Below, one piece after another: positions 1 through 35,347 of a stretch of 35,347 bases of DNA (positions are counted from its first letter, which is position 1; each line of letters begins with the position of its first letter). The notes under the pieces are model-generated. The model had not been told where the DNA came from. It did not search any database and saw nothing but the letters and a program-made list of their open reading frames with translations. Both the position numbers and the translations under genes were made by a program. This DNA is from an uncultured Bacteroidota bacterium. GTDB taxonomy: Bacteria; Bacteroidota; Bacteroidia; Chitinophagales; LD1. Where the stretch lies: NCBI GenBank assembly GCA_903889265.1, contig CAISWS010000386.1, positions 1 through 35,347 on the forward strand, read 5' to 3'.

Positions 1-67
1 AATGGCAGCGTGTCCCGCATAAGGATGCGGGAAGGTCGCAAGTTCAAATCTTGTCACCCAGACTTTA

Positions 68-94
68 AGCCTATCCGAAAGGGTGGGCTTTTTT
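68..94 (+). terminator. Intrinsic terminator, unit 1
   Basis: 9-bp stem AGCCTATCC / GGGTGGGCT with a GAAA tetraloop (77-80), followed by a T tract (89-94). The stem includes two G-T pairs. It lies 5 bp after the acceptor-like end of the tRNA half, where a tRNA transcript would be terminated. Confidence 0.85.
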
Positions 95-170
95 ATTATT
101 GGCAATGGCAGCGTGTCCCGCATAAGGATGCGGGAAGATCGCAAGTTCAAATCTTGTCACCCAGACATTA

Positions 171-197
171 AGCCTATCCGAAAGGGTGGGCTTTTTT
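171..197 (+). terminator. Intrinsic terminator, unit 2
   Basis: Exact copy of the 9-bp stem, GAAA loop and T tract of unit 1, displaced by 103 bp. Confidence 0.85.
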
Positions 198-273
198 ATT
201 ATTGGCAATGGCAGCGTGTCCCGCATAAGGATGCGGGAAGGTCGCAAGTTCAAATCTTGTCACCCAGACTTTA

Positions 274-300
274 AGCCTATCCGAAAGGGTGGGCTTTTTT
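274..300 (+). terminator. Intrinsic terminator, unit 3
   Basis: Exact copy of the unit 1 terminator, displaced by 206 bp. It is the last full terminator before the large T9SS gene and insulates that gene from transcription entering from the left. Confidence 0.85.
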
Positions 301-309
301 ATTATTGGC

Positions 310-454
310 AATGCAACGCGCCCCGACCCACTAACATCAATAAGTATTGGGGGGGCAATTTCTCAATCCGTTTGCCCTAAAAATGAGAAACCAGGGCGTA
401 TTTAATTTTTATTATTTTTAAGGTTCGACACACGTACAACCAGGATATATTACT
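310..454. other. Leader region with start of a fourth repeat unit
   Basis: Bases 310-324 (AATGCAACGCGCCCC) resemble the first 16 bases of the 103-bp unit, so the array appears to end in a short decayed fourth unit. The rest is AT-rich 5' region of the next gene. I see no convincing -33/-7 pair and no Shine-Dalgarno before the ATG at 455. Confidence 0.45.
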
Positions 455-3400
455 ATGAGAAACAAATTTACCCCCCTGCTCATTTCCGTTTTTATTCTGC
501 TCCTCTCAGGTATTTCTATTTGCTCTTTCGCAGAGAAAAAACATGAGAAGTTCGTTGCAAAACCTTTCGAGAACAAGGTTTTTATTGAAGAGCACGGACA
601 ATTTACGCAACGCGCCACGGAAAACGGAATTACACTTCCTGAAAAAGTAAAGTTTGGAGTTGAGAACGGAGAGTTCTACGCTTATTTCAGCCCTTCAGGA
701 TTAACTTTTCAATTTGCCGAATACAAACCTATTGAAAGAAAAGATGGTGAAGACGAAAAGGAAAAAGAGGGAGAAAAAGAAGCAGACGGGCCGAAATTTG
801 AAAGGGTTTGGCATTCAGTGAATTTGAAGTTTTTAAATGCCAATCCCCAGGCAGAAGTTGTTGCCGGAGAAAAGGTGCATGAATATTACAATTATGCCGG
901 CTTTAACAATAGCGCTCAGTACAACTTTGTTCCCGCTTATAAAACCATCAGGTATGAAAACCTTTATCCGGGTGTAGATGCTGAATTTGAATTGCCTGCG
1001 GAAGGAGGAATAAAGTATAAATTTATAGTTCAGCCGGGGGTTACAATTCCGGAAATTGCTTATGAATTTGGTGGAACAGAAAACCTGGCGCTTGATTCCG
1101 CTGGCAGCCTGATTATCAATAGCCTGTTCGGGAAGCTTACCGACCATGCACCAAGTGCCTATACATCTACCTCGCATCAATCTATTGCAGTAAAATATGG
1201 GCTGGAAGGTAACAGGGTAAAATTCCAGTTTTCCTCCAGTGAGGTTTCTTCACCAGAAGGGATTGTAATCGACCCATGGATAACGGCCACCACCTTTCCA
1301 GCTACCAATAGTGCCTTCGAAATTCAGGAAGACGGGGCGGGTAATGTGGTTGTAATGGGTAGCACTTCCAACTACCAGGTACAGAAATACAGTCCCACAG
1401 GAGTATTGATATGGACCTATGTTACGGCCTCTATTTTTCTTGGAGACATTGCTGTGGATGTTCCTGGAAATGTTTACATCGTAGGTGGTTATTCAGCAGG
1501 TAAAAGGCAAAAACTGAATTCCAGCGGAGTTCAGCAATGGGTGTTTCCGGGATTATCAGAAGAATGGAGATTGGCTTTTGATTATTCTAAAACAACACTT
1601 ACGGTAGGTGGCTACTTTATAGACCCGGGTGGTAATAACTTAGGGCGGTTCGACACCAGCACCGGGGCCATCAGCAATGAAATAGTTTACGGCGATGAAA
1701 CGCGGGGCATAGCTACTGACTGTAACGGCGATATGTATTCGCTGCACGTAACATTTGGTTTCGCAGGTGTCGCCGCATCTAACATGCTTAAAAAGACGAA
1801 TGCGAATTTCACTCCGGCGGGGTCGGTGACCAGCGGTTTTTTACTGGCGGAGGCTGAACCGGCAAGCGGTTATGCCCCTAATCCATTATATGGCCCCAAC
1901 ATTTACCAGGGCATAAATGCCTTAGTGGTAAGAGGTTTTTACGTTTATGCTTTCGATGGTGCTTCCATCCGCCGGTTTGACAAAACTTCACTCGCCTTCA
2001 TTAACAGCGTTAACGTGCCCAATGGGGCTAGGATGATGTGTAGCGGAATAGCTGCCGATTATTGCGGAAATATTTATGCCGGAACCTTGAACGGGATTGC
2101 GGTTTATGATTCCACGCTTACTTACCAGCAAACCATTGCCGCACCAGGGGTAGTTTATGATATACTGCTCAGTAATGCAGGGAACCTGCTGGTTTGCGGG
2201 GCCGGTTTTCTGGCCAGCGTTGATATTACCTGCGGCGTACCGGCAGCGTTGAGTGCAACTACCAATACCCTTTGCGCCGGAACAGGTTCGCTAACCGCTG
2301 TTCCATCGGGAGGTATAGGCCCTTATACCTACCTCTGGCAACCTAATGGGCAAACTACAGCAAGCATTAATAACCCGCCAGCCGGAAATTACCCGTATGT
2401 AGTTAGCGATGCATTCTGTCACACCTATGCGGGCACGGCGGTAGTAAACGCCAGCCCCGTTGCTGCTTTTACCTCGGCAAGTACCGGTGTTAGTAACGGC
2501 GGGCCCAACACCGTTTGTGCGGCGGGTACCATTCAATTTACCGATGGTTCGACAGTGCCTGCGGGAACCACCCTTAGCCGCTCCTGGGACTTTGGAGATG
2601 GAAGCCCTGTTGATGTTTCTCAAAATCCGCAACACGTTTATGCTTCACCAGGCACGTACACTGTTAAGCTTATTGTAACCACTAATATGGGATGTTCAGA
2701 TAGTTCTACCGTGCCTGTACAGGTTTATCCTCTTCCGTTTGCAGATTTCACTGCGCCATCATTCTGCCCTGGTGTTCAGGGTAGTTTTACCAATCAAAGC
2801 AGCATTTCCTCTGGTACTATTGCCAGCTACACTTGGAACTTTGGCGATGGTTCAGCCACCAGTAATTTACCTGCCCCGGCCCATTCGTATGCTTTATCAA
2901 ACACCTATCATGTGGGGCTTGCGGTAACCAGCGCCAATGGTTGTGTACATGACACTACGATAACAGTGCTGGTTAACGCTTCACCCACAGCTAATTTCTC
3001 AACCACCAATGTTTGCCTGGGCGCGCCCAGTGTATTTACTGACCTTTCCTCAGTGGCCAGCCCCGCAACAATAAGCAGCTGGGCCTGGGATATTGGTAAT
3101 AACGGCAGCGTTGATTTCACAACGCCCAACCCAACGTACACATTCGCCTCTGCCGGAACGGTTAATGTTTTGCTTACCGTGGTGTCATCAACCGGATGCC
3201 TTGGCGACACATTACTGCCGGTAACAGTTTTTGCAGGTGTAACTGCAAGCTTTAGTGCTACCAATGTTTGCCAAAAAGTGGCTACAGTTTTTACCGACCA
3301 AAGTACAGTCACATCGGGTAATATTATAAACTGGGAATGGAGTTTTGGTGATACAAGCACCAGTACCGGCCAAAGCCCCTTATACACTTACCCGGCCGCA

Positions 3401-4765
3401 GGAACCTACCAGGTTCAACTGCGCATAACATCCAATGAGGGCTGTAGCGATAGCATTGCAAAACCAGTTACGGTTTACCCGCTGCCGGTGGTTGACTTTG
3501 GGACCGTGCCGGCAAACGGCTGTGTACCGCTTAACGTTGTGTTGACTGATCAAAGCACTATCGCCACGGGTAATAATGTGGCCTGGAATTGGCAGGCAGG
3601 AAACCTCTTCTCATCAGCCCAACAATACACCGGCTTTACTTTTTCCGCCGCAGGAACATACAGTGTTACGCTTACCGTAACCAGCGATAAGGGGTGTATG
3701 GACAGCCTTACAAAACAGATTACGGCTTATCCTTTACCCGTAGCTGGTTTTACCGCCGTCCCGGCAGCAGGTTGTGCCCCGCTGAATGTGACGCTGAACG
3801 ACCTGAGCAGCGTATCCACCGGAAGTGTTGTTACCTGGAACTGGCAGGCAGGAACTCTTTATTCATCGGCCCAGCAAAACACAAGCTTTAATTTTACCGC
3901 TGTGGGAGTGCACAATATTACGCTTACCGTAACCAGCGATAAAGGTTGTATGGATAGCGTTTCGAAACCGATTACGGTTTATCCTTCACCGGTAGTGGAT
4001 TTTGAAGCTGTACCTGCAAGCGGCTGCGTACCGTTGAATGTGGCCCTGCGTGATTTAAGCAGTATTGCCACGGGCAGTAATGTAGCCTGGAACTGGCAGG
4101 TAGGAAACCTCTTTTCATCGGCACAACAAAACACGGGCTTTAATTTTACTACCGACGGAACATATAATGTTACCCTGGCCGTAACCTCTGACATGGGCTG
4201 TAGCAGTACATTAACACGCAACGATTTTATTGTTGTTTATGCTAACCCTGTTGCTGAGTTTGCCCCCAATCCGCAGCAAGCTGAGCTTAATGAGCCTCAA
4301 ATCCAATTCACGGACCTTTCAACGGGCAGTCCGGTTCAGTGGAACTGGCAGTTTGGAACCGGTGATGGCTCAACCCTGCAAAACCCTGCTTATACCTACC
4401 AGCACACAGGCACCTATACCGTTCATCTTGAAATAGCTGACCAGCATGGTTGCACAGATACCGTAAGCCATACGGTGGATATTATACCAGCGCCCACTGT
4501 TTTTATACCCAATGCATTTACGCCTAATGGCGATGGCAACAACGACACCTGGGGCATAATTGCCAATAATGTAAAATATATAGAGTTACAGGTGTTTGAC
4601 CGTTTAGGCGAAAAGGTATTTGAAAGCAATAACATCAACGAACGTTGGGACGGCACATATCGCAGCAAGCCACTTTTGCCCGGGGTTTTTGTTTACCAAT
4701 GCACCCTGGTTAACACGCAGGATGTTACCAGCCATTTGAAAGGAAGCGTTACACTGTTAAGATAG
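455..4765 (+). CDS. Giant PKD-repeat protein with T9SS type B (gliding motility) sorting domain
   Basis: Secreted 1436-residue surface protein. Residues 1-26 are a signal peptide ending SFA. About 40-275 match the DUF7948-type N-terminal domain common in Bacteroidota adhesins (begins FIEEHGQF), with a charged Lys/Glu-rich insertion near 90-110. About 275-600 are repetitive beta-propeller-like sequence (DGAGN, DVPGN, DYCGN turns). Eight PKD-type domains follow (about 665-1342); the first two and the fourth carry W-x-FGD motifs. The end (about 1345-1436, starting VFIPNAFTPNGDG and containing DRLGEKVFES) is a CHU_C/TIGR04131 type B sorting domain recognised by T9SS. Known for the family: export across the outer membrane and attachment or release at the surface. 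Inference: an adhesin or matrix protein; the ligand is unknown. It lies alone between two copies of a tRNA-half repeat. Confidence 0.9.
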   Translation: MRNKFTPLLISVFILLLSGISICSFAEKKHEKFVAKPFENKVFIEEHGQFTQRATENGITLPEKVKFGVENGEFYAYFSPSGLTFQFAEYKPIERKDGEDEKEKEGEKEADGPKFERVWHSVNLKFLNANPQAEVVAGEKVHEYYNYAGFNNSAQYNFVPAYKTIRYENLYPGVDAEFELPAEGGIKYKFIVQPGVTIPEIAYEFGGTENLALDSAGSLIINSLFGKLTDHAPSAYTSTSHQSIAVKYGLEGNRVKFQFSSSEVSSPEGIVIDPWITATTFPATNSAFEIQEDGAGNVVVMGSTSNYQVQKYSPTGVLIWTYVTASIFLGDIAVDVPGNVYIVGGYSAGKRQKLNSSGVQQWVFPGLSEEWRLAFDYSKTTLTVGGYFIDPGGNNLGRFDTSTGAISNEIVYGDETRGIATDCNGDMYSLHVTFGFAGVAASNMLKKTNANFTPAGSVTSGFLLAEAEPASGYAPNPLYGPNIYQGINALVVRGFYVYAFDGASIRRFDKTSLAFINSVNVPNGARMMCSGIAADYCGNIYAGTLNGIAVYDSTLTYQQTIAAPGVVYDILLSNAGNLLVCGAGFLASVDITCGVPAALSATTNTLCAGTGSLTAVPSGGIGPYTYLWQPNGQTTASINNPPAGNYPYVVSDAFCHTYAGTAVVNASPVAAFTSASTGVSNGGPNTVCAAGTIQFTDGSTVPAGTTLSRSWDFGDGSPVDVSQNPQHVYASPGTYTVKLIVTTNMGCSDSSTVPVQVYPLPFADFTAPSFCPGVQGSFTNQSSISSGTIASYTWNFGDGSATSNLPAPAHSYALSNTYHVGLAVTSANGCVHDTTITVLVNASPTANFSTTNVCLGAPSVFTDLSSVASPATISSWAWDIGNNGSVDFTTPNPTYTFASAGTVNVLLTVVSSTGCLGDTLLPVTVFAGVTASFSATNVCQKVATVFTDQSTVTSGNIINWEWSFGDTSTSTGQSPLYTYPAAGTYQVQLRITSNEGCSDSIAKPVTVYPLPVVDFGTVPANGCVPLNVVLTDQSTIATGNNVAWNWQAGNLFSSAQQYTGFTFSAAGTYSVTLTVTSDKGCMDSLTKQITAYPLPVAGFTAVPAAGCAPLNVTLNDLSSVSTGSVVTWNWQAGTLYSSAQQNTSFNFTAVGVHNITLTVTSDKGCMDSVSKPITVYPSPVVDFEAVPASGCVPLNVALRDLSSIATGSNVAWNWQVGNLFSSAQQNTGFNFTTDGTYNVTLAVTSDMGCSSTLTRNDFIVVYANPVAEFAPNPQQAELNEPQIQFTDLSTGSPVQWNWQFGTGDGSTLQNPAYTYQHTGTYTVHLEIADQHGCTDTVSHTVDIIPAPTVFIPNAFTPNGDGNNDTWGIIANNVKYIELQVFDRLGEKVFESNNINERWDGTYRSKPLLPGVFVYQCTLVNTQDVTSHLKGSVTLLR
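3488..4249 (+). repeat. Three in-frame 252-bp repeats encoding PKD domains 5-7
   Basis: The fifth to seventh PKD domains start at 3488, 3740 and 3992, a period of exactly 252 bp (84 codons), with strong DNA identity (for example TGGAANTGGCAGG recurs at 3584, 3836 and 4088). The third unit is slightly longer at its end. These units share WNWQ-x-GxLxSSAQQ in place of the usual W-x-FGDG of PKD domains. The pattern indicates recent duplication or ongoing homogenisation inside the gene. Confidence 0.85.
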
Positions 4766-4841
4766 GGGAAACATTTCGACCGGGATATTAAGTCAACAGC
4801 CTGGTTGGTATTAAGATTCTCTGTTTAAGGATTCACTTTTT

Positions 4842-4950
4842 TTATTATTGATAATATCTAAGCATCCCGGAATAAAAAGCGGGATGATCGCAAGCTCAAA
4901 TCTTCTCTTCCCGATATTAGGGCATGTCGTACCAGGTAGGCTTTTTACCT
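4842..4950 (+). repeat. Degenerate solitary copy of the tRNA-half/terminator unit
   Basis: Begins TTATTATTG exactly like the linker of the 1-309 array and keeps the same spacing to TCCCG (14 bp). The TCCCG-N10-CGGGA stem-loop (4865-4884), 5-nt variable loop, GCAAG stem and CTCAAAT loop (4890-4901) align without gaps. I count 37 of 51 identities between 13-63 and 4865-4915. The terminator has decayed to GGTAGGCTTTTTA (4935-4947). The copy is in direct orientation to the array, so the 455-4765 gene is flanked by related repeats. Confidence 0.75.
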
Positions 4951-5264
4951 CCTTCTTTACTGAGAAATCCCTAACCCGCTTTCTTTGTGAACTCTCCTCC
5001 CGGAAACAAAAAATGCAGTAAAAGCTCTATCGTTTCTCTTGACATTTCTGAGCAAAATCATTTTCATAAAGGCATATATGACAACAGTCATATTTTTTTT
5101 ATCCGCCGCAATTACTTTCTTTGCGCCGCATTAGCCGCCATTCCCTCCCGCTGGCAAATTAGCTTAAAAGGCTAATAACGATACCAGAACTAAATTTTCA
5201 GCTTTATCAAATATTTAAACATAATTTATCCAGTTTATTAATATATAAATCAACTCAAAAACCA
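4951..5264. other. Intergenic region without a supported gene
   Basis: Low-complexity, AT-rich towards its right end. A short GTG-started reading frame (4987-5175) has no recognisable domain or start context. The only structure seen is the hairpin at 5076-5100. TTACTTTCTTTG near 5112-5123 resembles a -7 region but is about 140 bp from the next start. Confidence 0.5.
5076..5100 (+). terminator. Possible intrinsic terminator
   Basis: 7-bp stem ATATGAC / GTCATAT with loop AACA followed by a run of T. The stem is AT-rich and therefore weak. It lies about 310 bp after the stop of the large PKD gene and before the next one. Confidence 0.45.
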
Positions 5265-6665
5265 GTGCCATCATCTTTCATTCCTCGTGTAAGTCCTATA
5301 AATAATATCCGTAGTTCCAGATTAATTGAAAAACCCGTAGCATTTTTGAAACGCCCGGGCCTGGCATTTGCATCATTTTCGTCATTACTTCCATACAATT
5401 TAATCCGTATTGCAGGCAGAACACCGCTATGGATACTTATATTTTTGGTATATGCATCGGTGGCCAATGCTACTGGTTTAAATAATACCCCACTTTACAG
5501 CAAAGTAACAATTATAGTTGCCAATAATGTAACTGGCCTTGGCGATAAAACAATTGTCGGTTTCAATCCAAATTCCACCGATACGTTCAACCCGGTTTAT
5601 GATGCCAATAAATTGCAGGGAGAAACAAACAGGGAAACCTTATACACATTAAACGGCGGGCAATGGATGTCTATAAATACATTGCCTTACGAAGCAACTA
5701 CTGATACTGTTGCTATGGGATTTGAACCGGGCTCCAGCGGCACTTTTGTTATGAGTTTTACCGGCTTAAATAGTTTTGACAGCACCAGTTACGTTTACCT
5801 GGAGGATAAGCAAACCCATATAATACATAATTTGCGAAACGGTGATTATACATTTACATCAGCAGTTACTGATAGCCCGGAAAGGTTTTTATTGCACTTT
5901 ACCCCGCCTGTGATAATAACAGCAACAGATTCAGGTTGCCTCCCTGCCAATACCCTAAGCATTGTGCAACCCGGTGCGGCTTATTGGAACTACACACTGA
6001 TTGATAGTGGCACCGATTTTATCGTAACCGGAGTATTAAATCAAAGCCAGCCGGCAACAATTCAGGCAAATCCCGGTACTTATATGCTTACTCTTACCGA
6101 CACCGGCAATTATCAGGTCACCAAAACGTTTCAGGTAGTAAGTGGCCCGCAAACCACGATTGCCGCCTTTCAACTTTCTGCCGACAGTGTGGAAACAGGG
6201 CAAAATATAATTTTGTTAGGTACAGATACGGGTATAATCAGCAACCAATGGAACTTCGGGAACGGTATTTTGGGAACCGGAGCAGATACAACTATCATCT
6301 ATAATACACCGGGAGATTACACCATCAGTTTAACGGTAACCAATCAGGCAGGGTGCCTTTCAACTACAACACAAAACATTGTAGTTATGCCTGCAAAAGC
6401 AACGGAAGTTACAAAGGTTAGTGTGAACATAAGCCCTGATATCCGGAGTTACGACAGTAAGATATACGTAACCTTCCCCACTTCACAAGCCGCAGATGCA
6501 TCAATTGTTGTTTACAATATGCTGGGCCAGGTAATAAGTAACGAACATTTCCAGGGCTGTATTTATGAAAAGGATATGGAAAATACCAGCCCGGCTTATC
6601 TGCTGGTTACGGTAAATGAAAATGGAAGATTATTCAGCAAAGAATTGTTTATTAATAATAAATAA
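5265..6665 (+). CDS. Secreted PKD-domain protein with T9SS type A-like sorting domain
   Basis: 466 residues from a GTG. A hydrophobic segment (about 54-70, LWILIFLVYASVANA) is a signal peptide, but it is preceded by an unusually long N-region of about 50 residues. A TTG at 5346 would shorten it; there is no in-frame ATG before the hydrophobic segment, so the start is uncertain. Residues about 80-215 are an all-beta region I do not recognise. About 305-375 form one PKD-like domain (QWNFGNG, then YTISLTVTNQAGC). The last 80 residues, with IVVYNMLGQVI and a final LFINNK, look like a T9SS type A sorting domain. It is probably secreted to the surface or medium. Its function is unknown. It converges with the 3-hydroxyacyl-CoA dehydrogenase gene 47 bp away. 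Confidence 0.8.
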   Translation: MPSSFIPRVSPINNIRSSRLIEKPVAFLKRPGLAFASFSSLLPYNLIRIAGRTPLWILIFLVYASVANATGLNNTPLYSKVTIIVANNVTGLGDKTIVGFNPNSTDTFNPVYDANKLQGETNRETLYTLNGGQWMSINTLPYEATTDTVAMGFEPGSSGTFVMSFTGLNSFDSTSYVYLEDKQTHIIHNLRNGDYTFTSAVTDSPERFLLHFTPPVIITATDSGCLPANTLSIVQPGAAYWNYTLIDSGTDFIVTGVLNQSQPATIQANPGTYMLTLTDTGNYQVTKTFQVVSGPQTTIAAFQLSADSVETGQNIILLGTDTGIISNQWNFGNGILGTGADTTIIYNTPGDYTISLTVTNQAGCLSTTTQNIVVMPAKATEVTKVSVNISPDIRSYDSKIYVTFPTSQAADASIVVYNMLGQVISNEHFQGCIYEKDMENTSPAYLLVTVNENGRLFSKELFINNK

Positions 6666-6712
6666 TAACCTGGCTTAGGCTTAGTACCTACCGGAAACTC
6701 ACTCAGTCTCCT

Positions 6713-7567
6713 TTATTCGTAACTATAAAATCCTCTCCCCGCTTTCTTCCCTAAGTGTCCGGCATCTACTTTCTGCTGCTGAATACGCGAAGGCCGGAAT
6801 TTTGCATCCTGATGAAACGATTGGAAGAGGGATGAGGTAACTGCAAAATTTATATCGTTACCCACAAAGTCCATCAATTTAAAAGGGCCCATTTTAAAGC
6901 CTGCGCTTTCCATCAAAGCGTCAATAGTTTCAGGCGCTGCCATGTTCTCTTCCAGCATTTTAAGGCTTTCAACATAATAATGGCGGGCTACGCGGTTTAC
7001 AATAAAGCCGGGGGAGTCTTTGCACATTACCGGTGTCTTTCCTATGTGCAGGGCCAGTTGTTTTATTGTATCTGCAATTTCAGGTAATGTTTCTGCGCCG
7101 GTTATAACTTCTACCAGCTTCATTAAATGTGCCGGGTTGAAAAAGTGCATGCCCACAACACGTTCAGGGTTGGGTACATCTTTAGCTATCCGGGTTACAG
7201 GAATTGAGGATGTATTAGTTGCAAAAATGGTATCCTTTCCGTTAATATCCGCCAACTTGTTAAACAACTGCTGCTTGGGCTCCAGTTGTTCAACTATAGC
7301 TTCAACAATTAAATCTGCGTTTAGGGTATTTAACTCAGTTGAGTAAGATATCCTGGCTAAAGCAGAGTCCTTATCTGCAGCCGAAATTTTTTGTTTAGCT
7401 AAAGCCTGTTCAAGATTTTGGTTTATTCCGGCTTTAGCTTTTTCCAGCTGAATAGTGCTTACATCGTATAAAACCACTTCAAGGCCCGCCTGCGCAAAAA
7501 CCTGTGCTATACCAGCACCCATAGCGCCTGCACCGGCAACTCCCGCTTTTTTAATAACCACCGCCAT
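6713..7567 (-). CDS. 3-hydroxyacyl-CoA (3-hydroxybutyryl-CoA) dehydrogenase
   Basis: 284 residues, the usual length of the short bacterial enzyme. It oxidises (S)-3-hydroxyacyl-CoA to 3-ketoacyl-CoA with NAD in fatty acid beta-oxidation or butyrate-type metabolism, in the cytoplasm. The Rossmann motif G12-A-G14-A-M-G17 opens the protein. Ser120 (NTSS), His141 in MHFFNP, Glu153 (LVEV) and Asn191 (DSPGFIVNRV) are the expected active-site set. The C-terminal dimer domain is complete and ends GRGFYSYE. A single gene, divergent from the M16 peptidase operon with 162 bp between starts. A hbd or fadB2/paaH-type label would fit, but substrate length cannot be read from the sequence. Confidence 0.93.
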   Translation of the reverse strand: MAVVIKKAGVAGAGAMGAGIAQVFAQAGLEVVLYDVSTIQLEKAKAGINQNLEQALAKQKISAADKDSALARISYSTELNTLNADLIVEAIVEQLEPKQQLFNKLADINGKDTIFATNTSSIPVTRIAKDVPNPERVVGMHFFNPAHLMKLVEVITGAETLPEIADTIKQLALHIGKTPVMCKDSPGFIVNRVARHYYVESLKMLEENMAAPETIDALMESAGFKMGPFKLMDFVGNDINFAVTSSLFQSFHQDAKFRPSRIQQQKVDAGHLGKKAGRGFYSYE

Positions 7568-7696
7568 ACTTTCTAATTTTTGCGCTAAGGTGGGCTAAAT
7601 TCTGAAAAAACGTAAAAAACAATATAGTTAACCTTAAAAGTGGCGGCATCAGTTGCACCTATGCCTTAGTAAAGGCCTGAGATTCCCTAAAATCAA

Positions 7697-7704
7697 TACA
7701 TTTG
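7697..7704 (+). promoter_or_regulatory. Candidate Bacteroidota -7 box for the M16 operon
   Basis: TACATTTG matches TAnnTTTG, 25 bp before the ATG at 7730. No well-spaced TTTG/TTG -33 box is seen, so support rests on the -7 box and its position. Confidence 0.45.
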
Positions 7705-7729
7705 CCCCCCAATATCTACAATAGCTATC

Positions 7730-8968
7730 ATGATAAAATTTGAGCAGTTTGAGTTAAGCAACGGGTTAAATGTAATAGTGCATGAAGACCCTACCACCAC
7801 CATGGCCGTTGTAAACGTTTTATATAAGGTAGGCTCGCGCGATGAAACCGCCGAGCAAACCGGTTTTGCCCACCTGTTTGAGCACTTTATGTTCGAAGGC
7901 TCAGTAAACATACCTGAGTTTGATACCCCGCTTCAAAATGCGGCAGGTGAAAACAACGCTTTTACTTCCAACGACATTACCAACTACTACGATATCCTGC
8001 CCGCCAATAACCTCGAAACAGCTTTCTGGCTTGAAAGTGACCGGATGCTATCGCTGGCGTTTGAGCAGGAAAGCCTTACTACGCAAAAAAATGTGGTAAT
8101 GGAGGAGTTTAAAGAGCACTACATCAATCAACCTTATGGCGATGTGTGGCATAAAATGAGTGCACTGGCTTATAAAGTTCATCCTTATCAATGGCCCGTT
8201 ATTGGTAAAGACCTTTCGCATATTGAACAGGTTGAATTACCCTCGGCCCGTAGTTTCTTTTTTAAGTACTACAGGCCCAATAATGCGGTACTGGTAGTTG
8301 CAGGTAATGTAAAGACTGCCGAGGTAAAAGCTTTGGCGGAAAAATGGTTCGGTGAAATACCTGCCGGTGAAAAGATAGTCCGTAACCTACCTAAAGAGCC
8401 GGCGCAAACCGAGGCCCGCACAGAAGATGTAAAAGCCGACGTACCGGTTAACGCCATATACAAAGCGTACAAAATGTGCTCCCGGACAGATGCTGATTAT
8501 CACGCCACTGATTTGTTGCGCGATATTTTAAGCACCGGCGATTCATCGCGTTTATATCAGGAACTGGTGAAGGAGAAAAAAATATTCAGCAGTATTGGCG
8601 CATACATTACTGAAACGGTTGATGAAGGCCTGTTTATGATAGAAGGCAAGTTAAGCGAAGGCGTAACTATGGAAGTTGCCGATGCCGCCATTGAAAATGC
8701 GCTTGAAGAAATAAAAGCCGAACTGATATCGGAAGAAGAAATGATTAAGGTGAAAAATAAGATTGAGGCTTATATGGTTTTCGGCGAAACCAATATCCTG
8801 AACCGGGCCATGAACCTGGCTTACTTTGAAATGCTGGGCAACCCGGATGATGTAAATCACGAAATAGAAAAATACACCACCTTAACCCGCGAAAAACTGC
8901 AGCAAATTGCAGCTAAGGTTTTCAGAAAAGAGAATTCGAATACTATCCGGTATTTTTCAAACAACTAA
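7730..8968 (+). CDS. M16 family zinc metallopeptidase, catalytic subunit
   Basis: 412 residues, one full M16 half (peptidase domain plus inactive-type C domain). The inverted zinc motif HxxEH is present as H48-L-F-E51-H52, with the third-ligand glutamate in the expected region (MEEF, 125-126) about 75 residues later. No signal peptide is visible, so it is probably cytoplasmic or needs the partner for localisation. The next gene encodes a second M16 half without the zinc motif, 43 bp after this stop. The pair resembles two-subunit bacterial M16B enzymes and the mitochondrial processing peptidase arrangement, where one subunit cuts and the other holds the substrate. The substrate is not predictable. 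Confidence 0.92.
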   Translation: MIKFEQFELSNGLNVIVHEDPTTTMAVVNVLYKVGSRDETAEQTGFAHLFEHFMFEGSVNIPEFDTPLQNAAGENNAFTSNDITNYYDILPANNLETAFWLESDRMLSLAFEQESLTTQKNVVMEEFKEHYINQPYGDVWHKMSALAYKVHPYQWPVIGKDLSHIEQVELPSARSFFFKYYRPNNAVLVVAGNVKTAEVKALAEKWFGEIPAGEKIVRNLPKEPAQTEARTEDVKADVPVNAIYKAYKMCSRTDADYHATDLLRDILSTGDSSRLYQELVKEKKIFSSIGAYITETVDEGLFMIEGKLSEGVTMEVADAAIENALEEIKAELISEEEMIKVKNKIEAYMVFGETNILNRAMNLAYFEMLGNPDDVNHEIEKYTTLTREKLQQIAAKVFRKENSNTIRYFSNN

Positions 8969-8980
8969 AAAGGAGCACAT

Positions 8981-8996
8981 TTTCACATTTGTGAAA
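8981..8996 (+). other. Small hairpin between the two M16 genes
   Basis: TTTCAC-ATTT-GTGAAA, a perfect 6-bp stem with a 4-nt loop, just after the first M16 stop and just before the ribosome binding site of the second. It has no T tract. It may affect relative translation or mRNA processing of the two subunits. Confidence 0.4.
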
Positions 8997-8997
8997 G

Positions 8998-9006
8998 GTG
9001 GAGGAG
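8998..9006 (+). promoter_or_regulatory. Shine-Dalgarno-like site fixing the second M16 start
   Basis: GTGGAGGAG lies 5 nt before the ATG at 9012. Such a purine-rich site is rare in this window, and it selects 9012 over an upstream in-frame ATG at 8907 that lies inside the preceding gene. Confidence 0.6.
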
Positions 9007-9011
9007 TATAT

Positions 9012-10283
9012 ATGAACAGAACACAGGCCCCGGAAATAAAACTAATTGAGTCGGTAAGTTTACCGCAGTTTCAGCTACTGCACCTGGATAACGGCGTACC
9101 CGTATACGTTATTAACGAAGGCGAACAGGAAGTTGTAAAACTTGAACTGATGTATAAGGCAGGCAAGTGGTTCGAGGAAAAAAACCTGGTATCTGACTTT
9201 ACCAATCGCATGCTACGCGAAGGCACTGCAAAACACAACGCAAAAGCCATTGCAGATAAATTTGATTTTTACGGAGCCAACATAAATACCGGTGCAGGAT
9301 TTGAAACCGCAGGTGTTACGCTGTATTCATTAACCAAACAAATTGACCACCTGTTGGAGTTGCTGCTTGAAATATTTACTGAATCAACTTTTCCTGAGCG
9401 CGAGTTTGAAACTATTGTAACCAACAAAAAGCAAAAACTTGCTGTTGAATTAAAGAAGAACGAGTATCTGGCAAACCGTAATTTTGTAAATGCCTTATAT
9501 GGGCAAAACCACCCTTATGGCCGGGTAACCGAGTTTGAACATTACGACCAGATGACCACCGCTGACCTTAAAGCGTTTTTTAAAAAATATTATCATCCTG
9601 CTAACCTTACAATTATACTGTCGGGTAAATTTGATGAGCAGTTGATTAAAAAGATAAACCAGTTCTTTGGCGCAAAAGGAAATGGTGGGGAAAAAGCATC
9701 CGAAAACATTACACACAACATTGAGCCAGCCAAAGAATTAATTCAACATGTTGAAAAGGCTGATTCCGTACAAAGCGCTGTGGTATTGGGTAACATCAGT
9801 ATCAACAAAAAACATCCTGATTTTTTAAAGTTGTCGGTTTTAAATACTGTATTCGGGGGGTATTTCGGGTCGCGTTTAATGGGTAATATTCGCGAGGAAA
9901 AAGGATATACCTACGGCATCTATTCTTCGTTTGTATCATATCCTCATGGCGGTTTTATTGAAATTGCCAGCGAAGTGGGCAAAGAAGTACGCGAAGCAAC
10001 TTTGAATGAGATAAAGTACGAAATCAATCAATTGCGTAATGAACCGATTGGGGACGAAGAGTTGCAGATAGTAAAGAATTACATGAGCGGCAGGATATTG
10101 CGCAGTATTGACGGGCCCATGAAGTTTTCAGAGACATTGAAAGGCCTTATTCTTTATAATCAGGATGTTTCATACATTCAGCAATTATTAAAAACCGTAC
10201 GCGAGGTAGGCAGCGAAGAGTTACGGGAACTGGCCAATAAATACCTCGATTATGATAAAATGTATAAAATAACAGTGGGGTAA
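9012..10283 (+). CDS. M16 family peptidase-like protein, non-catalytic subunit
   Basis: 423 residues from the ATG preceded by GGAGG. The fold is that of an M16 half, but the place of HxxEH reads FTNRMLREGT, so zinc binding and catalysis are lost. The C-terminal domain keeps the family's Arg/Tyr segment (REEKGYTYGIYSSF, about 297-310), which binds substrate in the non-catalytic half of M16B heterodimers. An in-frame start at 8907 would add 35 residues overlapping the previous gene and is not favoured. Translation is probably coupled or co-regulated with the catalytic subunit in a two-gene operon. Confidence 0.9.
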   Translation: MNRTQAPEIKLIESVSLPQFQLLHLDNGVPVYVINEGEQEVVKLELMYKAGKWFEEKNLVSDFTNRMLREGTAKHNAKAIADKFDFYGANINTGAGFETAGVTLYSLTKQIDHLLELLLEIFTESTFPEREFETIVTNKKQKLAVELKKNEYLANRNFVNALYGQNHPYGRVTEFEHYDQMTTADLKAFFKKYYHPANLTIILSGKFDEQLIKKINQFFGAKGNGGEKASENITHNIEPAKELIQHVEKADSVQSAVVLGNISINKKHPDFLKLSVLNTVFGGYFGSRLMGNIREEKGYTYGIYSSFVSYPHGGFIEIASEVGKEVREATLNEIKYEINQLRNEPIGDEELQIVKNYMSGRILRSIDGPMKFSETLKGLILYNQDVSYIQQLLKTVREVGSEELRELANKYLDYDKMYKITVG

Positions 10284-10370
10284 TCAGTCAAAATGAACTT
10301 CAAAGCAAAACATAAGTGCAACTAAAGCGTTTCAAGGTCAATCTATTAAATACATAGCAGTAATATAACA

Positions 10371-12191
10371 GTGAGTAAGCGAATCATTTTCATATCATTT
10401 TTAATGCTGGGCCTTGTGCTCTGCAATTTCGGGCAAACTGTTTATGCTCCTTTTTTGTATTGCGCGCAGGATGCCGGCACCAATGGTAATATCAATTTAA
10501 CCTGGGGTAATCCCACCAATAACACTTGTGGCGCATTTGTTCAATATAACATCTTTGCGTCCTCCAACGGCCCTGGTGGCCCATACACGCAGGTTGCAAC
10601 TATAACCAACCAGGCTACGACAACCTATACACTCAATAGCTTTGTAACTAACAGCCATTTGTATTGGTATTTTTATATGACATCTACATATAACTGTCCC
10701 GGGGGCACCGTTCTTTCGTCAGATACCATTAATAATGAAAGCCCTACTACACCTCAAATAATCAGCGTAACAGTAACACCCAATAATCAGGCTGTAATTA
10801 CTTTTCAGCCAAGCCCTTCAGAACAAACAACCCATTACATCCTCTATTATTACCTAGCCAATGGGTCCGCCAGCGCCTGGGATACTGTTTATGGCATCAA
10901 TAACACTACCGTTACTGACACAACAACTGTTTCTATTCATAACCCCACCCAATTCTCGCAGGTATTTACCGTTGCTGCAGTAGATAGCTGTGGGGATATC
11001 AGTTCATACAAGACTTCGCCGCAAAACACCATTTTAGCAGCCGCAGCAAATACCGAGTGCCAGCGCCAGGTTAACATTACCTGGAACAAATACAAAAACT
11101 GGCCGCAGGGGGTAAAACAATACGAGATTTGGGTAAGCCGCAACGGAGGCCCGTTTACTGAAGATGGCTTTACTGATAGCTCTATCCTTAACTATGCCTA
11201 TACCAACTTTAATACCGGCGATACTTTACAAATTTATGTTCTTGCATTGAGCGCCGCGGATACCACTATAGTTTCAAGCAGCAACCTGATTCATCTGAGG
11301 GCTATTATTGTTCAGCCTCCAGCTTACATTTACCTTACCAATGTAACCGTAAGTGCAAATAACCATATTTACATGACCTGGACAGTTGATACCATTGCCC
11401 AGCTTATTTACTACGAAATATTACAAAGCGTTACCGATAGTATTAATTACCTGCCTGCGGTACAGCTTCCTGTTCCATCTCCTTTGCAGCATTTTCAAAC
11501 ATTCGGCGATTCGGATTATGTTTTCCCGCAAAACAATCCTTATTACTATGAAATTGACGCTTACGATAGCTGCCAGAACCAATACATTTCAGGTTTTGCA
11601 AAGACGATTTGCCTGAAGGGTGATTTGTACGACTATTATGTTGCGCAATTAACCTGGAATAATTTTGAGTTGGCCAATGCCACGGTGGTGCGTTACAATC
11701 TTTACAGGGATTTCGGTAACGGATTTCAATTGCTGGAAACGTTTCAACCAGGGACAAACCAGCACTTTGACTCGCTACAGGCTTTTCTAAACGAAAAAGG
11801 CACCTTCTGTTATTATATCGAGGCCGTTTATTACATCAACTTACCCAACCCAAGCGGATATCATGATACTTTAACCAGCACTTCTAACCAGGTTTGTATT
11901 GTTCACCGCCCGGTAATTTACGTGCCCAATGCTTTTGCTCCGGGTGGGGGGGTTCCGGAGAATACCACTTTTAAGCCTACTATTATATACGGCTCACCAT
12001 CAGGCTACTCGCTGTTAATTTTTAATCGGTGGGGGGCTAAAATATTTGAAAGTAATAACCCCTCTGTAGGTTGGGATGGCACAGACCATGGTAAGGAAGT
12101 TGAGATGGGGGGCTATGCTTACCTGATCAACTTTACAGCAGACGATGGAACGGCCATTGAACGAAAAGGCATGGTACTGCTGGTAAGATAA
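10371..12191 (+). CDS. Secreted fibronectin III-like protein with T9SS type B sorting domain
   Basis: 606 residues from a GTG. Residues 1-22 are a signal peptide (hydrophobic IIFISFLMLGLVLC, then NFGQ). The body is a series of beta-sandwich segments of about 95-100 residues with the spacing of fibronectin type III domains (for example INLTWGNP, VNITWNKYKN, IYMTWTVD, AQLTWNNF). The end (about 517-606) has VPNAFAPGGGV, FNRWGAKIFES and GWDGTDHGKEV and is a CHU_C/TIGR04131 type B domain. T9SS cargo, probably displayed at the surface. Ligand and role are unknown. It converges with a 44-residue gene 3 bp downstream. Confidence 0.88.
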   Translation: MSKRIIFISFLMLGLVLCNFGQTVYAPFLYCAQDAGTNGNINLTWGNPTNNTCGAFVQYNIFASSNGPGGPYTQVATITNQATTTYTLNSFVTNSHLYWYFYMTSTYNCPGGTVLSSDTINNESPTTPQIISVTVTPNNQAVITFQPSPSEQTTHYILYYYLANGSASAWDTVYGINNTTVTDTTTVSIHNPTQFSQVFTVAAVDSCGDISSYKTSPQNTILAAAANTECQRQVNITWNKYKNWPQGVKQYEIWVSRNGGPFTEDGFTDSSILNYAYTNFNTGDTLQIYVLALSAADTTIVSSSNLIHLRAIIVQPPAYIYLTNVTVSANNHIYMTWTVDTIAQLIYYEILQSVTDSINYLPAVQLPVPSPLQHFQTFGDSDYVFPQNNPYYYEIDAYDSCQNQYISGFAKTICLKGDLYDYYVAQLTWNNFELANATVVRYNLYRDFGNGFQLLETFQPGTNQHFDSLQAFLNEKGTFCYYIEAVYYINLPNPSGYHDTLTSTSNQVCIVHRPVIYVPNAFAPGGGVPENTTFKPTIIYGSPSGYSLLIFNRWGAKIFESNNPSVGWDGTDHGKEVEMGGYAYLINFTADDGTAIERKGMVLLVR

Positions 12192-12194
12192 ATA

Positions 12195-12329
12195 CTATAA
12201 TATCCTGCCGCGCTTTTTATCCTTAACCGGATGGCCCGTTTTATCCAAACGATCCGGGTCTTTATAAAGCACTAACTGATAAAACAATAATAACCCGGCA
12301 ATAACGAATAATACAGGTAAAAAATCCAT
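12195..12329 (-). CDS. 44-residue single-pass membrane micro-protein
   Basis: Found by reading the minus strand: ATG at 12329, TAG at 12195-12197. The product begins MDFLPVLFVIAGLLLFYQLV (one membrane helix, about 3-20) and continues with a charged tail rich in Lys, Arg and Asp (YKDPDRLDKTGHP, then VKDKKRGRIL). The pattern fits a real N-out/C-in membrane peptide: the positive charges follow the helix. It lies 3 bp from the convergent T9SS gene and has more than 350 bp of non-coding DNA upstream. I do not recognise a family. It could be a small subunit or a regulator of a membrane complex. Confidence 0.6.
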   Translation of the reverse strand: MDFLPVLFVIAGLLLFYQLVLYKDPDRLDKTGHPVKDKKRGRIL

Positions 12330-12693
12330 AACTTGTTAATTGTGTGGTATACTAAATAATACACAAGACGTATAGCCTTGTATTCATCAGCATCAGTTTT
12401 CGGGTAATCCTGTTAAAGCTTTTTAGGCTTTTCATCGCCAAATCCAATAAAAACCTTCGGTTTCTTCAAAATTTAAGGATAACCCGGGTTATCTTGTGTT
12501 CTGTCCAATGTTATAATATGCAAAAAACCTGCCAAAATCAGAATTTATACAATAAAAACGATTTTATCAGTCAAGCTAGTGCGATAACAGATCTGTAGAT
12601 GAGTCGAAAAATGCTATATAAAACAAATCTCCCCGATTATTTAACCAATCGGCAACCCCAACTTCTTAGACTACTGCATTGCTTTAAACAGCA
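12330..12693. other. Intergenic region with a perfect palindrome
   Basis: No gene is supported here. It contains a 16-bp perfect palindrome, GATAACCCGGGTTATC (12478-12493), extendable by a wobble and one A-T pair. The nearest start it could control is the micro-protein at 12329 on the minus strand, about 150 bp away; the gene on the right ends here. Confidence 0.55.
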
Positions 12694-13278
12694 CTATTTC
12701 AATGCCGCCTTCATTTCAGCGCTATCAGGAGCAATCGCTGAGCCGAAAAAATGGGTTAACCTGCCATTTTCGTCTATCACATACTTGCAGAAATTCCATC
12801 CGGGAACATGACTGTTCCAACCGTTCAGTTTTGCATCTGAAAGCCATTTATAAACTGCATTCTGATCGGGTTTTAATACCGATGATTTTTTAAATATCGG
12901 GAATGTTACACCATAATCAAGGCGGCAAAAGCTGGCAATCTCTTCATCTTTTCCCGGCTCCTGGGCGCCAAAATTATTGGCCGGAAAGCCCAGTATAACC
13001 AGCTTATCTTTCTTCTGCTCATACAGCTTTTCCAATCCGTCATATTGCGAGGTATAACCACAAAAAGACGCAACATTTACAAGTAATACTTTCTTTCCTT
13101 TAAACTGCTCAAAAGAAACCTCCTTGCCATCGGTAGTATTGAATTTTAACGAATAAAAAGGAACCGCGGGGTCCTTCTTTTCATCGTTACTTACCACATC
13201 TGCATTTTTCTTCACCAGTTTGGTAATGCCCATTAATGCGGGATATAAAAACTTCATTACCTTTTGTTTCGTTTCCAT
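12694..13278 (-). CDS. Glutathione peroxidase-family thiol peroxidase
   Basis: 194 residues. It reduces hydroperoxides using thioredoxin or glutathione as electron donor. The Cys-type active site is present: C73 (ASFCGYTSQ), Q106 in FGAQEPG, and W161-N162 (GWNFCKY). The usual resolving cysteine in PCNQF is replaced by alanine (PANNF, A100). C118 (ASFCRLDYG) is the best remaining partner, and C164 is another possibility. There is an extra N-terminal segment of about 30 residues with a moderately hydrophobic stretch (FLYPALMGI) and no clear cleavage site, so it may be membrane-tethered. Single gene. A TATTTTCG box on the minus strand (13298-13305) lies about 20 bp upstream of the ATG. Confidence 0.9.
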   Translation of the reverse strand: METKQKVMKFLYPALMGITKLVKKNADVVSNDEKKDPAVPFYSLKFNTTDGKEVSFEQFKGKKVLLVNVASFCGYTSQYDGLEKLYEQKKDKLVILGFPANNFGAQEPGKDEEIASFCRLDYGVTFPIFKKSSVLKPDQNAVYKWLSDAKLNGWNSHVPGWNFCKYVIDENGRLTHFFGSAIAPDSAEMKAALK

Positions 13279-13366
13279 TTTACTTGTTATTGTGTTTCGA
13301 AAATAACAACATGAAGGTGTTTTAGTTTATTATTTGTAAAAAAAATCTGCATTCATAAGTAAAACT

Positions 13367-13394
13367 AAAAAGGCCACCCATCGGCAGCCTTTTT
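13367..13394 (-). terminator. Intrinsic terminator after the Ala-rich secreted protein gene
   Basis: 12-bp stem on the minus strand, AAAAAGGCTGCC / GGTGGCCTTTTT (two G-T pairs), with a GATG loop, starting 19 bp after the stop at 13414. Because both sides have A/T tracts it could work in either direction. Confidence 0.85.
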
Positions 13395-13413
13395 ATTACT
13401 TTAAAAAATCTCT

Positions 13414-13944
13414 CTATTTTATTTTAGCCAACGCAGCTGTAAATGTTGGTTTTACTCTTTCCCAGGTTGCGCTTAAAGATTTTGGGTCAATATTTTCAAC
13501 CAATGTTTTTAAGCTGGTTGCCAGTTGCCCTTCCGTTTTAGCTGATTTGGTATCGGCAAGCCATTTATCTTTAACCTTGGCCCATCCCGCTGCAAATGCA
13601 GGGCTTTTTATGCCTGCTTCCAGCTTTTGCAAAAGGCCTGAAGTCCCTTTTACATCAGTGGCTGAGCTGGCTTGTGATTGAAAAGCGCTTTTCCCTTTGT
13701 TGAACTCATCAGTCAGGGCGCCGGAGGATAATTGTCCTGAAAATTGAGAAATTAAAGAACCAACGCTTCCTTTAGCGCTTGTCTCTGTTTTGGCAACGGT
13801 CTGAGTGGCCGAAGTTTGGGTTTGGGTAGCCGTTTTCTGAGCATTTTGCCCGGCAGCGGTAACAGCTGAAGGCATTTCCATTTGTGCATTTAACGCAAGT
13901 ACAAAAACCGAAAAAGTAACAGTTGAAAACAATTTGAATTTCAT
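13414..13944 (-). CDS. Secreted Ala/Thr/Gln-rich protein of unknown function
   Basis: 176 residues. The signal peptide ends at LNAQ (about residue 21). Residues 28-60 are low-complexity Thr/Gln/Ala/Ser, followed by a predicted helical region with Ala and Lys (LLQKLEAGIKSPAFAAGW, then KVKDKWLADTK). There are no cysteines and no membrane segment after the signal peptide. I recognise no domain. It is probably a small periplasmic or secreted helical protein. It has its own terminator downstream, so it is a single transcription unit. Confidence 0.7.
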   Translation of the reverse strand: MKFKLFSTVTFSVFVLALNAQMEMPSAVTAAGQNAQKTATQTQTSATQTVAKTETSAKGSVGSLISQFSGQLSSGALTDEFNKGKSAFQSQASSATDVKGTSGLLQKLEAGIKSPAFAAGWAKVKDKWLADTKSAKTEGQLATSLKTLVENIDPKSLSATWERVKPTFTAALAKIK

Positions 13945-14049
13945 TTTTTATAAATTTTAGTTGCCGCAATGTTCCATAAAAGAGCTTTAACAAATCTCTT
14001 TTTTTATCAACCGTTAACCTCTTTTGTGGAAAATTAACGCAAAATTACT

Positions 14050-14076
14050 GAGCCTTTGGCTTTTTACACAAGGCTC
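14050..14076 (-). terminator. Possible terminator of the ABC importer operon
   Basis: On the minus strand a 7-bp stem GAGCCTT / AAGGCTC with a 13-nt loop begins 9 bp after the ATPase stop and is followed by AGTAATTTT. The T tract is weak. A second short GC-rich dyad (AGCCTGCAGGCT-like) overlaps its 5' side. Confidence 0.4.
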
Positions 14077-14085
14077 CTGCAGGCT

Positions 14086-14835
14086 CTAGCTAAACCAGGC
14101 AAACATATCCTGTAACTGCAATTCGTTTTTAGCCGGGGCATCCATATCCTTTAAAACTTTCCCTTCAGCCATTTGAATAATGCGGCTGCCGTATTGGTGT
14201 GCATCTCTAAGGTTATGGGTAATCAGCACAGCGGTTAATTTGTATTGTTTAATCAGCGCGTCGGCAGTTTCAAGGATAATTTTAGCGCTTCGGGGATCCA
14301 GGGCCGCAGTTGGCTCGTCCAACAATAATATATCCGTGTGGTCCATTACGCTCATCAGCAAAGTTAATGCCTGTCTTTGTCCTCCGGAAAGGGTTCCCAT
14401 AGCTTGCTCAACCTTATTCTCCAAACCCATCCCCAAAGTTGAAATGCGGTCTTGTACCAGCTTTTTAAAAGCGGCTTTTACCCCTATCACAGGTTTTTTA
14501 CTTTCTGTTCTTAATGCCGCCAATCTGAAATTATCCAATATACTCAAATCAGGTGCAGTACCGCTTAACGGATTCTGAAAAACACGTGCAATCCATTGGC
14601 TGCGTTTGTACTCCGGCAGTTTGGTAACATCATTATTTTCAAATAATACTTTTCCGGAAGTAACATTTTCCGCCCCGGAAATAACGTTCAGTAAAGTTGT
14701 TTTTCCTGAACCGTTAGAGCCAACCAGCACCAAGTACTCTCCCCTCTGAATGGTAAGCGAAACATCATTCAGAGCGCACACTTCGTTCACCTCTCCTTTA
14801 TTAAAAACCTTCTGTATGTTTTGCAGCGTTATCAT
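14086..14835 (-). CDS. ABC importer ATPase (TrpXYZ / COG1101 type)
   Basis: 249 residues; powers import through the adjacent permease at the inner membrane. Walker A is G39-SNGSG-K45-TT, the signature is LSGGQ (149-153), Walker B is ILLLDEP (169-175, Glu174 catalytic), and the switch histidine is H207. The start overlaps the permease stop by 4 bp (ATGA), showing translational coupling. With the lipoprotein and permease genes it forms a three-gene set of the COG2984-COG4120-COG1101 type, whose characterised members in Firmicutes import tryptophan or other aromatic amino acids; the substrate here is inferred only by family. Confidence 0.9.
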   Translation of the reverse strand: MITLQNIQKVFNKGEVNEVCALNDVSLTIQRGEYLVLVGSNGSGKTTLLNVISGAENVTSGKVLFENNDVTKLPEYKRSQWIARVFQNPLSGTAPDLSILDNFRLAALRTESKKPVIGVKAAFKKLVQDRISTLGMGLENKVEQAMGTLSGGQRQALTLLMSVMDHTDILLLDEPTAALDPRSAKIILETADALIKQYKLTAVLITHNLRDAHQYGSRIIQMAEGKVLKDMDAPAKNELQLQDMFAWFS

Positions 14836-15698
14836 GCCTTTATTGCTCTTAGCCTTGGAATACTTACAATCAACAACACCATTACCGATGTAACCAACTT
14901 TAACAGGTTAGGGTCTATACCTACTGAAAGCGTAAAGGCAAGCACCAGTTGAAAAACAATACTGCCCACCAGCACAACCAGCAGTTGCATAACTATTGAC
15001 CGGATTCTCCACCATTTAATAATTGCATCGCCAATCAGCACGGAGCCCAGGCCGGTAATAACTATACTTATACCCATATTGATATCCGTAAAATTCTGGT
15101 ATTGCGCAACCAGGTAGCCACTCAACGCCGTTAAAGCATTAGCCATAGCAAGGCCTGTAATTTTCATTATGTCGTTATTAACACCCAAAGCACGGGTCAT
15201 AGACGCACTATTACCAACGGCGCGCATGGCAATACCAAAATCAGTTTTCAATAAGTAGCCAAGGATACCCGACAAAACCGCAATAAATATCAGCCCGGTT
15301 AAAGCTTCGTTATAAATATCATTAACGAAGGGGCGGAGGTATGAGAATATAGTTTGCACATTCAGCAAAGGAACATTGCTGCGGCCTAATATCGTAAGAT
15401 TGATAGAATACAGGCCCGTCATTACCAATATACCCGACAGGAGCGCATCAATTTTAAGCTTGGTGTGTATCAGCCCGGTTAATGAGCCGGCAAAAGCCCC
15501 CGCCAGCATAACCACAGGTATAATGGCCCATGCAGGCCAGTGCGCCGTTAAAAGCACTGCAGTTAGCACAGCCCCTAAGGTGTAACTGCCATCGGTAGTA
15601 ATATCCGGTATACTGAATATTTTCATGGTGATGAAAATACCCAGCGCCATTGCCGAGAGGCAAAGACCCAACATAATGGCGGTTAAATAAAATTCCAT
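14832..15698 (-). CDS. ABC importer permease (COG4120 type)
   Basis: 288 residues with about eight hydrophobic segments (first at 3-25, last at about 262-282), of the BPD_transp_2/branched-chain permease fold. It forms the inner-membrane channel for the substrate captured by the upstream lipoprotein. It ends in a 4-bp overlap with the ATPase gene. The ATG at 15698 follows the left arm of a 30-bp inverted repeat by only 8 bp, so the repeat could affect its translation. Confidence 0.9.
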   Translation of the reverse strand: MEFYLTAIMLGLCLSAMALGIFITMKIFSIPDITTDGSYTLGAVLTAVLLTAHWPAWAIIPVVMLAGAFAGSLTGLIHTKLKIDALLSGILVMTGLYSINLTILGRSNVPLLNVQTIFSYLRPFVNDIYNEALTGLIFIAVLSGILGYLLKTDFGIAMRAVGNSASMTRALGVNNDIMKITGLAMANALTALSGYLVAQYQNFTDINMGISIVITGLGSVLIGDAIIKWWRIRSIVMQLLVVLVGSIVFQLVLAFTLSVGIDPNLLKLVTSVMVLLIVSIPRLRAIKA

Positions 15699-15706
15699 GT
15701 TTTTGA

Positions 15707-15849
15707 TGTGTTCATGTGCGCATGTGTTAAAGTGTTACCGAAATACATTTGCACATTTTACTTAATTCCATCTAAAAATCATTAATACAATTCACCCAAC
15801 AAAAGTAGCGGCCAACCTTAACACATTAACACCCAAGCACATTAACACA
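15707..15849 (-). repeat. 30-bp imperfect inverted repeat between binding-protein and permease genes
   Basis: Arms 15707-15736 and 15820-15849 are reverse complements at 24 of 30 positions, with 83 bp between. Both arms are made of short TGTGTTAATGTG-like subrepeats. The right arm abuts the stop of the binding-protein gene; the left arm ends 8 bp from the permease start. In mRNA this would make a long hairpin between the first and second genes. Known in other importer operons: intergenic hairpins protect the binding-protein mRNA and raise its level over the permease. The subrepeat style also resembles dispersed intergenic repeats of this phylum. Confidence 0.7.
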
Positions 15850-15850
15850 C

Positions 15851-16813
15851 TTATTTCACCGCTTCAAAACCATCCGGTATTACAATATTGAAGTTCTTTG
15901 CTGCCAACGGATTATAAACCCGCTTGCGCAGCTTTACCATTTCCCAGTTTAAACCATTGGTGTTTTTATTTTTAAGAAACAGGGCAGCCTGTTCGCCAGC
16001 CTGGTAACCCCATTGATAAATATCGGCTCCATAAGCGGCTACCGCGCCTCTTGATACTAATCCGGCTTCGCTGGTAAAAACAGGGACCCGTGCATTATTA
16101 CATGCCTTGATAATAGTTTCAAACGAGCCAAAGATGGTATTATCAGGGTTAGCAAAAAATGCGTCAATATTTTTTGAAAGCAACGACTGGGTAACCAGTT
16201 GAACATCAGCAGTACTATTAACCGGCAAAGCTACCAGCTCAATATCCAACTGGTCCGCCAGTTGTTGAATGCGCTTTAATGCCTCGGCAGATTGCGGTTC
16301 CGATTGGTTAAAAAGCATACCTACCTTTAACTTTCCCTCTTTGGCTTTTACCAGTTTTGGAATCAATGAAAAAGAAGTATCAATATAACCCAGGGTTTCG
16401 CCCACTCCAAATAAATTGCCTGGCGCCTTGCCGCTATCACCCACCACATTCATTAACTGTGGTGTTGGTGAAACCATCATAAAAACCGGAATATCTTTTG
16501 TATTTTGAATAGCTGTGATGGTTGACAAGGAGGGGCTGGTTGCAATAAGCGTTACCTTTTGTGATATAAAATATTTTACCGAAAGTGCCAGCTTGGGAAT
16601 ATCTCCCTGCGCATTGCGATATATTACCGATATAGTTTTTTGCTCCTCGGAATAGCCGTTCTTTTTCAGGGCATCAAAAAAGCCTTGTTTAGCCTGTGCA
16701 ATTGTATTATCCTCAAACGCATCGGCAAAGGCAATTACAGGAATTCCTTTGTTGGCATTATTACAGCTGTTGAATATGATTATAACAAACAGAAGCCGGA
16801 CCAGTTTTTTCAT
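15851..16813 (-). CDS. ABC importer substrate-binding lipoprotein (COG2984 type)
   Basis: 320 residues. A 16-residue signal precedes C17 (FNSC-NNANKG), a relaxed lipobox as is common in Bacteroidota, so it is probably a lipoprotein facing the periplasm. The body matches the two-lobed ABC_sub_bind (PF04392) family: IPVIAFADAFEDNTIAQAKQ at the N-lobe, ATSPSLSTITAI, VGMLFNQSEPQSAEA, and VPVFTSEAGLVSRGAVAAYG near the hinge. First gene of the operon with permease and ATPase. It is divergent from mqo, with a 263-bp shared upstream region containing a 16-bp palindrome. Confidence 0.88.
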   Translation of the reverse strand: MKKLVRLLFVIIIFNSCNNANKGIPVIAFADAFEDNTIAQAKQGFFDALKKNGYSEEQKTISVIYRNAQGDIPKLALSVKYFISQKVTLIATSPSLSTITAIQNTKDIPVFMMVSPTPQLMNVVGDSGKAPGNLFGVGETLGYIDTSFSLIPKLVKAKEGKLKVGMLFNQSEPQSAEALKRIQQLADQLDIELVALPVNSTADVQLVTQSLLSKNIDAFFANPDNTIFGSFETIIKACNNARVPVFTSEAGLVSRGAVAAYGADIYQWGYQAGEQAALFLKNKNTNGLNWEMVKLRKRVYNPLAAKNFNIVIPDGFEAVK

Positions 16814-16927
16814 TGCATATTATTTAGTTTCTCAAATTTCCTGAACCCGATATGAATCAAAAGTATCAGATTAGACTAAAGTAACCGCAATTTTTATTTT
16901 TTGTTCAGCGGGCAAAACAAAATATAC

Positions 16928-16943
16928 TGATTTTCGAAAATCA
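16928..16943. promoter_or_regulatory. Candidate operator palindrome between ABC operon and mqo
   Basis: TGATTTTCGAAAATCA is a perfect 16-bp palindrome in the divergent region, 115 bp from the lipoprotein start and 134 bp from the mqo start. It is suited to binding of a dimeric regulator that could act on either or both genes. No regulator gene is adjacent. Confidence 0.4.
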
Positions 16944-17076
16944 AATAAGGTTACAGCATGTTTCAATAGCCTTATAAAGTATGGTCTTTTAGTTAAAAAC
17001 TCAATTATATTTCACACTACCAATCATATCTTTCAATTTAGCATTTACAACATTAAACAAATAAACCAGTTGGGTT

Positions 17077-18591
17077 ATGAGCAATAAATCAGATACCATA
17101 CATGATTGCGATGTAGTGTTAATAGGCGCAGGCATAATGAGTGCAACATTAGGTGTGTTTTTAAAAGAGCTACAACCCGAACTTACAATTGAAATATTTG
17201 AAAGGTTGGATAAAATTGCCGGCGAAAGTTCAGATGCCTGGAATAACGCGGGCACAGGCCACTCGGCGCTGTGCGAACTGAACTATACGCCGCAAACGGA
17301 AGACGGTAGCATAGATATTTCAAAAGCGATTCATATTGTTGAGCAATTTGAAGTATCGAAACAGTTTTGGGCTTACTTACTTCAGCAGGGCTTTTTTGGC
17401 CCCGCGCATGATTTTATCAATAGCACTGCACACATGAGTTTGGTTTGGGGCGAAGAAAACGTAACCTACCTTGAAAAAAGATTTAATGCCATGCAGCAAA
17501 GTCATTTGTTTAAAGGCATGCAATATTCACACGATGCGAAGCAACTGACAGAATGGATACCCCTGGTAATGGAGGGCCGCGACCCCAATCAAAAAATAGC
17601 GGCTACCTATATGCCTATAGGTACCGATGTAAATTTCGGGGCACTAACTCGGAGCCTGTTTAGCCATTTAAAACAGGAGCACGAAGTAGAAATTGCTTTG
17701 CAACATGAGGTACAACACCTGCACCAGGAATATGACAAGCGTTGGAGGGTAAGCGTAAAAAATCTGTCAGAAGGCACCCATAAGGAGCTACGAGCAAAGT
17801 TTGTTTTTATAGGCGCCGGTGGAGGCTCATTGCCTTTATTGGAAAAATCGGGTATAAAAGAAGGAAAAGGCTTTGGAGGTTTTCCGGTAAGCGGCGAGTG
17901 GCTCAGGTGCAAAAACCGCAAAGTAATTGAAAGGCACCATGCCAAGGTTTATGGCAAAGCCTCTGTAGGCTCTCCACCTATGTCGGTGCCGCACCTGGAT
18001 ACACGTATGATTGATGGCAAGAGAGAATTACTGTTTGGCCCTTTTGCCGGTTTTTCAACTAAATTTTTAAAATCGGGCTCGTATTTAGACCTGCCACTTT
18101 CTATACATGTTGATAATATTGTCTCTATGCTGGGCGCAGGCTTTGATAACCTGGCGCTTACAAAATACCTGATTGACCAATTAAGGTTATCCGCTGAAGA
18201 TAAATTCAGGGCGCTGAAGGAATTCTTTCCCGAAGCTCAGTTTGATGATTGGGAGTTGGTTGTTGCCGGCCAGCGCGTTCAGGTAATTAAACGCGACGCC
18301 AAACACGGCGGCATGCTTGAGTTTGGAACAGAAGTGGTAAGCCACGAAGATGGTTCTATTGCAGCTTTACTGGGGGCATCGCCGGGCGCATCTACCTCGG
18401 TTTCAATCATGCTTGATTTATTAGGCCATTGCTTTAAAGAGGAAATGAAAAGCGATGCCTGGCTGAGCAAACTGAAGCAAATGATACCCACCTATGGCCG
18501 GGCACTTGCAGATGAAGCTAAACTATGTGCTGAAACCAGGGCCATGACAGCAGCGACATTAGGTTTAACCGGTTACCAGCTGGCAGAATAG
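17077..18591 (+). CDS. mqo: Malate:quinone oxidoreductase
   Basis: 504 residues, the usual family length. A peripheral inner-membrane flavoprotein that oxidises L-malate to oxaloacetate and passes electrons to quinone, serving both the TCA cycle and respiration. The N-terminal FAD-binding segment reads VVLIGAGIMSATLG (13-26), followed by GESSDAWNNAGTGHSALCEL (about 50-69), which is diagnostic of the Mqo family. C-terminal GASPGASTSVSIML is also typical. Single gene, convergent with the SRPBCC gene (8 bp between stops). Such organisms often lack or supplement NAD-dependent malate dehydrogenase; this cannot be judged from the window. Confidence 0.96.
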   Translation: MSNKSDTIHDCDVVLIGAGIMSATLGVFLKELQPELTIEIFERLDKIAGESSDAWNNAGTGHSALCELNYTPQTEDGSIDISKAIHIVEQFEVSKQFWAYLLQQGFFGPAHDFINSTAHMSLVWGEENVTYLEKRFNAMQQSHLFKGMQYSHDAKQLTEWIPLVMEGRDPNQKIAATYMPIGTDVNFGALTRSLFSHLKQEHEVEIALQHEVQHLHQEYDKRWRVSVKNLSEGTHKELRAKFVFIGAGGGSLPLLEKSGIKEGKGFGGFPVSGEWLRCKNRKVIERHHAKVYGKASVGSPPMSVPHLDTRMIDGKRELLFGPFAGFSTKFLKSGSYLDLPLSIHVDNIVSMLGAGFDNLALTKYLIDQLRLSAEDKFRALKEFFPEAQFDDWELVVAGQRVQVIKRDAKHGGMLEFGTEVVSHEDGSIAALLGASPGASTSVSIMLDLLGHCFKEEMKSDAWLSKLKQMIPTYGRALADEAKLCAETRAMTAATLGLTGYQLAE

Positions 18592-18599
18592 AGAGTAAC

Positions 18600-19070
18600 T
18601 TATTGCCTTTTGTCACCTAAAATTTCATCCAATCTTTGGTTCCGGTAATCAAAGATGCCGGATATCTGCTTTCGGATAAAAAGCAGGTGGGCTATTTCGC
18701 CGACAAAGCCGAAGGGCATTTTGTAGTTTACTATGTCTGTCATTTCAACCCCGTCCTCAACTTCCCTGAATAGATGAGTGTGGTGCCAGAGGTCATACGG
18801 GCCAAAGCGTTGTTCATCCACAAAGTATTCATTCTCCTTAACGTGTGTTATTTCAGTCATCCAGTTTAATGGTATGCCGAGCAAGGGTTTTATGGTATAG
18901 GTAATTATCTGACCTGCAAAGGCCTTATCGCCTGCTGATTGATAGGTTACCTCCATCTGCATATATCCAGGTGTAATTGCCCGCAGGTTATGCGGCGAGG
19001 AAAAATAATCCCAGGCGGTGTTTAAATCAATGTTTAATATTTTCTTTCTCTCCAGGTGATGGAATGCCAT
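18600..19070 (-). CDS. SRPBCC (START-like) family protein
   Basis: 156 residues. The sequence has the SRPBCC pattern: N-terminal strand, then ILNIDLNTAWDYFSSPHNL (helices), ITPGYMQ, and a long C-terminal helix (about 125-150) that closes a hydrophobic cavity. It is close to the COG4276 group of ligand-binding or cyclase/dehydrase-like proteins. Cytoplasmic, no signal peptide. Ligand is unknown. Its upstream region contains several GGTTTAAC-like half-sites (19095-19123) and, further up, a separate minus-strand small RNA gene ending in a terminator. Confidence 0.85.
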   Translation of the reverse strand: MAFHHLERKKILNIDLNTAWDYFSSPHNLRAITPGYMQMEVTYQSAGDKAFAGQIITYTIKPLLGIPLNWMTEITHVKENEYFVDEQRFGPYDLWHHTHLFREVEDGVEMTDIVNYKMPFGFVGEIAHLLFIRKQISGIFDYRNQRLDEILGDKRQ

Positions 19071-19164
19071 GTACGCTGTTTGGCGTTAAAACAAGTTTAA
19101 CCGGCAAAGGTTTAACGGTTAAAGTAACCGCAACAAAACCCAATAAATATAAACGGCAAGGCAT

Positions 19165-19203
19165 AAAAAAAGGGAGTGGGATTGAGGAACAATCCCGGCT
19201 CCC
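19165..19203 (-). terminator. Strong intrinsic terminator of the minus-strand small RNA
   Basis: On the minus strand GGGAG-CC-GGGATTG (19203-19190 side, bulge not counted) folds back on CAATCCC-A-CTCCC and is followed by seven T (19171-19165). The stem has two perfect blocks of 5 and 7 bp separated by a small internal loop, with a TTCCT loop. Among the strongest terminators in the window. Confidence 0.9.
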
Positions 19204-19357
19204 GAAGAATGGCCGGACCCAACTAACCTACCATCCTTAGAAATCTTAAATAAAAGGCTGTAATTATCTTTAACATCGGAACCAAAGCACGTGGCTTGCA
19301 GCGGTGTAAAACCCGGAGAGAATAATATGGCAGTTGCGTGTTTTCAATTGCTATTTG
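19165..19357 (-). ncRNA. Candidate small RNA of about 190 nt (6S-like size)
   Basis: A complete transcription unit without a credible reading frame: a consensus promoter at 19363-19393, expected start near 19357, and a strong terminator at 19165-19203. The interior has pairing potential: CCGGGTTTTACACC near the 5' third can pair with GGTTAGTTGGGTCCGG near the 3' third (four G-C pairs, several G-U), and AAGC-CACGT-GCTT can form a local hairpin. Length and long-hairpin tendency recall 6S RNA, but I cannot confirm the family. Alternative: a 5' leader or attenuator of the SRPBCC gene 95 bp downstream. The terminator and independent promoter favour a stand-alone RNA. Confidence 0.65.
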
Positions 19358-19362
19358 TAATG

Positions 19363-19393
19363 CAAAAATATGAATCCTACTTAATCTACCAAA
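19363..19393 (-). promoter_or_regulatory. Consensus Bacteroidota promoter for the small RNA
   Basis: On the minus strand TTTG (19393-19390) is followed by exactly 19 nt and TATTTTTG (19370-19363), matching the primary sigma factor consensus TTTG-N19-TAnnTTTG. It is the best promoter match I find in the window. Confidence 0.8.
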
Positions 19394-19445
19394 TAAGTAG
19401 ACTAATTTTAACTTTTAAAAAAAACATTGCGCCCAGCACTTAAAA

Positions 19446-19475
19446 TTGGAATACAGATTTTTGACTCTATCTTAG
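19446..19475 (+). promoter_or_regulatory. Promoter of the membrane protein gene, probably leaderless
   Basis: TTG (19446-19448), 19 nt, then TATCTTAG (19468-19475), with only 4 nt (CCTT) before the ATG at 19480. Transcription starting about 5-7 nt after the -7 box would begin at or beside the start codon. Confidence 0.65.
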
Positions 19476-19479
19476 CCTT

Positions 19480-19884
19480 ATGCTAAAACAAATTCTGCCC
19501 ATCATAGGGGCATCAATTTTTGTGTTGCTGGGTATTGCCCACCTTTATTACACCTTCTTAACCAATAAATTTAATGCCAGGGACGGTGCCGTTACAGAAG
19601 GCATGAAAAACACCCAACCGCTGTTAACGCGCCAAACGACGATTTGGAACGCCTGGATAGGCTTTAACGGCAGCCATAGTTTAGGTGCCATATTCTTTGG
19701 AATCATCAATATCATTCTATATACACAGCTATACAATTTTACCAGCACCTCGGTTTATATACAGGGTTTAAATGTTGCTATGTGCCTTTGTTATCTTTTT
19801 CTGGCTTTTAAGTATTGGTTTAAAACTCCGCTAGCCGGTATCGCTGTTGCAACGGTTTGTTTTATTTTGGGTTGGGTACTTTAA
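19480..19884 (+). CDS. Small integral membrane protein, four helices
   Basis: 134 residues with four hydrophobic segments (about 5-26, 66-84, 94-110, 115-133) and short loops. The N-terminal half contains a polar extracytoplasmic or cytoplasmic segment (NKFNARDGAVTEGMKNTQ) and the conserved-looking GFNGSHSLG before helix 2. It resembles the LIC_13387-type family of uncharacterised membrane proteins, though I hold that assignment loosely. Single gene with its own promoter. No catalytic residues are evident. Confidence 0.75.
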   Translation: MLKQILPIIGASIFVLLGIAHLYYTFLTNKFNARDGAVTEGMKNTQPLLTRQTTIWNAWIGFNGSHSLGAIFFGIINIILYTQLYNFTSTSVYIQGLNVAMCLCYLFLAFKYWFKTPLAGIAVATVCFILGWVL

Positions 19885-19947
19885 AGCACCCGTAATGTTG
19901 TTAAGCTTTTTGCTAACTTTATACAGTGTGTTTTTAAACGCGTTGTT

Positions 19948-20259
19948 ATGCTCAGGGTTACCATTATTTCTGGCTTTCTATTTTCAGCCATAATTTGCTG
20001 TGCGCAAAGTGATAGTATACCGGGCCTTCCCAAATACGATTATCAGATATATCTGCCAAAGCCCGCAAAAGAGATTAAGCAACTGCTATACGAAAAAGAC
20101 TGCACTCCCATTAACGGCACTCTTTCTGATGGTAAAAAATCAATTATTATGCAGGGATACGAGCATGGTAACAAAGTACACGTTATAGTTACCTACACGG
20201 ATGGAACTGAAGATGAGTTTGTGCGCAGCCCTTGTTTTATTGACCCGGTTATTTTGTAG
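19948..20259 (+). CDS. Small secreted protein of unknown function
   Basis: 103 residues. Residues 1-20 are a signal peptide (IISGFLFSAIICCAQ); the two cysteines do not form a normal lipobox, so cleavage after CAQ is more likely than lipidation. The mature part of about 83 residues is mixed alpha/beta, with two further cysteines (DCTPINGT and SPCFIDP) that could form a disulfide in the periplasm. It follows the membrane protein gene by 63 bp and may share its transcript. It converges with the FG-GAP gene 28 bp away. Confidence 0.7.
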   Translation: MLRVTIISGFLFSAIICCAQSDSIPGLPKYDYQIYLPKPAKEIKQLLYEKDCTPINGTLSDGKKSIIMQGYEHGNKVHVIVTYTDGTEDEFVRSPCFIDPVIL

Positions 20260-20287
20260 CCATTACAAATTGCGACTTTCGCGGCTC

Positions 20288-22540
20288 TCAATGCTGCACA
20301 ACTACTTTTGCTTTAAAAGTTTCTGCCCCTGAAGTAATACTGAGCAGGTAAATACCAGTGCTGATATCAGCGCTGGAAAAAACAATCCTTTCTGCCAGCA
20401 CAGCGTACTTTGCCGGGACTCTCTGCCCCAGCATATCGTAAATTTCTACCTGTACGTTTTTCCATGAACCGCCTTTAAGGACGCAGGTAAATTGTTGATT
20501 GGCAGGATTGGGGTAAACGCTTATTTCCATAGCGGGCCCAAGGTCGTGCACCGCCAAAATGTTGCCCGGATCCCAAAGCGAATCGCTGAACATTTGTAAG
20601 CCACCCAGGGCATTGCCTGTAAGGTATTCCAGCTTACCATCGCCATTTAAATTGCAGGCTTGCATGGTAACACGTGCACCGGCATTATAATTCAGGAAGT
20701 TGGTATCAAGCAAAGTAAACGCACCACTGCGTAATTTGGTGGTATCCATTAAATATTCAAATACTGTTCCCTGGTCGGAACCGACAAACAACAGCATATT
20801 GCCCATTGAATCCCGCATTATAAATGGCTGGCTGTTACCAATGGTAGTGGTTGACGAAGTAACATTAACTCCCCCAAAACTGGCATTAACGGAATCAACG
20901 CTAAACCTGGGTGAAGTCCGTGTGCCATAATTCCGGTAATAACTTAATCCCCCGTCCATGCGGCCGATAATCAGGTCGGGCAGGCTATCACCGTTTACAT
21001 CGTAAATAAATGGCGCTGCATTTCCGCCAACATTAATACTGTCGTAATTGGAAATTGTCATGGAAGGAAACGAAGCTACCTGGCCTCCTTCATTTTTAAA
21101 AAAGAATAGGTCGCCATTGGCATCGCCCACCAGCAAATCTGGCTTGCCATCTCCATCCAAATCGCCAAACGCAGGATTATAGCCCAGCACCTCCCCTGCC
21201 GCGCTATATTGCGAAAGGCCTGCAAAATCATTGGTAATTTGCTGGTACCGGGGCTGTGTAGCCGTACCCACATTTTGATATAAAGCCAACTGCGAAGTGC
21301 CTAATACCACAGAGTTGTAGTAATAATAATTGCCCACAACAATATCCATCAATCCATCCCCATTATAATCAAAAAATACCGCTTTGCTGTCCGTACCAAA
21401 ATCCAGCATAGAGCTCACCAGGAAAGAATCATTTCCGCTGTATTCGTAATAACAGCTATCGCCGCTGGCGTACCGGTAAAGCATTACATTTTTTACGTCT
21501 TCCGAACTGGCGCTGAAAAGAGGGGCAACCAATAAATCCTGGCTACCATTATTTTCAGCATCTAACTGGTGAACCCCGGGGAAATATGGCATCTGAACAG
21601 CCACGTTGCACTGCGGCCATAATGTATCAACCCATCCGATATTGGCATAAGCAGAACTACCGGTATTTTTAAGCAGCGACATAAAATCAACATGGGCCCC
21701 GCTTAAAATAACATCCACAATGCTATCATCGCCATATCGTAGCGCACTTAAAGCAGCCCCGGTGTGCCGGCCTGCGCCAGGTAAACCACCATCCTGTCCT
21801 GTTCCACCTTTGCAGCTTATATTTAAACTAACCCCCAGGGTTGAATTAGAAACGTAAAAATTACCCCAGCAACTGGTAGATTGGGTGAACTTTAATGAAT
21901 CTGGCGAAAGCCCAAGTTGTGCTGTTGTATTTTCAAAATAATCGACTGTTGTTCCATAAACCCCGAAACTCAATATATCCATTTGCCCATCGCCATTTAC
22001 ATCAATAATTGCGGGTAAGCCCAAACCATTGGGCAAAATACTTACGGTAAATCCGTTATTAGTGTAGTTCAGGCAATAAGACACTACATCATAATGCAAA
22101 TTGCCCAATACCCGCGAACCTTTATACACCATAATTCCAGAAGGGACCGTCTGCCCCTGAGGGGTAACTCCACCAGGTTGGTAAGTGAAAATATCAGGGA
22201 TACCATCGTGGTTATAATCGCTCAAAACAGCCCACTGGGTCATAGCCGGAAAAATATGTTCATACTCAGGGGCATAATGAAAAGCCGTATCGGAATGCGA
22301 GCCATCATTTAAAAAGGTAAGTACCTTATTGCTGCCCCGGTCAAAAACAAAAAGGTCGTTAATGCCATCTCCATTAAGGTCAATCGGGAAGAATTGCGGC
22401 GCATTTAAACCACCAGCCCATGGGTTTTCCAGGATCTTCCCATAACGTTCAACCGGTATACCAGTAACCGGATATTTGGCTGTTTGGCCTAACAAAAAGC
22501 AGTTGTACAGGCAAAATAAAAAAGGTAAAAAAAGCTTCAA
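20288..22540 (-). CDS. FG-GAP/VCBS repeat protein with T9SS type A sorting domain
   Basis: 750 residues. The signal peptide is about 1-19 (CLYNCFLLGQ). About eight FG-GAP/VCBS repeats are recognised by Asp-rich loops such as DLNGDGINDLFVFD, DYNHDGIPDIF, DVNGDGQMDI, DYNGDGLMDIVVGNY, DLDGDGKPDLLVGD and NLNGDGKLEYLTG; these loops bind calcium and build a beta-propeller like that of integrin alpha chains. The last 75 residues (ISVYPNPANQQF, VEIYDMLGQRV, GIYLLSI) are a T9SS type A domain. It is expected at the cell surface or in the medium, in adhesion or polymer binding. Divergent from the copper monooxygenase-like gene. Confidence 0.92.
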   Translation of the reverse strand: MKLFLPFLFCLYNCFLLGQTAKYPVTGIPVERYGKILENPWAGGLNAPQFFPIDLNGDGINDLFVFDRGSNKVLTFLNDGSHSDTAFHYAPEYEHIFPAMTQWAVLSDYNHDGIPDIFTYQPGGVTPQGQTVPSGIMVYKGSRVLGNLHYDVVSYCLNYTNNGFTVSILPNGLGLPAIIDVNGDGQMDILSFGVYGTTVDYFENTTAQLGLSPDSLKFTQSTSCWGNFYVSNSTLGVSLNISCKGGTGQDGGLPGAGRHTGAALSALRYGDDSIVDVILSGAHVDFMSLLKNTGSSAYANIGWVDTLWPQCNVAVQMPYFPGVHQLDAENNGSQDLLVAPLFSASSEDVKNVMLYRYASGDSCYYEYSGNDSFLVSSMLDFGTDSKAVFFDYNGDGLMDIVVGNYYYYNSVVLGTSQLALYQNVGTATQPRYQQITNDFAGLSQYSAAGEVLGYNPAFGDLDGDGKPDLLVGDANGDLFFFKNEGGQVASFPSMTISNYDSINVGGNAAPFIYDVNGDSLPDLIIGRMDGGLSYYRNYGTRTSPRFSVDSVNASFGGVNVTSSTTTIGNSQPFIMRDSMGNMLLFVGSDQGTVFEYLMDTTKLRSGAFTLLDTNFLNYNAGARVTMQACNLNGDGKLEYLTGNALGGLQMFSDSLWDPGNILAVHDLGPAMEISVYPNPANQQFTCVLKGGSWKNVQVEIYDMLGQRVPAKYAVLAERIVFSSADISTGIYLLSITSGAETFKAKVVVQH

Positions 22541-22618
22541 AATATAAGGGTTAACCGAACTTAATCAATGCATTTAACCTATCAAAATTAAACCTTTTAA
22601 CTCTTTCCCGGTCACAAT

Positions 22619-22643
22619 CAAACCCTGGTTTAACCGGGGTTTG
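22619..22643. promoter_or_regulatory. Nested 25-bp palindrome, candidate operator
   Basis: CAAACCC-T-GGTT-T-AACC-G-GGGTTTG: outer 7-bp and inner 4-bp arms are perfect, with one mismatch pair and a single central base. It lies between two divergent T9SS cargo genes (starts at 22540 and 22736). Further GGTTTAA half-sites follow at 22648 and 22663, and inverted ones precede it at 22573 and 22588. A dimeric or oligomeric regulator could control both genes. Confidence 0.5.
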
Positions 22644-22672
22644 GACAGGTTTAACTGAATTCGGTTTAAAGG

Positions 22673-22706
22673 TTGCCTTAGATTGTCGTAATAAAACATA
22701 TCTTAG
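22673..22706 (+). promoter_or_regulatory. Promoter of the cytochrome/copper oxygenase gene
   Basis: TTG (22673-22675), 23 nt, then TATCTTAG (22699-22706), 29 nt before the ATG at 22736. The last GGTTTAA half-site (22663-22669) ends 3 bp before the TTG box. Confidence 0.5.
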
Positions 22707-22735
22707 CTTTTAAGTTTTATAATCACAAAAAGCCC

Positions 22736-24334
22736 ATGAAAAAATTTACCATCCTTTTGTTTTCTGTGTTTATTCTTGCCACATCCGGAAATGCACAAAG
22801 TATTACCTGGGCCAGCAACATTGCACCCATACTTTATAATAATTGTACCAAGTGTCACCACCAGGATGGAATAGCACCGTTTTCATTACTTGATTACACC
22901 GATGCTTACCAGCAACGTTTTAATATCAGCCATGATGTTACCATCAAAAAAATGCCACCCTGGTCTCCCGACCCTACCTATACCCGCTTAGCACATGAGC
23001 GCCTGCTGACACCTGCCGAAATAAGCCTGATTAACGAATGGGTAAATAACGGTGCCCCTGAAGGTGACAGTTCACTTGCCCCAACCCAACCGGTTTATAC
23101 TAACGGATCTCAATTAGGCACACCGAACCTTTCATTGACCATACCCACTTTTACAGTTCCGGTTAACGAAACAACCGATATTTACCAGTGCTTTGCCATA
23201 CCCAGTAATTTACTTACAGATCAGTACATAACTGCCATGGAAATTGTTCCCGGCAACCCCTCAATTGTTCACCATGTGTTGGTCTACCAGGATACCACCG
23301 GCATCTGCGCAGCTTTAGACTCTGCCTCACCGGGTCCGGGCTATCTTAATTTCGGGGGTGTTGGAACCAATAAAGCTATTTTAATTGGAGGCTGGGTGCC
23401 CGGTGCGTCACCCAGTTTTATGCCAGCTAACTTTGGCATTAAGTTATTCAAAAACTCATATATCGTATTACAAATACACTATCCTGCCGGCGATAACGGG
23501 CGGATTGACAGCACTAAAATTAACCTGCTGCTGGCCAACAGTGTAAGCCGTAAGGTATCTATGGCGCCAATATTAAATTACTTCACCAATATCAATGCCC
23601 CACTTTCAATTCCGGCCGATAGCATTGTTACTTTTAATGAGCATTACCAGCTGCCAAACATTGACATTTCAGCGCTTAGTGTGGCACCACATAATCACCT
23701 GATAGGTCAAAAATGGATTAGCTACGGCATCACCCCGGCAAATGATACAATTCCGTTTATCCGTATCAATAACTGGGATTTCCACTGGCAGGGATTTTAC
23801 AACTTCAGAAATATTGTAAAGATACCTGCGGGAACAACCCTATGGGCATATTGCACTTATAATAATACAACCAGTAACCTTAACAACCCAAACACGCCTC
23901 CGCAAACGGTGGTTGCAGGGGATTATACCTCTAATGAAATGATGCTGGTATATTTTTCTTACACACCTTACCAGGCAGGTGATGAAAATATCCAGATGGA
24001 TACATCGGCCTTGATAAACCTGAATGATACACTGAGTACTGTTGGCATAAATGAAGTAGCCAAAGCAATAGTATCAACGCCACAGTTATACGATGCAGCA
24101 CCAAATCCGGCAAAAGACGAAACTATGATTTCCTATTACCTGCCGGTTGCGGAGAAAGTTGAATTGAAAGTTTTCGATGTACAGGGAAGACTGGTAGACC
24201 AGCTTAATGCAACCAGCGTTTTAGGGTTCAATAACATCCAGTATAACACGGCTAAACTTCAGGCGGCAACTTACCTTATAAGCCTGAGCAGCGGAAGCGG
24301 GGTTAAAACCAAGCAGCTTGTAGTTACCAAATAG
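22736..24334 (+). CDS. Secreted cytochrome c / copper type II monooxygenase-like protein with T9SS type A domain
   Basis: 532 residues. A signal peptide ends at NAQ (21). Residues 30-110 form a cytochrome c-like domain with heme motif C37-TK-C40-H41 and a possible axial Met at M73 (KKMPPW). Residues about 140-420 follow the PHM/dopamine beta-monooxygenase fold with a full set of candidate copper ligands: H179-H180 and H248 for the first site, H319-x-H321 and M402 (NEMML) for the second. The last 80 residues are a T9SS type A domain (APNPAKDET, VFDVQGRLV). Inference: a surface or extracellular oxygenase in which the heme domain feeds electrons to copper. The substrate is unknown. Divergent from an FG-GAP cargo gene. 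Confidence 0.88.
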   Translation: MKKFTILLFSVFILATSGNAQSITWASNIAPILYNNCTKCHHQDGIAPFSLLDYTDAYQQRFNISHDVTIKKMPPWSPDPTYTRLAHERLLTPAEISLINEWVNNGAPEGDSSLAPTQPVYTNGSQLGTPNLSLTIPTFTVPVNETTDIYQCFAIPSNLLTDQYITAMEIVPGNPSIVHHVLVYQDTTGICAALDSASPGPGYLNFGGVGTNKAILIGGWVPGASPSFMPANFGIKLFKNSYIVLQIHYPAGDNGRIDSTKINLLLANSVSRKVSMAPILNYFTNINAPLSIPADSIVTFNEHYQLPNIDISALSVAPHNHLIGQKWISYGITPANDTIPFIRINNWDFHWQGFYNFRNIVKIPAGTTLWAYCTYNNTTSNLNNPNTPPQTVVAGDYTSNEMMLVYFSYTPYQAGDENIQMDTSALINLNDTLSTVGINEVAKAIVSTPQLYDAAPNPAKDETMISYYLPVAEKVELKVFDVQGRLVDQLNATSVLGFNNIQYNTAKLQAATYLISLSSGSGVKTKQLVVTK

Positions 24335-24675
24335 GCTTTCAGCTTAAAATAAAGAGGCGGGGTCATTTCTGCCGAAAAATCGCTGCCTGAAATATCAGAC
24401 TATCCTTCTACGTTATTAGAAAGATACAACGAAAACGAGAAGAAACGCCCCACCTTATTTTGCTGACACGGTGCAATAATAAAATATTGATACTAAATAA
24501 AAGATAAAAGTGATAAATATCATAAAAACTATCCTTGCTATATAGCCTTTTTGAAAACCTTAGCGCTACTTTTTAACAATCTCATATTCAAACTGTATTA
24601 ATTACAGGCGGGAATGATGCATCGCCCATCTCAACGGCTGCCTACATTCATTTACCATTCCCAAACTTTTTGCAA
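24335..24675. other. Intergenic region without a supported gene
   Basis: No reading frame worth calling and no strong terminator after the 24334 stop. A weak TGATA-AA-TATCA dyad lies near 24513. The region is AT-rich from 24478 onward. Confidence 0.5.
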
Positions 24676-24683
24676 TACTTTCG
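24676..24683 (+). promoter_or_regulatory. Candidate -7 box (TACTTTCG) of the S41 peptidase gene
   Basis: TACTTTCG lies 19 bp before the ATG at 24703 and is identical to the box before the esterase gene at 26248. It deviates from TAnnTTTG only by an inserted C before the G. No clear -33 box. Confidence 0.45.
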
Positions 24684-24702
24684 CCCTACCAGAATAAGAA
24701 TT

Positions 24703-26172
24703 ATGAAGGGGAAAACCAAGGCTGTTGTATTGGGGTTATTTACACTATTGTGTATTTCGTTCGCGGGTATGGAATTGCGCCAGCAGCAATTGCAGGAGCA
24801 ACTGGATTTGTATGGTGAATTTTTTACCCTGCTTGATAAAAACTATGTTGATACCCTGAACCTACCTGACCTGATGAAGCGCTCCATGCGTAAAACGCTG
24901 GGTGAGCTGGATCCCTATTCGAATTATTTTGACATTGAAGAGACCAAAGACCGCGGCAAAGCCTGGGCGGGTATTCAATACGCAGGTATTGGCAGCACCG
25001 TAAAGCAAAGCGATAGCGGCGTAGTAATTGTAGAACCTACCGAAGGCTTACCTGCCATGAGATATGGTTTAAGGGCCGGCGACCTGGTGGTTGAAATAAA
25101 TAATCAGAACGTTCAGCACCTGCCGCTTGATTCGGTTATTCACAGATTAAAGGGTGTGGAAGGCGACAGTATTCGCTTAACCCTTAAAAGGCCGTTTAAA
25201 GGCATTATTCATAAAGCATTTAAACGCGAAAATATTACATACAAAGCAGTGCCGCTGTATTATATGCAGGCTGATAGTACCGGCTACATCATCTTCAGCC
25301 ACTTCTTATCAGGCTCTGCAAAAACTTTGCGCAATGCCGTAACGGAATTGAAAGCCAGGGGTATGAAAAAATTAATTCTTGATATGCGGGGCAACAGTGG
25401 TGGGCTGGTAGATGAATGTTCATCCGCGCTCAGCATTTTTTTTTCGCCAAATACGCTTGTTTGCAGTCTGCGGCTTAAAGACTCAACCGCTAATTACAGT
25501 TACAAAACCGGTGAGGCACCGGTTGATACTGTAATGCCCATTAAGATTCTTACCGACAGGCACACCATTTCATCGGGCGAGATATTTGCAGGGTGTATGA
25601 AAGACTTTAAAAGGGCCACTTTAATAGGCGACAGAACTTACGGCAAAGGCTTTGTGCAGGGCACCCGCCCCTTTAAAGGTGGACAAAGCCTGTATGTTAC
25701 GGTGGCACGCTACTACACCCCCGGCGGGTATTTTATTGGCGCCAAGGGGGTTGACCCTGATATTGAATTCCTGAAAGCTGACACCGTTCCCCCGCATTTA
25801 CAGGCAGTAATTAATTCGGGCATCATAACCGAATACAGTATTCAGTACCGTAACACAAAGCCCGACGAAAGTTCATTTAACGGGGATGTAGAGTGGGGGA
25901 AATTCGAAACTTTTTACCTTTCAAAACTTGCGACTATTAAATTTCCGGAAGAAAACAGACTGGCTGAACTGGATGTTTACCCATCCACAAAACACCTGAA
26001 AGCGGATATTGCGCTTCGCAAAAAACAACTGCTGGTAGTTTATAAAAAGGATATAGAAACAGAACTGAAAAAGGAAATACTGAAGCGATATTATCAGTTC
26101 GCCCAATCAGGGCAACTCGGTTTTGAGCAGTCGGTTATGTTCCGGTTTCTGAAAACCTTAAAGACGGATTAA
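24703..26172 (+). CDS. S41 family C-terminal processing peptidase
   Basis: 489 residues from the ATG at 24703; an in-frame TTG at 24670 lies before the putative -7 box and is rejected. A membrane-anchoring or signal segment spans about 8-25. A PDZ domain at about 95-170 binds the substrate C-terminus. The S41 catalytic core follows: RGNSGGLVDE (a conserved loop), Ser290 in ISSGEIFAG, and Lys315 in TYGKGFVQ, exactly 25 residues apart as in E. coli Prc. A C-terminal helical region completes it. Periplasmic protease of the Tsp/CtpA type, for processing or disposal of envelope proteins. Followed by an independent esterase gene. Confidence 0.93.
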   Translation: MKGKTKAVVLGLFTLLCISFAGMELRQQQLQEQLDLYGEFFTLLDKNYVDTLNLPDLMKRSMRKTLGELDPYSNYFDIEETKDRGKAWAGIQYAGIGSTVKQSDSGVVIVEPTEGLPAMRYGLRAGDLVVEINNQNVQHLPLDSVIHRLKGVEGDSIRLTLKRPFKGIIHKAFKRENITYKAVPLYYMQADSTGYIIFSHFLSGSAKTLRNAVTELKARGMKKLILDMRGNSGGLVDECSSALSIFFSPNTLVCSLRLKDSTANYSYKTGEAPVDTVMPIKILTDRHTISSGEIFAGCMKDFKRATLIGDRTYGKGFVQGTRPFKGGQSLYVTVARYYTPGGYFIGAKGVDPDIEFLKADTVPPHLQAVINSGIITEYSIQYRNTKPDESSFNGDVEWGKFETFYLSKLATIKFPEENRLAELDVYPSTKHLKADIALRKKQLLVVYKKDIETELKKEILKRYYQFAQSGQLGFEQSVMFRFLKTLKTD

Positions 26173-26247
26173 ATCCCTTTATACATCGCTTCAATAATTG
26201 CAATCAACGTTTCAGAATAATTAACTGAAAATGCTGAGCCGGTTATT

Positions 26248-26255
26248 TACTTTCG
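26248..26255 (+). promoter_or_regulatory. Candidate -7 box (TACTTTCG) of the esterase gene
   Basis: Same TACTTTCG as at 24676, 15 bp before the ATG at 26271. The shared variant supports two separate transcripts with the same type of promoter. Confidence 0.45.
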
Positions 26256-26270
26256 TGACATACAAAACAC

Positions 26271-27863
26271 ATGATGAAACACTGTCCCACCCGACCATTT
26301 ATGGTAGTATTCTTTTTACTGTTTTTGGTTGCTTCAAACACTATTAACGCTACCAGTGTTGATACCAGCCAACTGACCGTTAAAACCAAACAGGGCATGG
26401 TAAAAGGAATGACCAACCAGAATATTTGCATCTGGAAAGGGATAAGATATGCCAAAGCACCCTCAGGAGAACTGAGATTCCGCGAACCGCAAAGCCCTGA
26501 TAGCTGGACAGGCGTAAAAGACGCTACCGTATTTGGGCCGGTAGCACCACAAATGAAGAAAATACTGATTGGGAATGAACCACAAGGCGAGGACTGCCTT
26601 TCACTAAATGTATGGTCTCCGGGGGCAGATGCGAAAAAGAGGCCGGTGATGGTTTGGATACATGGCGGAGGATTTGTAGGTGGCTCGGGTTCGTCAGATA
26701 TGTATGATGCTACCAGCATTGCTCAACGGGGCGATGTAGTGGTGGTTACCATAAATTACAGGCTTGGCCCAACCGGCTTTTTATATTTTAAAGATATGCC
26801 CGGCAGCGCCGGAAAGTTTGAAGATAACCTGGGTATTAAAGACCAGGTAGCCGCACTTAAATGGGTAAAAGAAAATATTGCAGCCTTCGGCGGCGACCCC
26901 GATGCGGTAACCATTTTCGGAGAATCGGCAGGTGGTATCAGCGTTGAAACATTGATGGCAGTGCCCCCTGCAAAGGGTTTATTTAAACGCGCTATTGTAG
27001 AAAGCGGCCCTGCCGGTGACGTTTGGACCCCTAAGATGGCTACCCGGGTAACCACGCTTTACCTGCAACAACTGGGCCTTACGCCGGATAGTTTATACAA
27101 ACTGAAGTTGCTGCCCATTGATACACTGAACAGCGCCATGAGACGCTTGATGCAGGTTTTGATTGCTGATCCATCGTTACCCAAAACTTTTGCCCCTACC
27201 GTAGATGGCGGTTTTTTACCCCATGACTTAATGACCGCCATCAAAAACGGCCAAAGTAATGGTGTAGACCTTTTGATTGGTACCAACAAAAACGAGGCAA
27301 ACCTGTTTGCCATGAAAAAATTAAATATGCTACCAATTACAGAGGAGCAAATGAAACCTTATTTAAACCGGTTTAGTCCCGCAGTGCAAAAGCAAATAAC
27401 TTCCGCTTACAAAGATTATCCCAGCCGCGACGGCATCCTGGAACTGCTTACAGATGGTATTTTTACTATGCCATCGGTTAAATTTGCCGAGTTGCAATCT
27501 GCACAGGCAAATACCTACATGTACCGGTTTGACTGGACCTCAAAACCACTAACATGGGTAGGTTTAAAATCATGCCACGGGCTGGAGATTCCGTTTGTGT
27601 TCAACACCTTTAATACCAAAATGGGCAAAAAAATATTGTTCCTCTCCAACAACAAAAAGATACATCAGATATCAGACCAAATGCAACAGGCATGGGTCAA
27701 TTTTGCACGCACTGGTAACCCCAACGCTTCCGGTAAAGAGGATTGGAAAAAATACGAACCGGCTACCAGAACCACGCTTATTTACGATAAGAAAGGTTAC
27801 ATCTGCCAGGACCCTAAAAGCACCCAGCGCCAGGCCTGGGCCGATTTAAACATTTTCGAATAG
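26271..27863 (+). CDS. Secreted type B carboxylesterase
   Basis: 530 residues. Signal peptide about 1-27 (VVFFLLFLVASNTINA). Alpha/beta hydrolase of the carboxylesterase/cholinesterase (type B) family: EDCLSLNVW signature, oxyanion hole HGGGFVGGSG, nucleophile S219 in GESAGG, acid E342 (NKNEANLF) and base H436 (SCHGLEIPF). It hydrolyses carboxylic esters in the periplasm; the physiological ester cannot be named. ATG codons at 26271 and 26274 are both possible. No T9SS domain, so it is probably periplasmic. Confidence 0.93.
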   Translation: MMKHCPTRPFMVVFFLLFLVASNTINATSVDTSQLTVKTKQGMVKGMTNQNICIWKGIRYAKAPSGELRFREPQSPDSWTGVKDATVFGPVAPQMKKILIGNEPQGEDCLSLNVWSPGADAKKRPVMVWIHGGGFVGGSGSSDMYDATSIAQRGDVVVVTINYRLGPTGFLYFKDMPGSAGKFEDNLGIKDQVAALKWVKENIAAFGGDPDAVTIFGESAGGISVETLMAVPPAKGLFKRAIVESGPAGDVWTPKMATRVTTLYLQQLGLTPDSLYKLKLLPIDTLNSAMRRLMQVLIADPSLPKTFAPTVDGGFLPHDLMTAIKNGQSNGVDLLIGTNKNEANLFAMKKLNMLPITEEQMKPYLNRFSPAVQKQITSAYKDYPSRDGILELLTDGIFTMPSVKFAELQSAQANTYMYRFDWTSKPLTWVGLKSCHGLEIPFVFNTFNTKMGKKILFLSNNKKIHQISDQMQQAWVNFARTGNPNASGKEDWKKYEPATRTTLIYDKKGYICQDPKSTQRQAWADLNIFE

Positions 27864-27943
27864 GCTTCTCTTTTCCTGAAACTAACCTTGGTCAGAAATT
27901 GCGGATTGCAGCGTTTTAAGTCAGTCCACTAAACACTGTTCAT

Positions 27944-27951
27944 TATATTTG
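27944..27951 (+). promoter_or_regulatory. Candidate -7 box of trhA
   Basis: TATATTTG matches TAnnTTTG exactly, 65 bp before the ATG at 28017. No well-spaced -33 TTTG is seen. Confidence 0.45.
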
Positions 27952-28016
27952 CATCGGTAAGCAATACTTGCCGTAAGACGGCGTTTTATAATTATTAACC
28001 ACCAAAATCAGGCACC

Positions 28017-28670
28017 ATGGAAATCCAACATTCAGAAAAAGTAATGAAACAGGAATTGGCCAACAGCATCAGCCACGGCTTTGGTATTTTGTTTGGTGTG
28101 GTATGCATTCCGTTGTTAATAGCTTTTGCAACCAAAGCAGGTTCCGCTGCCGCTGTGGTGGGTGCCTGTGTTTATGGATTCAGCTTTTTAATGGTTTATA
28201 CGTTTTCTACACTGTATCACAGCTTTCAGCAAATACAGGTAAAGGCCCTGCTTAAAAAGCTCGACCACATCAGTATCTACTTTCTTATTGCCGGTACTTA
28301 CACACCCTTCATCCTTATTTATCTGAACAACGCTGTTGGCATTAGCATGCTGGCAACTTTATGGAGCCTTACTTTAATCGGCATCTTTTTCAAAGCCTTT
28401 CTTACAGGCAGATACGAAAAAGTTTCTGTTGCAATCTATTTAATGATGGGTTGGATATTGCTGGCTGCCGGTAAAGCATTCTTTGTTGCGCTTCCTTTAC
28501 CTGTTATTTCGCTGGTTGCAGCAGGGGGGATACTATACACTATGGGGGTATACTTCTACGTAAAAAAGAGTTTTACATATCATCATGCTGTTTGGCATTT
28601 CTTTGTATTGGCCGCAGGTATTTGTCATTTTGTGGCCGTGCTTTTAGCGGTTGCGCCGCAGAGGTTTTAA
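28017..28670 (+). CDS. trhA: TrhA / hemolysin III family membrane protein
   Basis: 217 residues with seven membrane helices. PAQR/hemolysin III family, now linked in E. coli and B. subtilis to membrane-fluidity or energy homeostasis. The conserved metal-site residues are visible: H68 in STLYH, D83 in LDHISIY, and H190/H194 in HAVWH. N-terminal ELANSISHGFG is also typical. Single gene between the esterase and the fatty-acid desaturase gene; the desaturase neighbour fits a role in membrane fluidity. Confidence 0.92.
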   Translation: MEIQHSEKVMKQELANSISHGFGILFGVVCIPLLIAFATKAGSAAAVVGACVYGFSFLMVYTFSTLYHSFQQIQVKALLKKLDHISIYFLIAGTYTPFILIYLNNAVGISMLATLWSLTLIGIFFKAFLTGRYEKVSVAIYLMMGWILLAAGKAFFVALPLPVISLVAAGGILYTMGVYFYVKKSFTYHHAVWHFFVLAAGICHFVAVLLAVAPQRF

Positions 28671-28854
28671 AAGATTCAAACGCGGTACAATAACTTTTCC
28701 CGCTTTTGTTGGGGCGCCAATATTGTTATTAAAGCCTACAACAAAGGTGCCTTGTCCGTATTTTTTTATAAGTTGCGCTCAATAGCAGTTAACTCGGGCC
28801 TACCCCACCTCGTTTTATGCTGAGGCTTATTTTATCACCGCATAACAAAACATC

Positions 28855-29724
28855 ATGCTCAAATACAAGGCAGACATTAAAACCCTCATTTATATTGCTA
28901 TCACAACAACACTTTTTATTCTTCAATGGCATTTTGGTTTTAACTGGCTGGCCTATATTGTATACCTGCATTTTTCGGTGGCAGTAGCAGTTATTACGCA
29001 CAATCACAACCACATCAATATCTGGACAAAAAAATGGCTGAACATATTAACTGATTGGTGGCTCACTGTTTTCTACGGCATGCCCATTTTTGCCTGGATA
29101 CCCACCCACAACCGTAACCACCACCGGTATACCAATAAAGAACCAGACACCACCCGTACTTACCGCCATACCGAGAATAATGATGTGGTTGCCCTGTTAC
29201 AATATCCCAGCATCAGCGGTTACAACCAAATGAAGGAAGGAGTTATTCCTTATATGCAGGAGTTAAAAGCCAAAAACAAAGAGCAGTATTATCAGAATCT
29301 CGGTCAGTTGACAGTATTAATATTATGGCTGGTATTCTTTTTCGTATTAAGCTGGAAAAAGGCTTTGCTATATGTGCTTATCCCACAGCAGGTATCGCAA
29401 TTTATGGTAATTACGTTCAACTACGTTCAACACGTGCACGCTGATGAGGAATCAGAATATAACCACTCCCGTAACTTTATGGGGGTAAATACCTTTTTAT
29501 TCAATAACGGTTACCATACCGTACACCACATGCGTGCTTCTATGCACTGGAGCGAAACACCGGCAGCACACGAAAAGATAGCTCACCTGATTGCACCGGA
29601 GCTTAATGAACCAAGTTTTTGGGGTTATCTTTTCAAAACTTACATCCTAAGCATTTTTATTCCCCGTTACCGCTCTGAATCCAAGCGCCTTCAGCGAATC
29701 GAAAAAATGAAAAATGCTGCTTAA
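28855..29724 (+). CDS. Membrane fatty-acid desaturase
   Basis: 289 residues of the FA_desaturase (PF00487) family: a membrane di-iron enzyme that introduces a double bond into acyl chains. Histidine boxes: H49-N-H51-N-H53, H85-NRN-H89-H90 (HxxxHH), H193-V-H195, and H221-TV-H224-H225 (HxxHH). About four membrane segments. It lies 184 bp after trhA and is followed 24 bp later by an NTF2-like gene, a probable two-gene operon. Regiospecificity cannot be told from the sequence. Confidence 0.9.
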   Translation: MLKYKADIKTLIYIAITTTLFILQWHFGFNWLAYIVYLHFSVAVAVITHNHNHINIWTKKWLNILTDWWLTVFYGMPIFAWIPTHNRNHHRYTNKEPDTTRTYRHTENNDVVALLQYPSISGYNQMKEGVIPYMQELKAKNKEQYYQNLGQLTVLILWLVFFFVLSWKKALLYVLIPQQVSQFMVITFNYVQHVHADEESEYNHSRNFMGVNTFLFNNGYHTVHHMRASMHWSETPAAHEKIAHLIAPELNEPSFWGYLFKTYILSIFIPRYRSESKRLQRIEKMKNAA

Positions 29725-29748
29725 ATTTAAGCACACCAAATTCGGGCT

Positions 29749-30228
29749 ATGAACGAAAATGAGCAACTCATCAATCGCTTTTATACTGCCTTTTCATATA
29801 AAGATTATAAAGGCATGCAGGCATGCTACGCCGATAAGATAGAGTTTAGCGATAACGCTTTCCCCGGCCTTAAAGGCAAACAGCCAAAGGCCATGTGGCA
29901 CATGCTAACTAATGCCAGTGCAGATATGACCCTCACTTTTACCAACGTTAAAGCTAACGAAACAACCGGCTCAGCCGATTGGGTGGCTACCTATACTTTT
30001 TCGCTAACCGGGCGCAAAGTGATAAACCGCATACACGCTGATTTTGAATTTAAGGGTGGCAAAATCATCCGCCATACCGATACTTTCGATTTCTGGAAAT
30101 GGGCCTCACAGGCTTTTGGGCTAAAAGGACAGTTGCTGGGCTGGACCTCATTTTTCAGGAACAAAATACAATCAGTAACCCGCGGAAGGCTACAGGCTTT
30201 TATAGATAAACACCCGGAATACAAATAG
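29749..30228 (+). CDS. NTF2-like (SnoaL-type) protein
   Basis: 159 residues. N-terminal NENEQLINRFYTAFSYKDYK and YADKIEFSD, with the later IHADFEFKGGKIIRHTDTFD, form the NTF2/SnoaL alpha+beta barrel; the C-terminal 50 residues are helical. Cytoplasmic, small-molecule binding or isomerase-like. It shares a transcript with the desaturase 24 bp upstream, so it may act on or sense a lipid or lipid-derived product, but that is only inferred from position. Confidence 0.85.
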   Translation: MNENEQLINRFYTAFSYKDYKGMQACYADKIEFSDNAFPGLKGKQPKAMWHMLTNASADMTLTFTNVKANETTGSADWVATYTFSLTGRKVINRIHADFEFKGGKIIRHTDTFDFWKWASQAFGLKGQLLGWTSFFRNKIQSVTRGRLQAFIDKHPEYK

Positions 30229-30294
30229 TTAGCTGCTTAAAAGCATCATACAATTTCTTAAGCTATTTTACAATAAGGGTTCACTTCAATCCGT

Positions 30295-30302
30295 TAAGTT
30301 AG
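30295..30302 (+). promoter_or_regulatory. -7 box of first receptor gene, leaderless type
   Basis: TAAGTTAG with 4 nt (CGCT) before the GTG at 30307. The 45-bp upstream sequence resembles that of the second receptor gene (see 32799). TTTTA at 30266-30270 lies where the second gene has TTTTG. Confidence 0.55.
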
Positions 30303-30306
30303 CGCT

Positions 30307-32730
30307 GTGAAATCACTATTACTTATAGCCGGTTTGCTGCTCGCTTTTTACATCCCCTACGCGCAGGTGTCGCAATTTACTGTGCAGGGTCGTATAGTTG
30401 ATTCATTGACTGGAAAAGGGATTGAATTAGCCACTGTTGCCCTTAAAACCCCTGATAACGACCAATTAGTTACCGGCGCAACCACAGATGCCGATGGGAA
30501 ATTCGAACTACAGAATATAAAGATTGGCAAGTATCAGTTGCTTATCACCTTTGTTGGTTACAACCCCAAAACATTACCGGTTGAACTGAATGCCAACCTG
30601 CAGCTAAAATCCATTCAGCTAATCCCTTCTTCTCAAACTTTGAATACCGCAGTTATTACAGCCGAAAAATCCCTGATTACAAAAAACTCCGAAAAAACTG
30701 TTTTTAATGTGGCCCAAAGTCCAACCAACCAAACGGGTACTGCAGAGGACGTATTGCGCAACATGCCGGGTGTTAGCGTTGACCAGAAAGGAAATGTTTC
30801 AATCATCGGCAAACAGGGTGTAAAAATACTGGTTGATGGCAGGCCCAACGCCCTGGCACAAAGCGACCTTGAAAGTTTTTTAAAATCATTGCCAGCCAGT
30901 TCTATTGAAGCCATTGAGCTGATTACAAACCCCTCTGCCCGCTATGATGCCGAAGGCAACGCTGGCATCATTAATATAAAACTAAAAAAAGGCAAAGCCG
31001 ATGGATTGAATGGTTCAGTCTCGGTGGGCTATGGCGTATTAAACCGGTATAACGGAAATTTTGCAATCAATTACCGCAAAAATAAAATCAACGTTTTCGC
31101 TACTTACGGGGCGTATTATTCAAAAACAGGTAACCAGTGGATTGAGAACAGGGCCATTACCGTAGATAGTCTGCTGAGCCATTATAACCTGAACAGTAAA
31201 GGAACGGAGACCCGTTTCAGCAATAACCTTAAAGCGGGGCTCGATTATTTTATTAATGATAAGAACACCCTCACCTATACAACCAGCGGTAATTACAGCC
31301 AGGGCAGGTGGTTAAGTCTGGCGTCCTCTGAAAGCCTGGATGCGTTTGAAAATGAGGTAGCAAAATACAGCTCAACGGATGACGAACACAGCACTAACTA
31401 CTCCATAACCAACGATATATCATACCGCAAAAAATTCGACAGCACCGATCGCGAACTGGACATTGATATTAACCATACTTATGTAAACGGAAGCCGAAAC
31501 GCCCCACTCAATTCCCTGGCGTACGATACCCTCGGCAATTTTGACCCTGCCAATAGTTTATACCGGCGCACCACCTCTGCCAATAACATTCAGAATTTTG
31601 TTTTTCAGCTCGATTATATCCACCGGCTTAAAAAACTGAAGGGCTACAAAATTGAAGTTGGTGCCAAAAACGAAACCACCATCAATCGAAATAATTTCAA
31701 TGTTTACGACACCATCAACAACGTGGAGACCCGCGATGACACGTTAAGCAACAATTTCAATTACACTGAAAATATTACAGCCGCTTATTTTATTATGAGC
31801 GGGGCTTACAAAAAGATACTCTCTTATTCTGCCGGGTTAAGAGGAGAATATACTTACATCCGAAGCAACGATAACTCTGTAAATAAAAACTACCCCGACC
31901 TCTTCCCCAGCGCATCCATCAGCTACGCCATTAACGATACCCAGAACCTGAGTTTAAGTTACAGCCGCCGGGTTCAGCGGCCGCAGTTCAGGCAAATAAA
32001 TAATACTATATCGTATATCGACCAATACAGCACCTGGCAGGGCAATTCTTTTTTACAGCCTTCGTATTCAAACATCATCAGTGCCAACTATTCCATCAAT
32101 GTGGGCAAGCACATGTTCTCATTTGATGCCAGTGGTAATTTTCAAACCCAGCTGATTACAGAAACCTCACATGCAGACAGCACCCGTATTACCCGGGGCG
32201 GCGTAACCAACGCAGGCAGTGCCAGCACTTTCAATTTCACGTTTTACGCCAAACTGCACTTAACCAAATGGTGGGAAATTCAAATGAACAATACCTACAG
32301 TTACATAGCTTATGGCTATCAGCCGGGTATTAACCTCAGCTCTATTTCGGGTAGCTCCTACAACCTGTGGTCGGCTATTGATTTTAAATTCTGGAAGGGC
32401 ACTACTTTAGAAATTAATGGCTGGTTCAACACCAAAGCCGTTAATACCCAGGGCTATGTTTTGCCCGCAGGTGTTTTAAACGCCAGTTTAAAAAAGGCTT
32501 TTTTAAACGACCGCCTTACTGTTTCCCTTGCTGGCAACAACATGCTCAACACCATGAAATGGCGCTGGGTTACCTATAACACCGGCCTTGTAACCCAGGG
32601 AAGCTGGCAGGAAATTAACCGCGTGCTTATGATAACCCTTTCGTATAAGTTTGGCTCGGGCAATGGGAGCGAACGGAAAATGAAAGAGGATAACGACCGC
32701 CTGGGCGGTGGCGGAGGTGGCCGGGGCTAG
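30307..32730 (+). CDS. Outer-membrane beta-barrel receptor (OMP_b-brl_3 type), copy 1
   Basis: 807 residues from a GTG. Signal peptide about 1-20 (LLLIAGLLLAFYIPYA). Residues about 24-105 are a carboxypeptidase-regulatory-like beta-sandwich (VQGRIVDSLTGKGIELATV). About 110-230 are a TonB-receptor-like plug (DVLRNMPGVSVDQKGNVSI, ILVDGRP, NPSARYDAEGNAGIINI). The rest is a barrel ending VLMITLSYKFG (about 780), followed by an unusual Gly-rich tail (RLGGGGGGRG). Family members are predicted substrate-import or surface receptors. A close paralog follows 80 bp downstream. The tail differs in the paralog. Confidence 0.9.
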   Translation: MKSLLLIAGLLLAFYIPYAQVSQFTVQGRIVDSLTGKGIELATVALKTPDNDQLVTGATTDADGKFELQNIKIGKYQLLITFVGYNPKTLPVELNANLQLKSIQLIPSSQTLNTAVITAEKSLITKNSEKTVFNVAQSPTNQTGTAEDVLRNMPGVSVDQKGNVSIIGKQGVKILVDGRPNALAQSDLESFLKSLPASSIEAIELITNPSARYDAEGNAGIINIKLKKGKADGLNGSVSVGYGVLNRYNGNFAINYRKNKINVFATYGAYYSKTGNQWIENRAITVDSLLSHYNLNSKGTETRFSNNLKAGLDYFINDKNTLTYTTSGNYSQGRWLSLASSESLDAFENEVAKYSSTDDEHSTNYSITNDISYRKKFDSTDRELDIDINHTYVNGSRNAPLNSLAYDTLGNFDPANSLYRRTTSANNIQNFVFQLDYIHRLKKLKGYKIEVGAKNETTINRNNFNVYDTINNVETRDDTLSNNFNYTENITAAYFIMSGAYKKILSYSAGLRGEYTYIRSNDNSVNKNYPDLFPSASISYAINDTQNLSLSYSRRVQRPQFRQINNTISYIDQYSTWQGNSFLQPSYSNIISANYSINVGKHMFSFDASGNFQTQLITETSHADSTRITRGGVTNAGSASTFNFTFYAKLHLTKWWEIQMNNTYSYIAYGYQPGINLSSISGSSYNLWSAIDFKFWKGTTLEINGWFNTKAVNTQGYVLPAGVLNASLKKAFLNDRLTVSLAGNNMLNTMKWRWVTYNTGLVTQGSWQEINRVLMITLSYKFGSGNGSERKMKEDNDRLGGGGGGRG

Positions 32731-32798
32731 TTTTGCGGTGATTTGACGTCTTATCTTTTATGCGCCTTATTTTGCAAACAATTTTCCACTCAATTCGT

Positions 32799-32806
32799 TA
32801 TGTTAG
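32799..32806 (+). promoter_or_regulatory. -7 box of second receptor gene, leaderless type
   Basis: TATGTTAG with 4 nt (CACA) before the GTG at 32811. TTTTG (32770-32774) lies 24 nt upstream. The block CAATTCGTTATGTTAGCAC matches CAATCCGTTAAGTTAGCGC before copy 1, so the promoter was duplicated with the gene. Confidence 0.6.
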
Positions 32807-32810
32807 CACA

Positions 32811-35222
32811 GTGAAATCATTGTTGCTCTCAATCTGTTTTATTTTCCTTTCCCTGGTCGGTTTTGCGCAGAATACTACATTTTCCATTCGTGGCACTGTG
32901 GTTGATTCGGTCAGCGGAGCGCCTGTGGAATTGGCAACTGTGGTGCTTAAAAACCCCGCAGGCGATCAGATAATTACCGGTGCAACAGCCGATGCCAGCG
33001 GTAAATTTGTTATCGAAAATATTAAAACCGGAAAATATCAGTTGGTAGCCGGTTTTGTAGGTTATAGCTCAAAAACCATTCCCATTAAAATTACCACCGA
33101 TTTACAAATGAAGGCTATTAAGCTCCTTCAGGAATCTGCAACATTAAATGCCGCAGTTATTGTAGCCGACCGGTCCCCTATTATTAAAACCGCCGAAAAA
33201 ACCATTTTCAATGTAGCCGAAAGCCCCACCAACCAAAGCGGCACTGCTGAAGACTTGCTGCGCAATATACCCGGCGTTAGTGTTGACCAGGACGGCAACA
33301 TATCCATCACCGGAAAAGATGGCGTAAAAGTGCTGGTAGATGGCAGGCCCAACGCCCTTGCGCAAGCCGACCTGCAGGGCTTTTTAAAATCCATGCCAGC
33401 CAGTTCTATTGAAAGCATTGAAGTAATCAACAGCCCCTCTGCACGGTATGATGCCGAAGGCAACGCAGGCATCATCAACATCATTTTGAAAAAAGGGAAA
33501 GCCAATGGTTTAAACGGAACCATTGCTGCAGGCTATGGATATATAAACCGCTACAATGGCAGTCTGGTAATTAACTACCGCAAAAATAAAGTCAATGTGT
33601 TCGGCTCATACTCCGCTAACTATGCCGAAAACACCAATCAATGGAAGGAGAACAGAACAATTAACGTAGACAGCGCAATTAGCCACTACAACCTGAACAA
33701 TAACGGCACCGACAAACGACTGAACAATAGTTTAAAACTTGGCTTCGATTATTTTTTTGATGATAAAACCACTTTTACCTATACCGCCAGCGGCAGCTAC
33801 TCGCCCGATAAAAACCTAAGTACCGGTAATTCGCAAAGTCTGAACACGCTGATGGATACCATAGAACATTACAACTCCACCAACAACCAGCGCAGCTACA
33901 ATTACTCAGTTACAAACGACTTTAGCTACCGCAAAAAATTCGACAGCACGGACCACGAGCTTGATATAGACTTTAACCACACCTACCTGCAAAGCGCTCA
34001 AAATGCCATGCTCAGCTCACTGGCATACGATACCGCCGATATCTACGATGCCCCTAACAGCCTTTACCGGCGCACCGCTTCAGATAATTATATCCACGAT
34101 ATTAATTTTCAGTTAGATTATATACGACCGCTGCGCAGGCTTAAAGGATATAAAATTGAAACCGGTGTAAAAAGCTCAACCACCATTAACAGCAGCGTAT
34201 TCAACGCCTACAATACTGTAAATAATATCGAAACCAAAGATACCCTGCTTAGCAACAACTTTAATTACACCCAAAACATTACTTCGGTTTACGCTTTGCT
34301 GCGGGGCACTTTTAAAAAGTGGCTCTCCTACTCAGGCGGCTTGCGGGGCACTTACACTTACATTAAGAGCAACGATAATGCGGTTTACCAAAGCTATCCT
34401 GGCCTGTTCCCCAGCGGCTCGGCCAACGCCGCCATTAATGATACACAAAACGTAAGCATCAGCTACAGCAGGCGCGTGCAGCGGCCTCAATTCAGGCAAA
34501 TAAACAACACCTTAACCTATATAGACCAATACACTACCTGGCAGGGCAATCCCCTCTTAAAACCCGCCTATTCAAACGTAATAACGGCTAATTATACCAT
34601 CCACGTAGGCAAGCAAATGTTTTCGTTTGATGCAGGAGGCAATTTTCAAAATGGGGTAGTGATACAAACCTCGCAAATTGATAGCCAGCGCATTACCCAC
34701 CAAACCGTAACCAACGGGGGCATAAATAAAATATTCAATTTAAGCTTCTACTGCAAATTGCATATCACCAAGTGGTGGGACCTCCAGGTATATAATAATT
34801 ACTCCTACAAAGATTATGGTTTCGAGCAGGGCGTTAACATCACCGCCATGTCGGGCAGCGTTTATAACCTGTGGTCCTCCACCGACTTTACATTCTGGAA
34901 AGGCATGGTACTGGAGTGCAATGGCTGGTTCAACAGCCGTGGTGTCAACGCGCAGGGCATATCGTTACCGGTGGGTGTAGTTAACGCCAGCCTCAAAAAA
35001 TCCTTCCTCAAAAAAAAGCAGCTAACCGTATCCGTTGCTGCCAACAACATGTTCAACACCATGGAGTGGCGCTGGGTTAACAACACCCCCGGCCTCGAAA
35101 CCCAGGGCAGCTGGCAAAACTTCAACCGCACCGTAATGATAACCCTCACTTACAAATTCGGCCTCCCCGAAAAACCCAGCGAAAAGAAAGAGCAAGAGGA
35201 GAACGAGCAGTTAGGAGGATAA
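32811..35222 (+). CDS. Outer-membrane beta-barrel receptor (OMP_b-brl_3 type), copy 2
   Basis: 803 residues from the GTG at 32811. An upstream in-frame ATG (32760) would add 17 residues and include the promoter; the start is instead chosen by alignment with copy 1 (both begin with MKSLLL). Signal peptide ends VGFAQ. The domain order matches copy 1: CarboxypepD_reg-like (VRGTVVDSVSGAPVELATV-like region), plug (DLLRNIPGVSVDQDGNISI, VLVDGRP, SPSARYDAEGNAGIINI), then barrel to VMITLTYKFGLPE. It ends in a Glu/Lys-rich tail rather than poly-Gly. The two receptors are strongly similar throughout, so a tandem duplication that diverged mainly in loops and tail. Confidence 0.9.
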   Translation: MKSLLLSICFIFLSLVGFAQNTTFSIRGTVVDSVSGAPVELATVVLKNPAGDQIITGATADASGKFVIENIKTGKYQLVAGFVGYSSKTIPIKITTDLQMKAIKLLQESATLNAAVIVADRSPIIKTAEKTIFNVAESPTNQSGTAEDLLRNIPGVSVDQDGNISITGKDGVKVLVDGRPNALAQADLQGFLKSMPASSIESIEVINSPSARYDAEGNAGIINIILKKGKANGLNGTIAAGYGYINRYNGSLVINYRKNKVNVFGSYSANYAENTNQWKENRTINVDSAISHYNLNNNGTDKRLNNSLKLGFDYFFDDKTTFTYTASGSYSPDKNLSTGNSQSLNTLMDTIEHYNSTNNQRSYNYSVTNDFSYRKKFDSTDHELDIDFNHTYLQSAQNAMLSSLAYDTADIYDAPNSLYRRTASDNYIHDINFQLDYIRPLRRLKGYKIETGVKSSTTINSSVFNAYNTVNNIETKDTLLSNNFNYTQNITSVYALLRGTFKKWLSYSGGLRGTYTYIKSNDNAVYQSYPGLFPSGSANAAINDTQNVSISYSRRVQRPQFRQINNTLTYIDQYTTWQGNPLLKPAYSNVITANYTIHVGKQMFSFDAGGNFQNGVVIQTSQIDSQRITHQTVTNGGINKIFNLSFYCKLHITKWWDLQVYNNYSYKDYGFEQGVNITAMSGSVYNLWSSTDFTFWKGMVLECNGWFNSRGVNAQGISLPVGVVNASLKKSFLKKKQLTVSVAANNMFNTMEWRWVNNTPGLETQGSWQNFNRTVMITLTYKFGLPEKPSEKKEQEENEQLGG

Positions 35223-35245
35223 AAATAATGCTGAATGATGATTTC

Positions 35246-35301
35246 TGATTGCTGATTTAAAACCCGCGTTTCAGCATAATACTGCTTTAAATCAGCAGTC
35301 A
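35246..35301 (+). terminator. Stem-loop after the receptor pair
   Basis: TGATTGCTGATTTAAA (35246-35261) pairs with TTTAAATCAGCAGTCA (35286-35301): 16 bp with one G-T pair, 24-nt loop. There is no long T tract, so it may be an mRNA-stabilising 3' hairpin or part of a dispersed repeat rather than a classical terminator. Confidence 0.5.
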
Positions 35302-35347
35302 TAATTCGCCAATCAAAATTTACAAAACCCCTTTTAATGGCACGGCC

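Follow-up and report, generated by a model that had tools for sequence, protein, structure and literature searches.

Hairpin-marked tandem copies of part of a tRNA-Pro(GGG) gene in a Bacteroidota genome and their possible link to GIY-YIG nucleases

The contig studied here opens with three nearly identical repeats, each resembling the 3' half of a tRNA gene followed by a terminator, which raises the question of what such an array is and how it arose. The window, by which we mean the whole stretch of 35,347 nucleotides that was analysed, is an entire contig (G000:C386) of an uncultured Bacteroidota assembly of 5.1 Mb in 527 contigs.

The array and its parent tRNA gene

Tandem Repeats Finder reported a repeat at 1-313 with a period of 103, 3.0 copies and 98% matches, and comparison of the units confirmed what a sequence-only reading had described, namely three 103-bp units with a T-arm and an acceptor 3' strand. 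Unit 3 repeats unit 1 exactly; unit 2 departs from them at 2 of the 103 positions, with AGATC in place of AGGTC and a second change 3' of the acceptor. The array abuts the contig end, so that its copy number is at least three. Each unit consists, in order, of a D-stem scrap (GGCAGCG), a hairpin, AGGTC, the T-arm, the acceptor 3' strand CACCCAGA, a 10-pair terminator and a short linker, and folds with z = -3.2 against shuffled sequences. What had been read as a 10-nt anticodon loop on a 5-bp stem is a perfect 8-bp stem with a 4-nt loop, and the terminator-like stem with its T run (67-90, 170-193 and 273-296), previously called perfect, contains G-U pairs and is strong rather than perfect. The features discussed below are:

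1-103, + strand: unit 1, the complete build including terminator and linker
104-206, + strand: unit 2, differing from unit 1 by 2 substitutions
207-309, + strand: unit 3, with the same sequence as unit 1
13-32 (also 116-135 and 219-238), + strand: hairpin TCCCGCAT-AAGG-ATGCGGGA in the place of the anticodon arm
33-62 (repeated at +103 and +206), + strand: variable loop, T-arm and acceptor 3' strand of tRNA-Pro(GGG), matching G009 L005/L044 and others
67-96 (repeated at +103 and +206), + strand: terminator with 10-pair stem, GAAA loop and T run, alignable with the native tRNA-Pro(GGG) terminator of G009
455-4765, + strand: gene for a 1436-aa PKD/CHU_C (type IX secretion signal) protein
4838-4950, + strand: decayed fourth copy, with a hairpin at 4865-4884, a degenerate T-arm and acceptor strand and a T-rich end; 73% identity to the array over 82 bases

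Neither a functional tRNA gene nor an ordinary tRNA cluster accounts for the array. ARAGORN called no tRNA in the window, and the Rfam tRNA model (RF00005) matched the array with 23 bits, below its gathering score of 29, the best match spanning model positions 14-71 only; the 5' half is therefore absent, as had been claimed, and there is no complete cloverleaf with a 7-nt anticodon loop. No Rfam family reached its gathering threshold in the window, and matches to Phe_leader, a toxic sRNA and other known RNA families all fell far under their cut-offs, seemingly mirroring the terminator. A chance repeat was rejected as well: the window has 4 occurrences of TCCCG-N4..10-CGGGA where 0.07 would be expected, one in each of the three units and one in the decayed copy. 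No promoter-like site was seen in 1-480. A phage collection queried with the array returned only short matches, one of them at a tRNA-Pro and three unannotated.

The PKD/CHU_C gene is flanked by the array and the decayed copy and is, as far as can be told, a bystander; a 252-bp tandem repeat (2.5 copies, 73%) lies within it at 3553-4186. Near the other end of the window, adjacent ORFs at 30307-32730 and 32760-35222 (807 and 820 aa) have similar sequences by eye and seem to have arisen by tandem duplication of a gene of the outer-membrane receptor type. There is no GIY-YIG ORF among the listed window ORFs, a scan of 10 window proteins found no integrase, and the DNA upstream of the array lies outside the contig.

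The T-arm and acceptor strand of the units match tRNA-Pro(GGG) of three congeners (G009 L005/L044, G003 L006 and G005 L011), and in G009 the native terminator of this gene can be aligned with that of the units. A further congener, G002, has two hairpin tails, spaced by about 102 bp, downstream of an intact tRNA-Pro(GGG) with its terminator (L264); both tails begin with GGCAGCG, and the second ends truncated in the T-arm. As judged by alignment, the array units are shown to be 3'-half copies of tRNA-Pro(GGG) and its terminator, with a hairpin where the anticodon arm would be. The expectation that a complete tRNA precedes the array is supported by this congener, but no upstream tRNA is visible in the source assembly. 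There, tRNA-Pro(GGG) is not among the 30 tRNAs above cut-off (two weaker matches were left out), and its 5' half was not found with up to 3 mismatches allowed. Several further tRNAs are likewise absent from the assembly, so that the tRNA-Pro(GGG) gene probably exists beyond a contig end, and the intact copy probably lies just past the start of this contig.

The tRNA-Pro(GGG) loci L005, L006 and L011 have no tail, which indicates that the site is variable within the genus; no synteny between the window and congener tRNA-Pro(GGG) loci was seen by eye. At a locus in G001 (C329, L007), the anticodon arm and 3' half of a tRNA-Pro(GGG) are joined to a foreign 5' side, and the place looks like the attachment site of some other element. 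By eye, 5 of the 30 tRNAs of the source assembly are no more than about 200 nt away from a contig end (C74, C86, C448, C222 and C44), as if repeats beside tRNAs had broken the assembly at those five ends.

Hairpin-marked partial tRNA copies in other genomes

Other genomes were searched with a pattern combining the hairpin, the variable loop and the start of the T-stem. Matches were found in 6 of 18 genomes of the genus and 8 of 30 of the family; a slightly altered pattern matched 43 of 298 genomes (24 of 140 genera) in the order, and a stricter one 18 of 395 genomes in the phylum. The reversed-pattern control gave 0 matches at genus, family, order and phylum level. The patterns impose CCCG/CGGG and GTTC; this selection does not affect the inner pairs, the flanks or the copies picked by the hairpin alone. 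In all, 91 distinct copies were analysed. The first inner pair left free by the pattern is Watson-Crick in 88 of 90 cases (AT 60, CG 28) and the second in 73 of 78 (TA 39, CG 22, AT 12); with 63 different hairpins among the 91 copies, the bases co-vary.

A same-strand tRNA called by ARAGORN lies within 900 nt of 68 copies, while the other 23 have none within that distance in the sequence examined, some of them being at contig edges. The copies resemble the tRNA they adjoin, and many isotypes are represented. Relative to the partner tRNA, 47 of 67 copies lie downstream, 15 upstream and 5 are unclassified; three of the 15 upstream placements (L048, L064 and L110) are doubtful: each was paired with a neighbouring copy or with a distant tRNA and retains much of the 3' half. 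Downstream copies retain the partner's own T-arm and acceptor strand and mostly drop the 5' side past about 8 nt, whereas most upstream copies retain 5' sequence and drop the 3' side from the T-loop onward. Upstream-type copies of tRNA-Ser and tRNA-Arg, which were picked by the hairpin alone, break inside GTTC or 1-2 nt before it. By sequence comparison, the same build is shown to recur beside many tRNA genes, either downstream with the 3' half kept or upstream with the 5' half kept and a break in the T-loop.

Tandem arrays with units of 67-113 bp occur in several other genomes, including one of three 104-bp copies upstream of a tRNA-Ser in G002, and similar arrays lie inside contigs of 178 kb (L261), 122 kb (L264) and 219 kb (L143). 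No tail lies in the tRNA-Thr(TGT)-Tyr spacer of the source genome; in G015 and G017 this spacer holds one, flanked by repeated T-arm, acceptor and trailer sequence. Together with the small GIY-YIG genes described below, these observations suggest that the hairpin-marked copies are a little-noticed mobile or amplifying element living on tRNA genes. A literature search, in which subscription journals were thinly covered, found no description of hairpin-marked partial tRNA copies.

Among viral sequences, the hairpin-copy pattern matched 95 stretches of IMG/VR. Ordinary tRNAs whose arm is 15 nt long accounted for 61 of the 82 matches analysed (80 loci), so that an arm of this length, which is seen in 17 of the 91 copies, is weak evidence by itself. 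Fourteen of the 91 copies fall inside ARAGORN calls, several with odd anticodons, and one (L146) is probably a chance match in a coding region. At two loci of G018, L064 and L067, the loop has the regular 7 nt and reads GTA or CTA; ARAGORN calls L064 a tRNA-Tyr, and both loci could be either genuine tRNAs or recent copies. A contig that is classed as viral (IMG/VR 3300031707_006572, L207, positions 151-711) has an intact tRNA-Pro amid three hairpin-marked tRNA-Pro(TGG) copies.

GIY-YIG nuclease genes beside the copies

A GIY-YIG ORF ends within 120 nt upstream of 24 of the 91 copies, and none is that close in the other 67. In 12 of these 24 the ORF terminates within the D-stem, its stop codon ending 6 nt ahead of the hairpin. 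The distance from the start of the tRNA to the tail is 100-260 nt in 27 of 53 cases and 330-440 nt in 20, the two classes expected for tails without and with an ORF. The relationship was also seen from the side of the nuclease. Pfam PF01541 matched 36 small ORFs across the genus, of which 31 were examined, second copies, fragments and others being left out; a same-strand tRNA lies within 300 nt upstream of 16 of the 31 and within 600 nt of 19, as against none of the 12 UvrC genes examined (15 listed). It is thus shown, on the evidence of ORF positions, that a small GIY-YIG ORF often accompanies the build, with its 3' end running into the D-stem of the tail. In the source genome, such a nuclease-bearing form is found at L087 (G000:C298, 1393-1790), where tRNA-Met(CAT), a terminator and a GIY-YIG ORF are followed by a 3'-half copy of tRNA-Met, the stop codon of the ORF sitting in the anticodon loop of that copy. 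At L077 (G015) and L089 (G014) a GIY-YIG ORF precedes an intact tRNA-Leu, accompanied by broken 5' copies of tRNA-Leu with CCTGCC..GGCAGG-type palindromes, once with two sites in one copy.

The small ORFs examined are about 64-167 aa from stop to stop and comprise the catalytic domain only. Residues Y, G, R, H, E and K are invariant across 52 GIY-YIG domains, and the two close pairs gave dN/dS values of 0.069 and 0.055. The tree of these 52 domains (79 columns), built from a set that mixes hairpin-selected and GIY-selected loci, required 13 changes of isotype label over 40 labelled rows, compared with 21-27 in 300 shuffles, and its proline clade unites the family of the window with another family (98/98). 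The GIY-YIG lineages are therefore shown, as far as their phylogeny can be read, to sort by tRNA isotype. No proline-type GIY-YIG was seen in the source assembly.

Proposed origin and comparison with known systems

We lean towards the view that the array consists of tandem tails of a selfish, tRNA-associated GIY-YIG element resembling SegB, in a solo-tail form without the nuclease. The junction between the GIY-YIG 3' end and the D-stem, together with the break in the T-loop, shares the layout of SegB, and we infer from this that insertion or amplification is driven by the nuclease. The predicted nuclease would be selfish and isotype-specific, cutting within tRNA genes in the T-loop or the anticodon region. 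Repair of the break through D-arm and T-arm homology or microhomology would then insert or amplify a segment while one intact tRNA is retained, leaving a partial copy with a hairpin in the place of the anticodon arm. This hairpin might be a mark that makes the copy uncuttable or a structure that the nuclease recognises. Tails without an ORF would be non-autonomous or decayed products, spread by tandem amplification, and the window would hold this form at tRNA-Pro(GGG), with the intact gene expected just beyond the contig start. Counting against this view are the 67 copies with no GIY-YIG ORF close by, the lack of such an ORF in the window list and of a proline-type one in the source assembly, the weak match of the single-domain ORFs to T4 SegB, the palindromes that lie away from tRNAs, the 23 copies with no nearby tRNA and the small number of columns behind the tree. 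A broader proposal, offered tentatively and with somewhat less than even confidence, is that minimal selfish elements made of a single GIY-YIG domain and a hairpin-marked partial tRNA copy are spread across the phylum and specialised by isotype in Bacteroidota, with the hairpin marking the element itself for recognition or immunity and with arrays of tandem tails, such as this one, as their non-autonomous offspring.

Several other explanations were weighed. The copies might be neutral by-products, in which a REP-like dispersed palindrome landed in spare tRNA copies, replication slippage produced the array and GIY-YIG genes merely settle near tRNAs. Palindromes of the TCCCG..CGGGA type away from these copies speak in its favour. 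TCCCG..CGGGA is found 39 times in the source genome compared with 21 for the reversed control, and several congeners are far over the control while G005, G008, G009 and G010 are not. Near a tRNA lie 18 of 22 such palindromes examined in G002 (25 listed) and 2 of 13 in G001, the other 11 being away from tRNAs; in G001 they form a dispersed repeat in tRNA-free stretches (L271-L277, L279 and L280). Given the palindromes away from tRNAs and the four genomes at control level, the hairpin is not tRNA-specific, and since similar palindromes are dispersed in some genomes it may be recruited from a general pool. Nor need it be TCCCG: among the 16 GIY-selected loci with an upstream tRNA, TCCCG..CGGGA is present in 7 and another palindrome in most of the rest, with none seen by eye at L158, and different palindromes mark the copies L077, L089 and L096. 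What this explanation accommodates poorly is that the hairpin occupies the anticodon arm across many isotypes and families, and that the GIY-YIG ORFs end beside it and sort by isotype; we consider it unlikely.

The suggestion of the sequence-only reading that came nearest to the evidence was that each unit is left over from repeated integration at the 3' end of a tRNA. Elements of the tyrosine recombinase type would have repeatedly entered and left the 3' end of tRNA-Pro(GGG), each leaving a 3' half and a terminator, and a direct repeat of 3' half and trailer is the expected leftover; L007 of G001 resembles such a site. However, the units are merely 103 bp apart, none of the 10 scanned window proteins is an integrase, upstream copies keep the 5' half, a co-varying hairpin stands in for the anticodon arm and GIY-YIG ORFs are the neighbours, a combination that fits integrase attachment sites poorly and makes this origin rather improbable. 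A role as RNA was given similarly low odds, the units being transcribed from the promoter of the upstream tRNA and serving as decoys for enzymes that bind or cleave tRNAs, or as stable 3' ends, with the hairpin shielding them from anticodon nucleases. The hairpin and T-arm folds are stable, compensatory pairs preserve the hairpin and the window units retain their terminators, which would suit such a role. Against it, 1-480 shows no promoter-like site, tails without a 5' half and upstream copies without a T-arm give no evident common RNA product, and copies decay (4838-4950) and differ between congeners. Finally, an assembly artefact or a misassembled ordinary tRNA cluster, which the position of the array at a contig end in a fragmented assembly might bring to mind, is scarcely credible in view of the two private substitutions in unit 2 and of comparable arrays within long contigs of other genomes.

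If the selfish-element reading is right, tRNA genes of Bacteroidota host a small nuclease element that copies parts of tRNAs, spares one intact gene and leaves a hairpin as a mark in the broken copy. Amplification of tRNAs in the manner of SegB would then reach beyond phages to bacterial chromosomes, breaks in assemblies and odd tRNA calls in the neighbourhood of tRNAs would become easier to explain, and there would be a directly testable case of a single-domain GIY-YIG enzyme finding a tRNA gene.

Among known systems, group I introns in tRNA genes are inserted in the anticodon loop. They were rejected as an explanation, as the copies here are broken and stand beside an intact tRNA, and the Rfam scan of the window gave 0 matches at gathering threshold. 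Bacterial group I introns target tRNA genes and some carry homing endonucleases, according to one account (PMC3984707). REP palindromes, as portrayed in another (PMC3733652), are short and dispersed, some of them in tandem; the palindrome here has a fixed place in tRNA copies. The present loci also differ from several other systems in their architecture. Elements that integrate into tRNA genes by a tyrosine recombinase leave a displaced tRNA 3' half beside an intact tRNA. That much is shared, whereas tandem units of about 100 bp, upstream-type copies, the hairpin and scanned window proteins free of integrases are different. By sequence, the nearest solved structures to the GIY-YIG proteins are the UPF0213 proteins 1ywl and 1zg2, then SLX1; UPF0213 and SLX1 are structure-specific GIY-YIG nucleases, and SLX1 chains are longer than the ORFs here. 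To our knowledge, neither has been described as a tRNA-linked element.

The closest parallel in layout is SegB. In PMC13096335, SegB of phages T4 and T6 is described as a free-standing GIY-YIG homing endonuclease in tRNA clusters that cuts inside tRNA genes with the motif RAWTSGAAC, the SegB of T6 driving tandem amplification of tRNA-Tyr and segB by recombination where the 5' region of the tRNA and the 3' end of segB share microhomology. We read the reverse complement of this motif as the T-loop sequence GTTCSAWTY. The nuclease proteins here are GIY-YIG proteins and not SegB orthologues: the best domain of T4 SegB (221 aa) scored 4.6 bits against the domain profile (78 positions), and no full-length orthology was found. 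Unlike phage SegB, the loci described here are bacterial, and their small ORFs hold the catalytic domain only; the copies are partial, a hairpin replaces the anticodon arm and the nuclease lineages are isotype-specific. A GIY-YIG gene beside tRNA genes, the arrangement typical of SegB, is found in the family and is absent among the window ORFs. In both systems the GIY-YIG gene adjoins tRNA genes of many isotypes, and the meeting of the GIY-YIG 3' end with the tRNA D-stem here recalls the microhomology between the segB 3' end and the tRNA 5' region.

Follow-up and report, generated by a model that had tools for sequence, protein, structure and literature searches.

A candidate small RNA of a putative sulfur/cysteine regulon, possibly derived from a cysteine leader, in an uncultured Bacteroidota bacterium

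In the 35,347-nt contig analysed here (CAISWS010000386.1 of an uncultured Bacteroidota bacterium; hereafter the window), about 190 nt of intergenic DNA lie between a promoter-like motif and a strong terminator. Is this interval a gene in its own right, and if so, what controls it and on what might it act? The original prediction, made from the sequence alone, had read it as a complete small RNA gene, perhaps that of 6S RNA. Comparison with related genomes makes it very probable that the interval holds a genuine small-RNA gene not described before; its features are collected in Table 1.

Table 1. Features of the small-RNA locus and its neighbours in the window
Feature	Position	Strand	Basis and remarks
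Predicted small RNA, about 190 nt	19165..19357	(-)	Promoter-to-terminator span and homologue in G010:C76
Palindromic operator	19377..19404	(-)	Core TCTACTTATTTGGTAGA at 19385-19401, then TTAAGTAG; overlaps the -33 element; putative Rrf2-family site
-33 element TTTG	19390..19393	(-)	G010 reads TTAG, so not conserved there
-7 element TATTTTTG, Bacteroidota-type promoter	19363..19370	(-)	Pattern scan; conserved in G010
Small ORF, TTG start, MKTRNCHIILSGFYTAASHVLWFRC then stop	19270..19347	(-)	Relatives are polycysteine leader peptides
Hairpin 1	19205..19238	(-)	Invariant loop segment GGTTAGTTGGGTCC at 19215-19228
Intrinsic terminator	19165..19203	(-)	Two-step stem GGGAG/CTCCC and GGGATTG/CAATCCC, T7
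SRPBCC-like gene	18600..19070	(-)	Lies 95 nt beyond the terminator
Small membrane protein, LIC_13387 family	19480..19884	(+), divergent	NCBIfam NF047765, E 7e-33

The promoter pattern first described, TTTG-N19-TATTTTTG, is present on the minus strand at 19393-19363, and it is the only exact match to TTTG-N17..21-TAnnTTTG in the window. Shuffled sequences gave 2.06 matches on average, however, so the pattern is not above chance and proves nothing alone. The strong terminator was confirmed as a hairpin at 19203-19172 with 12 pairs, about -20 kcal/mol and a seven-T tail. As far as sequence can tell, the interval thus has its own promoter and its own intrinsic terminator, as expected of an independent intergenic small-RNA gene, and transcription would start near 19357. 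The original coordinates were right to within a few bases, but the element has to be extended upstream to about 19404 to take in a palindromic operator, TCTACYNANTNRGTAGA, which overlaps the promoter. Two features had been missed, this operator and a cysteine leader-type ORF within the RNA; they assign the element to a putative sulfur/cysteine regulon and make it likely that it originated as a leader.

The proposed relationship to 6S RNA, which has a comparable length and the same promoter-to-terminator layout, did not survive closer inspection. No Rfam 15 family, 6S included, reached its gathering threshold, and the sole match at E<=10 was a chance hit to a yeast snoRNA on the opposite strand. 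The full RNA folds no better than shuffled sequences (z -0.76), so the long imperfect hairpin that had been suggested is not exceptional, and the full-length fold of the G010 homologue differs from that of the window RNA. Only the 3′ half stands out: in each species it folded better than every one of 200 shuffled sequences (z -2.96 for the window, -3.42 for G010). We therefore rejected 6S RNA as a candidate, the window RNA having neither the covariance-model match nor, beyond chance, the long bulged hairpin that mimics open promoter DNA; membership of this or any other catalogued RNA family is contradicted already and extremely improbable.

A whole-genome search across 61 genomes found one homologue that spans the RNA's 5′ and 3′ halves; it belongs to G010, another species of the genus. 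A GTDB pattern scan with the conserved core returned the same organism, 'Bacteroidetes bacterium isolate bog_950', as its sole match. No third copy emerged from that scan or from a covariance model of the 3′ module run over 398 genomes of the order (the other matches of which were, judged by eye, generic terminators or coding sequence), and a pattern scan of viral contigs, plasmids and phages gave nothing. The G010 homologue retains the operator, the -7 box, the ORF and the 80-nt 3′ module, which consists of a hairpin with an invariant loop and the terminator. This module is 94% identical between the two species, compared with 53% (71/134) of the four-fold sites in the ABC gene and 56% (19/34) of those in mqo, which points to strong purifying selection in a genome without the downstream gene. 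With the module known from two species only, and hence two sequences to compare, the covariation check that had been proposed revealed no compensatory pair changes.

Gene order in G010 is kept on one side of the RNA, where the ABC substrate-binding gene and mqo are found; the flanking SRPBCC gene and membrane-protein gene are both missing. Conservation is thus independent of the flanking genes, as expected of a small-RNA gene, and the original reading of a discrete, terminated RNA gene is supported by this strong conservation in a species that has neither neighbour. On G010:C76 (L002/L041), mqo is cut to its C-terminal about 90 codons beside the RNA, and the ABC substrate-binding gene is intact. 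Among 30 genomes of the family, the SRPBCC gene was detected in 24; its label comes from the original prediction, the product of 18600..19070 having no Pfam or NCBIfam match. No LIC_13387-family membrane protein gene turned up in the remaining 29 genomes of the family; the one in the window, being divergent (19480-19884), could share the operator of the small RNA.

The window operator has no mismatches to the family consensus. In the window's own genome, a first scan located the palindrome at four places, preceding this RNA, a 1-Cys peroxiredoxin gene, a porin-like gene and a YeeE/YedE sulfur transporter gene, and a later scan added a site before a PhyH operon. Across the genus the operator also precedes DUF2061 genes and an Rrf2 regulator gene. 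A reversed-pattern control gave no matches in the own-genome, family and order scans and a few in the genus scan at two mismatches, so single weak sites in the genus are uncertain. Order-wide, the combination of operator and TTTG had 15 matches, with none in the control, and the sites precede Rrf2 genes, peroxiredoxin genes, and genes for APS kinase and PAPS-reductase-domain proteins. At L097 and L098 (G033 and G054), the genes behind the operator encode an APS kinase and then a PAPS-reductase-domain protein, which extends the predicted regulon to sulfate assimilation.

In L056, L051 and L086 the operator lies ahead of the Rrf2 gene itself; the window's genome has a single Rrf2 gene (G000:C250), and its divergent promoter contains a degenerate version of the motif. 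The operator is thus common to sulfur genes and the regulator gene, as would be the case in an Rrf2 regulon. Across the order, the genes that carry it apparently form a sulfur/cysteine regulon that includes the small RNA, and a single Rrf2-family regulator probably binds 19377..19404. From the operator associations and the known biology of CymR/IscR-type Rrf2 regulators, we infer that an Rrf2 protein binds here and that binding represses; the same biology is the basis on which release at cysteine or sulfur shortage is presumed. Like CymR/IscR-type regulons, the putative one described here has an Rrf2 gene beside its own operator and counts sulfur assimilation and peroxiredoxin genes among its putative members; unlike CymR and IscR, the regulator matches the Rrf2 superfamily and falls under both equivalog cut-offs. 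No RNA of this kind turned up in the open-access papers searched.

The original prediction saw no credible ORF between promoter and terminator, a view made doubtful by the frame at 19347-19270, which has leader-peptide relatives under the same operator. It comprises 25 codons and ends in VLWFRC and a stop, with one terminal Cys. The ORF at the same position in G010, MNRYYPHITIGNFYIGLSRVLWFRCCT, ends in VLWFRCCT and has two. In the PhyH operon of the window's own genome, the operator is followed by the leader ORF MKNTTSPYITRQMNVKHLSWYFRCCC (...WYFRCCC). Similarly, it is followed in G011 by MKNTRSNFSLFSPIKGKTVYRYIRCCCCC (...RCCCCC) before a PhyH-SDR operon, in G024 by the cysteine-run ORF MKNNTCIFLSSFQAAGAKTASRCCCCC, in G127, from another family, by MRHSATYYFYISDMCCCIHIPVMCCR before PhyH-SDR, and in G168 by MKSNSITIYHVRSGRCCCTSNI before a tRNA-Cys gene. 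The Cys run at the leader end thus comprises one residue in the window, two in G010 and up to five in the PhyH-operon relatives; three Cys codons in a row (TGYTGYTGY) are expected 0.011 times per 160 nt.

Several of these loci deserve mention in their own right. At L091 (G168), the operator lies near 1525 and the MKSNSITIYHVRSGRCCCTSNI ORF is followed by tRNA-Cys(gca) at 1674-1745, placing a cysteine leader before its own tRNA. PhyH-SDR operons of several genera (L101 in G000:C99, L102, L004/L047 and L088) have the operator and a polycysteine ORF upstream and no evident terminator. In L003 (G007:C394), at about 1500-1660, a stand-alone operator is followed by an ORF of 24 codons, the single Cys of which lies three codons short of the end, and then by a terminator; no gene follows closely on that strand, and the 3′ half of this element has no convincing sequence similarity to the window RNA.

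The peptide might itself be the product of the gene. A functional small peptide of about 25 aa, ending in VLWFRC and made in sulfur limitation, with the 3′ half as the tail of its mRNA, would account for the ORF position kept in G010 and for the shared ending, where the last six codons differ by one synonymous change, and the G007 locus offers another stand-alone, operator-driven ORF with a terminator. Against this, the 3′ tail is conserved far more than the ORF, the differences in the middle of the ORF have no third-position bias, and related peptides have little in common beyond R-Cys; none of the small peptides matches an NCBIfam family. We consider a peptide gene unlikely. The TTG start, the single terminal Cys and the unbiased middle make translation of the window ORF uncertain, and for the same reasons the window copy looks like a weakened cysteine leader.

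Weakening could also mean decay. A PhyH-type leader, once duplicated and now a functionless relic, would fit the weakened start codon, a number of Cys codons smaller than in the paralogue, and the narrow distribution; it is hard to reconcile with a 3′ module that is 94% identical against about 55% at neutral sites, or with an intact promoter and operator, and is, in our estimate, slightly less probable still than a peptide gene.

The main rival is a cis attenuator for the SRPBCC gene, in which ribosome stalling at the leader Cys codons would choose between termination and read-through into the gene at 19070. A leader-type ORF, a strong terminator and a same-strand gene 95 nt on are arranged as such a device would require, the PhyH operons of relatives are preceded by polycysteine leaders, and partial-length folds of both species contain a possible antiterminator, GGUUCCGA paired with UCGGGAGCC. 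This pairing is no better than in shuffled sequences, however (0.36 for the window, 0.07 for G010), and just one Cys codon is present, at the end of the ORF. Where SRPBCC loci were retrieved from relatives, all lacked the operator, and G010 keeps the RNA without the SRPBCC gene, beside a convergent mqo fragment. The SRPBCC-like gene is therefore probably an unrelated neighbour and possibly a read-through target, and we regard attenuation in cis as rather unlikely, if less so than the peptide gene or the relic.

Selection acts most strongly on the 3′ module, and the RNA has been kept in G010 with no gene behind it; we therefore favour an independent, leader-derived RNA: a stand-alone small RNA of the sulfur/cysteine regulon, controlled by an Rrf2-family protein and probably acting in trans. 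We put the probability of this reading at roughly 55%. According to it, a single Rrf2-family regulator would bind the palindrome covering the -33 element, and its release, presumably when cysteine or sulfur is short, would switch the RNA on. The transcript, with its cysteine-leader-type ORF, would run from near 19357 to the terminator at 19165. It would descend from a polycysteine leader like that of the PhyH-SDR operon in the same genome, since separated from any operon. Its selected function would lie in the 3′ half, where the hairpin may display the invariant loop GGUUAGUUGGGUCC for pairing with other RNAs, in addition to the terminator.

A candidate for such pairing is the leader of the paralogous PhyH operon. 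The loop can form 12 contiguous pairs with CAGCUAACCUGC in this leader, 26-37 nt before the start codon; none of the 45 start regions compared gives a better duplex (-19.8 kcal/mol), and 1% of random segments do as well. Eight regulon and neighbour genes, few in number, had been tested for loop pairing before the comparison of 45 regions, which makes the PhyH pairing only suggestive as a trans target. Apart from PhyH, no gene tested from the operator set or the neighbourhood paired with the loop better than shuffles, and in a 13-mer scan of G000 and G010 for complements of the loop, matches were no commoner than with the reversed control and none lay near a start codon. No PhyH gene was detected in G010, so this target cannot account for conservation of the loop there.

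Parts of this arrangement are familiar from other bacteria. In mycobacteria, short polycysteine ORFs have been described that act as attenuators responding to cysteine (Canestrari et al. 2020, PMC8764745, as cited in PMC13236596), and cysteine-run leader peptides have been predicted in Actinobacteria (PMC1262725). As in the mycobacterial attenuators, a short ORF with Cys codon(s) beside its stop lies close to the 5′ end of the transcript, and in relatives the Cys runs lie upstream of predicted cysteine/sulfur-regulon genes. Unlike them, the present element belongs to Bacteroidota, has an Rrf2-type operator and, in the window copy, one terminal Cys; moreover, the window RNA has its own strong terminator, and the sister species has no downstream gene. 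A leader-derived RNA and peptide that act in trans are known as rnTrpL/peTrpL in Sinorhizobium meliloti (PMC7298713 and reference 36 therein). There, too, a terminated leader RNA contains a leader-peptide ORF, and trans action is what we propose for the window RNA; rnTrpL is still attached to trpE(G), whereas the window element is free-standing and linked to sulfur/cysteine. In the open-access papers searched, we found neither a sulfur-responsive small RNA nor an Rrf2/cysteine-leader module in Bacteroidota.

A cysteine leader-peptide attenuator may have become detached from its operon and turned into a stand-alone, Rrf2-controlled trans-acting RNA, possibly one that acts on a leader of the parent operon type. 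Sulfur supply would then be read in three ways: through one transcription factor, through stalled ribosomes and through an RNA of the same module. We regard this fuller scenario as possible rather than probable. If correct, the analysis would provide a concrete operator motif and, for an order, the genes under its common control; it would also add a family of cysteine leader peptides, one of which precedes a tRNA-Cys gene, and a testable case of a cis-acting attenuator becoming a free small RNA.
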